Source of the DNA: an uncultured Verrucomicrobiota bacterium
Lineage (GTDB): Bacteria; Verrucomicrobiota; Kiritimatiellia; RFP12; UBA3636
NCBI GenBank assembly: GCA_946534105.1
Contig: CAMNCG010000005.1
Span: 1-46,551 of the forward strand
Length of the DNA stretch: 46,551 bases
Reading direction: 5' to 3'
A program made the translations under genes and the position numbers. How positions within the stretch are numbered: position 1 is the stretch's first letter; every line of letters begins with the position of its first letter. A model generated the notes under the pieces. The model did not search any database. It worked only from the letters and a program-made list of their open reading frames with translations, and was not told the origin of the DNA. Shown here piece by piece: positions 1-46,551 of this stretch.

Positions 1-357
1 TTCAACATGCGCTACCGCGCGGTGCTCATGACGGCGTGGAGCTTCATCTTCGGCGTCATCCCGCTCGTCTTCGCGACCGGCGCCGGCGCCAACTCCCGCA
101 CGGCGATCGGCGTCACGACTGGCTGCGGCATGCTCATGGCGACGCTCGTCGGCATCATGCTCACGCCGGGCCTCTACGCGGCGATGCAGAAGCTGCGCGA
201 AGGCGTCAAGCATCTCCTCGGCATGAAGACCGCGCTGGAAATCGCCGCGGCGCGCCGAGCCGAGGACGCCGCGTCCCGCGCCGCCGCCGAAAAGGCCGCC
301 GCGGAGGCCGCCGAGCGTCACGCCGCGGAGGCCGCAGCGCGTTCGAAGGGTTTGTGA
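1..357 (+). CDS. RND efflux transporter (AcrB/HAE1-like), C-terminal fragment truncated by window start
   Basis: FNMRYRAVLMTAWSFIFGVIPLVFATGAGANSRTAIGVTTGCGMLMATLVGIMLTPGLYAA is the typical RND C-terminal TM block; frame is open to base 1. Confidence 0.88.
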   Translation, partial: FNMRYRAVLMTAWSFIFGVIPLVFATGAGANSRTAIGVTTGCGMLMATLVGIMLTPGLYAAMQKLREGVKHLLGMKTALEIAAARRAEDAASRAAAEKAAAEAAERHAAEAAARSKGL

Positions 358-428
358 TACAATTCCGCGCGCCACACGCACGGGGCCGCCGGAACACGGC
401 GGCCTCTTTCCGCCGCCAGACCGCAGAA

Positions 429-1718
429 ATGCCAAGAAAAACCGTCCCGTTCGACCTTGATCTGGTCCGCCGCCTCGAAGCGCGCACGCCCACGCCGTTC
501 CACGTGTACGACGGCGCGGGGATCGTGCGGCGCGCCGAGGCGCTGAACGCCGCGTTTTCGTGGTGTCCCGGCTACCGCAACTACTTCGCGGTGAAGGCGA
601 CCCCGAATCCCGCGATCCTGGAGATCCTGAAGCCGGCCGGGACGGGGGCCGACTGTTCGTCGCTCGCCGAGCTCGTGCTCGCGCGGCGCGCCGGGCTGCG
701 CGGCGAGGAGATCATGTTCACCTCCAACGACACGCCCGCGGAGGAGTTCGTCGAGGCGGCGCGGGCGGGGGCGATCCTGAACTTCGACGACATCGGGCAC
801 ATCGACTTCGCGCGCGCCGCCCTCGGCGGCCGACTGCCGGAGCTCGCGTGCTGCCGCTACAACCCCGGGCCGCTCAAGGAGGGCAACGCCATCATCGGCA
901 AGCCGGAGGAGGCGAAGTACGGCTTCACCCGTACGCAGCTCTTCGAAGGCTACCGGATGCTCAAGGAGCGGGGCGTGAAGCGCTTCGGCCTCCACGCGAT
1001 GGTGGCGAGCAACGAGCGCTCGGAGTCGTACTTCGTCGAGACGGCGCGCCTGCTTTTCGATCTTGTGGCGGCGCTCTCGCGCGAACTCGGCATCGCGTTC
1101 GAGTTCGTGAACCTCGGCGGCGGTTTCGGCATCCCGTATCGCCCCGAGGAGCGCGAGATCGACATCGCGGCCGTTGGCGCCGGCGTGAAGGCGGCGGCCG
1201 AAAGCATTCTCGCGAAAAACGGACTCGCCGTCCCGCGCGTCGTGACGGAGAGCGGACGCTACGTGACCGGCCCCTGCGGCTGGCTCGTCTCGCGCGTCCT
1301 GCACGTGAAGCGCACCTATCGCGTCTACGTCGGGCTCGACGCCTCGATGGCGAACCTCATGCGCCCGGCCCTCTACGGCGCGTACCACCACATCACGGTG
1401 TTCGGCAAGGAAGACGCCGATCCGGTGGAGGTGTGCGACGTCACGGGCTCCCTCTGCGAAAACAACGACAAATTCGCCATCGCGCGTCCCCTTCCCTCCG
1501 TGAAGCCGGGCGACGCCGTGGCGATTCACGACGCCGGCGCCCACGGTCACGCCATGGGCTTCAACTACAACGGCAAGCTGCGCTCGGCCGAATGGCTCCT
1601 GCCGCCGGGCGGCGGGGAGCCGCGGCTCGTTCGCCGAGCCGAAACCCTCAACGACCTTTTCGCCACGCTCGTGCCTCCGGTGCGGGTGGCTGAGACCCGA
1701 GATCTGATTGATTCATGA
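429..1718 (+). CDS. lysA: Diaminopimelate decarboxylase-like PLP (ornithine/DAP/arginine decarboxylase 2 family) enzyme
   Basis: YFAVKATPNPAILEIL, GADCSSLAEL, NLGGGFGIPY, ESGRYVTGPCG and CDVTGSLCENNDKFA motifs; start placed at ATG 429 (MPRKTV). Confidence 0.8.
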   Translation: MPRKTVPFDLDLVRRLEARTPTPFHVYDGAGIVRRAEALNAAFSWCPGYRNYFAVKATPNPAILEILKPAGTGADCSSLAELVLARRAGLRGEEIMFTSNDTPAEEFVEAARAGAILNFDDIGHIDFARAALGGRLPELACCRYNPGPLKEGNAIIGKPEEAKYGFTRTQLFEGYRMLKERGVKRFGLHAMVASNERSESYFVETARLLFDLVAALSRELGIAFEFVNLGGGFGIPYRPEEREIDIAAVGAGVKAAAESILAKNGLAVPRVVTESGRYVTGPCGWLVSRVLHVKRTYRVYVGLDASMANLMRPALYGAYHHITVFGKEDADPVEVCDVTGSLCENNDKFAIARPLPSVKPGDAVAIHDAGAHGHAMGFNYNGKLRSAEWLLPPGGGEPRLVRRAETLNDLFATLVPPVRVAETRDLIDS

Positions 1719-1954
1719 AGTGTCCCTATTGCGGAAAACCCGAACGCTGGAAGTGGAACCGTCCCGGATGGATGCATTTCACTCCCGGTCCCATGGAACT
1801 GTGGCGCTGCGCCAGTTGCGGCAAGGAGTTCACGGTGTGGTGGTGGGTGTTTCCCGTCCAGACGCACGTCGCCCGCAAGCTCGTCTCCGCGTGGTGGCTG
1901 CTCGCGCCTTTCCTCCTGCTGTTCCTCGTTTCCTTCTTCCTCCTGCCGTCCTGA
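1715..1954 (+). CDS. Small zinc-ribbon protein with one C-terminal TM helix
   Basis: CPYC...CASC zinc ribbon then LLAPFLLLFLVSFFLL; ATGA overlap with lysA stop. Confidence 0.65.
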   Translation: MKCPYCGKPERWKWNRPGWMHFTPGPMELWRCASCGKEFTVWWWVFPVQTHVARKLVSAWWLLAPFLLLFLVSFFLLPS

Positions 1955-1987
1955 GCGCCGCCCGTCGCAACTCACCGCCGATCCGAA

Positions 1988-2653
1988 ATGTCCCGCTTTT
2001 CCGTGCAACGTCTTGAAAACGGCGCTTTCCGTGAAAACGCTTGGCTGGCGTTTTGCGGGGAAGGCGGCGAGGCCGTCGTGGTCGATCCCGGCGACGACGC
2101 GCCGCGCATCGTCGCGGCCGTCCGCGCGGCCGGGGCCGACGTGCGGGAAGTGCTCCTCACGCACGGGCACGTGGACCATCTTTCCGCCCTGCCTGGCGTC
2201 CTTGCCGCGTTTCCGCGCGCCGCGGTGCGTCTCGCGGCCGCGGACGCCGCATGGTGCTTCACCGGCGCAAACGCCCTCCCGCCCTACGCCGTGCCGCCGC
2301 CGCCCCCGCCGCACGCCGCGCGGGACGCCGCCGACGGGGACGAGTTTCGCGTCGGCGCGGTGCGTTTCCGCGTGATGGCGACGCCCGGGCACTCCCCGGG
2401 CGGCGTGTGCTACCTCGCGCTCGACGCCGGGGAACCGGACGCCGCGCCCCTTGCGCTCTTTTCGGGCGACACGCTGTTTGCCGGCACGATCGGCCGCACC
2501 GATTTTCCCGGAAGCGATCCGGCGGCGATGGAGCGCTCCCTTGCGCGCCTCGCCGCGCTTCCGCCGCCCACTCCCGTGCTTCCCGGACACGGTCCGGCCA
2601 CGACCCTTTCCCGCGAACTTGCAACGAACCCCTTTCTCCGCCATGACGACTGA
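1988..2653 (+). CDS. MBL-fold metallo-hydrolase (glyoxalase II-like)
   Basis: LLTHGHVDHLSALPG (HxHxDH), TPGHSPGGVCY, FSGDTLFAGTIGRTDFPG, LPGHGPATTL. Confidence 0.9.
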   Translation: MSRFSVQRLENGAFRENAWLAFCGEGGEAVVVDPGDDAPRIVAAVRAAGADVREVLLTHGHVDHLSALPGVLAAFPRAAVRLAAADAAWCFTGANALPPYAVPPPPPPHAARDAADGDEFRVGAVRFRVMATPGHSPGGVCYLALDAGEPDAAPLALFSGDTLFAGTIGRTDFPGSDPAAMERSLARLAALPPPTPVLPGHGPATTLSRELATNPFLRHDD

Positions 2654-3107
2654 AAGACAAACCGCGCCGGCGATTTCGATCGGCGCCGACGGAATCGACG
2701 TGCACGCGCTCGTGGAGCGCATTCTCGACACCGTGGCCGACAAGCGCGCCGCCGGCGTCTACGACGACGAAGTGGTGGCCCGCGCCGAGCGCAACAACCT
2801 GCTTCTGCTGCAGGATGACGCGCAGTTCATGGAGCAGTACCTCGCGTGCCTGCGCCAGATCGTCCCCGTCGACATCAACGATTTCGACATCGTCGAGCGC
2901 CGCGGCGCCCTCGCGCCCGTCCTCGTCCGCCTCAAGAAGGCGATCTGGAAGCTGCTCAAGTTCTACACGTACCGCCTCTGGTCGCAGCAGAACCAGACCA
3001 ACGCCGTGCTGCTCGCCGCCATCGAGATCATGCAGCGCCGCCACAAGGCGGAGATTTCCGAGCTCAACGAGCGCGTCGAGGCGCTCGAAAAGCTCGTGAA
3101 GGGATAG
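2643..3107 (+). CDS. Hypothetical coiled-coil protein, glycosyltransferase-associated
   Basis: ORF continues to 3107 with start ATG 2643; YRLWSQQNQTNAVLLAAIEIMQRR then heptad-like C-terminus; overlaps the previous gene and precedes a GT4 gene. Confidence 0.6.
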   Translation: MTTERQTAPAISIGADGIDVHALVERILDTVADKRAAGVYDDEVVARAERNNLLLLQDDAQFMEQYLACLRQIVPVDINDFDIVERRGALAPVLVRLKKAIWKLLKFYTYRLWSQQNQTNAVLLAAIEIMQRRHKAEISELNERVEALEKLVKG

Positions 3108-3128
3108 AGCGGGCGAGCCGGACACGAC

Positions 3129-4298
3129 ATGAAGATCGCAGTCGTTTCGGCGCGGCTCCACGAGGCCGGAACCGTCGGCGGGGCGGAAACGCTCCTCTAC
3201 GCGTTCGCGCTCGATGCCGTGCGCCTCGGACATGAGGTGGACCTCCTCTGCACTTGCGCGACGGATCACCGCACGTGGGAGAATTCGCAGCCGCCGGGCG
3301 TCTTCGCGCGCGACGGCATGACCGTGCGCCGCTTTCCGGTCGATTCCCGCGACATCGGGCGCTTCGCCCGTCTCCAGATCGACCTTTCGCGCGGCTGGCG
3401 CCTCTCCCGCGACGAGCAGGAGGAATGGCTCCGGCAGGGCGTGAACTCCACGCCGCTCGTGGAATGGCTCCGGAGCGGCAAGGGCGGGTACGACCGCGTG
3501 ATCACCGGCCCGTACCTTTTCGGACTCGTCGCGGAAGTCTGCCGCGCCGTTCCGGACAAGGTCCTGCTCGCCCCCTGCTTCCACGACGAAGTCTTCGCCC
3601 GCGTCGAAGCCCTGCACGACGCCTTCCGCGGCATCCGCGGCTTCCTGTTCAACACCGATCCGGAGCGCGAGCTCGCCCACCGCCTGATGCCCGGCCTTTC
3701 CCCGAAGGTCGAGGCCGTCGTCGCGATGGGCATCGAGCCGTTCGAGGTTTCCAAGACCGCCTTCGCCCGGCGCACCGGCATCACCGCCCCGTACGTCATC
3801 TACAGCGGTCGTCGCGAAGAAGGGAAGGGCACGCCGATCCTGATCGACTTCCTCAACGCCTACCGCCGCCGCACCGGGCGCGACGTGCATCTCGTCCTCA
3901 CCGGCTCCGGCGACGTGGCGCTCCCCCCCTCGCTCGCCCCGGCCGTGCACGACCTCGGGTTCGTTTCGGAGGAGGAGAAGCGCGAGGCCATGGCCGGCGC
4001 CGTCGCCTTCGTCCACCCTTCCGTGAACGAGAGCCTTTCCATCGTCGTCCTCGAATCGTGGCTCGCGCGCACCCCGGTGCTCGTCCACGCCAAGGGCGTC
4101 GTGCTGAAGTGGCAGTGCGAAAGTTCCTGCGGCGGGCTCTGGTTCAAGAGCTATCCGGAGTTCGAGGAGGAGCTTACCACTCTTCTCGACGATCCCGGCA
4201 CCGCCGCGAAGCTCGCCGAGCAGGGCCGGCGCTACGTCCTCCGCCGCTACGCCCCCGACGCCGTCCGCGAGCGCTTCCGCGCCGCGCTCGAAGCCTGA
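3129..4298 (+). CDS. Glycosyltransferase family 4
   Basis: MKIAVVSARLHEAGTVGGAETLLYAFA; YSGRREEGKGTPILIDFL; VHPSVNESLSIVVLESWLARTPVLV. Confidence 0.88.
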   Translation: MKIAVVSARLHEAGTVGGAETLLYAFALDAVRLGHEVDLLCTCATDHRTWENSQPPGVFARDGMTVRRFPVDSRDIGRFARLQIDLSRGWRLSRDEQEEWLRQGVNSTPLVEWLRSGKGGYDRVITGPYLFGLVAEVCRAVPDKVLLAPCFHDEVFARVEALHDAFRGIRGFLFNTDPERELAHRLMPGLSPKVEAVVAMGIEPFEVSKTAFARRTGITAPYVIYSGRREEGKGTPILIDFLNAYRRRTGRDVHLVLTGSGDVALPPSLAPAVHDLGFVSEEEKREAMAGAVAFVHPSVNESLSIVVLESWLARTPVLVHAKGVVLKWQCESSCGGLWFKSYPEFEEELTTLLDDPGTAAKLAEQGRRYVLRRYAPDAVRERFRAALEA

Positions 4299-4384
4299 TC
4301 TGACCGGATTTCCGCGATCGATCGACGGGAACAGTCCTCTACGCACGCAACCCCCGTTCCCGGCGCGGGCGCAAGGTTGCGGAG

Positions 4385-4397
4385 TTTTTGCTAGAAT
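4385..4397 (+). promoter_or_regulatory. Putative extended -10 promoter upstream of V-ATPase A (TTTTTGCTAGAAT)
   Basis: TGCTAGAAT 42 bp upstream of ATG; near-identical TTTTTGCTATGAT lies upstream of purC. Confidence 0.5.
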
Positions 4398-4439
4398 CCC
4401 GTCCTGCAACACGAAATCCCATCCGGAGAAAGACTCGAC

Positions 4440-6167
4440 ATGACCACAGGAAAGATCACCGGCGTCAACGGCAACCTCATTTCCGTAGCGTTCGATGGCG
4501 CGGTGGCACTCAACGAAATCGGATACGCCAAGCTCGGCGACACGCGCCTGATGTGCGAAATCGTCCGGATTCGCGGCGACGTGGCGGACATGCAGGTGTT
4601 CGAGGACACGGCCGGCCTCGGCGCCGGGTGCGAAGTCGAGTTCACCGGCGAGCTCCTTTCCGTCGAGCTCGGCCCCGGCCTCCTCAAGCAGGTCTTCGAC
4701 GGCCTCCAGAATCCGCTTCCTGGGCTCGCCGAGAAGTATGGCTTCTTCCTCCAGCGCGGCAAGACCGTCGCCGCGCTCCCGCGCGACGCCAAGTGGGCGT
4801 TCACGCCGGTCGCGAAGCCCGGGGACTCCGTGCTGGCGGGCGACACGCTCGGCACGGTCCCGGAAGGCGTTTTCACGCACCGCATCATGGTCCCGTTCGG
4901 CCTCAAGGGCCGCTGGACCGTGAAGTCCGTCGCCCCCGCCGGCGACTACACGGTCGAGGACGAGATCGCGACGCTCGCCGATGCGTCCGGCAACGAGACG
5001 AAGGCGCGCCTCTCCCAGCGCTGGCCGGTCAAGATCCCGATCTCCTGCTTCGCCGAGCGCCTCCGCCCGGAGAAGACGATGGTGACGCAGATCCGCACGA
5101 TCGACACCTTCTTCCCCGTCGCCCTCGGCGGGACGTACTGCATCCCCGGGCCGTTTGGCGCGGGCAAGACCGTGCTCCAGCAGACCACTTCGCGCTTCGC
5201 GCAGGTGGACGTCGTCATCTACGCTGCGTGCGGCGAGCGCGCCGGCGAAGTCGTGGAAATGCTGCGCGAGTTCCCGGAACTCGCCGATCCGCGGACCGGC
5301 AGGACCCTGATGGACCGCACGATCATCATCTGCAACACCTCCTCCATGCCCGTCGCCGCGCGCGAGGCCTCGGTGTATACCGCCGCGACGCTCGCCGCGT
5401 ACTACCGTCAGATGGGCCTCGACGTGCTGATGCTCGCCGACTCCACGTCGCGCTGGGCGCAGGCGCTGCGCGAGCAGAGCGGCCGCCTGGAGGAAATCCC
5501 CGGCGAAGAGGCGTTCCCGGCCTACCTCGAATCCGTCGTCGCCTCGTTCTACGAGCGCGCCGGCCGCGTCCGCCTGCGCGACGGCTCGACCGGCTCCGTC
5601 ACGATCGGCGGCGCCGTTTCCCCCGCCGGCGGCAACTTCGACGAACCCGTCACGCAGGCGACGATCAAGGTCGTCGGCGCGTTCCACGGCCTTTCGCGCG
5701 CCCGCTCGGACGCCCGCCGCTACCCGGCGATTGACCCGCTCGATTCGTGGAGCAAGTACAGGGGCGTGTGCGACGAGGCGCTCGTCGCGAAGGCCCGCGG
5801 CGTGCTCCGCACCGGAAACGACGTGGGGCAGATGATGAAGGTCGTCGGCGAAGAAGGCACCTCGATGGCCGACTTCACCGTCTACCTCAAGGCCGAGCTC
5901 CTCGACGCCGCGTACCTGCAGCAGAACTCCTTCGACGAAACCGACGCCGCCTGCTCCGCCGAGCGCCAGCGCCACGTCTTCGGCGTCCTCTGCGGCGTGC
6001 TCGATTCGCCGATGGCCTTCCCGTCGCGCGACGCCGCCCGCGCGTTTTTCCACAAACTCACCCAGACCTTCCGCGACTGGAACGTCGCGCCCTGGGGTTC
6101 TCCCGCGTTCGCCGAGGGCGAAAAAGCGGTCCTTTCCGCCGTCGCTTCCGTGAAGCCCGGGGCCTGA
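4440..6167 (+). CDS. atpA: V-type ATP synthase subunit A (catalytic)
   Basis: Walker A GPFGAGKTV; GERAGEVVEML; LADSTSRWAQALRE; PAGGNFDEPVTQATIKVVGAFHGLSRARSDARRYPAIDP. Confidence 0.95.
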   Translation: MTTGKITGVNGNLISVAFDGAVALNEIGYAKLGDTRLMCEIVRIRGDVADMQVFEDTAGLGAGCEVEFTGELLSVELGPGLLKQVFDGLQNPLPGLAEKYGFFLQRGKTVAALPRDAKWAFTPVAKPGDSVLAGDTLGTVPEGVFTHRIMVPFGLKGRWTVKSVAPAGDYTVEDEIATLADASGNETKARLSQRWPVKIPISCFAERLRPEKTMVTQIRTIDTFFPVALGGTYCIPGPFGAGKTVLQQTTSRFAQVDVVIYAACGERAGEVVEMLREFPELADPRTGRTLMDRTIIICNTSSMPVAAREASVYTAATLAAYYRQMGLDVLMLADSTSRWAQALREQSGRLEEIPGEEAFPAYLESVVASFYERAGRVRLRDGSTGSVTIGGAVSPAGGNFDEPVTQATIKVVGAFHGLSRARSDARRYPAIDPLDSWSKYRGVCDEALVAKARGVLRTGNDVGQMMKVVGEEGTSMADFTVYLKAELLDAAYLQQNSFDETDAACSAERQRHVFGVLCGVLDSPMAFPSRDAARAFFHKLTQTFRDWNVAPWGSPAFAEGEKAVLSAVASVKPGA

Positions 6168-6222
6168 CCGCCCCGGTCCGCCGGACGGCGCGGATTTTCC
6201 ACACAGCACCGAAAAGCAAGAC

Positions 6223-7023
6223 ATGAAGATCGTCGTCTGCATCAAGCAGGTTCCCGATTCGGACAAGGTCACGATCGACCGAACGACGAACCGCCTCAAC
6301 CGCGCCGGAGTCCCGGCCGTCATGAACCCGTTCGACGAAAACGCCCTCGAACTGGCCCTCAAGGTCAAGGACGCCAACCCCGGCTCCACCGTCACCGTCG
6401 TCTCGATGGGCCCGCCGCCCGCCGCCGAGGTGGTCAAGGCCGCGGTGGCGCACGGCGCCGACGGCGGCGTGCTCGTCTGCGGCCGCGAATTCGGCGGCGC
6501 GGACACCTGGGCGACCGGCTACACGATCGCCCTCGCGATCAAGAAGCTCCAGGAAGAGGGGGGTCCGTTCGACCTCGTCCTGTTCGGCAAACAGGCGACC
6601 GACGGCGACACCGCGCAGGTCGGTCCCGGCATCGCGAACCACCTCGGCATCCCCTGCCTCACCTACGCCAAGTCCTGCGACGTTCTCGACGATCGGACCT
6701 TCAAGGTCGTGCGCCAGACCGAGGACGGCTACGAGGACTGGGAGATTCAGCGCCCGTGCGCCCTCACCGTGGTGAAGGAAGCGGGCGAACTTCGCATCGG
6801 CAACCTGCGCTCCAAGATGAAGGCGAAAAGCTACCAGCCGCCGGTCTGGGGCGTCGCGGAGTTGTCCCCGAATCCCGATTTCATCGGACTCAAGGGTTCG
6901 CCCACGCGCGTTTCCAAGGTCTTCGCCCCGCCGGTGAAAACCAACAAGGAGCGGCTTGAAGGCACACCGGCCGAGCAGGCCACGAAGCTGATCGCCAAAC
7001 TTGAAGAACGCCACCTCGTCTAA
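6223..7023 (+). CDS. etfB: Electron transfer flavoprotein beta subunit
   Basis: MKIVVCIKQVPDS; MNPFDENALELAL; GKQATDGDTAQVGPGIA. Confidence 0.95.
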   Translation: MKIVVCIKQVPDSDKVTIDRTTNRLNRAGVPAVMNPFDENALELALKVKDANPGSTVTVVSMGPPPAAEVVKAAVAHGADGGVLVCGREFGGADTWATGYTIALAIKKLQEEGGPFDLVLFGKQATDGDTAQVGPGIANHLGIPCLTYAKSCDVLDDRTFKVVRQTEDGYEDWEIQRPCALTVVKEAGELRIGNLRSKMKAKSYQPPVWGVAELSPNPDFIGLKGSPTRVSKVFAPPVKTNKERLEGTPAEQATKLIAKLEERHLV

Positions 7024-7029
7024 GCAGCC

Positions 7030-8019
7030 ATGAACGAAATCTGGGTTTTCGCGGAACAGCGCGACGGCAAGCTCGAATCCGTCGCACTTGAACTTCTCTC
7101 CAAGGGCCGCGAACTGGCGGAAAAGTCCGGCTACGCGCTTGCGGCCGTGCTCCTTTCGGAAAATGGCGCGCCGCTCGCGCCCGAACTCTTCGCGCACGGC
7201 GCCTCCAAGGTCTACCTCCTGGACGCGCCGCAGTTCGCCTACTACCAGAACGACTGGTGGAGCGAGGCGTTCGTTTCCCTCGTGCGCGAGCGCGGGCCCG
7301 AAATCGTCCTCGTCGGCGCCACGACCGTCGGCCGCTCGCTCGCGCCGACTGCGGCCTCAATCCTGCACTGCGGGCTCACCGCCGACTGCACGCAGCTCGA
7401 TTTCGACCCCGAGGCGAAACTCCTTCTGCAGACCCGTCCGGCCTTCGGCGGAAACATCATGGCGACGATCGTCTGCGCCGACACCCGGCCGCAGATGGCG
7501 ACCGTGCGCGGCAACGTCTTCAAGAAGGAACGCGTCGAGGGCGCGTCCGGCGAGCTTGTCCGCGTGCCCGTGGACCTCTCCGCATCGCCCTGCCGCATGA
7601 AACGCACGGGCGTGACGAAGGAGGAGGGCGAAGACGTCAACCTCGCCGAGGCCAAGACGATCGTTTCCGGCGGTCGCGGCATCGGCGCCCCGGAGAACTT
7701 CTCGCTCGTGCGCGATCTCGCTTCCGAACTCGGCGGCGCCGTCGGCGCTTCGCGCGCGGTCGTGGACGCCGGCTGGATCTCGCAGCTCCATCAGGTCGGA
7801 CAGACCGGCAAAACCGTGTGCCCGAAGCTCTATGTCGCGCTCGGCATCTCCGGCGCGATCCAGCACCTCGCCGGCATGCAGAGCTCCGACTTCATCGTCG
7901 CGGTGAACAAGGATCCGTCGGCCCCCATTTTCGAGGTTGCGGACGTCGGCATCGTCGGCGACGTGGCCGAGTTCGTTCCGGAACTCGTGCGCCAGTTGAA
8001 GGCGCGCCGCGGCGCCTAG
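7030..8019 (+). CDS. etfA: Electron transfer flavoprotein alpha subunit
   Basis: [86 protein letters not shown]. Confidence 0.95.
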
Positions 8020-8050
8020 GCGCCGCGCGCCGTTCGTCCTCGCACGCGCC

Positions 8051-8710
8051 ATGAGAGGGTTCGACGCCGCGTTTGTCGCGCGCTATCGCGAGCGCCGCGC
8101 CGCCGGGCTCGCCGGCGGCGAGCCCGGCGGACGGCGCGGCGCAGCGTTCCCCGCGCCCGCCGCCCGCGGGCCGCTCTCGCTGGGCGGACGCGGCGACGCC
8201 CTCGTCGGAGGAAACGCGCCCCTCCGCGTGGTCGGTATTGACACGTCGTTGCGCTGCACGGGTCTCGCCGCCCTGGAAGACCGCGGCGAAGGCCCTGTTT
8301 TCCTCGACTGCCGTCCGGTCCCGAATCCGGCGAAGCGTCCGCTCCCCGAATGCCTTGTCGAAATCGCCGACCGCCTCGTCGCGTATCTTGACGAGTGGGC
8401 GCCCGACGAAATCGCGATGGAAGGCATCTTCTTCTGCAAGAACGCCCGCACCGCCCTCGTGCTCGGGCACGCCCGCGGCGTCGTCGTGGAAGTCTGCGCC
8501 CGCCGCCGGCTTCCGGTGCACGAATATCCGCCTTCGCGCGTCAAACGCGCCGTCACCGGCGTCGGTTCCGCCACCAAGGAACAGATGCAGCGCATGATGC
8601 AGGCCGTTTTCCACCTGCCGGAAGCGCCGCAGGAAGACTCCGCGGACGCCCTCGCGATCGCCCTCACGCACCTCAACGAACGCCGCCTCGCCGCCCGCTT
8701 CGCCCGGTAG
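8051..8710 (+). CDS. ruvC: Crossover junction endodeoxyribonuclease RuvC; true start may be GTG 8228
   Basis: VVGIDTSLRCTG, AMEGIFFCKNARTALVLGHARGVV, EDSADALAIALTH carry the expected acidic residues; about 59-residue non-RuvC N-terminal extension from ATG 8051. Confidence 0.85.
   Translation: MRGFDAAFVARYRERRAAGLAGGEPGGRRGAAFPAPAARGPLSLGGRGDALVGGNAPLRVVGIDTSLRCTGLAALEDRGEGPVFLDCRPVPNPAKRPLPECLVEIADRLVAYLDEWAPDEIAMEGIFFCKNARTALVLGHARGVVVEVCARRRLPVHEYPPSRVKRAVTGVGSATKEQMQRMMQAVFHLPEAPQEDSADALAIALTHLNERRLAARFAR
8101..8129. repeat. Perfect inverted repeat, 13-bp arms, 3-nt loop
   Basis: cgccgggctcgcc-ggc-ggcgagcccggcg. Confidence 0.85.
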
Positions 8711-8842
8711 CGGACGGGGGACGGACCTCCGCGCGTTCAGCTTGACGGCCTGACGCGGGCGTCATTGCGCGACGGCGACAATGTCACGGATGTGTAGGCT
8801 TCGCCCACGTATTTCACCATGTACGATACGGCGAAAAAGTGA

Positions 8843-8868
8843 ACGCGGCATCGCGCCGTGCTTTTTTT
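8843..8868 (+). terminator. Possible intrinsic terminator after ruvC
   Basis: Short GC dyad (CGGC-atcgc-GCCG) followed by T7. Confidence 0.35.
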
Positions 8869-8917
8869 GAAGCGCCTCGCCGGGACAACTCGCCCCGCCG
8901 TAAAAGGCGCGCCTCCC

Positions 8918-10141
8918 TCAGCGCCCGGCGGCGCGGGCGCGCCGGCGCCATTGGAGCATGGTCATGCCGGTTTGCCTCTTGAAGAGCCGCATCAGGTGGT
9001 CGGGAGACTCGAATCCAAGCCGCTCGGGAATTTCGCATGCCGGGATGTCGCTGCCGGCCAGCATGCGCTTGGCCTTCTCCAGCCGCATCTCAATCAGGTC
9101 TTCCTGCACGGTGCGCCCGAACACGGCCTTGTAGCTGAGCTGTAGCATTCGCCGCGAACACCCCAGCTGCGCGGCAAGGCTTTCGCTCGACACGTTGCCG
9201 CACATCTGCGCCCGCAGAAGCCTTCGCGCGCGAACGGCCCGGTTGGCGCTGCCGTGCAAGTCGGTCGTGCTCATCCGCTGCTCTATGCGCAGCACCCCGA
9301 ACGTCCTTTCGGCCTCCCATTTTCCGCCATCGATCATGGCGAACAGGGTTTCCGCCGCAATGCGTCCGCATCCTTCGAAGTCGGGCTCAATCGAAGTGAG
9401 CGTCGGCGACGTGTGTTCGCACAGCCACTCCTCGTTGTCGGCGCTCACGAGCTGAACCTGCTCGGGAACGGCGATGCCCTCGGCGTGAAGGGCGTTGAGA
9501 ACCGCGAGCGCGCGGAGATCGTAGGACACGAATACGCCGCAGGGCTTCGGCAGCGTCTTGAGCCAGGTTGCAAGCGCGGCGTGGTCGGCATCGGCGTCGG
9601 CTGGGCTCGGCGGCGGCGCGTATGCGCTGCTTGAAAACCCCCTCGCCGCCAGCGCCGCCGCAAACGCCTCCCTGCGCTCGCGATCCCACGATGGGGATGC
9701 CTGTCCGAGGCGTGTCCCGACATAGCCGAAATGCGCGAGATCGTGACGGATCAGGAAATCCGCGGCGGCCTTCGCCACCGATGCATTGTCGCAAAGAACC
9801 ACCGCGGATCGCCCCTTCGCCTCCTGCGGCACCTGTTCTCGAACCACGCTTGCGAACACCACAGGACAGCGCGGATTCGCCTTGAGAACGCGCCGCAGAG
9901 CTGCGTCGTACACCGATTCGCAGGTTATCACGCCGTCAATCTCGCGCCTCATGGCGTATTCGGAGTCCTTGCTGTCCGGGTGGCCCCCGCTAATCACGAA
10001 GGTCGCATCCGGCCTTGCCGAAACCGCCCCGATGACTCCCGACGCCACGGAACGCGCCGACGCGTATGCGAAATCGGCCAGCAGCAAGATGCGCCGACGC
10101 GGGGGGCGCGAGTCCGCCGATTTTGATTTTTTCGTTCGCAT
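8918..10141 (-). CDS. XylR-like transcriptional regulator (LacI/PBP1-type sensor domain plus AraC-type HTH)
   Basis: LLADFAYASARSVASGVIGAV, VSADNEEWLCEHTSPTLTSIEPDFEGCGRIAAETL sensor domain; C-terminal ESLAAQLGCSRRMLQLSYKAVFGRTVQEDLIEMRLEKAKRMLAGSDIPACEIPERLGFESPDHLMRLFKRQTGMT. Confidence 0.9.
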   Translation of the reverse strand: MRTKKSKSADSRPPRRRILLLADFAYASARSVASGVIGAVSARPDATFVISGGHPDSKDSEYAMRREIDGVITCESVYDAALRRVLKANPRCPVVFASVVREQVPQEAKGRSAVVLCDNASVAKAAADFLIRHDLAHFGYVGTRLGQASPSWDRERREAFAAALAARGFSSSAYAPPPSPADADADHAALATWLKTLPKPCGVFVSYDLRALAVLNALHAEGIAVPEQVQLVSADNEEWLCEHTSPTLTSIEPDFEGCGRIAAETLFAMIDGGKWEAERTFGVLRIEQRMSTTDLHGSANRAVRARRLLRAQMCGNVSSESLAAQLGCSRRMLQLSYKAVFGRTVQEDLIEMRLEKAKRMLAGSDIPACEIPERLGFESPDHLMRLFKRQTGMTMLQWRRRARAAGR

Positions 10142-10147
10142 GCGCAA

Positions 10148-10176
10148 ATTGTAGCACATCGTCGAATGTTTCGCAA
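10148..10176 (-). promoter_or_regulatory. Putative sigma70 promoter of XylR-like gene; -35 TTGCGA, 17-bp spacer, extended -10 TGCTACAAT
   Basis: Only 6 nt between the -10 and ATG 10141. Confidence 0.5.
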
Positions 10177-10314
10177 AAAGTCGAAAAATTCTGCGCGAGA
10201 AGTCTAACATATCCAGCATTTATTGTGCTAGTTTTGAATGCGTCGCACGGCACTCCGCCATGCGGCGCAAACAACACCTCGTCAAGCCTCGCGCAGGAAA
10301 AAGGAGAAACTCAA

Positions 10315-13095
10315 ATGAAAACTGACATCATAACGGCCGCCGCGCTCCTTGCGGCGACAACGGCCATGTCCGACATGACAGCCGGATGGCGCGAATCGGT
10401 CTCGCTCCACGTCCCTGCTGAAACGCGGGAAACCGTTTCCGGACGCCTGACAATTGGTGACGGCGGCTCGCTGGAGAAAATCGGCGGCGGAGAGCTGACG
10501 TTGCCGCAGTCGCAAATCGACCGGTCGGCGCCCTACGCCGTCGACGTGCTCGAAGGCACGCTTTCAATCGAGGCCGGCGCGGCGTCGCCCAACGCCGTTT
10601 CGCCCGCCTTCGTCGCCTCCAAGGCGACCTTCTGGGTCGACGCCACGTCCGGCAACGGCCTCCAGACAGCCGACGACAATGGGACCGAGCGCGTTTCGCG
10701 CTGGTGCGACGTCCGCGAGGCCGATCCCGCCGCCCGCGCCTATCCGTCCGCCGTCCCCGCCTACCAGCGAACGGGGCGTGCGAACGATGTAAACGCCGCC
10801 CCCGCCGTCACGACGTTTGATGGAAAGGCGGCCGTTTATTTCGGCGGGATCGGCTCCGGCCAGTACATGCTCTTCAAGGACGCCGCCGACGCCGACCTGA
10901 AGTTCACGAAAGTCTTCCATTTCTTTCTTGTCCACGGGATCGACTCCACGTGGGGCGCCGCTCTCGGCTGCACGGGAACGGATCTGAACAACGGGTTCCG
11001 CGTGAACACTTGGGCAAACGGCAAGTTCACGGCGTTCGACGCCCTTCCCGGCGGACACTTCCTGAGCGCCGACACCGACAACGGCTATGTCCAGACCGCC
11101 CGCTTTGCGCTGGACGGCCAGGTGATCGACGCATTTTCCGTTCCGCCGCGCAAGGGCGTCCAGCTCCTGTCCGGAACCCTGCGGGACGGGTTCCAGAATT
11201 TCAACAACTTCTTCCGCATGCGCAACAACGGCAACGCCATCGGCGGCGACTACCTCTGCGAGGCGATTCTCTTCACGAACAAACTGACCGAAGCGGAATT
11301 CGCGCAAGTCGAGCGCTACCTCATGGCAAAGTGGGCACTGCCCGACGCCTCGTCCGGCCTGACTCACCTTGATTCCGACGTGGGTCGCATCGGCGTCGCG
11401 GCCGAAGCGGTGGCGGCGGCCGCGCCCGGGGATGGGATGGCTACCGGACCTCTCGCGTTTTCCGGCGAAGGCTCGGTTTCCAAGACTGGCGCGGGCGATC
11501 TCGTGATCGGCCCGAGCGGCGGCATGGTGCCATTTGCAGGCGATTTCTCGCTGGAGGAAGGCCGCGTCGTCGTGCGCGGCGGCATGGCGCCGGCGCTTTC
11601 CGCCGGAGCCGGGCAGACGCTCGACGCCTCCTACGTCCTTTCGACGAACGTCGCGTCGCCCTCCGCCGAACTTCAGCGCTCCGACGGGACCGCCCTGTCG
11701 ATTTCGCTCGGAAGCGGCAATGCGTTCGTGAAGACCGGCGGCGCGGAAGCCCGCGTGAAAGCCGTTGGCGAAAACGTCGGCGCGGTCCGCGTCGAGGAAG
11801 GCGCGCTTGTCCTCGCCGCGCCGGAATCGGCGGCGCAATTCGCCCCGGGCGCGCCATGGGCCGCCGGGACGGGACTGGACGTCTCGGTCCCCAATGCCGG
11901 ATTCGAGGAATATTTCGTGCGGAACCCCGACAAATACAGTTTCCAGTCAACCGCGCTCGGCAGCGAGTCCGACGGCTGGCACATGACCGGATACAAGGCG
12001 TATTTCAAGCGGGTCAACGAGAATTGGGCGACGACGTGCAAGGCCGACATTCCGCCGGCCGGAGGCGAGGCCGTTCTGTTCCTCAAAAACGCCGACGCCG
12101 TCGCATACGCAATCGTCACGCTGCCGAAGCCCGGCACCTACGAGCTCTCCTGCGTTTCGTCGGCCAACAAGACCACCGGTGCCTACGAGATGGGCGTATG
12201 GGCCGGCCCGACGTGGGGGGAGGCGGAAAAGATCGCCGCGCTCCCCGACGGCCTGACGCCGTGGCCGCGCACCTACGGGCGGTTCACGGTCGCCGAGGCC
12301 GGCGCGTATGTCGTTGGCTTCAAAACCGGTTCCGCCGACACGACGGAATACGGCTGGACGATCGACGAGGTGGCCCTGCGCTACGTGCCGGAGACCACGG
12401 CGGGCGAAGGCGTGGAGCTTGTCGCCAACGGAGGATTCGAGCGGGCGTCCGTGGGATTCGCGGCGGATTCGTCGCACTGGCAGAACAAATCGTGGCGCTT
12501 CCGGTATGCCGACGCCGCTTCGGGCGAGGGCGGGTACAACGCTTACGAAGGTGCCTATGGCATGGCGCTCCGCGGAAAAGGCGCCGTGACATGGACGATC
12601 GCAATTCCAGCCGACGGAATCTACCGTCTCCGGTTCGCGGCCCACGAACGCGTCGACGACCGCGCCAACAGCGGCCGGCTTCCGCTTCGCGTCACCATCG
12701 CGCCGGAAGGCGGAACGGAGACGGACATCGCGACCGTGACGCCGTTCTGCTCCAACTTCAACGAATATTCGGTTCTCTTCCGGGCATCGGCCGGGTCGCA
12801 TGTGCTCCGCATCGCGGGCACGGTGGAGGAGAACCGCCGCGCGTTCATCGACGGCGTCTCCGTGCGTGCCGCGTCGGTGGCAAGCGCCCCGTCCTTTGCC
12901 TCAAAGCCGCGGCTTTCCGTCGCCGGCGGAGCCCGCCTTTCGCTCGACTATCCGGGCGAAGTCACCGTCTCCTCGCTCCAACTCGGCGGCGTCTCCTACA
13001 CGGGCACCGTCACGGCCGCGACCGCGCCGGAGTTCCTCCAGGGCATCGGCGCGATCACGGTGGAGCCGGACTGCACCGTGCTGACCATAAGGTAG
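10315..13095 (+). CDS. Large secreted LamG/autotransporter-associated-repeat-like protein with two jelly-roll-like segments
   Basis: Signal peptide; GGSLEKIGGGELTLP and GEGSVSKTGAGDLVIGP beta-strand-repeat motifs; YLCEAILFTNKLTEAEFAQVERYLMAKW LamG-like end; VPNAGFEEY and VANGGFERA segments; RBS aaggag; paralog at 30192-33692. Confidence 0.75.
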   Translation: MKTDIITAAALLAATTAMSDMTAGWRESVSLHVPAETRETVSGRLTIGDGGSLEKIGGGELTLPQSQIDRSAPYAVDVLEGTLSIEAGAASPNAVSPAFVASKATFWVDATSGNGLQTADDNGTERVSRWCDVREADPAARAYPSAVPAYQRTGRANDVNAAPAVTTFDGKAAVYFGGIGSGQYMLFKDAADADLKFTKVFHFFLVHGIDSTWGAALGCTGTDLNNGFRVNTWANGKFTAFDALPGGHFLSADTDNGYVQTARFALDGQVIDAFSVPPRKGVQLLSGTLRDGFQNFNNFFRMRNNGNAIGGDYLCEAILFTNKLTEAEFAQVERYLMAKWALPDASSGLTHLDSDVGRIGVAAEAVAAAAPGDGMATGPLAFSGEGSVSKTGAGDLVIGPSGGMVPFAGDFSLEEGRVVVRGGMAPALSAGAGQTLDASYVLSTNVASPSAELQRSDGTALSISLGSGNAFVKTGGAEARVKAVGENVGAVRVEEGALVLAAPESAAQFAPGAPWAAGTGLDVSVPNAGFEEYFVRNPDKYSFQSTALGSESDGWHMTGYKAYFKRVNENWATTCKADIPPAGGEAVLFLKNADAVAYAIVTLPKPGTYELSCVSSANKTTGAYEMGVWAGPTWGEAEKIAALPDGLTPWPRTYGRFTVAEAGAYVVGFKTGSADTTEYGWTIDEVALRYVPETTAGEGVELVANGGFERASVGFAADSSHWQNKSWRFRYADAASGEGGYNAYEGAYGMALRGKGAVTWTIAIPADGIYRLRFAAHERVDDRANSGRLPLRVTIAPEGGTETDIATVTPFCSNFNEYSVLFRASAGSHVLRIAGTVEENRRAFIDGVSVRAASVASAPSFASKPRLSVAGGARLSLDYPGEVTVSSLQLGGVSYTGTVTAATAPEFLQGIGAITVEPDCTVLTIR

Positions 13096-13110
13096 TTGAA
13101 AGGTTGAAAA
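13094..13110 (-). repeat. Heptamer-type repeat (cttttcaacctttcaac on minus strand)
   Basis: gttgaaaggttgaaaag on plus is the exact reverse complement of cttttcaacctttcaac near 15220. Confidence 0.6.
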
Positions 13111-13112
13111 GT

Positions 13113-14243
13113 ATGTCACGCGCTCTTGCGATTGCCTGCTGCGCCCTGTGCGGCGGCGCACTCGCCGCCGCCACGCCGGAACCGCATTCCGCCGCCGATC
13201 AGCATGACCGCGCGGCCCTTCAGGCGTCGAGCATCGCTCCGCCAAGCCAACATGACAGCGCGGCCCTTCAGGCCGCGCGATATCGCGGCGCGATGCTGCC
13301 TTCCTGGGGCGTGAAGGAGGAAGACCTCCGCACCCTCGCTTCGTGGGGAGCCAACCTCGCCCGCTACCAGATGGCCGTCGGCTGGGGCAAGAAGAACGCC
13401 AACCGCGATCTCGCCGAATTCGACAAGTGGGTGGACGGAAAACTCGATGTCCTCGACGACGTTCTCGACTGGGCGGGGAAATACGGCCTGCGCATCGTCG
13501 TCGATCTGCACGTCCCGCCGGGAGGACGCGGCGAAGGCGGCGAGATGAACATGTTCCACGAACGCGAATACGCCGACCACTTCATCTCAACCTGGCGGCG
13601 CATTGCCCGCCGCTTCCGGGGAGACCGCCGCATCTACGGCTACGACCTCATCAACGAGCCGACGAACAATAAGCCGTCCCCTGACGGCCTGGACTACTGG
13701 TCCGTGCAATTCGCCGCGGCGAAGGCCGTGCGCGAGGAAGACCCGGAAACGCCGATCATCTTCGAGTCGAACATGTGGTGCCAGGCCCCGACCTACGCGC
13801 AGATGAAGCCCGTGCCTCTTGATGGCGTGATCTACCAGCTCCACATGTACGCGCCCGTCGCCTACACGCACCAGGGCACGAACCACGGACAGGCGGCGCC
13901 GGCAAATTCGCTCCGGTGGCCGGACACGGAATGCGGATTCGGTCGCGACTGGCTGCGCGGAATCCTGCAACCGGTGCGCGAATTCTGCGAGAAGAACCCC
14001 GGCACGCGCATCTACGTCGGCGAGTTCTCCGCCTCCGTCTGGGCGCCCGGCGCGGAGAACTACCTGCGCGACTGCATCGCGCTCTTCGAGGAATACGGCT
14101 GGGACTGGACCTATCACGCCTTCCGCGAATCCAAGAGTTGGAACGTGGAGATGACCGTCGAGGACGGCAAGATCGTTCCGGCCAGGGAGGTCACCCCGCG
14201 CAAGCGGGCGCTCCTGGAGGGCTTGCGGGGGGCTGTGCGATGA
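13113..14243 (+). CDS. Glycoside hydrolase family 5 (cellulase-like)
   Basis: Signal peptide; GLRIVVDLHVPPGG; YGYDLINEPTNNK (catalytic NEP); IYVGEFSASVWAPG (nucleophile Glu). Confidence 0.88.
   Translation: MSRALAIACCALCGGALAAATPEPHSAADQHDRAALQASSIAPPSQHDSAALQAARYRGAMLPSWGVKEEDLRTLASWGANLARYQMAVGWGKKNANRDLAEFDKWVDGKLDVLDDVLDWAGKYGLRIVVDLHVPPGGRGEGGEMNMFHEREYADHFISTWRRIARRFRGDRRIYGYDLINEPTNNKPSPDGLDYWSVQFAAAKAVREEDPETPIIFESNMWCQAPTYAQMKPVPLDGVIYQLHMYAPVAYTHQGTNHGQAAPANSLRWPDTECGFGRDWLRGILQPVREFCEKNPGTRIYVGEFSASVWAPGAENYLRDCIALFEEYGWDWTYHAFRESKSWNVEMTVEDGKIVPAREVTPRKRALLEGLRGAVR
13203..13274. repeat. 48-bp-period in-frame direct repeat (CATGACmGCGCGGCCCTTCAGGCs); second copy extends into a perfect hairpin
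   Basis: Copies at 13203-13226 and 13251-13274 match 22/24; second contains gcgcggcc-cttca-ggccgcgc; encodes QHDxAALQA twice. Confidence 0.8.
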
Positions 14244-15112
14244 AATTCCCCGGTGCGACGGGCGGCCTCTCCCTTTCCCATGTCCATCGTGGTGGAGGAG
14301 CGGCCGAACGGCCTGACAACACGCTGGAAACCTTCCTCTGGTGCTGGGAACACGGGGCGGCCGTGGAATGCGACTGCCGCAGGACAAGGGACGGCGTGGG
14401 CATCATGCTCCACGACCCCACGCTGCGCCGCACCGCGCGCGGAGTCTCCGACGCCCTCGCCGACGCCGACGTGTCGTCGGAACTGGACTGGGCCGACATC
14501 CGAGACATCGACGTAGGCTCCTATCTCTCGCCCGACTTCGCCCACCACCGCATCCCGACCATTGACGCCGTCTTCGCCGCCATGGAGGGACATCCGGAAC
14601 GGCTGTGCTTTGTCGACGAAAAGGGTTTCGGCCCCTGGGCCATCGCGGATAAGGCGCGCGAACACGGCGTCCTGGACCAGATCTACTACACCGGAATGTG
14701 GTATGACAAAACGCTCGAATGGACGCAGAACGTTCCCGGTGGCAAGACGATGTTCTGGATCGGAACCTTTCCGGGTCCGTCGCACGACGCCACCGGCGCC
14801 GCCGCGTTCGAGGCGTATGACGATGGGGAAATGGACAAACTGCGGGCCGGGGACTTCCGCGGCGTTTCGCTCGTGTCGCTCCATGTCTGGTGCGACTGGG
14901 AAGCGCCCGTGCCGCTGGTGCCGCGCCCCGAATGCCTTGGACGATACATCACCGAGCTCCATGCCCGCGGCATTCCCGTCGCCGCCATGCCGTTTGAGGG
15001 CGGTGCCGTGGAGGAAACCTATCTCCGGCTCCGCGAGCTGGGCTTCGACGCCTTTTCGACCGACCATCCAAGCGTCCTGTTCCGGGTCCTCCGCCGGCTG
15101 AAGGGCGCGTAA
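14240..15112 (+). CDS. Glycerophosphodiester phosphodiesterase family protein
   Basis: HRGGGAAERPDNTLETF, VECDCRRTRDGVGIMLHDPTLRRT; overlaps GH5 stop. Confidence 0.85.
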   Translation: MKFPGATGGLSLSHVHRGGGAAERPDNTLETFLWCWEHGAAVECDCRRTRDGVGIMLHDPTLRRTARGVSDALADADVSSELDWADIRDIDVGSYLSPDFAHHRIPTIDAVFAAMEGHPERLCFVDEKGFGPWAIADKAREHGVLDQIYYTGMWYDKTLEWTQNVPGGKTMFWIGTFPGPSHDATGAAAFEAYDDGEMDKLRAGDFRGVSLVSLHVWCDWEAPVPLVPRPECLGRYITELHARGIPVAAMPFEGGAVEETYLRLRELGFDAFSTDHPSVLFRVLRRLKGA

Positions 15113-15218
15113 AAAGTTTTTGGTATCATTTTATCCGGTCCAAGGGTAAATCCGGCCCGTCTTTCCACAGCCCGCCACCCGCACTACGCCAAAAAGCGTA
15201 TACGAGTTGCGCTTTCGC

Positions 15219-15242
15219 TTTTCAACCTTTCAACTTTTCAAC
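15219..15242 (+). repeat. TTTCAAC heptamer tandem repeat (ttttcaacctttcaacttttcaac)
   Basis: Three near-tandem copies directly upstream of ATG 15249. Confidence 0.65.
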
Positions 15243-15248
15243 CGTAAA

Positions 15249-17087
15249 ATGTCGATTCCTTCCGAAAAATCCGCGCCGCCACTCCTCCGCGACGTCGCAG
15301 TCGAAGCGGATTTCGTCATCGTGGGCGGCGGGCTCGCGGGCGTGTGCGCGGCGCTCGCCGCCGCGCGCCACGGGGCCACGGTCGCGCTCATCCAGGACCG
15401 CCCGGTCCTCGGCGGCAACGCCTCCAGCGAGATGCGCATGGGCATCATGGGAGCACATGGCGATTGCAACAAGGAGGCCGGCATTCTGGAGGAGCTGCAG
15501 CTTCGCAACTTCTACTACAACCCGCTCCTGCGCTACACGCTGTGGGACGATGTGATTCTCTCCACGGTCCGCTCCGAGCCGAACATCACGCTCCTTCTCA
15601 ACACCTCGGTGTGCGACGTGGAAATGGACAGCGGCCGCATCGTGGCCGTCCTCGCCTGGAACTCCAACTCGCAGACGCGCTACCGCATAGCCGGCCGCCT
15701 TTTCGCCGACTGCTCGGGCGACGGCATCCTGCGCCTCTCCGGCGCGGAGTTCCGCCACGGCCGCGAAGACCCGGCGGAATTCGGCGAAACGTATCTCCAG
15801 CAGGGCGGCGACCGCAGGACGATGGGCAACTCCATCCTGCTCCAGCTCCGGCGCGCCGACGAGCACCACCCGTTCCGCGCGCCGCCGGGCGCATACCACT
15901 TCACCGACGCCGATTTCGCGCGCCCGGCGGACGAGCCGCCGCCGCCGGCCGGCACCAAGCGCGTAAACTACCTGCGCCTCTACCCGGAGGAGAACAACTT
16001 CTGGTGGATCGAATACGGCGGCAACCTCGACACGATCGGCGACGCGAACGCCATCCAGGAGGAGCTGAAGAAAATCGCGTGGGGCGTGTGGGAATACATC
16101 AAGAACCACCCCGACGGCCGCGGGCGCGGCTACGAGCTCGACTGGATCGGCGCGCTGCCCGGCAAGCGCGAATCCACGCGCTTCATCGGCCCGCACATCC
16201 TCACCCAGGGCGACGTCCTCTCCGGCGGGCATTTCGACGACGTCGTAGCCTACGGCGGCTGGACGCTCGACGACCACCACCCCGACGCCTTTTTCAAGAA
16301 GGGCCGCATCTCGGTGGAATACGGCTGCCCGTCGCCCTTCGGCATTCCGTGGCGCTGCCTGTATTCGCGCAACGTCCCGAACCTCATGTTCGCGGGGCGC
16401 GACATCTCCTGCACCCACATGGGGCTCTCCGCCACCCGCGTCATGGGCACCTGCGCCGCGCTCGGACAGGCCGTCGGCACTGCCGCCGCACAGTGCGTCG
16501 CAAGCGGCGCTGAGCCTTCGCGGCTCGATGTCTGCGCACTCCAGGCAACGCTCGAAAACGACGACTGCATGCTCCCGTATCGCTGGCGCCAACCTTCCGC
16601 CCTCACGCGCGAAGCGCATTGCGCGCCCGAATGCGAAGTCCTGCGCAGCGGCATCGACCGAGAGACCCCGGACGGCGCCGAAAACGGGATGTGGCTGCCC
16701 TGCGCTCATCCTGATGCGCAGGCTCTGCCATGCGCTCATCCCGATGCGCAGGCTCTGCCCTGCGCAACCTACGAGTGGCCGACGCCGCGCCGCCTTTCCG
16801 GCGCGCGCGTCGTCTTCGACTCGCAGATGACCTTCACCGGCAAGCGCATGCGCAAACTCGAGGCCACGACCGAGCGCGCCGAAATGCCGGCCCCGCTCGC
16901 CCGCGCCTTCCGCGTCGACGCCCGCGTAGGCGGCGCATGGCGCACGGTCTTCTCCGATCCGGAAAACTTCCTGCGCCTGCGCCAGATCGCCTTCGGCGCC
17001 CCCGTCGAGGCCGACGCCCTGCGCCTCATCGTCGAATCGACCTGGGGCGGCGGCCCGGCCCGCGTCTTCGCCTTCGACGCCCTGTAG
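15249..17087 (+). CDS. FAD-dependent oxidoreductase (FAD_oxidored-type)
   Basis: ADFVIVGGGLAGVCAALAAARHGATVALIQDRPVLGGNASSEMRM; FADCSGDGILRLSGAEFRHG; NLMFAGRDISCTHMGLSATRVMGTCAALGQAVGTAAA. Confidence 0.88.
   Translation: MSIPSEKSAPPLLRDVAVEADFVIVGGGLAGVCAALAAARHGATVALIQDRPVLGGNASSEMRMGIMGAHGDCNKEAGILEELQLRNFYYNPLLRYTLWDDVILSTVRSEPNITLLLNTSVCDVEMDSGRIVAVLAWNSNSQTRYRIAGRLFADCSGDGILRLSGAEFRHGREDPAEFGETYLQQGGDRRTMGNSILLQLRRADEHHPFRAPPGAYHFTDADFARPADEPPPPAGTKRVNYLRLYPEENNFWWIEYGGNLDTIGDANAIQEELKKIAWGVWEYIKNHPDGRGRGYELDWIGALPGKRESTRFIGPHILTQGDVLSGGHFDDVVAYGGWTLDDHHPDAFFKKGRISVEYGCPSPFGIPWRCLYSRNVPNLMFAGRDISCTHMGLSATRVMGTCAALGQAVGTAAAQCVASGAEPSRLDVCALQATLENDDCMLPYRWRQPSALTREAHCAPECEVLRSGIDRETPDGAENGMWLPCAHPDAQALPCAHPDAQALPCATYEWPTPRRLSGARVVFDSQMTFTGKRMRKLEATTERAEMPAPLARAFRVDARVGGAWRTVFSDPENFLRLRQIAFGAPVEADALRLIVESTWGGGPARVFAFDAL
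16695..16765. repeat. 30-bp tandem repeat, about 2.4 copies, inside FAD oxidoreductase CDS
   Basis: ctgcccTGCGCTCATCCTGATGCGCAGGCT / ctgccaTGCGCTCATCCCGATGCGCAGGCT / ctgcccTGCGC; encodes LPCAHPDAQA repeats. Confidence 0.9.
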
Positions 17088-17230
17088 GAAACGACCTAAT
17101 AAAAAAAAGGACAGACTTCCTCTCACCTCGTGGCGCGCGATCTCGCTTGCAATTGGCGGGGAAAACGGGCAGAATACCGGAACCGCGCGAAGGACATGCT
17201 TCTCGCAAAACCACGCAACGCTCGGAAACA

Positions 17231-18409
17231 ATGAAAAAAACACCGCCTTCCGAAGTCCGGATCGGAGTGATCGGACTCGGCACCATGGGTTCCAACCACA
17301 TCGCCAACATCGAAAAGGGCCTGATCGCCAACGCCCGACTCGCGGCGGTCTGCGACATCGTGCCCGAGAAGATGGAGCGGTTCGCGGGCAAGTACAAGTG
17401 CTTTGCGGACAGCCGCGACCTCATCCGCTCCGGCGAGGTCGACATGGTGATGATCGAAACGCCTCACTACGCGCACACGACGATTGGCATCGACGCCCTC
17501 TCCCGCGGCGTCCACACGCTCGTCGAAAAGCCGATTTCCGTGCACAAGGCCGACTGCCAGCGCCTCATCGCCGCCCACAAGGACAAGAAGGTCCTCTTCG
17601 GCGCGATGTTCAACCAGCGCACCGACCCGCACTACGTGAAGCTGCGCGACATCATCGTCTCTGGCCAGCTCGGCGAAATCACGCGCGTGAACTGGATCAT
17701 CACCAACTGGTTCCGTCCCCAGCACTACTACGACTGCGGCGGCTGGCGCGCCACGTGGAAGGGAGAGGGCGGCGGCGTGCTGATGAACCAGTGCCCCCAC
17801 CAGCTCGACCTCATGCAGTGGCTCTTCGGCATGCCGTCATCCGTCCGCGCGTTCTGCGACCTCGGCAAGTGGCACGACATCGAGGTCGAGGACAACGTGA
17901 CGGCGTACCTGAGGTACCCCAACGGCGCCACCGGCGTCTTCATCACGACGACAGGCGAAGCTCCCGGCACGAACCGTCTCGAAGCGTGCGGCGAAAACGG
18001 AAAGATCGTCATCGAGAACGGGAAGATCACGTGGACGCGCAACGTCGTCGGCCAGGGCGAATTCCTCCGCACGACCGACAAGATGTTCGGCGCTCCCGAA
18101 ACCTGGACGATCGACATTCCGGCCGACGGCAACGGCAAGCAGCACGTCGGCATCCTCCAGAACTTCGTCGACGCCGTCCGCACCGGGGCGCCGCTCATCG
18201 CTCCGGCCGAAGAGGGCATCAAGTCCGTCGAGCTCGCCAACGCGATGCTCTACAGCTCCCTCAAGGACAAGACGGTGGAGCTCCCGCTCGACCCCGCGGC
18301 TTTCGAGCGCACGCTGAAGAGCCTGATCAAGAATTCGAAACGCGGCGACAAGACGGTGAAGGCGTCTTCGGAACCGGTGGACATGTCCGCTTCCTTCACG
18401 CACGCCTAG
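17231..18409 (+). CDS. Gfo/Idh/MocA family oxidoreductase
   Basis: VRIGVIGLGTMGSNHIANIEKG; HTLVEKPISVHKADCQRL; GGWRATWKGEGGGVLMNQCPHQLDLMQWLFG. Confidence 0.93.
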   Translation: MKKTPPSEVRIGVIGLGTMGSNHIANIEKGLIANARLAAVCDIVPEKMERFAGKYKCFADSRDLIRSGEVDMVMIETPHYAHTTIGIDALSRGVHTLVEKPISVHKADCQRLIAAHKDKKVLFGAMFNQRTDPHYVKLRDIIVSGQLGEITRVNWIITNWFRPQHYYDCGGWRATWKGEGGGVLMNQCPHQLDLMQWLFGMPSSVRAFCDLGKWHDIEVEDNVTAYLRYPNGATGVFITTTGEAPGTNRLEACGENGKIVIENGKITWTRNVVGQGEFLRTTDKMFGAPETWTIDIPADGNGKQHVGILQNFVDAVRTGAPLIAPAEEGIKSVELANAMLYSSLKDKTVELPLDPAAFERTLKSLIKNSKRGDKTVKASSEPVDMSASFTHA

Positions 18410-18416
18410 GGATCCG

Positions 18417-19748
18417 ATGAAAGCACTTTCGTTGCGGCTGTACGGGGCCGGCGACGTCCGCCTCGAATCCGTCGAGCTCGAAGGCGCCGGCGAGGACGCG
18501 GTCTTGGTCGAGATCGTCACGAACACGATCTGCATGAGCGACTGGAAGGCGGTGACGCTCGGCAAGGCGCACAAGCGCGTGCCGAAGGACATCGACCGCA
18601 ATCCGGTCATGATCGGGCACGAAGTCTGCGGCGTCGTCCGCGAAGTCGGCGCCAAGTGGCGCGGAAAATACCGTCCCGGCCAGCGCGTGAGCGTGCAGCC
18701 GGCGTTCAACATCCCCGGCCGCGAGCTCGAGACGATGGGCTACGCCTGGACGACGATGGGCGGCGACACGACGGCGATCCGCATCCCCGACATCGTGCTG
18801 GAGCAGGGGTGCCTTCTTCCGTGCGACGGCGACGGGCCGTTCTTCGCCTGCTCCCTCGCGGAGCCCGTGAGCTGCATCGTGAGCGCGTTCCGCACGAGCT
18901 ATCACAACGCCTTCAATTCTCACGTCCACCGCATGGGCGTCGAGAACGGCGGCACGATGCTGCTCCTCGCCGGATGCGGCGCGATGGGCCTCGCCGCGGT
19001 CGACATCGCCTGCCGCAATCCCGAGGCGAAGCCCCGCCGGCTCGTGGTGACGGACGTGGACGACGACCGGCTGGCGCGCGCGGCGCGCGTCTTCGGGCTG
19101 CCTGCGCCGGACCGCGGGCGCTCTTCCGGCGTCGTGGGCGGCGTCGAGCTCCACTTCGTGAACACGAAAGGCCTCGCCGATCCCGTGGCGGAGCTCAAGG
19201 CGGTCAACGTCGACGCGGAGACGCGCTCCGGCAACCCGACGGCGACGGGCGGCGGATACGACGACGTGATGCTTTTCGCGGCCGTGCCGCAGCTCGTCAC
19301 GCAGTGTTCGGACCTCCTGGGCTTCGGCGGCTGCCTCAACTTCTTCGCCGGCCCCATGGACCAGGCGTTCTCGGCTCCGTTCAACTTCTACAACGTGCAC
19401 TACATGGGGCACCATTGCGTGGGTTCCTCCGGCGGCGACGTGAAGGACATGGCCGATTCGCTCGACTGGATCGCGCGCGGCATCCTCCGCCCCGAGGTGA
19501 TGATCACGCACGTGGGCGGCCTCGACAGCGCCGGGGAGGCGACGAAGACCCTGCACGAGACTCCCGGCGGAAAACGCCTCGTCTACACGCATCTGAAGAT
19601 GCCGATGACGCCGATCGCGGACTTTTCCCGCCTCGGCCGCTCCGATCCCATGTACGCCGAGCTCGACCGCATCTGCGAAGCCCACCGGGGCCTCTGGAGC
19701 GCCGAAGCCGAGGAATGCCTCCTCGCCCGCGCGCCGAAGCTCGCGTAG
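18417..19748 (+). CDS. Zinc-binding alcohol/sorbitol dehydrogenase-like (L-sorbose-1-phosphate reductase-like)
   Basis: NTICMSDWKAVTLGKAHKRVP, GHEVCGVVREVG, LLAGCGAMGLAAVDIA. Confidence 0.82.
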   Translation: MKALSLRLYGAGDVRLESVELEGAGEDAVLVEIVTNTICMSDWKAVTLGKAHKRVPKDIDRNPVMIGHEVCGVVREVGAKWRGKYRPGQRVSVQPAFNIPGRELETMGYAWTTMGGDTTAIRIPDIVLEQGCLLPCDGDGPFFACSLAEPVSCIVSAFRTSYHNAFNSHVHRMGVENGGTMLLLAGCGAMGLAAVDIACRNPEAKPRRLVVTDVDDDRLARAARVFGLPAPDRGRSSGVVGGVELHFVNTKGLADPVAELKAVNVDAETRSGNPTATGGGYDDVMLFAAVPQLVTQCSDLLGFGGCLNFFAGPMDQAFSAPFNFYNVHYMGHHCVGSSGGDVKDMADSLDWIARGILRPEVMITHVGGLDSAGEATKTLHETPGGKRLVYTHLKMPMTPIADFSRLGRSDPMYAELDRICEAHRGLWSAEAEECLLARAPKLA

Positions 19749-19759
19749 ACGATCCTCCC

Positions 19760-19842
<83 letters not shown>

Positions 19843-19883
19843 ATCCAGGAGGACCCGTCCGGGGCGGCCCGCGCAGCGTCCGC

Positions 19884-21683
19884 TCACGCGCGGCGGTCGA
19901 ACCGACGGTCGAGCCAGAAGAGAACAGCGGTCGGAAGCGCCGCCGGGACGGCGCGGGCGAGGAACCGGCCGAACGGGTAGTTTCCGGCGGCGTCCCGGAG
20001 GACCGAGAAGTCCGCGAACGCCGCATAGATGCCCAGAATCACCAGAATCAGCGCCGCGCTCGCGATCCATGCTCCCTTCCAGGGTTCGAGGGAGACGGCC
20101 TTCGCGTCCGAGAACTCGTGCGGGGTCCGGCGCGGCGCGACGAGGCGGATCAGGAGCATCGCGTCGAGCAGCAGCAGAAAGCACGCGCCGACGAAGTGGT
20201 ACTCGCCCATCGCTCCGACGACGTCGCATCCCGGGACGTGCGGCAGCACGAAATAGCCCGCCGCGATGAGCGCGACGCCCGCCACGAGCCCGAAAAGCGC
20301 GGCGCCTTCGGGTGCGCGGCGGGAGACGAGCGCGATGAGCACCACCGCGAGGATCGGGATGAAGTAGATCGCGTTCATGTTCTGCAGGTACTTGAAGATC
20401 GACCCGACGGAGTCGAGCATCGGCGAGAGGGTCATCGCCGCGATCGCGATGGCGAGGCCGAACCACTTGCCGGCCTTCACGCACGTGAGGTCCGGCGCCT
20501 GCGGGCGGAGCTTCTTGTAAATGCCGAGCGAGAAGAGCGTGCAGGTCGAGTTGAGCGCCGAGTTGAAGCTCGAGAGTACCGCGCCCGCCATCACGGCCGC
20601 GAAGAAGCCCGCGAGCCATGGCGGCAGAACCGTGCGGACGAGTTCACCGTAGGCGTTCGCCTCGCGCAGCAGGCCCGTGTCGGGGTCCACCACCGCGGGC
20701 GAGGAGGGCGCGATCGCGCCGTGTTTGAAGAGGAAGAAGGCCATGATGCCGGGGAGCACCAGGTAGAGCGGCCCGATCAGCTTCAGCAGGCCGCAGAGCA
20801 GCACGCCCTTCTGGCCCTCTTCGAGCGACGAGGCGGCAAGCGTGCGCTGGATGATCTGCTGGTTGGTGCACCAGTAGAAGACGTTGATCAGGATGATGCC
20901 CGTGAAGATTTCGAGGAACGGCGCCTGGCTCCCTTCCGCGCCGATGGAGTTGACGTGCTCCGGGACGTCGGCCGCGAGGTTCTGCAGGCCGCGCACGATC
21001 GAGCCGGCGCCCTTCGCGCCGGTGGCGGGGTCGATCGCGCCGCACGCCCAGAGGCCGAAGAACGTGATCATGAAGCCGCCGGTCAGCAGGCCGATGCCGT
21101 TCAGGAGGTCCGAGACGACGATGGACTTGAGGCCGCCGAAGAGCGCGTACACCGAGCCGATGCACCCGATGAGCCAGACCATCAGCCAGAGCAGCGACGT
21201 GTCGCTCGCGATGCCCGTCGCGGCGTGCAGGTCGAGGATGCCCATCATGCCCTTCGCTCCGGTGTAGAGGATCATCGGCAGCAGGATGAACATGTAGGCG
21301 AGCATGAAGATCACGTTGCACGCCAGCTGCGCGCGGCCGCCGAAGCGGATGTCCAGCAGCTCGGGCACGGTCGTGATGCCGCTCTTCAGGAATTTCGGGA
21401 GGAAGAAGAGCGCCATCAGGACGATGGCGATGACGCCGACGACCTCCCACATCATCACCGCGAGGCCCGTCGTGTAGCCCTGCCCGTTGAGGCCGACGAG
21501 CTGCTCCGTGGAAAGGTTCGTGAGCAGCAGCGACGCGGCGATGAACGGGAACGTGAGCGAACGGCCGGCGAGGAAGAACCCGTCGTTGGAGCCCGAGTCC
21601 CCGCCGCGGCTTTTCCACCAGGTGACGGCGGCCACGAGGGCGGTGAAGAAAACGAAGGATCCGAGAGTGAGGGCGATGTTCAT
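19884..21683 (-). CDS. Sodium:solute symporter family (SSS) transporter
   Basis: Multi-[90 protein letters not shown]. Confidence 0.92.
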
Positions 21684-21745
21684 GCGGGGTGGCGGGGTTT
21701 CGGTGGGGAAGGGTGGCGGCCGCGCGTCGCGGCACCGTGCCGCCG

Positions 21746-21754
21746 ATTGTACCA
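21746..21754 (-). promoter_or_regulatory. Putative extended -10 (TGGTACAAT) of SSS transporter gene
   Basis: Motif in divergent intergenic region upstream of the symporter. Confidence 0.4.
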
Positions 21755-21830
21755 CAATCTGCGTCCGTCCGCGCGCGCGTCCGCCGCGCGGGGTCGGGCG
21801 TTTCCTCCGCCGACGCGCCGGCATGTGCCC

Positions 21831-21843
21831 TTTTTGCTATGAT
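21831..21843 (+). promoter_or_regulatory. Putative extended -10 (TTTTTGCTATGAT) of purC
   Basis: Near copy of the V-ATPase A promoter element. Confidence 0.45.
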
Positions 21844-21912
21844 TCCGCTCCGACCGCATCGGGCGGGCGCGGCCTTTCCGCGCCGCCATGGACGGCGGAA
21901 GCCGAAAAAAAC

Positions 21913-22809
21913 ATGAAATACGACAAGAACCACGCGCTGCTTTCCTCTTCCATCGAGGGTCTGCCGCCGCCGGCCCGCGGCAAGGTCCGCGACGTGTACG
22001 ACCTCGGCGACTCCCTGCTTTTCGTGGCAACCGACCGCCTCTCCGCGTTCGATGTGATCATGCCCAACGGCGTGCCGGACAAGGGCCGCGTCCTCACCCA
22101 GCTGTCGCTTTTCTGGTTCCGGTTCTTTTCCGGAGTCCCGAACCACCTTGTGACGGCGGACGTGCGCGACTATCCCGCCGTGCTGCGGCCGTACGCCGCC
22201 GACCTCGACGGGCGCTCCATGATCGTCGAGAAGCTCGACATGGTCCCCGTCGAGTGCATCGCCCGCGGCTACCTCGTCGGTTCCGGCTGGGCCGAATACC
22301 GCAAGACCGGAACCGTGCACGGCCAGCCGGTCCGCGCCGGGATGGAGCAGGCCGGCAAGCTCGACGAGGCGCTCTTCTGCCCCTCCGTCAAGGCCGAGCT
22401 CGGCGCGCACGACGAAAACATTTCCCCGGAGGCGCTCGAAGGGCGCGTCGGCGCGGAGGCCGCGCGCGAACTGCGCGACCTTACGCTGAAACTCTACACC
22501 GGCGCGGAGAGGTACGGTGCGGAGCGCGGCATTCTCATCGCCGACACGAAGTTCGAGTTCGGCCGTCGCAAGGACGGCACGCTCGTCCTCGCGGACGAGG
22601 TGCTGACCCCGGATTCGTCGCGCTTCTGGCCGGCGGCGGAGTACCGGACCGGCTCCAACCCGCCGTCGCTCGACAAGCAGTTCGTCCGCGACTGGCTCGA
22701 CTCGATCCACTTCAACCACGAGCCGCCGGCGCCGGAGATTCCCGATGACATCGTCGAGAAGACCCGCGCGCGCTACCTTGAAGCACTCCGCGTGCTCGCG
22801 GAGGTCTGA
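21913..22809 (+). CDS. purC: Phosphoribosylaminoimidazole-succinocarboxamide synthase
   Basis: GKVRDVYDLGDSLLFVATDRLSAFDVIMPNGVPDKG; KLDMVPVECIARGYLVGSGWAEY; LADEVLTPDSSRFWP. Confidence 0.96.
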   Translation: MKYDKNHALLSSSIEGLPPPARGKVRDVYDLGDSLLFVATDRLSAFDVIMPNGVPDKGRVLTQLSLFWFRFFSGVPNHLVTADVRDYPAVLRPYAADLDGRSMIVEKLDMVPVECIARGYLVGSGWAEYRKTGTVHGQPVRAGMEQAGKLDEALFCPSVKAELGAHDENISPEALEGRVGAEAARELRDLTLKLYTGAERYGAERGILIADTKFEFGRRKDGTLVLADEVLTPDSSRFWPAAEYRTGSNPPSLDKQFVRDWLDSIHFNHEPPAPEIPDDIVEKTRARYLEALRVLAEV

Positions 22810-22832
22810 GCGAATCACCGGAGTCTCGTGCC

Positions 22833-24968
22833 ATGCACAACGACCGCATTCACGCCATCCACGCCCTCGCCGCGAGAGCCGCCGAGCAGCCCGCCCCTCC
22901 GGCGCGCGCGACGATCGAAGACTTCGGCTCCGACGTGTTCGGCGAGCAGGCCATCCGCAAGTATCTGCCGAAGGTCGTCGCCGAAAAGCTTCTCGCGACG
23001 GTGAATTCCGGCGCCCCCCTCGACCCCGCCATCGCGGCGGACGTCGCGCACGGCATGAAGGAATGGGCCGTGGACCGCGGCGCGACGCACTTCACGCACT
23101 GGTTCATGCCCCTCAACGGCGGCACCGCCGAGAAGCACGACGCCTTCCTGGAGCCCGCCGCGGGCGGCAAGGCGGTGTTCGCGTTTTCCGGCAAGAACCT
23201 CGTGCTCGGCGAGCCCGACGCTTCGTCCTTCCCGAACGGCGGCATCCGCTCCACGTTCGAGGCGCGCGGCTACACGGCGTGGGACCCGACGTCCCCGGCG
23301 TTCATCAAGCGCCACGCCAACGGCGCCACGCTCTGCATCCCGACGGCGTTCTGCTCCTTCGGCGGCGAGGCGCTCGACCGCAAGACCCCGCTGCTGCGCT
23401 CCATCCAGGCGCTCAAGAAGGCGACGACCCGGCTCATGCGCTGCTTCGGCCTTCCGGACGAACCGGTGCGCGTGACGCTCGGCGCCGAGCAGGAGTACTT
23501 CCTCGTGGACCGCGCCTTCTGGCTCCAGCGTCCCGACCTCGTGCAGACCGGGCGCACACTCTTCGGCGCGCCGCCGCCCAAGCACCAGCAGCTGGAGGAT
23601 CACTACTTCGGCGCCATCCGCCCGCGCGTGCTGAAGTTCATGGAGGAGGCGGAGCGCGAACTCTGGCGCCTCGGCATCCCCGCCAAGACGCGCCACAACG
23701 AGGTCGCGCCGGCGCAGTTCGAGCTCGCCCCCGTCTTCGAGGAGCTCAACCTCGCCGTGGACCACAACATGCTCGTCATGGAGGTTCTGCGGCAGTGCGC
23801 CGAGCGCAACGGCCTCGTCTGCCTCCTGCACGAAAAGCCCTTCGCCGGCGTGAACGGCAGCGGCAAGCACAACAACTGGTCGCTCGCGTACGGCGCGCGC
23901 AACCTGCTCGATCCCGGCGACGATCCCGCCCAGAACGCGATCTTCCTCACCGTGCTCTGCGCCGTCGTCCGCGCGATCGACCTGCACGCGGACCTGCTGC
24001 GCACCACCACGGCGGGCGCCGGTAACGACTGCCGCCTCGGCGGAAACGAGGCGCCGCCCGCGGTCGTCTCCGTGTTCCTCGGCGACCAGCTCGCCGACGT
24101 CGTGTCCGCGCTCGCGCGCGGTTCCCGCGGCGCCGCGCGCAAGGCCGGCACGCTCCGCGTCGGCGTGGACACCCTGCCGCCGCTCCCGCGCGACGCGACG
24201 GACCGCAACCGCACCTCCACGTTCGCGTTCACCGGCAACAAGTTCGAGTTCCGCCAGCCCGGCGCCTCGCAGCCCTGCGCCGCCGCGAACATGTTCCTCA
24301 ACGTGATGGTCGCCGATTCCTTCGACCGCTTCGCCGACCAGCTCGAAAAGTCGCCGCCGGAGGCGTTCAACGACACGCTCCAGGCGCTCCTGCGCCGCGT
24401 CTTCCGCAAGCACGAGCGCGTGATCTTCAACGGCGACGGCTATTCCGCCGAATGGGTCGCCGAGGCGGACCGCCGCGGGCTTCCCAACCTCCGCGACACG
24501 CGGCAGGCCATCGCCCCTCTCCTCGACGGCGCCAATCAGGCGCTCGTCGCGAAGTACGGCGTCCTCTCGAAGGTCGAGATGGAGTCCCGCCACGAGGTCG
24601 CGCTCGAAGAGTACGAACGGAAGGTCGGCATCGAGGGCGGCATCGCGCTCGAAATCGCCCGGAGCATGATCCTCCCCGTCGTCGTGGACGCCTACTCCAA
24701 GGCCGCGACCACGCTCGGACGCGCCTCGGCGGACGGCCTCTCGGCCGGCCTCGCCGGCCTCCGCGCCGAGGCCGAGACGCTCGGCCGCGGCCTCGACGAC
24801 CTTTCGTCGCGCTGCGCCGGCCTCGAAAAGGCCCTCGCCGCCGGCGATCCCGGGGCCGTCCTCGCCGCCATGGCGGCCGTCCGCGAAACCGTAGACGCCC
24901 TCGAGCACGAGGTGGACGACGCCGCCTGGCCCCTCCCGAAGTACCGGGAAATGCTGTTTCTCTACTGA
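22833..24968 (+). CDS. glnN: Glutamine synthetase type III
   Basis: 711 aa; FGSDVFGEQAIRKYLPK; THFTHWFMPLNGGTAEKHDAF; GAEQEYFLVD; RHNEVAPAQFELAPVFEELNLAVDHNML; NGSGKHNNWS. Confidence 0.96.
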   Translation: MHNDRIHAIHALAARAAEQPAPPARATIEDFGSDVFGEQAIRKYLPKVVAEKLLATVNSGAPLDPAIAADVAHGMKEWAVDRGATHFTHWFMPLNGGTAEKHDAFLEPAAGGKAVFAFSGKNLVLGEPDASSFPNGGIRSTFEARGYTAWDPTSPAFIKRHANGATLCIPTAFCSFGGEALDRKTPLLRSIQALKKATTRLMRCFGLPDEPVRVTLGAEQEYFLVDRAFWLQRPDLVQTGRTLFGAPPPKHQQLEDHYFGAIRPRVLKFMEEAERELWRLGIPAKTRHNEVAPAQFELAPVFEELNLAVDHNMLVMEVLRQCAERNGLVCLLHEKPFAGVNGSGKHNNWSLAYGARNLLDPGDDPAQNAIFLTVLCAVVRAIDLHADLLRTTTAGAGNDCRLGGNEAPPAVVSVFLGDQLADVVSALARGSRGAARKAGTLRVGVDTLPPLPRDATDRNRTSTFAFTGNKFEFRQPGASQPCAAANMFLNVMVADSFDRFADQLEKSPPEAFNDTLQALLRRVFRKHERVIFNGDGYSAEWVAEADRRGLPNLRDTRQAIAPLLDGANQALVAKYGVLSKVEMESRHEVALEEYERKVGIEGGIALEIARSMILPVVVDAYSKAATTLGRASADGLSAGLAGLRAEAETLGRGLDDLSSRCAGLEKALAAGDPGAVLAAMAAVRETVDALEHEVDDAAWPLPKYREMLFLY

Positions 24969-25057
24969 CCCGCCCGGCGGCGCGAATTGCAAGTGCAATC
25001 CCCACGGCCGCGCCGGGTTCGCGAGACGACTTCGAAGGTCTCGACCCCGCCCGGATT

Positions 25058-25079
25058 CCGCGACGGCCAGCGGTTTTTT
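25058..25079 (+). terminator. Possible intrinsic terminator after glnN
   Basis: CCGC-gacggcca-GCGG followed by T6; a second dyad CGAGAC...GTCTCG at 25022-25043. Confidence 0.4.
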
Positions 25080-27576
25080 AGCTTTTGACTTCGGAGTATC
25101 GACCGGGGGCGAAAACGCGAGGTTCGCGGCCCGGGACGACGACGGTCGCGGTCGTGCCTTCGGGGATGGAGAAGTCCCAGCGCCACGCGCCGGTTTCGTC
25201 GTAGCGCCACGCGCTTTCGATTTCGCCCTGCGGCGAGCGGTAGCGCGCAGTGCAGTGGCCGACGCGCGGATCGGGATGCGGCGCCAGGACGAAGTGGCGG
25301 AAGCCGCCGCGCTCCGGGTCTTCGCGGATGCCGGCCATGGTGGAATACATCCACGCGACGATCGCGCCGTAGGCGTAGTGGTTGAAGGAGCGGTTGCCGT
25401 CGGCGAAGCCGCGGTCGCGCGTCCAGGCGTCCCAACTTTCCCAGACCGTCGTGGCGCCCTGGTCCACGGAGTAGAGCCAGCTTGGCCAGGCGTGCTGAAG
25501 CAGGAGCGAATACGCGAGTTCGTCGGCGCCGAGCTGCGTGAGGACGTCGAGCAGGATCGCCGTGCCGAGGAATCCGGTCTTGAGCCGTGTCCCGTGTTCG
25601 CGGATGTTCGCGAAAAGCGCGTCGCGCGTCGCGGCGGCGGGGGCGGGATCGAGCAGGCCGAGCTTGAGCGCGAAGAGCGCGGGGGTCTGCATGTCGCGGA
25701 AGAGCGGGATGAGCATCCCGTCCGACGGATCCACGAATTTTTCGCGCTGGAACGCGCGGGCGCGGCCCTCCATGGCGACGTAGTGCGCGGCGTCGGCGGC
25801 GCGATCGGTCTTTTCGGCCATTTCGCGCATCATCCGCGCGTCCCACAGCCAGTAGCAGCAGCCGAGGAACTGCCACAGCACGAGCGCGTCGGGCTTCACG
25901 GGCGGCACGTTCTTCACGCCGCCCACGTAGGCGCGGCCGCTCGCGGTTTCGAGCTTTTCGAGCGAGAGCCAGTCGGCCCACTGATGGTTGCGCGCTTCGG
26001 GAGAGGCGAATTTCATGTTCTCGACGAGCGCCAGATACCGCGCCATCGCGTCCCAGTTCTCGTCCACGACGCGGCGGTCGCCGAAGTGCCGCCAGATCGT
26101 GTAGGGCACGATGATCCCGGCGTCCGCCCAGCCGAACTGGTGGGCCGCCTCGCCGATCATGCCGGCAGGGGCGACGCCGGGAAACGAGCCGTCGGGATAC
26201 TGCGTGTCGCGCATGTCGCGCATCCACTTGCGGAGGAAGCCGTCCACGTCGGCGTTGTAGGACGCGGCCTTGGCGAACACCTGCGTGTCCGCCGTCCAGC
26301 CGAGGCGCTCCGCGCGCTGCGGGCAGTCGGTCGGGACGGAAAGGTAGTTGGAGCGCTGCCCCCAGAGGACGTTCGACACGAAGCGGTTCAGGGCGGCGTC
26401 GCCGGTTTCGAGGAATCCGGTCTCCGCCTTGGCGGAGATCGACGAAACCGGAATCCACCGGACGCGCCGGATTTCGGCCGCGCCGCCCTCGACCTCGATC
26501 GAGAGGTAGCGCCCTCCGTAATACGTGAACGTCGGATTCCAGGCCTCGACGCCGTCGCCCGCGAAGACGTATCGCGCCCGGGTGCGGGCGCCGCGGTATT
26601 CGGCGAAGTGCGCCGATCCGCCGGGACCGTCGCAGTTGCGCGACTTTTCGCCGTCGCCGTCGTTGAGCATCTCGGCGGGGCGCGCGGTCAGCGCGACGCC
26701 GCGCGCGGCGGAAAACTCGAATTCCGGCACCGCCGCGCAGTTCTGCCCAAAGTCAACGACGAGCGTTTCGCCGGGGCGGAGCGTCATCGGCGCGCGCCGG
26801 GCGCAGTCGAAGCGCTCCCGCACGACGACGCGGCCGAAGCGCTCGTCGTCCGCGCCCTCGACGCCGCGCCAGACGTAGGCCTCGACGGGATCCATCATGA
26901 GGTCGCGCCGCAGACCGACGCACGGCCCCTCCATCGGCACGATCTCGCCGCGGAACTCGGTGTTTTCGATGGCGGGGGCAAAGGACGGGGGCTGCGCCCC
27001 CGCACCCCCGAAGGCGCGGCGCGCGTCGTAGTCCTCGCCGTCGAAGATCGCGGCGTGGGTGACCGGGCCGGCGGCGCCAGAGGCGCGCCACGTCGCGTCG
27101 GTGCAGACGCGCGTCTCGGAGCCGTCGGGGTGGCGCAGCAGCAGCACCGCGCGGAAGGCGGAGCGTTTGCCGTGGAAGCGGACGATCTTGTCGCGCCACC
27201 AGCCGGCGGAGACGGCGGCGAGGAGTTCGTTGGTTTCGCCGGCGCCGGTTTTGAGGAGGGAGGTCACGTCGTAGCGGAACGAGTGCTTCGTTTTGGCGTA
27301 ATGCGTGAAGCCGGGCTTGAGGAAGTCCTCGGCTCCGACTTCCGCTCCGTTCGCCCAGGCACGGAAGACGCCGAGGCCCGTCATCGTCCACCACGCCTCG
27401 GAGACGGGCTTCGGGTTCGCGAAGGATTTCGTGAAAACGGCGGTGCCGTCCTCGGCCTCGGCCTTGCCTTTCCAGAGGTCTTCGGCCTCGTCACGCACCT
27501 TGGCGTCGGCGGCGCTGATCCAGATGGAGCCGTCCCAGAAGTCGGGGCGGGGGGGTGTGTGTTCTTGCAAATTCAT
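25078..27576 (-). CDS. Alpha-L-rhamnosidase (GH78)-like, no signal peptide
   Basis: VDFGQNCAAVPEF; TDCPQRAERLGWTADTQVFAKAASYNADVDGFLRKWMRDMRDTQ; DAGIIVPYTIWRHFGD; C-terminal WDFSIPEGTTATVVVP. Confidence 0.9.
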   Translation of the reverse strand: MNLQEHTPPRPDFWDGSIWISAADAKVRDEAEDLWKGKAEAEDGTAVFTKSFANPKPVSEAWWTMTGLGVFRAWANGAEVGAEDFLKPGFTHYAKTKHSFRYDVTSLLKTGAGETNELLAAVSAGWWRDKIVRFHGKRSAFRAVLLLRHPDGSETRVCTDATWRASGAAGPVTHAAIFDGEDYDARRAFGGAGAQPPSFAPAIENTEFRGEIVPMEGPCVGLRRDLMMDPVEAYVWRGVEGADDERFGRVVVRERFDCARRAPMTLRPGETLVVDFGQNCAAVPEFEFSAARGVALTARPAEMLNDGDGEKSRNCDGPGGSAHFAEYRGARTRARYVFAGDGVEAWNPTFTYYGGRYLSIEVEGGAAEIRRVRWIPVSSISAKAETGFLETGDAALNRFVSNVLWGQRSNYLSVPTDCPQRAERLGWTADTQVFAKAASYNADVDGFLRKWMRDMRDTQYPDGSFPGVAPAGMIGEAAHQFGWADAGIIVPYTIWRHFGDRRVVDENWDAMARYLALVENMKFASPEARNHQWADWLSLEKLETASGRAYVGGVKNVPPVKPDALVLWQFLGCCYWLWDARMMREMAEKTDRAADAAHYVAMEGRARAFQREKFVDPSDGMLIPLFRDMQTPALFALKLGLLDPAPAAATRDALFANIREHGTRLKTGFLGTAILLDVLTQLGADELAYSLLLQHAWPSWLYSVDQGATTVWESWDAWTRDRGFADGNRSFNHYAYGAIVAWMYSTMAGIREDPERGGFRHFVLAPHPDPRVGHCTARYRSPQGEIESAWRYDETGAWRWDFSIPEGTTATVVVPGREPRVFAPGRYSEVKS
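26983..27017. repeat. In-frame palindromic GC element within GH78 gene
   Basis: gggggctgcgccccc dyad followed by gcacccccgaaggcg; encodes FGGAGAQPP insertion. Confidence 0.45.
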
Positions 27577-30056
27577 TTTGCGTTCTTGAGCAAAGTCAGG
27601 TTCCTGAGAAAAAGGGTGCAACGGGTGCCGCGGGGATTGGCGCCGACGCGGATCGCGGAGACGGAGGCGGCGTCCATGCCGGGCGGCAGATCGACGCGGC
27701 GGCGCTCCCAGTCGCCGGTGGGCGGGTCGAACGGGATGAAGAGGTCGGGGCTCCCGTCGCCGAATACTAGCATGAGATATTGCGACTTGAAGTCGTTTTC
27801 GACCTTGTCCTGCTCGCTGCGGATCTCGAACTCAATGCGCAGGGTTTCCGCCAGACTTTCGCGTGGAAGGTCGAGCGCGCGCTCGGGATACATCCAGCGG
27901 TCGGCGGCGGCGCTTTTCCACGAGGCGTCGAATCGGAGCGAGCCGTCGGCGGCGTCGAAGGAGATCGAGTGCGCGTCGGCGGAGGAATTGGTTTTCCAGA
28001 GCGCCGGATCCTGCCAGGGCAGTTCGACTTTGCGGCAGGTCGCGGTGAACGCCTTGTCGAAAAGCAGCGGCACGGCGAGTCGGGAAATCGGGCGGCCCTC
28101 GAAGGCTCCGGAGAGGACCAGGGTGCTGGTCGACTGGCCGCTTGCCTGCGGCGCGAGCGTGCACTCGAACGCCACCGGGCCGTTGGGAAATGGCGGCACT
28201 TCGAATGGAGCGGCGGGCAGGCCGGACACGGCGGCGCCGGCGGTTTCCAGCATGCCGGTCTGCGCGGTGTCGGAGAAGTTCCAGAGTTCGACCGTGGCGC
28301 GACCGGCGTCGCCTTTCATCACAGCGAGCGTTTTGCGGCCCGAAATCTCGAAGTCGCGCGGGTCGAGGCGGATGCGCGGGACGAGGGGGGTGTTGCAGTG
28401 GCGCCGCTTCGCGGCTGCCCTAGGAGCGCAGGACAAAGAGGCGGCGGGGGAGAGTCCTCCGCCGGGGATGGCGAGATAGGCCGGGAAGCGCGTGGCCGCA
28501 AGTCGGAGCAAACCGTCGGGAGCGGGCGCGACCTCGGACACGCCGCCGCACATGTCCACGAGGCGGAATGAGATTCCACGCGGAGGTGCGAGCGTCCACT
28601 CCCGCGCGAAATCCGGCGTTGCCGCCACCACGCCGCCCGCGGCGGCGTCGATCGGGGACTCGCTCCAGAAGACCACGGTCTGCGAACCGTCGGGGTGTTC
28701 GTAGAGATGGGCGCGAATCCCATCGGGCGCGTCGAGCGGGCCGAGGAGCCGGGCGTCGCCGATTTCGCGCAGGAGCGTCGCCATGGCCGAGAAGACCGGC
28801 TTCACGGTGCCGTCGCGGCGGATGACGCCCCAGTCCTTGCGGCCGCCGCGCTCGTTGTAGGCGGCGAAGACGAAGAAAAACGAGCGCTCCACCCCTTCGC
28901 TTTGGAGCGCGATGGCGGCCTTGGGGTAGAACTCCGCCACGAGCAGCTCCTGCTCGGGAGAGTGCGCCTTGCGGCCCGCCATGGCGCCGTCGCTTTCCGG
29001 CAGACCCTCCATGTCGGTGCCGAACTCCGTGACCCAGATCGGGATGTCGGGAGCGCCGGCGGCGGCGAGGTCGGCGCGGAGTTTCGCGAACGTCTGCGGA
29101 TATTTCGAAATCGGCGCGTAGGTGTGGTAGTTGAAGGCGTCGAGATACGGGAGGACGTCGTTTTCGAGAAGCGCCTCGTAGTAGGGCGAGTTGTAGGGCG
29201 GAATCGAAAGACCGCCGTTCAGGACCGGAATGTCGGGGCGGACCGACCGGAAGGCGAGAGAGGCGACCTTCAGAAGCGAGGCGTATTCCCAGACCGGTTC
29301 CGGCGCGAAGGCGAGGTCCGGCTCGTTCCAGAACTCCCAGTCGTCCGCGCAGTCGCCGAAGGCGGTGGCGGAGGCGCGGCAGAAGTCGTAGAGGGCGCGA
29401 GGGTCGCCGGGAAGTCGGCGCCGGGGCTGCGCCCACGCGGGGCAGTCGTGGAACATCCCCGAAACGCCGATGCCGCGCTCGCGCAGCATCCGCGCGTTCG
29501 CGAGATAGCGGCCGAAGTCGGGCGGGGCGTCGGGCGACGGCTGGACATGGCGCCAGTGCAACCGGTCGCGCACGTGGCGGAAGCCGCAGAGCGCGAGCAG
29601 GTCCGCGACCGTGCGCTCGGTGTCGCCGCCGTTCCACGGGCAGAAAAACGCGCCGCGCCGCGAGATCGAGGAAAGCGCCGCGTCGGCGGCGAATGCGCGG
29701 GACGGAGCGCGGGACGGAGCCCGCGCATCAGGATGCGCGCCTTCGGCCACCACCGCAAGCGTGGCGAGGCGGGGCGGCGGGGGCGTCGTCACCACATCGT
29801 CGCTCACCATCGCGTAGTAGCCGGCCGGGAGCGGCGGGAGGGTCGCCTCGCCGCGCTCGTCGAACACACCTGCGGCGCCCTCCACCTCCCGGTTTCGCCA
29901 ATTGACGAGTCGCCATGCCGCGCCCGGTTCGCCGCCGCGCGCCACGACGGGCGCGTCTTCGACGGCGGCGTGGCCCGGCGCGTCGAACACGACGGCGGCG
30001 TGGGCCGATGCTGCAAAGGCGACGCACAGGAAAAGGAATGGCTGGCGATCTGTCAT
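27573..30056 (-). CDS. Secreted clan GH-A glycoside hydrolase (GH39-like) with C-terminal accessory domain
   Basis: Signal peptide; DDWEFWNEPDLAF (NEP) and IPIWVTEFGTDMEG (nucleophile Glu); ATGA overlap with GH78 start. Confidence 0.75.
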   Translation of the reverse strand: MTDRQPFLFLCVAFAASAHAAVVFDAPGHAAVEDAPVVARGGEPGAAWRLVNWRNREVEGAAGVFDERGEATLPPLPAGYYAMVSDDVVTTPPPPRLATLAVVAEGAHPDARAPSRAPSRAFAADAALSSISRRGAFFCPWNGGDTERTVADLLALCGFRHVRDRLHWRHVQPSPDAPPDFGRYLANARMLRERGIGVSGMFHDCPAWAQPRRRLPGDPRALYDFCRASATAFGDCADDWEFWNEPDLAFAPEPVWEYASLLKVASLAFRSVRPDIPVLNGGLSIPPYNSPYYEALLENDVLPYLDAFNYHTYAPISKYPQTFAKLRADLAAAGAPDIPIWVTEFGTDMEGLPESDGAMAGRKAHSPEQELLVAEFYPKAAIALQSEGVERSFFFVFAAYNERGGRKDWGVIRRDGTVKPVFSAMATLLREIGDARLLGPLDAPDGIRAHLYEHPDGSQTVVFWSESPIDAAAGGVVAATPDFAREWTLAPPRGISFRLVDMCGGVSEVAPAPDGLLRLAATRFPAYLAIPGGGLSPAASLSCAPRAAAKRRHCNTPLVPRIRLDPRDFEISGRKTLAVMKGDAGRATVELWNFSDTAQTGMLETAGAAVSGLPAAPFEVPPFPNGPVAFECTLAPQASGQSTSTLVLSGAFEGRPISRLAVPLLFDKAFTATCRKVELPWQDPALWKTNSSADAHSISFDAADGSLRFDASWKSAAADRWMYPERALDLPRESLAETLRIEFEIRSEQDKVENDFKSQYLMLVFGDGSPDLFIPFDPPTGDWERRRVDLPPGMDAASVSAIRVGANPRGTRCTLFLRNLTLLKNAK
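29693..29743 (-). repeat. Dispersed palindromic repeat related to that at 16695-16765
   Basis: ggcgcgcatcctgatgcgcgggctccgtcc matches TGCGCTCATCCTGATGCGCAGGCTCTGCC at 24/29; followed by tandem ctccgtcccgcg. Confidence 0.75.
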
Positions 30057-30067
30057 GTGATGTTTTT

Positions 30068-30114
30068 TTCTAGGATTCCAGGTTCCTAGGATTCGAGGCT
30101 TCTAGGATTCGAGG
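30068..30114. repeat. Three tandem copies of ~16-bp unit CTAGGATTCsAGG
   Basis: ttctaggattccagg / ttcctaggattcgagg / cttctaggattcgagg. Confidence 0.85.
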
Positions 30115-30130
30115 CTGGACTTATAGATTT

Positions 30131-30150
30131 CTAGAATTATATAATTCTAG
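30131..30150. repeat. Perfect AT-rich 20-bp palindrome CTAGAATTATATAATTCTAG
   Basis: Self-complementary by inspection; upstream of the GH39-like/GH78 pair. Confidence 0.9.
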
Positions 30151-30191
30151 TTTTCCGCCTTACCCTCCGCGCACTCGCGGCATTTCTCCTC

Positions 30192-33100
30192 CTACCTGAT
30201 CACCATCACGAAGGCCGGAGTCAGTACCTCGAACGAGCCTGGGCCGGAGAGGTATTCGGGGTGCGTCGCGGCGGAGACAATGCCGTACGTGCCGCGCCCG
30301 CCGAGGCGGAGGGAGCCAAGGCGCTGCGTCCCGGCGAATTCGAGTTCCAGCCGCGCCCCGGAGGCCACGGCGATCGTGGTCTCGGACGAAAGACCCGGCG
30401 TTTCCGGAACGTCGGCGGCGTCCACGGCCTTTAGCGACACCGCGTCGATGTGGGAGAGCCGGTCGTTCGCAGTTCCGGCACCGTCCCACCAGTCGCTGTC
30501 CGGCGCGCTCATGCCCTGTAGGTGGAGCGTGTACGTCCCGGCTTGCTGAACGCGGAACAGGAAGGCGTGCTCGACGAAGTTCGTCGAATCGACGTAGGTC
30601 CAGCCAATGTCGTTCGTCGCCGTGCCGCTCGTGAGGTAGGCGCGGATCGGGTTGCGGCCGTAGCTGTTGGGCGCGGCGCCCTGCGCGTGGCGGGACTCGG
30701 CCCAGAAGCGAAGCCGGTGGAACCCGGCGGCAAGCGCGAGCCCGGACTGCGAGATCTCGCTCTGGCCGCGGATCTTCGCGCGCATGACGCCGTCCACAAT
30801 GTTGACGTCGTAGTTCTTCGCGTCGCGGTCGAAGCGCTCCCAGACGGCGGAGGAGGAATATCCGGAGACGCTCGAATCGGCGTGGTTGTCGTAGGACCAG
30901 TCGTTCGCGTTGTAGTATCCGGCCTGGGTTCGGGAGGTGCACTCCTCGAACGAACCGTTCGAGAGCAGTTCTTCCGGATCGGCGACGGGGACGAGCGCGA
31001 GATTGTCCACGAGCGCGCCGCCCGAGGCCCTTGTCTGGCGCAGTTCGATCACGACGGCCTGGGTGCCGTCCACCGTGAACGAATCGGGGAATTCGACCGG
31101 GGCGAGCGCGTGCGACAAAACCGTGAGCGACCCCACCGACGCGGCGGCGCCGCCGCCGACGGAGACCTTCGCCTCAATCGTCGGGGCGGAGGAGATGTTC
31201 TGCCCGTTCACGCTCACGGTGGAGCGCCGGGAGGCGTCGAGCCGCAGACGGTAGGTTCCGGACGGCGGGACGAACTGCGACGTGGTGCGGGCGACGGCCC
31301 CGTCGCCGAAGAGGCCGAGCTGGGCGAAGCCGAAGACGTTCTCGCCGAAGCAGTCGTAGTAGCTGTAGAAGGCTCGGGTGTAGGGGCTGGTCTTCGAGCC
31401 GGAGTACGTGTTGTAGTCGCGGTTGTAGGCGGAAATACCCTGCTCGACGAGGGCGACGTTCGGAGTCGCGCCGGTGCCGAACGCGGTTTCGACGGCGAAC
31501 TCCCACCCTTCGGCCGTGTTGGCTGCGTTGAGAGTCGGACTGAGAAGCTCGACCGTTTCCTCGAAATCGCCGTTCGGAACGGGAATGGCGGCCGTGTCGA
31601 GTTCAGAATCCGGAACCAAGCGCAGGCGCAGGTCGTCGAAATCCACGGTTCCGTCGACGTTGGCGCTGTCGATGACCTTCGAGCGAAGGCGCAGCAGATA
31701 TGGAGTGCCGCCGACAAGGCGCGGTGTGCGGTAGTAAACGCGGTAGTAGGGGGAATCGGATTTCACAAGATCGCCGAACTTGACCATCGAACTCTCGTCT
31801 TCGCCGATGAAGAATTCAAAATGGTTGCGGTTGCCTTTGTTGAGATAGTTTTGGCGCCCGGAGGCGTAGAAGGAAAACTCGTAAACGCCGTCGGCGGGAG
31901 GCGTGACGGTGGCGGTGGCCTGGACGCCCTCGCCCTTGAGCATCATCACGGCGACTCCGTCCGGTGCCGGCCACGATGAAAAGTAGGTGTTGCAGGTGTC
32001 GAAATTGTAGATGGCCATGCTCTGGTTGTAGTAGCCCGTCAGATCCTCACGCTTGAACCCCGAATTCTGAGTGGAGGCACCCGCCGTGATGGTGACGCGG
32101 GTGTTGACGCGCGGATTCCGAAGATTCATGAGCGTTGCGTTGTTCGTGTAGGACTCGAACGAGGAGTCCGCCGGCTCCGCGACGATGGAATCGACCGCGG
32201 AGGGCGCGGCGGCGGGCGCGAGGCGCAGGACTCCGCCCGCGACCGAGACGGCGCTTTCCGGGAGCGTCGCGACCGAGAGGCGGCCGCGCCCGGACTTGGC
32301 GATGACGCCAGTCGCGCCGGGCGCCGCCGAAATCGCGTCGCCGCAAAGACCCGACTCCACGGCGTAGGCCGCGCCGGACTCCGGAACGGCCACGACCTCG
32401 GGCGCGAGCGGGAGGACGGCGGAGGCGTCGGCGTCAAACGCCGCCGCGCCCGCGCCGCCCACGGTCACGGGCGAGCCGGACTCCGGAGCAAACGTCGCCG
32501 TGCCACCCTCCAGGCGCACCGTCGGCGCCGCCGCGCACGCCGGGACGCCCCACTTGTCCATGAGATAGGCGCGCACCTGCATGCGCTCGGCGTCCGTCAC
32601 CTTGTTCGTGAAGACGACGGCCTCGAAAAGATAGTCGCCACCGTTGCGCAGGAGTCCCGCAGTCGCGCTCTGCGACGAGTCGCGGAAAAACGCCGAAAAC
32701 TGCGCGGGCCTGTCCGTGAGCTCGAACTCCATGAGGTGGAGACCGGTGTGGTTCTCCATGGAATCCGTCCAAGGATCGACGGACGCGCCGTCGAAGAACA
32801 TCCGCCCGGTGTCCATCGCTCCGGCGTAGGAGGTGCCGCCATACTGGAGAATCGCTGCGGAAAGGGAATAGGAGGAGTAGAAGTCGCGGACGGGAGTCGC
32901 GGAGCCGAGGTAGTTGCCGAGGATGTGGCCCCAGTGGTTGGAGACGGCCTGGACGAGAAACACGTGGAAGACGTTCTGAAGCGTCGTGTAGTCGAGCGTC
33001 CACTTCGCGCCGTCGGCCACCGAATCCGTCGCCTGCGCGGCGGACTTGAGGAGCAGCGACTGACCGCTCGCGCGCCCGCTCTCCGCGTCCGCGCCGCCGA

Positions 33101-33692
33101 ACCAGACGCCGGTTTTGCCGTAGGCGGAAACGACGGCGGGCGGAATCCCCTCGCCGCCGAGATGAACGGACGCGGACGAGTCGGTCCACCAGATCGGGGT
33201 TGCGCGCAGATAGCGCGAATCGGAAGCCGATGTGGCGCGCGCGTCGAGCCACTCGGCCACGAGTTGAGTAGCGTCGGGATGGACTTCCTGGCGATACGGG
33301 GTCCCGTTCGTCGCGAGGAGATTCGCCGAAGCGGCGTCCAGCCAGAGCGCGGCCTTTTCGTCGATGACCGACGGGCGCGCGATGGCCGGAGCGGCCCCGC
33401 CGGCCTGGAGCGTGAGGTTGCCGCCCAGAACGCCGATTTCAGGCGGCGCGGGCTGGACGACCGAGGCTGCGGGAAGCACGAGCGTCCCCGCGCCCGTCTT
33501 GTAGAGGCGGCCAGTGCCGTCCACCGACACGCGGTCCGTCTGCGTTGCGGTTTCGCCTGCGGCGATGCGGATTTCCGCGCGCTCGCGCCAGCCGACATCG
33601 ACCGTGCCGGCGGCGACCGGCGCCGCGGCGAACGCCGCCGCGAGCAGCGCCGCGCAAAGGCGCGCCGTCGACCGTTTTGTTGATTTCTTCAT
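30192..33692 (-). CDS. Large secreted LamG/autotransporter-associated-repeat-like protein, paralog of 10315-13095
   Basis: Signal peptide MKKSTKRSTARLCAALLAAAFAAAPVAAG; VGWRERAEIRI; GRLYKTGAGTLVLPAAS; YLFEAVVFTNKVTDAERMQVRAYLMDKWG; LLSNGSFEE; C-terminus aligns without gaps to the first paralog. Confidence 0.78.
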   Translation of the reverse strand: MKKSTKRSTARLCAALLAAAFAAAPVAAGTVDVGWRERAEIRIAAGETATQTDRVSVDGTGRLYKTGAGTLVLPAASVVQPAPPEIGVLGGNLTLQAGGAAPAIARPSVIDEKAALWLDAASANLLATNGTPYRQEVHPDATQLVAEWLDARATSASDSRYLRATPIWWTDSSASVHLGGEGIPPAVVSAYGKTGVWFGGADAESGRASGQSLLLKSAAQATDSVADGAKWTLDYTTLQNVFHVFLVQAVSNHWGHILGNYLGSATPVRDFYSSYSLSAAILQYGGTSYAGAMDTGRMFFDGASVDPWTDSMENHTGLHLMEFELTDRPAQFSAFFRDSSQSATAGLLRNGGDYLFEAVVFTNKVTDAERMQVRAYLMDKWGVPACAAAPTVRLEGGTATFAPESGSPVTVGGAGAAAFDADASAVLPLAPEVVAVPESGAAYAVESGLCGDAISAAPGATGVIAKSGRGRLSVATLPESAVSVAGGVLRLAPAAAPSAVDSIVAEPADSSFESYTNNATLMNLRNPRVNTRVTITAGASTQNSGFKREDLTGYYNQSMAIYNFDTCNTYFSSWPAPDGVAVMMLKGEGVQATATVTPPADGVYEFSFYASGRQNYLNKGNRNHFEFFIGEDESSMVKFGDLVKSDSPYYRVYYRTPRLVGGTPYLLRLRSKVIDSANVDGTVDFDDLRLRLVPDSELDTAAIPVPNGDFEETVELLSPTLNAANTAEGWEFAVETAFGTGATPNVALVEQGISAYNRDYNTYSGSKTSPYTRAFYSYYDCFGENVFGFAQLGLFGDGAVARTTSQFVPPSGTYRLRLDASRRSTVSVNGQNISSAPTIEAKVSVGGGAAASVGSLTVLSHALAPVEFPDSFTVDGTQAVVIELRQTRASGGALVDNLALVPVADPEELLSNGSFEECTSRTQAGYYNANDWSYDNHADSSVSGYSSSAVWERFDRDAKNYDVNIVDGVMRAKIRGQSEISQSGLALAAGFHRLRFWAESRHAQGAAPNSYGRNPIRAYLTSGTATNDIGWTYVDSTNFVEHAFLFRVQQAGTYTLHLQGMSAPDSDWWDGAGTANDRLSHIDAVSLKAVDAADVPETPGLSSETTIAVASGARLELEFAGTQRLGSLRLGGRGTYGIVSAATHPEYLSGPGSFEVLTPAFVMVIR

Positions 33693-33976
33693 CGTTTTCG
33701 TCCCTCGTTTTGGAATGGTTTCGAACTTCGCGCCGGCGGCGACGGACTGCACCGCCGCCGACACCGACGATCCTAGTGCGGAAAACGAAAATCCGCAACC
33801 CCCAAAGTGATGTTTTCAACAATAAATTCATCCCTGAAACAACGAAACAAAACTAGGTTGAAACCGACCATGCCAAGTAGTATTCTTCGCGGCGTTGCTC
33901 CATGGAACATGTACCCGATTGGCTTCATGATTCGCAATTTTCCACTGGACGCCTTTCCATCCTTCACCTTTTCCCC

Positions 33977-36808
33977 ATGAACGAAAATTCGCCAGCAGAG
34001 TCCACATCAGTCAACCAAGGCGCGACGCCCGGCGCGAAGTGGCCGTTCATCGTGATCCGGCACCCGATGTCCGTCAATGAAAAACCGGACGAGTTCGGAA
34101 TTCTCGTGCAGACACACCGGAACCATCCCGGCGCGTGTGACGAGTTCTGGTTCGCGACAGGATCCCGCAAGACGATTCCGGAGCTGGAAAAGGAATGCGG
34201 CACCTTCGCCCGATACCGGGAACTCTGCGACGCCGCCGGAATTCTCCCGGGCTACCAGCAGGGACTCACGCTCGGGCACGGAGAACGCCACGACGGACCG
34301 GCCAGGCCCGGGGAAGCGCAATTTCCGGACGACGCATGGCAGCGCGGAGCGGACGGCGCAAGAATTCCGTTTCTCTGCCCTCGCTCGCCGTTCGTCCTCG
34401 ACTACGAGCGCGAATACGCGAAAACCGTCCTGCGCGTCGCGGCTCCGTCCTCCTACTGGATCGACGACGACCTGCGCCTCGGCATCTCGAAGCCAGACGG
34501 GTGCTTCTGCGACCGATGCATCGCGGCCTTCAACGAAAAGACCGGGCGGGCTCTGACGCGAGAGGCGCTCGTCGCGCGCCTCTACGACAAAAACGTGGAA
34601 CAGGAGCCGCTCCGGGCCGAGTGGAGCGAGTTCAACGCCGAGTCGCTCGCCATTTACGGCGCGCAGGTGCGCAAGGCGGCAGACGAACTTGGTTCGCGCT
34701 GCCGCATTGCCTACCAGGCCGTGTCGGCGAACCGCCGCTACACGGCGTCAAGCTACGAGCCGCTGCTTCGCGCGCTTTCGGGCCCCGGCGGCGCGGCCGT
34801 CGGAATCCGTCCCGGCCACGGGTTCTACACCGAGGAGAGTCCGCGCGGGATGATCGCGAAGAACCTCGCCGTCGCCCGCGAAGCGGAGCGCCTGCGCGGC
34901 ACATCACTTCCCGTCGCCTCGATCTGCTACGAGGAGGAGACCTATCCGCGCCATCTGCTCAACAAGACGCCCGGCGCAATCCTCACGGAATCGGCGCTCG
35001 CGCTTGCGTCCGGATGCGACAGCCTTTCGCTCTACTGGTTTCCGGCGGAGGACCCGCTGCCGGCCGACGAATACGACCGCTTTTTGGACGCGCTCGCCGC
35101 GGCAAGGCCATACTTTGAACGACTGGCCTCCTCGACACGCCGGACGAGGCTCGGAGGGCTTGCGCGCTTCGTCGGATCAGCCGCCGCCGAGACGCTCGAC
35201 TTCGACCTCTACGACGAGAAGGACTTTGACCTTGCCTGCGCCGGGATCCCGGTCACGGTCGCGAACAGCGCCGCCGCGGCCTGGTTTCTGACGGACAAGT
35301 CGCGACGCGAAATGACCGACGCCGACCGCGCCGCGCTGCCATCCCTTCCGATGGTCGATATCTCCGACACCGACAAGTTTCCGCTAGCGAGCCGCCGCGC
35401 GAAACTGCTGGACGATCTCGACGCGGCGACGAAGGGATCCTTTCCGGTCCGAGTGGACGAATGCAAGGCTCTCCGCGTCCTGCCGCGCGTCCGCGAAGAC
35501 GGCCGACTCGACAGCGTCACACTGCTCAACCTTTCCATTGGAGGCACCGGCCCGCTCACGATTCGCCTCCGCAACAGCGCGGGTTCCACCGCCATGTGGC
35601 AGGGACCTGACGGCGCCGCCGCCAAACCGCTGCCGACATGGTCCGGCGCCTTGCCGAATGAGCAAATTGTCCGACTGGACAGCATTGGGGCGTGGCAGAT
35701 CGGCACCATCTTCCTGGAGACCGACGCTACGCCATCCGCCGCGCCGGCCCATGCCGCGGCGCAACATGAATCGTCGCCGCACTGGCACTGGTTCGACGGC
35801 ACGGCGCTGCCAATGGAAGGTCGCGGCTACGCGCCGGAGAGACTCGCCTCCCCCTACCATCGACTCCCGGCCGACGCCCTTGACCATGTGACACCGGACG
35901 TGCGCGGCCTGCAATCCGACACCGCCGGCCTGTGCTTCCGCTTTCGAACCGACTCCCGGAAACTGCGAATCTTCTGGAAGACGACCAAGCCCGTGATCCG
36001 GATGTGGAACATGGCTCCATCCGGCGCCGACGGCATCGACGTATATCAGGAAAGGCCCGACGGGAGTTGGCATTTTGTCAAACCGCCATTCCCCATTCCG
36101 CCAAACAGTTTCGGCGCCGAATACACCTGGGAAGTCGAACCGGAACTGACGACACTCGTGTATCTGCCGCTTTACAACGGGATTGCCGAGTTTCGCCTCG
36201 GAGTGGAACCCGGCCGCTACGTGGAAGCCGCCCCGGCGCGCCGCAGCGGCATCGCGAAACCGGTCGTGTTCTACGGCACCTCGATAACGCAGGGCGCAAG
36301 CGCCGCGCATCCAGGCGGATGCTGGGTCGCCCAGGCCGCCCGTTTCGCCGATGTCGAAGCGGTCAACCTCGGCTTCTCGGGCTCTGGAAAGATGGAAGAC
36401 TCCATGCTTGAGTGTCTGTCGGAAATCGACGCCGCGCTCTACGTCCTGGACACCGTGTCCAACATGACGCCGGAGCTGATCCGCGAGCGCATGGAGCGCT
36501 TCGTCCGCGGTCTTGCGGAACGGCGTCCCGGCACGCCGATCCTCCTCACGGCCAATGTCTTCGTCATGGGCGAACACCACCGCCTGCGCGATGCCGCGGT
36601 ACGCGCCATCTACGACAAGCTGAAGTCCGAGGATCCGGTGAAATGGTCGATTCTGCACTTCGCGGGGGATGACGCCGCCGCGCTCGCGCCGGACGATGAC
36701 GGAACAGAGGACGGCGTTCATCTCAACGATCTGGGGATGAAGCGCGCAGGCGAGCACTTCGGAAGGAAAATACGGGACATTCTGGGGCAAACGGCGTTTT
36801 CCCAATGA
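33977..36808 (+). CDS. Fusion of a TIM-barrel glycosidase-like domain with a GxDLY/SGNH (GDSL) esterase domain
   Basis: N-terminal YWIDDDLRLG...CFCDRC and CYEEETYPRHLL; C-terminal SGADGIDVYQERPDGSWHFV (GxDLY-like) and PVVFYGTSITQGASAAHPGGCW...GFSGSGKM...DGVHLNDLG (SGNH). Confidence 0.78.
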   Translation: MNENSPAESTSVNQGATPGAKWPFIVIRHPMSVNEKPDEFGILVQTHRNHPGACDEFWFATGSRKTIPELEKECGTFARYRELCDAAGILPGYQQGLTLGHGERHDGPARPGEAQFPDDAWQRGADGARIPFLCPRSPFVLDYEREYAKTVLRVAAPSSYWIDDDLRLGISKPDGCFCDRCIAAFNEKTGRALTREALVARLYDKNVEQEPLRAEWSEFNAESLAIYGAQVRKAADELGSRCRIAYQAVSANRRYTASSYEPLLRALSGPGGAAVGIRPGHGFYTEESPRGMIAKNLAVAREAERLRGTSLPVASICYEEETYPRHLLNKTPGAILTESALALASGCDSLSLYWFPAEDPLPADEYDRFLDALAAARPYFERLASSTRRTRLGGLARFVGSAAAETLDFDLYDEKDFDLACAGIPVTVANSAAAAWFLTDKSRREMTDADRAALPSLPMVDISDTDKFPLASRRAKLLDDLDAATKGSFPVRVDECKALRVLPRVREDGRLDSVTLLNLSIGGTGPLTIRLRNSAGSTAMWQGPDGAAAKPLPTWSGALPNEQIVRLDSIGAWQIGTIFLETDATPSAAPAHAAAQHESSPHWHWFDGTALPMEGRGYAPERLASPYHRLPADALDHVTPDVRGLQSDTAGLCFRFRTDSRKLRIFWKTTKPVIRMWNMAPSGADGIDVYQERPDGSWHFVKPPFPIPPNSFGAEYTWEVEPELTTLVYLPLYNGIAEFRLGVEPGRYVEAAPARRSGIAKPVVFYGTSITQGASAAHPGGCWVAQAARFADVEAVNLGFSGSGKMEDSMLECLSEIDAALYVLDTVSNMTPELIRERMERFVRGLAERRPGTPILLTANVFVMGEHHRLRDAAVRAIYDKLKSEDPVKWSILHFAGDDAAALAPDDDGTEDGVHLNDLGMKRAGEHFGRKIRDILGQTAFSQ

Positions 36809-36810
36809 CA

Positions 36811-36853
36811 TCCGATTTATTGACAGGGCGGAAGGAAGAGGACCAAAATCGGA
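36811..36853 (+). promoter_or_regulatory. Putative promoter (TTGACA, 18 bp, CAAAAT) flanked by 8-bp inverted repeat TCCGATTT/AAATCGGA
   Basis: Arms 36811-36818 and 36846-36853; GTG start at 36858. Confidence 0.5.
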
Positions 36854-36857
36854 CTCT

Positions 36858-38045
36858 GTGAACAACTCCAGGAAAAAAGGCGCTCCCTCACTCCGCAACG
36901 TCGTCGTCGTGCTGCGGCTCTCGTTCGCGTCGCACCGGGACATTCTGCACGGTTTGTCGCAGGCCGTGCGGTCGAACGGGGCGTGGCGCTTCACGGTGAT
37001 CGACTATCTGGCGGACGCGGACGGCGCGCAGCTCCGTGCGGCGCTCGGCGGCGGAGGAGTCAGCGGCGTCGTCGCGGCGTCGATCGGGCACGGCAGCGTG
37101 GCGGCCGGACTTGCAGGCTGGAACGGCCCGCTCGTGGCGCTGGGCACGGGGGCGAGCGCGTTCCCGCCGCCGGGACGCACGGCTCCGTTTTCCGTCGTGG
37201 AACCCGACGACGAAACAATAGGGAGCATGGGCGCCGACTACCTGTGCTCGCTAGGAAGGTTCGCGTCCTTCGGTTTCGCGATGCGCGCCTCGTCGCCGCA
37301 CAGCCGCCGGTTCGACGGATTCGCGGCGCGGCTTGCAGCGCGCGGGCGCAGAGCGGCGCTCTTCGCGCTCCCCGGCGGCGGCTCGGCCGATGCGCTCGGC
37401 CGGTGGCTCCGGAGCCTTCCGAAACCGGCCGCCGTGATGGCGCACGCGGACAACTTCGCCGTCGAGATCCTCGCGGCGGCGGACAAAGCCGGAATCTCCG
37501 TGCCCGAAGACCTGGCCGTTCTTGGCGTCGACAACGACGAATATCTCTGCGAAACGGCCGCGCCGCCGCTCACGAGCCTCGCGCCCGACCACGTCCGCAT
37601 GGGCGAAATCGCGGCCGAGGCGCTGCGCCGCCGCATGGAAAAGCCGGACGCGCCCGCCGACGCGAGGCGCGTGTCGAGCGTGGCGGTGTTCGAGCGGCGC
37701 AGCACCAGGGCGCTCGCGCCGGCCGTCGCGCTCGTGGAGCGTGGGCTGGACTACATCCGGGGCAACGTCGCGCGCGGCGTCGGCGTTTCGGACGTGGTGG
37801 CGCATCTGGGCGTTTCGCCCTCGCTCGCCAATCTGCGCTTCCGGCAAGTGGCCGGAAAGAGCGTCCGGGAGGCGCTTGTCGAAGAGCGCCTTGAGCAGGT
37901 GAAGAAAAAACTGCGGGAAACGGAACTGCCCGTAGAGCGCGTCGTCCGCGCCTGCGGCTTCCGCTCCGCGAAGCACGCCATGCGGCTCTTCAAGGAGCGC
38001 TTCGGCACGACCATGCGCGCCTGGCGCGCCGCGAACCGCACGTGA
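36858..38045 (+). CDS. XylR-like transcriptional regulator (LacI-type sensor plus AraC HTH)
   Basis: ISVPEDLAVLGVDNDEYLCETAAPPLTSLAPDHVRMGEIAAEALRRR; C-terminal VVAHLGVSPSLANLRFRQVAGKSVREALVEERLEQVKKKLRETELPVERVVRACGFRSAKHAMRLFKERFGTTM; GTG start. Confidence 0.88.
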   Translation: MNNSRKKGAPSLRNVVVVLRLSFASHRDILHGLSQAVRSNGAWRFTVIDYLADADGAQLRAALGGGGVSGVVAASIGHGSVAAGLAGWNGPLVALGTGASAFPPPGRTAPFSVVEPDDETIGSMGADYLCSLGRFASFGFAMRASSPHSRRFDGFAARLAARGRRAALFALPGGGSADALGRWLRSLPKPAAVMAHADNFAVEILAAADKAGISVPEDLAVLGVDNDEYLCETAAPPLTSLAPDHVRMGEIAAEALRRRMEKPDAPADARRVSSVAVFERRSTRALAPAVALVERGLDYIRGNVARGVGVSDVVAHLGVSPSLANLRFRQVAGKSVREALVEERLEQVKKKLRETELPVERVVRACGFRSAKHAMRLFKERFGTTMRAWRAANRT

Positions 38046-38061
38046 TGCGGTCCGGCGTGGC

Positions 38062-38098
38062 GGGTCCTGTTTGCATGGACCCTGGAACGGCCCATGCA
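38062..38098. terminator. Overlapping dyads between convergent genes, possible bidirectional terminator
   Basis: TGCATGG(13 nt)CCATGCA, and GGGTCC/GGACCC sharing bases with it; no clear T-tract. Confidence 0.3.
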
Positions 38099-38107
38099 TG
38101 GCGGTGG

Positions 38108-39289
38108 TCACGCACCGGCTTGAACGGAAAGTTTGAGGACCGGAAGGAGGAGGGCGAGCGAAAGCGCGAGAACGAAGGCGCCGACGAGCGCGAGGAGCGC
38201 GGGGCCGAGAAGCGCAAGGCGGGTGGAGAGGGTTCGCGAGGCGGAGGCGGAGAGGCGGCGCGAAGCGGCGTCCAGCATGCCCGGGAGGCATCCTCCGGCC
38301 TCGCCGACCTGCACCCATTGCGCGAGTTCGCCACCGATCTGCGGCACTTTTGCGAGGGCGTCGGCCGGCGATTCGCCGGCGCGGATCGCGGCGGCGGCTT
38401 CGAGCGCCTTTTCTTCGATCCAGGGGCGCCCCGTGCCGGCGGCGGCGAGCGGGACGGCGTCCGCGAGCGGGACGCCGCCCGACGCCATGACTCCGAGCAC
38501 GGACGCGAACCGGTCCGCCGCCACGGTGGCGCGCCAGCGGGCGAACGGGGCGCGGCAGAGCGCCCGGTCGAGCGCGACGGCGAACGCCCGGTCTCGCCGG
38601 GCGCGCAGACGGGCCGCCGCGAACAGCGCGGCCGCGGCGGCCGTCGCGGGCACGAGAACGAACGCCGCAAAGCGGCAAGCCCCGACGATGGCGAGCGAAG
38701 AACGTGGCATTTCGAGGCCGCTTTCGGCGAGCTTCGCCGACATCGCCGGCACGACGAAGAGCGCCATGCCGAGCGCCACCGCGACGCCGAGCGCGAGGAC
38801 GAAGCAGGGGTAGGCGAGGGCGGCGCGCACCGCGCCCCGCGCTTCTTCGCGCGCTTCGAGGCCGTCCGCGAGGCGCGATAGCATCGCCGGGAGCGCGGCG
38901 CCCGTTTCCGCCGACGCGAGGGCCGCGCATTCGAAGGCCCCGGCGCCCGTGCCGGCGCCTTCGATCGCGGCGGCGAAGCCGTGTCCGGCCCGGACGCCTT
39001 CCTCGATGCGCGCCACGGCCGCCGCTTCCGCTCCGTCGGCGCGGCGGCGCAGGAGCGCGAGCGCGCCGTCGGCCGGGAGCCCGGCCGCGAGGAGCGCGCC
39101 GAGTTCGCGCCAGAGGGCTGCGCGGGCGGAGGCGCCGAGCGGCCGCGCGGCGGCCGAAACCGGCGTCGCCGACCGGACGAACACGCCCTCTTCGCGAAGC
39201 TTGCGCGCGGCCGCGGCGGCGTCGGCGGCTTCGACGCGGCCCGAGACGGCCGCGCCGCTTTCCGTGTAGCCTTTGTAGCGGAATTCCAT
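38108..39289 (-). CDS. gspF: Type II secretion / type IV pilus inner-membrane protein F (GspF/PilC)
   Basis: MEFRYKGYTESGAAVSGRVEAADAAAAARKLREEGVFV; two T2SF repeats with VGEAGGCLPGMLDAASRRL. Confidence 0.9.
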   Translation of the reverse strand: MEFRYKGYTESGAAVSGRVEAADAAAAARKLREEGVFVRSATPVSAAARPLGASARAALWRELGALLAAGLPADGALALLRRRADGAEAAAVARIEEGVRAGHGFAAAIEGAGTGAGAFECAALASAETGAALPAMLSRLADGLEAREEARGAVRAALAYPCFVLALGVAVALGMALFVVPAMSAKLAESGLEMPRSSLAIVGACRFAAFVLVPATAAAAALFAAARLRARRDRAFAVALDRALCRAPFARWRATVAADRFASVLGVMASGGVPLADAVPLAAAGTGRPWIEEKALEAAAAIRAGESPADALAKVPQIGGELAQWVQVGEAGGCLPGMLDAASRRLSASASRTLSTRLALLGPALLALVGAFVLALSLALLLPVLKLSVQAGA

Positions 39290-39307
39290 GCGCGGGAGGC
39301 GTGCGGG

Positions 39308-40345
39308 CTAGACGAGTCCCAGAAGTTCTTCCATTTCTTCGCGCGTCCCCATCGAGATGCGCAGCCAGCCCGCCGTGGCCGGATCGTCGGCGAAACGTCG
39401 CACGAGAAAGCCCCATCGGCGGACGCGCGTCTGAACTTCCTCGGCGGTCTTCGGGGCCGGAGGGCGGCACCAGACGAAATTCGTGCACGACGGGACGACC
39501 TCCCAGCCCTTGGCGCGGAGCCCGGCCGAGAACGCTTCGCGCGTGGCGACGATCCGGCGGACGTTTTCCCGCATCCATTCCGGGTCGGACAGCGCGGCCT
39601 CGGCGGCGGCGAGGGCGATGGCGTCCACGTTGTAGGAGTCCTTCACCTTGAAGAGGGCGTTGACGAGCGGTTCCGGGCCGACGAGGACGCCGACGCGGAG
39701 TCCGGCGAGGGACCACGCCTTGGAGAAAGAGCGCGAGACGACGACGTTCGGCTCCTCGAAGGCGAGCCGCATGCAGTCCGCGCCGGCGAACAGCACGTAC
39801 GTCTCGTCGAGGAGCAGGACCGAGGGCGCGAGGGCGCGGGCGAAGGCCCGAACGGCCTCGATCCCGAACATCGTGCCCGTCGGCGCGTTCGGGTTCACGA
39901 GGCAGAAGAGGTCCGGCTTCGGGTCCGGCATCGCGAGCGCGGCGAGCGCGGCGTCGTCCCCCGGGAGCGCCAGCGTGCAGAGCGGCGCTTCGCGGATCGC
40001 GGCGAGGACCGGGTAGAGCGAGTACGACGGGGAAAACACGCCGACCGGCGCGGCGTTGCGGACGAAGACCTCGACGGCGAGGCGCAGCACCTCGTCCGAG
40101 CCGTTGCCGACGAAGACGTTCGACGCCTTGCAGCCGTACCGCCGCGCGAGCAGGTGGCGGAGCCGGTTCGCGCCGGGATCGGGGTAGAGCCGGAGTTTCG
40201 AGACGTCGAACGAAGCGAGCGCCTCCTTCACCTTTGGGGACGGGGGATACGCGTTTTCGTTGGCGTTGAGCTTGACGACGCGCTTGAGCTTCGGCTGCTC
40301 GCCGGGAACGTACGGTTCGAGCGCCTGTACGGATGAACGGATCAT
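39308..40345 (-). CDS. hisC: Histidinol-phosphate aminotransferase
   Basis: KLNANENAYPPSPKV; FVGNGSDEVLRLAVEVF; LVNPNAPTGTMF; SRSFSKAWSLAGLRVG. Confidence 0.92.
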   Translation of the reverse strand: MIRSSVQALEPYVPGEQPKLKRVVKLNANENAYPPSPKVKEALASFDVSKLRLYPDPGANRLRHLLARRYGCKASNVFVGNGSDEVLRLAVEVFVRNAAPVGVFSPSYSLYPVLAAIREAPLCTLALPGDDAALAALAMPDPKPDLFCLVNPNAPTGTMFGIEAVRAFARALAPSVLLLDETYVLFAGADCMRLAFEEPNVVVSRSFSKAWSLAGLRVGVLVGPEPLVNALFKVKDSYNVDAIALAAAEAALSDPEWMRENVRRIVATREAFSAGLRAKGWEVVPSCTNFVWCRPPAPKTAEEVQTRVRRWGFLVRRFADDPATAGWLRISMGTREEMEELLGLV

Positions 40346-40352
40346 GGCCGGA

Positions 40353-40382
40353 ATTCTACACCCAATTTCTTTTTCCGGGCAA
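40353..40382 (-). promoter_or_regulatory. Putative hisC promoter: -35 TTGCCC, 18 bp, -10 TAGAAT
   Basis: 7 nt between -10 and ATG 40345. Confidence 0.5.
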
Positions 40383-40432
40383 TGCCGGGCGTCGCGAGCC
40401 GCCGCGCCCGGACGGGCGGGCCTCGACGCGGG

Positions 40433-41209
40433 TCAGACGAGCCGGACCGGGACGCCCATCGCGCGGAGTTCGCGCTTGAGGGCCGGGATGGTGGTGGTGC
40501 CGGAATGGAGAATGCCGGCGACGATGGCGGCGTCGGCGTGGGCGAGTTCGAAGGCGTCGCGCAGGTGCGCGGCGCAGCCGGCCCCGCCGGAGGCGACGAC
40601 CGGGACGCCCACGGCGTCGGCGACGAGGCGCGTGATTTCGAGTTCGAATCCGGAACGCGTTCCGTCGGCGTCGACGGAATTGACCACGATTTCGCCGACG
40701 CCCTCGCCCTCGGCGCGGCGGGCCCATTCGACGGCGTCGATGTCGGTGCGGTTCCGGAAGCCGCGCGTGGTGATTTCGTAGCCGGAGGGGCAGCGGGCGA
40801 GGTCGTCCGTCTTCACGGGGTCCATGCCGAGGACGACGCACTGCGAGCCGAACGCGCGGGCGCCTTCGCCGATCACCCGCGGGTCCGCGACGGCGAGGGA
40901 GTTCACGCTCACCTTCTCGGCGCCCGCGAGGAGGATCGCCTCCATGTCCGCCACGGAGGAGACGCCGCCGCCGACGGCGAACGGGATCCGGACCGCGCGG
41001 GCGACGCGCGCCACCATGCCGAGGTCGGTCTTGCGGCGCTCGTGCGAGGCGGTGATGTCGTACACGACGAGTTCGTCGCAGCCCTCGGCGTAGTACTTCG
41101 CGGCGAGCTCGACCGGGTCTCCGAGATCGACGTTGTTCTGGAATTTCACGCCTTTCGTCACGCGGTTGCGGATGACGTCGAGGCAGGGGATGATGCGGCG
41201 CGTCAGCAT
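40433..41209 (-). CDS. hisF: Imidazole glycerol phosphate synthase subunit HisF
   Basis: MLTRRIIPCLDVIRNRVTKGVKFQN; IPFAVGGGVSSVADMEAILLAGAEKVSVNS; VVASGGAGCAAHLRDAF. Confidence 0.95.
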   Translation of the reverse strand: MLTRRIIPCLDVIRNRVTKGVKFQNNVDLGDPVELAAKYYAEGCDELVVYDITASHERRKTDLGMVARVARAVRIPFAVGGGVSSVADMEAILLAGAEKVSVNSLAVADPRVIGEGARAFGSQCVVLGMDPVKTDDLARCPSGYEITTRGFRNRTDIDAVEWARRAEGEGVGEIVVNSVDADGTRSGFELEITRLVADAVGVPVVASGGAGCAAHLRDAFELAHADAAIVAGILHSGTTTIPALKRELRAMGVPVRLV

Positions 41210-41211
41210 GG

Positions 41212-43131
41212 CTACTTCTTCGAAGGGTTCGACTGGAACGTGGCGGAGGTCCAGCGCGGCGACAGCGCCGGCCCGGTGGCTCGGATCTCGAACATTTTCG
41301 AGAGCGGGGAGAGCAGCCAGTACACGCCTTCGCCGAGCCACGTGGAGCGGTTGAGGAGGTGGACCTTCACCTTGAGATCGACTTCGCATTCCGGGAAGTA
41401 CACGTTGCCGCGTCCGGAAATGCCCGCGGCCGGTCCGTCAATCTTGAACGGATCGACGCGTAGCCGTCCGCGACCGAATTCGCCGCGGACGGAGATGTCG
41501 TCTTCATCGACGAGCCAGTCCACGCCGGGGACGAACGACGCGAGGATGTCCGTGAGGCCCGCGAACACCGGAATGCGGTACACGCGCGAATCGGCGGCGT
41601 CGATCGACATCGCGCCCGTCGTTTCCGCGAAGGTGAGGTCGGTGATGTCGTCCAGCGGGCCGCGCAGGGAGAGTCTGGCGTTCACGGTTCCCTTGTCCAC
41701 GGGACTTTCGGGATTCGCGAGCTTCGCGATCTGCGCGAACGAGAGGCCGTCGAGCGACACGTCGATCTGCGCGGGGAGGTTGGTCGGCGACGTATCGTCG
41801 AAGGGAAGCACGAGTCCGAACGAAGCGGAGAGGCCGCCGCCGAGAACGTCGGCGCGGACGTTTCCGACGCGGAGCCCGTCGCCCGCGAGCGAGAGTTCGG
41901 CGCTTGCGCGGCGCAGCGGCACGCCGGCGACCGAGACTTCCGGCGCGAAGGCCGAAACCGAGAGGTCGTTCGTGCAGCCCGGACCCACGGCGAACGTTCC
42001 GGACGCCCGGATCTGGGCGGGGGCGGGGAAGGCGACCGGAAGTTCGGCGTCCGCGTCGAGGATCCCGATCAGCGCGGCGAGGGCGACGGGGTCCATGGTG
42101 GCGTTCGCGGAAAAGGAGAGTTCGTCCGACGCGGGCAGGAGACGCAGCGCGCCGGAGGCGGCGCCCTCGGGCCGCGTGACGGAGAGTTGCGAGATGTCGA
42201 GAAAACTCCAGCTCCGCGGCTCGCCGACCGTCACCACGCCGGAAAACGAATCGACCGGAACGCCGTTGTACGAAGCCGGCCCGGAGTCCACGCGGATGCG
42301 GAGGACGCGTTCGTTCCGCCCGGGGGCGTAGCGGTAGACGGCGCCGAGTTCGGGCGCGGCGTCGGCGAACGCGAAACGCTCCAGTTCCGCGGCGACGCCC
42401 TCCTCCTCCGCGAGGCGCAGCACCGGGACGGCGATGTTGGGGTCGAGCCGGCCGGCGCATTCGACGGAAATGGCAAACGGATCGAGCGCCACGTGCACGG
42501 CGCCCGAAACGGATTGTCCGGGAACCTTCTCCTCCGGGAACGCGATGCGCGCCCCCTCCACGTGCAGCACGCCGCCCGTGCAGGAAAGGAAGGCCTCGAC
42601 ATTCCGCGCGCGGAAGCCGAGGACGTCCACGCGCCCGCAGCGCACGGGCACGGGGGGCAGGTCGGGGATTTCCGGCGCGGCGGAGTCCTCCTCTTCCTCC
42701 TCCGGACCGCCGGAGAGGTCGATGCCGAGTTCGAGCGAATCGAGGCGCACGGACGAAAGCCACGTCGGCGACGGCATGAGCGAGCGGGGCAGAAAGCCCA
42801 CCTCGATGCCGGCGGCCCTGACGATCGGCTCGCGCACTTCGCCCTTGCGGTAGACGCCGAGCGACCCGACGCGCAGCGAGAGGCGCGCGAGGGAAAACGA
42901 CACGTGCGCCGGCTCGATGTCCACGGCGTCCGTGGAAATGGCTTCCCCGATGCGTCCCGTCCAGCGTTCGGGGATTCCCTTCGCGAGTCGAATTGCGAGC
43001 AGCGCGAAAAGCGCGGCCGCGACCGCGAACGCCGCCGCGGCCGCGCGCAGGGCCGCGCGGAGCGTCCGGCGCGCCTTCCTTCTCGGCGGCGGCTCGTTTT
43101 CCGGGAGGGGAGCGAGGGGAAACTCGACCAT
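41212..43131 (-). CDS. AsmA-like protein with N-terminal TM anchor
   Basis: TM near N-terminus; long beta-rich body; FKIDGPAAGISGRGNVYFPECEVDLKVKVHLL near C-terminus, typical of AsmA/DUF3971 proteins. Confidence 0.7.
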   Translation of the reverse strand: MVEFPLAPLPENEPPPRRKARRTLRAALRAAAAAFAVAAALFALLAIRLAKGIPERWTGRIGEAISTDAVDIEPAHVSFSLARLSLRVGSLGVYRKGEVREPIVRAAGIEVGFLPRSLMPSPTWLSSVRLDSLELGIDLSGGPEEEEEDSAAPEIPDLPPVPVRCGRVDVLGFRARNVEAFLSCTGGVLHVEGARIAFPEEKVPGQSVSGAVHVALDPFAISVECAGRLDPNIAVPVLRLAEEEGVAAELERFAFADAAPELGAVYRYAPGRNERVLRIRVDSGPASYNGVPVDSFSGVVTVGEPRSWSFLDISQLSVTRPEGAASGALRLLPASDELSFSANATMDPVALAALIGILDADAELPVAFPAPAQIRASGTFAVGPGCTNDLSVSAFAPEVSVAGVPLRRASAELSLAGDGLRVGNVRADVLGGGLSASFGLVLPFDDTSPTNLPAQIDVSLDGLSFAQIAKLANPESPVDKGTVNARLSLRGPLDDITDLTFAETTGAMSIDAADSRVYRIPVFAGLTDILASFVPGVDWLVDEDDISVRGEFGRGRLRVDPFKIDGPAAGISGRGNVYFPECEVDLKVKVHLLNRSTWLGEGVYWLLSPLSKMFEIRATGPALSPRWTSATFQSNPSKK

Positions 43132-43138
43132 CGCGCCC

Positions 43139-44230
43139 TCAGAACACTTCGACGCGCCAGGGCGCCCGGAGGAAGAGGTACGCGACGAGCAGCCGGTGGC
43201 CCCAGAAGACCCACAGCGCCGCGCCGAGCGAAAGAAACGGTCCGAAGGGGATGCGGGCGAGCATGCCCCGGCGGCGCGCCGCCATGGCCGGGAGCGCGGC
43301 GAGGCATCCGAAGACCGATCCCGCGACGAGCGAAAACGCCGCGGCCTGCCAGCCGAGGAAGGCGCCGATCGCGGCGGCGAACTTGACGTCGCCGTAGCCC
43401 ATCGCCTCTTCGTCCTTCCCGATCCGGCCGCGGCGGCGCATCCACCACGTGCCGCCCTTGCGGACGCACTGCACGAGCGCGTATCCCGCGACGGCGCCGA
43501 GGACCGAGCGCGCGAGCCCGCCGGCGCGGGACGCCGGTTCGCAGAGGACGGCGCACGGCCCGGCGGCGGGCCAGCCGCGGAAGATTTCCACCTGCGCCTG
43601 GAGCTGCGGCACGAGGAACGAGAGGAGGAGCCCGGCGACGATCCCGCCTTTCGTCACGGAATCCGGGATGATGTAGTGGTCGAAATCGACGAACGTCCCG
43701 ACGACGAGCCCGGAGAGAAACAGCCAGAGTGCCGGAACGCTCCACGGCGGATAGGGTGTGGCGCCGTGAGCGCCGGCGGCGAGGCTGAGCGCCCGGAAGC
43801 CGAGCGGGGGCGCGGCGCCCATGGGCGGCCACATGCAGAAAACCGCCGCGAAGAGCAGCGCCGTCAGGATTTCGATCCCGGCGTAGCGGAACGAAAACCG
43901 GGCGCCGCAGCTTGCGCACTTGCCGCGGAGCAGGAAATAGCTCAGCACCGGGAGGTTGTGGTACCACTTGATCGGCGCGCCGCACGTCATGCAGTGCGAT
44001 CCCGGGCGCACGACCGACTGGTCGAGGGGAATCCGGTAGATGCAGACGTTGAGGAACGAGCCGATGCAAGCGCCGGCGACCGCGGAAAAGGCGGCGAGCA
44101 CCGCCCACGGCGCCGCCGGAAGCCCCGGATCGGCCGGAACCGTCGCGACGGGGACCGTGTCGAACGCCGCGACGATCGCCCCGGCGGCCGTCCATGCGCG
44201 TTCCTGCATCCAGTCGAAAAACGCGGACAT
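43139..44230 (-). CDS. pilD: Prepilin peptidase / leader peptidase (A24 family)
   Basis: GSFLNVCIYRIPLDQSVVRPGSHCMTCGAPIKWYHNLPVLSYFLLRGKCASCGARFSFRY; VDFDHYIIPD; GYGDVKFAAAIGAFLGWQ. Confidence 0.93.
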   Translation of the reverse strand: MSAFFDWMQERAWTAAGAIVAAFDTVPVATVPADPGLPAAPWAVLAAFSAVAGACIGSFLNVCIYRIPLDQSVVRPGSHCMTCGAPIKWYHNLPVLSYFLLRGKCASCGARFSFRYAGIEILTALLFAAVFCMWPPMGAAPPLGFRALSLAAGAHGATPYPPWSVPALWLFLSGLVVGTFVDFDHYIIPDSVTKGGIVAGLLLSFLVPQLQAQVEIFRGWPAAGPCAVLCEPASRAGGLARSVLGAVAGYALVQCVRKGGTWWMRRRGRIGKDEEAMGYGDVKFAAAIGAFLGWQAAAFSLVAGSVFGCLAALPAMAARRRGMLARIPFGPFLSLGAALWVFWGHRLLVAYLFLRAPWRVEVF

Positions 44231-44233
44231 GGC

Positions 44234-45199
44234 CTAGTCGAGCCCGACCGCGCGGCGGGCGGCGGCGAGCGTTTTGCGCGCTTCGGCGCGCGCCTTGGCG
44301 GCGCCGGCCGCGAGCCGGTCGCGCACGTCGTCCGGATGGGAGGCGAGCTCGGCGCGGCGCTCCCGGAAGGGATCGAGCGCCTCGTGGTACGCGGCGAGGA
44401 GCTCCTTTTTCGCGTCGCCGTAGCCGTAGCCGCCGGCGCGCAGTTTCGCCGCCATTTCGGCCGCCTTCTCCGGCGGGGCGAGGAGCTTGTAGATGTTGTA
44501 GACGGTGTTCGTCTCGGGATCCTTGGGCGCTTCCACGGGGGCGGAGTCCGTGACGATGCCCATGATCGCCTTCTTCACCTCCTTGTCGGTGCCGGAAAGC
44601 GGGATCGTGTTGTTGTAGGACTTCGACATCTTCTGCCCGTCGGTGCCGGGGACCGTCGCGACCGAATCCGGGATGAAACCCTCGGGAAGCTTGAAGACCG
44701 GACCGAACTTCTGGTTGAAGCGGGAGGCGAGGTCGCGCGTGATTTCGAGGTGCTGCTTCTGGTCCTTGCCGACCGGCACGAGGTCGCTGCCGTAGAGCAG
44801 GATGTCGGCCGCCATGAGGACGGGGTAGGAAAAGAGTCCGTGCGTCGCCTCCTTTCCGTGTGCGAGCTTGTCCTTGTACGAGTGCGCGAGCTCCAGGCGC
44901 GACATCGGCGCCACGATGGAGAGGAGCCACGTGAGCTCCTGCACCTCCGGCACGTCGCTTTGCCGGAAGAAGACCGTCTTCTCCGGGTCGAGCCCCGCCG
45001 CGAGGAAGTCGAGCGCGACGCCCATGGTCGCCTCGCGCAGCGCCGCGGGGTCGGAGACCGTCGTGAGCGCGTGGTAGTCGGCGATGAAATAGAAGCAGTC
45101 GTCCGCCTTTTTCTGCAGCTCGACGCTCTGGCGGATCGCGCCGAAATAGTTGCCGAGGTGAAGACGCCCCGACGGCTGGATGCCTGTGAGAACTCGCAT
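44234..45199 (-). CDS. trpS: Tryptophanyl-tRNA synthetase
   Basis: VLTGIQPSGRLHLGNYFGAIRQ; GKDQKQHLEITRDLASRFNQKFG; KMSKSYNN. Confidence 0.97.
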   Translation of the reverse strand: MRVLTGIQPSGRLHLGNYFGAIRQSVELQKKADDCFYFIADYHALTTVSDPAALREATMGVALDFLAAGLDPEKTVFFRQSDVPEVQELTWLLSIVAPMSRLELAHSYKDKLAHGKEATHGLFSYPVLMAADILLYGSDLVPVGKDQKQHLEITRDLASRFNQKFGPVFKLPEGFIPDSVATVPGTDGQKMSKSYNNTIPLSGTDKEVKKAIMGIVTDSAPVEAPKDPETNTVYNIYKLLAPPEKAAEMAAKLRAGGYGYGDAKKELLAAYHEALDPFRERRAELASHPDDVRDRLAAGAAKARAEARKTLAAARRAVGLD

Positions 45200-45250
45200 T
45201 TCGTGGAGATCCCCTGCCGGGGACCGGATGGGTGTTTCGGAAACGGCGTC

Positions 45251-45290
45251 ATTCTACCACGTTGCGCGGCTCGGGGCAACGTGGTAGAAT
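45251..45290. promoter_or_regulatory. Perfect 15-bp inverted repeat forming two interleaved divergent sigma70-like promoters
   Basis: attctaccacgttgc-gcggctcggg-gcaacgtggtagaat; each strand shows TTGCSC, 17 bp, TAGAAT. Confidence 0.65.
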
Positions 45291-45353
45291 GGCGGCCGTT
45301 TTTCGCCCGTCTCCGGAATCCGGAACAAGCAACGCCGAACCGCCCCAAAAAAA

Positions 45354-46551
45354 ATGAAAATCGCCCTCGCCTCAGACCACGCCGGCTACGCCGTCAAGGA
45401 ATCGATCAAGAAGCTTCTCGGGGGCCGGCCCGGGGTCGAGACGGACGACAAGGGGTGCGATTCCCCCGTCTCGTGCGACTATCCGGTTTTCGCCGAGCGC
45501 GCCGCGCGCGACGTCGAAACCGGCGCCGCCGACTTCGCCGTGCTCGTCTGCACGACCGGAGCGGGCATGACGATCGCCGCGAACCGCTTCCCGCACGTCC
45601 GCGCCGCCTTGGCCGTGACGCCGGAAGACGCCCGCACGATCCGCGACCACAATGGCGCCAACGCCCTCGTCATCGCGGCCGAGAAGACCCCGATGTCCGA
45701 GGTCCCCGCCGTGCTCGACGCCTTTCTTTCGGCCGCCGATCCGTCGGCCGAACGCCACGTCCGCCGCGTCGCTTCGCTCTCCCGCGAGGGCAACCGGCTG
45801 CTCGAAGTGGCGCATCTCCGGGACGAGGATCCCGCCGTCTGGCGCGCGATCCTCGACCACGCGGAGCAGGAGCGTTCCTGCATCAACCTCATCGCGTCGG
45901 AGAATCTGGCGAGCCGCGCCGTGCGCGAGGCGCAGGGCTCGGTCCTCACGAACAAGTACGCCGAGGGCTACCCGGGAAAGCGCTGGTATTCCGGTTGCCG
46001 CCACGTGGACGAAATCGAGCAGCTCGCGATCGACCGTGCCAAGGCGCTCTTCGGCGCCGAGGCCGCCAACGTCCAGCCGCACTGCGGCGCCTCCGCGAAC
46101 CTCGCCGTCTACCTCGCGGTCCTTCAGCCCGGCGACACGATCCTCTCGATGGCGCTCGACCAGGGCGGCCACCTCTCCCACGGCTCGCCCGCGAACATCT
46201 CGGGCAAGATCTACAACATCGTTCCCTACGGCGTGGAAAGAGCCACGGAGCGCATCGACTACGACGCGCTCGAGGCCCTCGCGCTCGAGAAAAAGCCCAA
46301 GCTCATCCTCGCCGGCGCGAGCGCCTACCCGCGTACGCTCGACTTCGCCCGCTTCCGCGCGATCGCGGACAGGGTCGGCGCCTACCTCCTCGTCGACATG
46401 GCCCACATCGCGGGCCTCGTCGCCGGCGGCGCGCACCCCTCGCCCGTCCCGTACGCCGACTTCGTCACCACCACCACGCACAAGACGCTCCGCGGCCCGC
46501 GCGGCGGCCTGATCCTCTGCCGCGAAAAATACATCAAGGACGTCAACCGCG
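45354..46551 (+). CDS. Fusion of ribose-5-phosphate isomerase B-like domain with serine hydroxymethyltransferase (3' truncated by window)
   Basis: [18 protein letters not shown]...[22 protein letters not shown]...[13 protein letters not shown] (RpiB) continuous with [39 protein letters not shown]...[18 protein letters not shown] (GlyA); no stop from 45354 to 46551; not listed in ORF track. Confidence 0.9.

Follow-up and report, generated by a model that had tools for sequence, protein, structure and literature searches.

The last seven residues of a set of giant exported proteins in Kiritimatiellae very probably serve as a C-terminal sorting tag of some kind. From the sequence comparisons described below, the reading favoured on balance is a sorting tag for surface glycan-binding proteins that is possibly read by an exosortase. 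According to this model, a single dedicated machine in the envelope would recognise a free and flexible C-terminal peptide that consists of a small residue, then F or T, a run of four aliphatic residues and Arg at the very end, as suggested by the suffix behaviour of this peptide, its copy number and its strict C-terminal position. The carrier would then be processed and/or attached, and the CBM and LamG domains of proteins encoded beside PUL-like glycan-degradation genes would be displayed outside the cell. The best candidate for the machine would be an exosortase, which all of the tail-rich genomes examined possess.

Which of its proteins a bacterium displays to the outside is set by C-terminal sorting tags. 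In the ruminant gut, mostly uncultured Kiritimatiellae carry the present tag on dozens of giant glycan-binding proteins. If it is real, the surface proteome of much of the class becomes predictable from sequence. Neither NCBIfam nor Pfam yielded a model of the heptapeptide, and literature searches on sorting signals of Kiritimatiellae or Verrucomicrobia turned up no earlier description.

Composite C-terminus of two giant paralogs

The window (the whole stretch of 46,551 nucleotides that was analysed) encodes two giant exported proteins, P0003 (10315-13095, plus strand; probably starting at the ATG in MKTDIITAAALL) and its paralog P0004 (30192-33692, minus strand; signal peptide MKKSTKRSTARLCAALLAAAFAAAPVAAG). 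P0003 comprises a PATR-like strand, a LamG-like region, tandem CBM-like sandwiches, a C-terminal beta module and the tail. The tail sequences and stop codons of both proteins are located exactly as given in a first-pass annotation, which had counted about 26 identities in a gapless alignment of the last 59 residues; the recount yields 27 identical columns (46%). This likeness is far beyond chance. Homology between P0003 and P0004 extends through most of the two sequences (BLASTP segments at 2e-40, 5e-22 and 1e-8), and between such full-length paralogs a similar tail alone is expected and unremarkable.

The 59 residues had been regarded as one module and as a possible sorting or anchoring signal of a large exported family. 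The gapless conserved end was recovered, but it is a composite of a beta module of about 50 residues and a terminal heptapeptide; the proposed signal is well supported for the last seven residues and not for the 59-residue unit. The beta module spans positions 12913-13062 (plus) in P0003, on the evidence of profile A6 and AF2, and 30225-30374 (minus) in P0004, on that of profile A6; it is a family module and not the tag. The heptapeptide is CTVLTIR in P0003 (13072-13092, plus), a variant form of the tag, and AFVMVIR in P0004 (30195-30215, minus), the consensus form. The P0003 ortholog in G136 ends in CTVLTVR, and AFVMVIR also ends the P0004 ortholog in G196 (L212). In the window's own genome (3.93 Mb in 359 contigs, 87% complete), which was the genome searched, at least nine proteins of the P0003/P0004 family carry the whole tail. 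No sorting-signal model was matched when the full proteins were scanned with Pfam and NCBIfam.

In the AF2 model of P0003 the C-terminal module has pLDDT values of 85-89 and the last four residues have values below 50. The model of the whole protein is poor outside some domains (mean pLDDT 54), and its PDB fold matches, which include CBM22, CBM35, CBM61 and a porphyran-binding CBM, are therefore interpreted as no more than CBM-like. Further matches, to insecticidal toxins, were attributed to a common carbohydrate-binding-like fold and rejected as an indication of function.

A terminal heptapeptide in two forms

Weak matches with a different make-up, among them an autotransporter-like protein ending in DAFTLIVR (tail AFTLIVR) and another protein ending in AFVMVVR, share only the last residues. 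Because unrelated ORFs had only these few residues in common, the DNA was searched for a stop-anchored pattern, x-F-aliphatic4-R-stop, with the reversed pattern as control; a pattern anchored at the stop codon can find tags that are too short for profile searches. The window's genome contains 46 matches versus 1 for the reversed control. With other Arg/Lys codons in the pattern there are 10 matches versus 3, one of the 10 being followed by TGG and not by a stop.

At least 55 ORFs of the window's genome, whose loci were retrieved, carry the tag [AP]-F-V-[ML]-V-V-R-stop (AF form). F at position -6 and R at position -1 are fixed by the search pattern. At the remaining, free positions, A or P is found at -7 in 50 of the 55 ORFs (25 each), V at -5 in 46, M or L at -4 in 48, V at -3 in 45 and V at -2 in 39. 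Third codon positions within the tag vary, six Arg codons and all three stop codons are in use, and no comparable conservation was found in these ORFs before -7 or after the stop codon, which argues for selection on the peptide. The 100 residues preceding the tag fall into 28 unrelated BLAST clusters.

Occurrence within proteins, cytoplasmic carriers, or a mere final unit of a solenoid had been named in the first-pass annotation as arguments against a sorting signal. Among 528 called genes of the window's genome (281,515 residues), with loci partly picked for the tail, the AF motif occurs 43 times at the terminus and never internally. A signal-peptide score, which is a simple hydrophobicity heuristic and not SignalP, is passed by 39 of the 43 complete carriers with a length of 400 aa or more. 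The 28 unrelated clusters in front of the heptapeptide likewise indicate more than the end of a solenoid. In a 400-kb sample that was not picked for the tail, three ORFs end in such tails (ATVFILR, PFTLIIR and GTLILFR), two of them above the signal-peptide threshold and one just below; the remaining exported proteins of the sample have no such tail. Typical Pfam domains of AF carriers are LamG, PATR, CBM96, CBM60, PA14 and similar ones. Catalytic Pfam families are hardly found in them, with one weak match to Polysacc_lyase.

Two PUL-like neighbourhoods are seen in the window. In the first (8921-13095), a XylR-type regulator with Peripla_BP_3 and AraC HTH domains (8921-10219, minus) is encoded divergently to P0003. 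The second (25081-38042) comprises, besides P0004, an alpha-L-rhamnosidase (25081-27831, minus), an exported protein that matches no Pfam family and is encoded between rhamnosidase and P0004 (27576-30101, minus), a GDSL/SGNH esterase adjoining P0004 (33881-36805, plus) and a second XylR-type regulator with the same two domains (36741-38042, plus). At other sites of the genome, and in G354, tag genes also seem to have regulators and glycosidases as neighbours. The protein type of 27576-30101 also recurs beside tag or glycosidase genes (L197:6200-8890 and L203:7816-10269), and large exported proteins of this type end in ...PRGTRCTLFLRNLTLLK or ...RGRRLTFWIRNVRLLK. An ORF at 38111-39307 (minus) resembles, by eye, a GspF/PilC-like inner-membrane protein of type II secretion or type IV pili.

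A profile of the beta module with the tail excluded matches other families of the order and the class, in which the homologous proteins end in a sister form of the tag (KGTLILLR, KGTMIILR, VGTLLFLR, LGTLLMIR, SGSLIIFR). The corresponding pattern, G-T-[LIVMF]4-R-stop, is enriched over near-zero controls in numerous families of the class, for example with 40 tails in G260, 39 in G333, 29 in G110, 18 in G327, 15 in G231, 11 each in G084 and G202, and 8 in the window's genome. In the 53 G-T tails that were read, where the search pattern itself dictates G, T and R, conservation is confined to the heptapeptide, and the proteins are large and varied. By the simple hydrophobicity score, a signal peptide is present in 24 of 30 complete carriers. 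A minority of the tails have P at -9 or -10. In five G-T carriers, 10-11 residues separate the end of an NCBIfam choice-of-anchor Q domain from the C-terminus. Choice-of-anchor domains are named for preceding different C-terminal anchors in different bacteria. Since the heptapeptide directly follows such a domain, it occupies the position of the anchor.

The AF form has a narrow distribution. Among 388 genomes of the phylum it is clearly above control only in the window's genus (G000, G136 and G196) and in G354, a member of another family of the same order; a stricter pattern, applied across the order with near-zero controls, adds G501, G504 and G396. A strict version of the AF pattern finds 30 loci in all 85,000 GTDB species, 25 of them in six MAGs of Kiritimatiellae/Verrucomicrobia and 5 scattered. 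Where a source is stated for the MAGs, it is a ruminant (roe deer, sheep, goat, yak).

Some further observations concern individual lineages. The AF form is common to two genera of different families (G354 and G396 versus the window's genus); in the second of these families, a sister genus has the G-T form. The tag proteins L063/L185 and L077/L187 look recently exchanged. The congeners G107, G499 and G502 have 0-1 AF tails despite fairly complete genomes, which makes the tag proteins an accessory set with a patchy distribution. For G107, which has a single AF tail, no obvious alternative tail was found in 200 kb; four G-T tails are present in this genome.

Candidate machinery and alternative readings

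A sorting tag is the simplest reading of a suffix that is found on unrelated exported proteins, is strictly C-terminal, occurs in many copies per genome and replaces other anchors. The same reasoning led to the recognition of PEP-CTERM (PMC1569441) and GlyGly-CTERM (PMC3237569). That an exosortase reads the tag, which would then be a compact counterpart of PEP-CTERM, is proposed tentatively. An exosortase above the Pfam cut-off is present in all 14 genomes first tested, nearly all of which bear tails, and the catalytic Cys, Arg and His are invariant in the exosortases compared. The window's genome has one copy, which scores 131 bits against TIGR02602 (cut-off 105.55) and lies below the cut-off of every named subtype. 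In the phylum, 292 of 388 genomes have an exosortase above cut-off, including about 125 of the 131 class members. It is present in all 22 class members with at least three G-T tails, and no G-T tail occurs in the six class members that lack the enzyme. As the enzyme is near-universal in the class, its presence alone was rejected as proof. A search of neighbouring genes for a partner found no tag gene beside an exosortase in the regions read. The exosortases of the G-T-tail family f3 (L281, L282, L284, L285 and L286) are longer and apparently fused to an EpsI-like C-terminal domain, with a TIGR02914 match for L284; those of the window's genus have no such fusion.

The counts of classical PEP-CTERM matches are inversely related to those of the tail: 0-10 in 16 tail-rich versus 2-126 in 16 tail-poor genomes (Mann-Whitney p=1e-5, not corrected for phylogeny, with genomes that were hand-picked and are not phylogenetically independent). 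The low counts are at the level at which controls also give matches. Some tails resemble the start of PEP-CTERM (PPPAGTLILIR versus VPEPSTLALL...). The inverse relation favours an exosortase, whereas the missing helix and the near-universal enzyme do not. A transmembrane helix and a basic cluster, which substrates of exosortases are believed to require, are missing from the tag, and the co-occurrence is weak evidence, since most tag-less members of the class have an exosortase too. The few classical PEP-CTERM matches of tail-rich genomes could also be the only substrates of their exosortases. A more far-reaching and rather doubtful possibility is that the helix-free heptapeptide is the main surface signal of Kiritimatiellae, having largely replaced PEP-CTERM while exosortase was kept, and that exosortases or a new enzyme act on a tail too short to span the membrane. 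A real tag would raise the question whether a tail that lacks a membrane helix can be processed by exosortases, for which few substrates have been characterised experimentally.

The alternative to be taken most seriously, though it has the smaller part of the probability, is a sorting tag read by something other than an exosortase, i.e. a protease, a transpeptidase or an outer-membrane export machine of Kiritimatiellae that would recognise the flexible hydrophobic C-terminus, for example by beta-strand addition. The suffix evidence is neutral about the partner, and such a reader would be in line with the helix-free tag and with the exosortases of tail-less relatives. It would also fit the sharing of the AF form by genera with dissimilar exosortases, those of the two AF-form genera being about 31% identical. 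The inverse relation to PEP-CTERM and the PEP-CTERM-like starts of some tails would, however, be left unexplained.

Short hydrophobic C-termini are typical ligands of tail-specific proteases and PDZ domains, and the heptapeptide might accordingly be a tag for degradation or quality control in the periplasm. This is improbable, as the invariant terminal Arg is unlike known nonpolar degrons and the marking of dozens of large glycan-binding proteins for destruction is hard to explain. The position of the tail directly behind the beta module in P0003 and P0004 would suit a conserved end that merely forms the final strand of an ordinary beta-solenoid or beta module and is maintained for folding. 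Such an explanation is very improbable in view of the 28 unrelated clusters that precede the same heptapeptide, the other tag form at the end of homologous modules elsewhere and the low pLDDT of the last four residues. An equally slight probability is given to a C-terminal domain of type IX secretion reduced to its last strand: the ends of T9SS signals are likewise aliphatic and include a basic residue, but they are folded domains of at least 40 residues, nothing is conserved here upstream of -7, and SprA gave matches in 0 of 16 genomes, where a positive control was absent and the controls were also without a match. A beta-signal for BAM-dependent, autotransporter-like barrel insertion, to which the hydrophobic C-terminal strand and the PATR repeats of some carriers could point, is the least probable, as the usual terminal aromatic residue is missing and Pfam and NCBIfam scans of the carriers found no barrel domain.

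Comparison with known sorting systems

The proposed sorting tag resembles the PEP-CTERM/exosortase system (TIGR02595/PF09721; PMC1569441), with which it shares the extreme C-terminal position, the many copies per genome on signal-peptide proteins with little other homology and the presence of an exosortase in the genome; some tails begin with P-x-x-G-T-L, comparable to P-E-P-S-T-L. In contrast to the 24 residues of PEP-CTERM, the tag has 7. The near-invariant Pro-Glu-Pro is represented only by P at -9 in 18 of 55 and A/P at -7 in 50 of 55 tails, the hydrophobic helix of about 14 residues by four or five hydrophobic residues, and the basic cluster by a single terminal Arg. TIGR02595 is absent from the NCBIfam matches of tag carriers.

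GlyGly-CTERM/rhombosortase (PMC3237569) and MYXO-CTERM/myxosortase (PMC11980579) are likewise lineage-specific C-terminal suffixes on unrelated exported proteins, with an apparent many-to-one relation to a sorting enzyme. Unlike the present tag, they are tripartite with a transmembrane helix. T9SS signals share the C-terminal location on large surface proteins and a basic residue near the end, which is conserved in their motif E; they are folded domains of 40-82 residues with motifs B, D and E (PMC11969387), whereas only 7 residues are conserved here. The suffix logic is also that of LPXTG/sortase, although the tails have neither LPXTG nor a helix or basic cluster. Its defining features set the tag apart from PEP-CTERM, LPXTG and T9SS domains; to judge from its sequence, it appears to work like such tags while standing outside these families.
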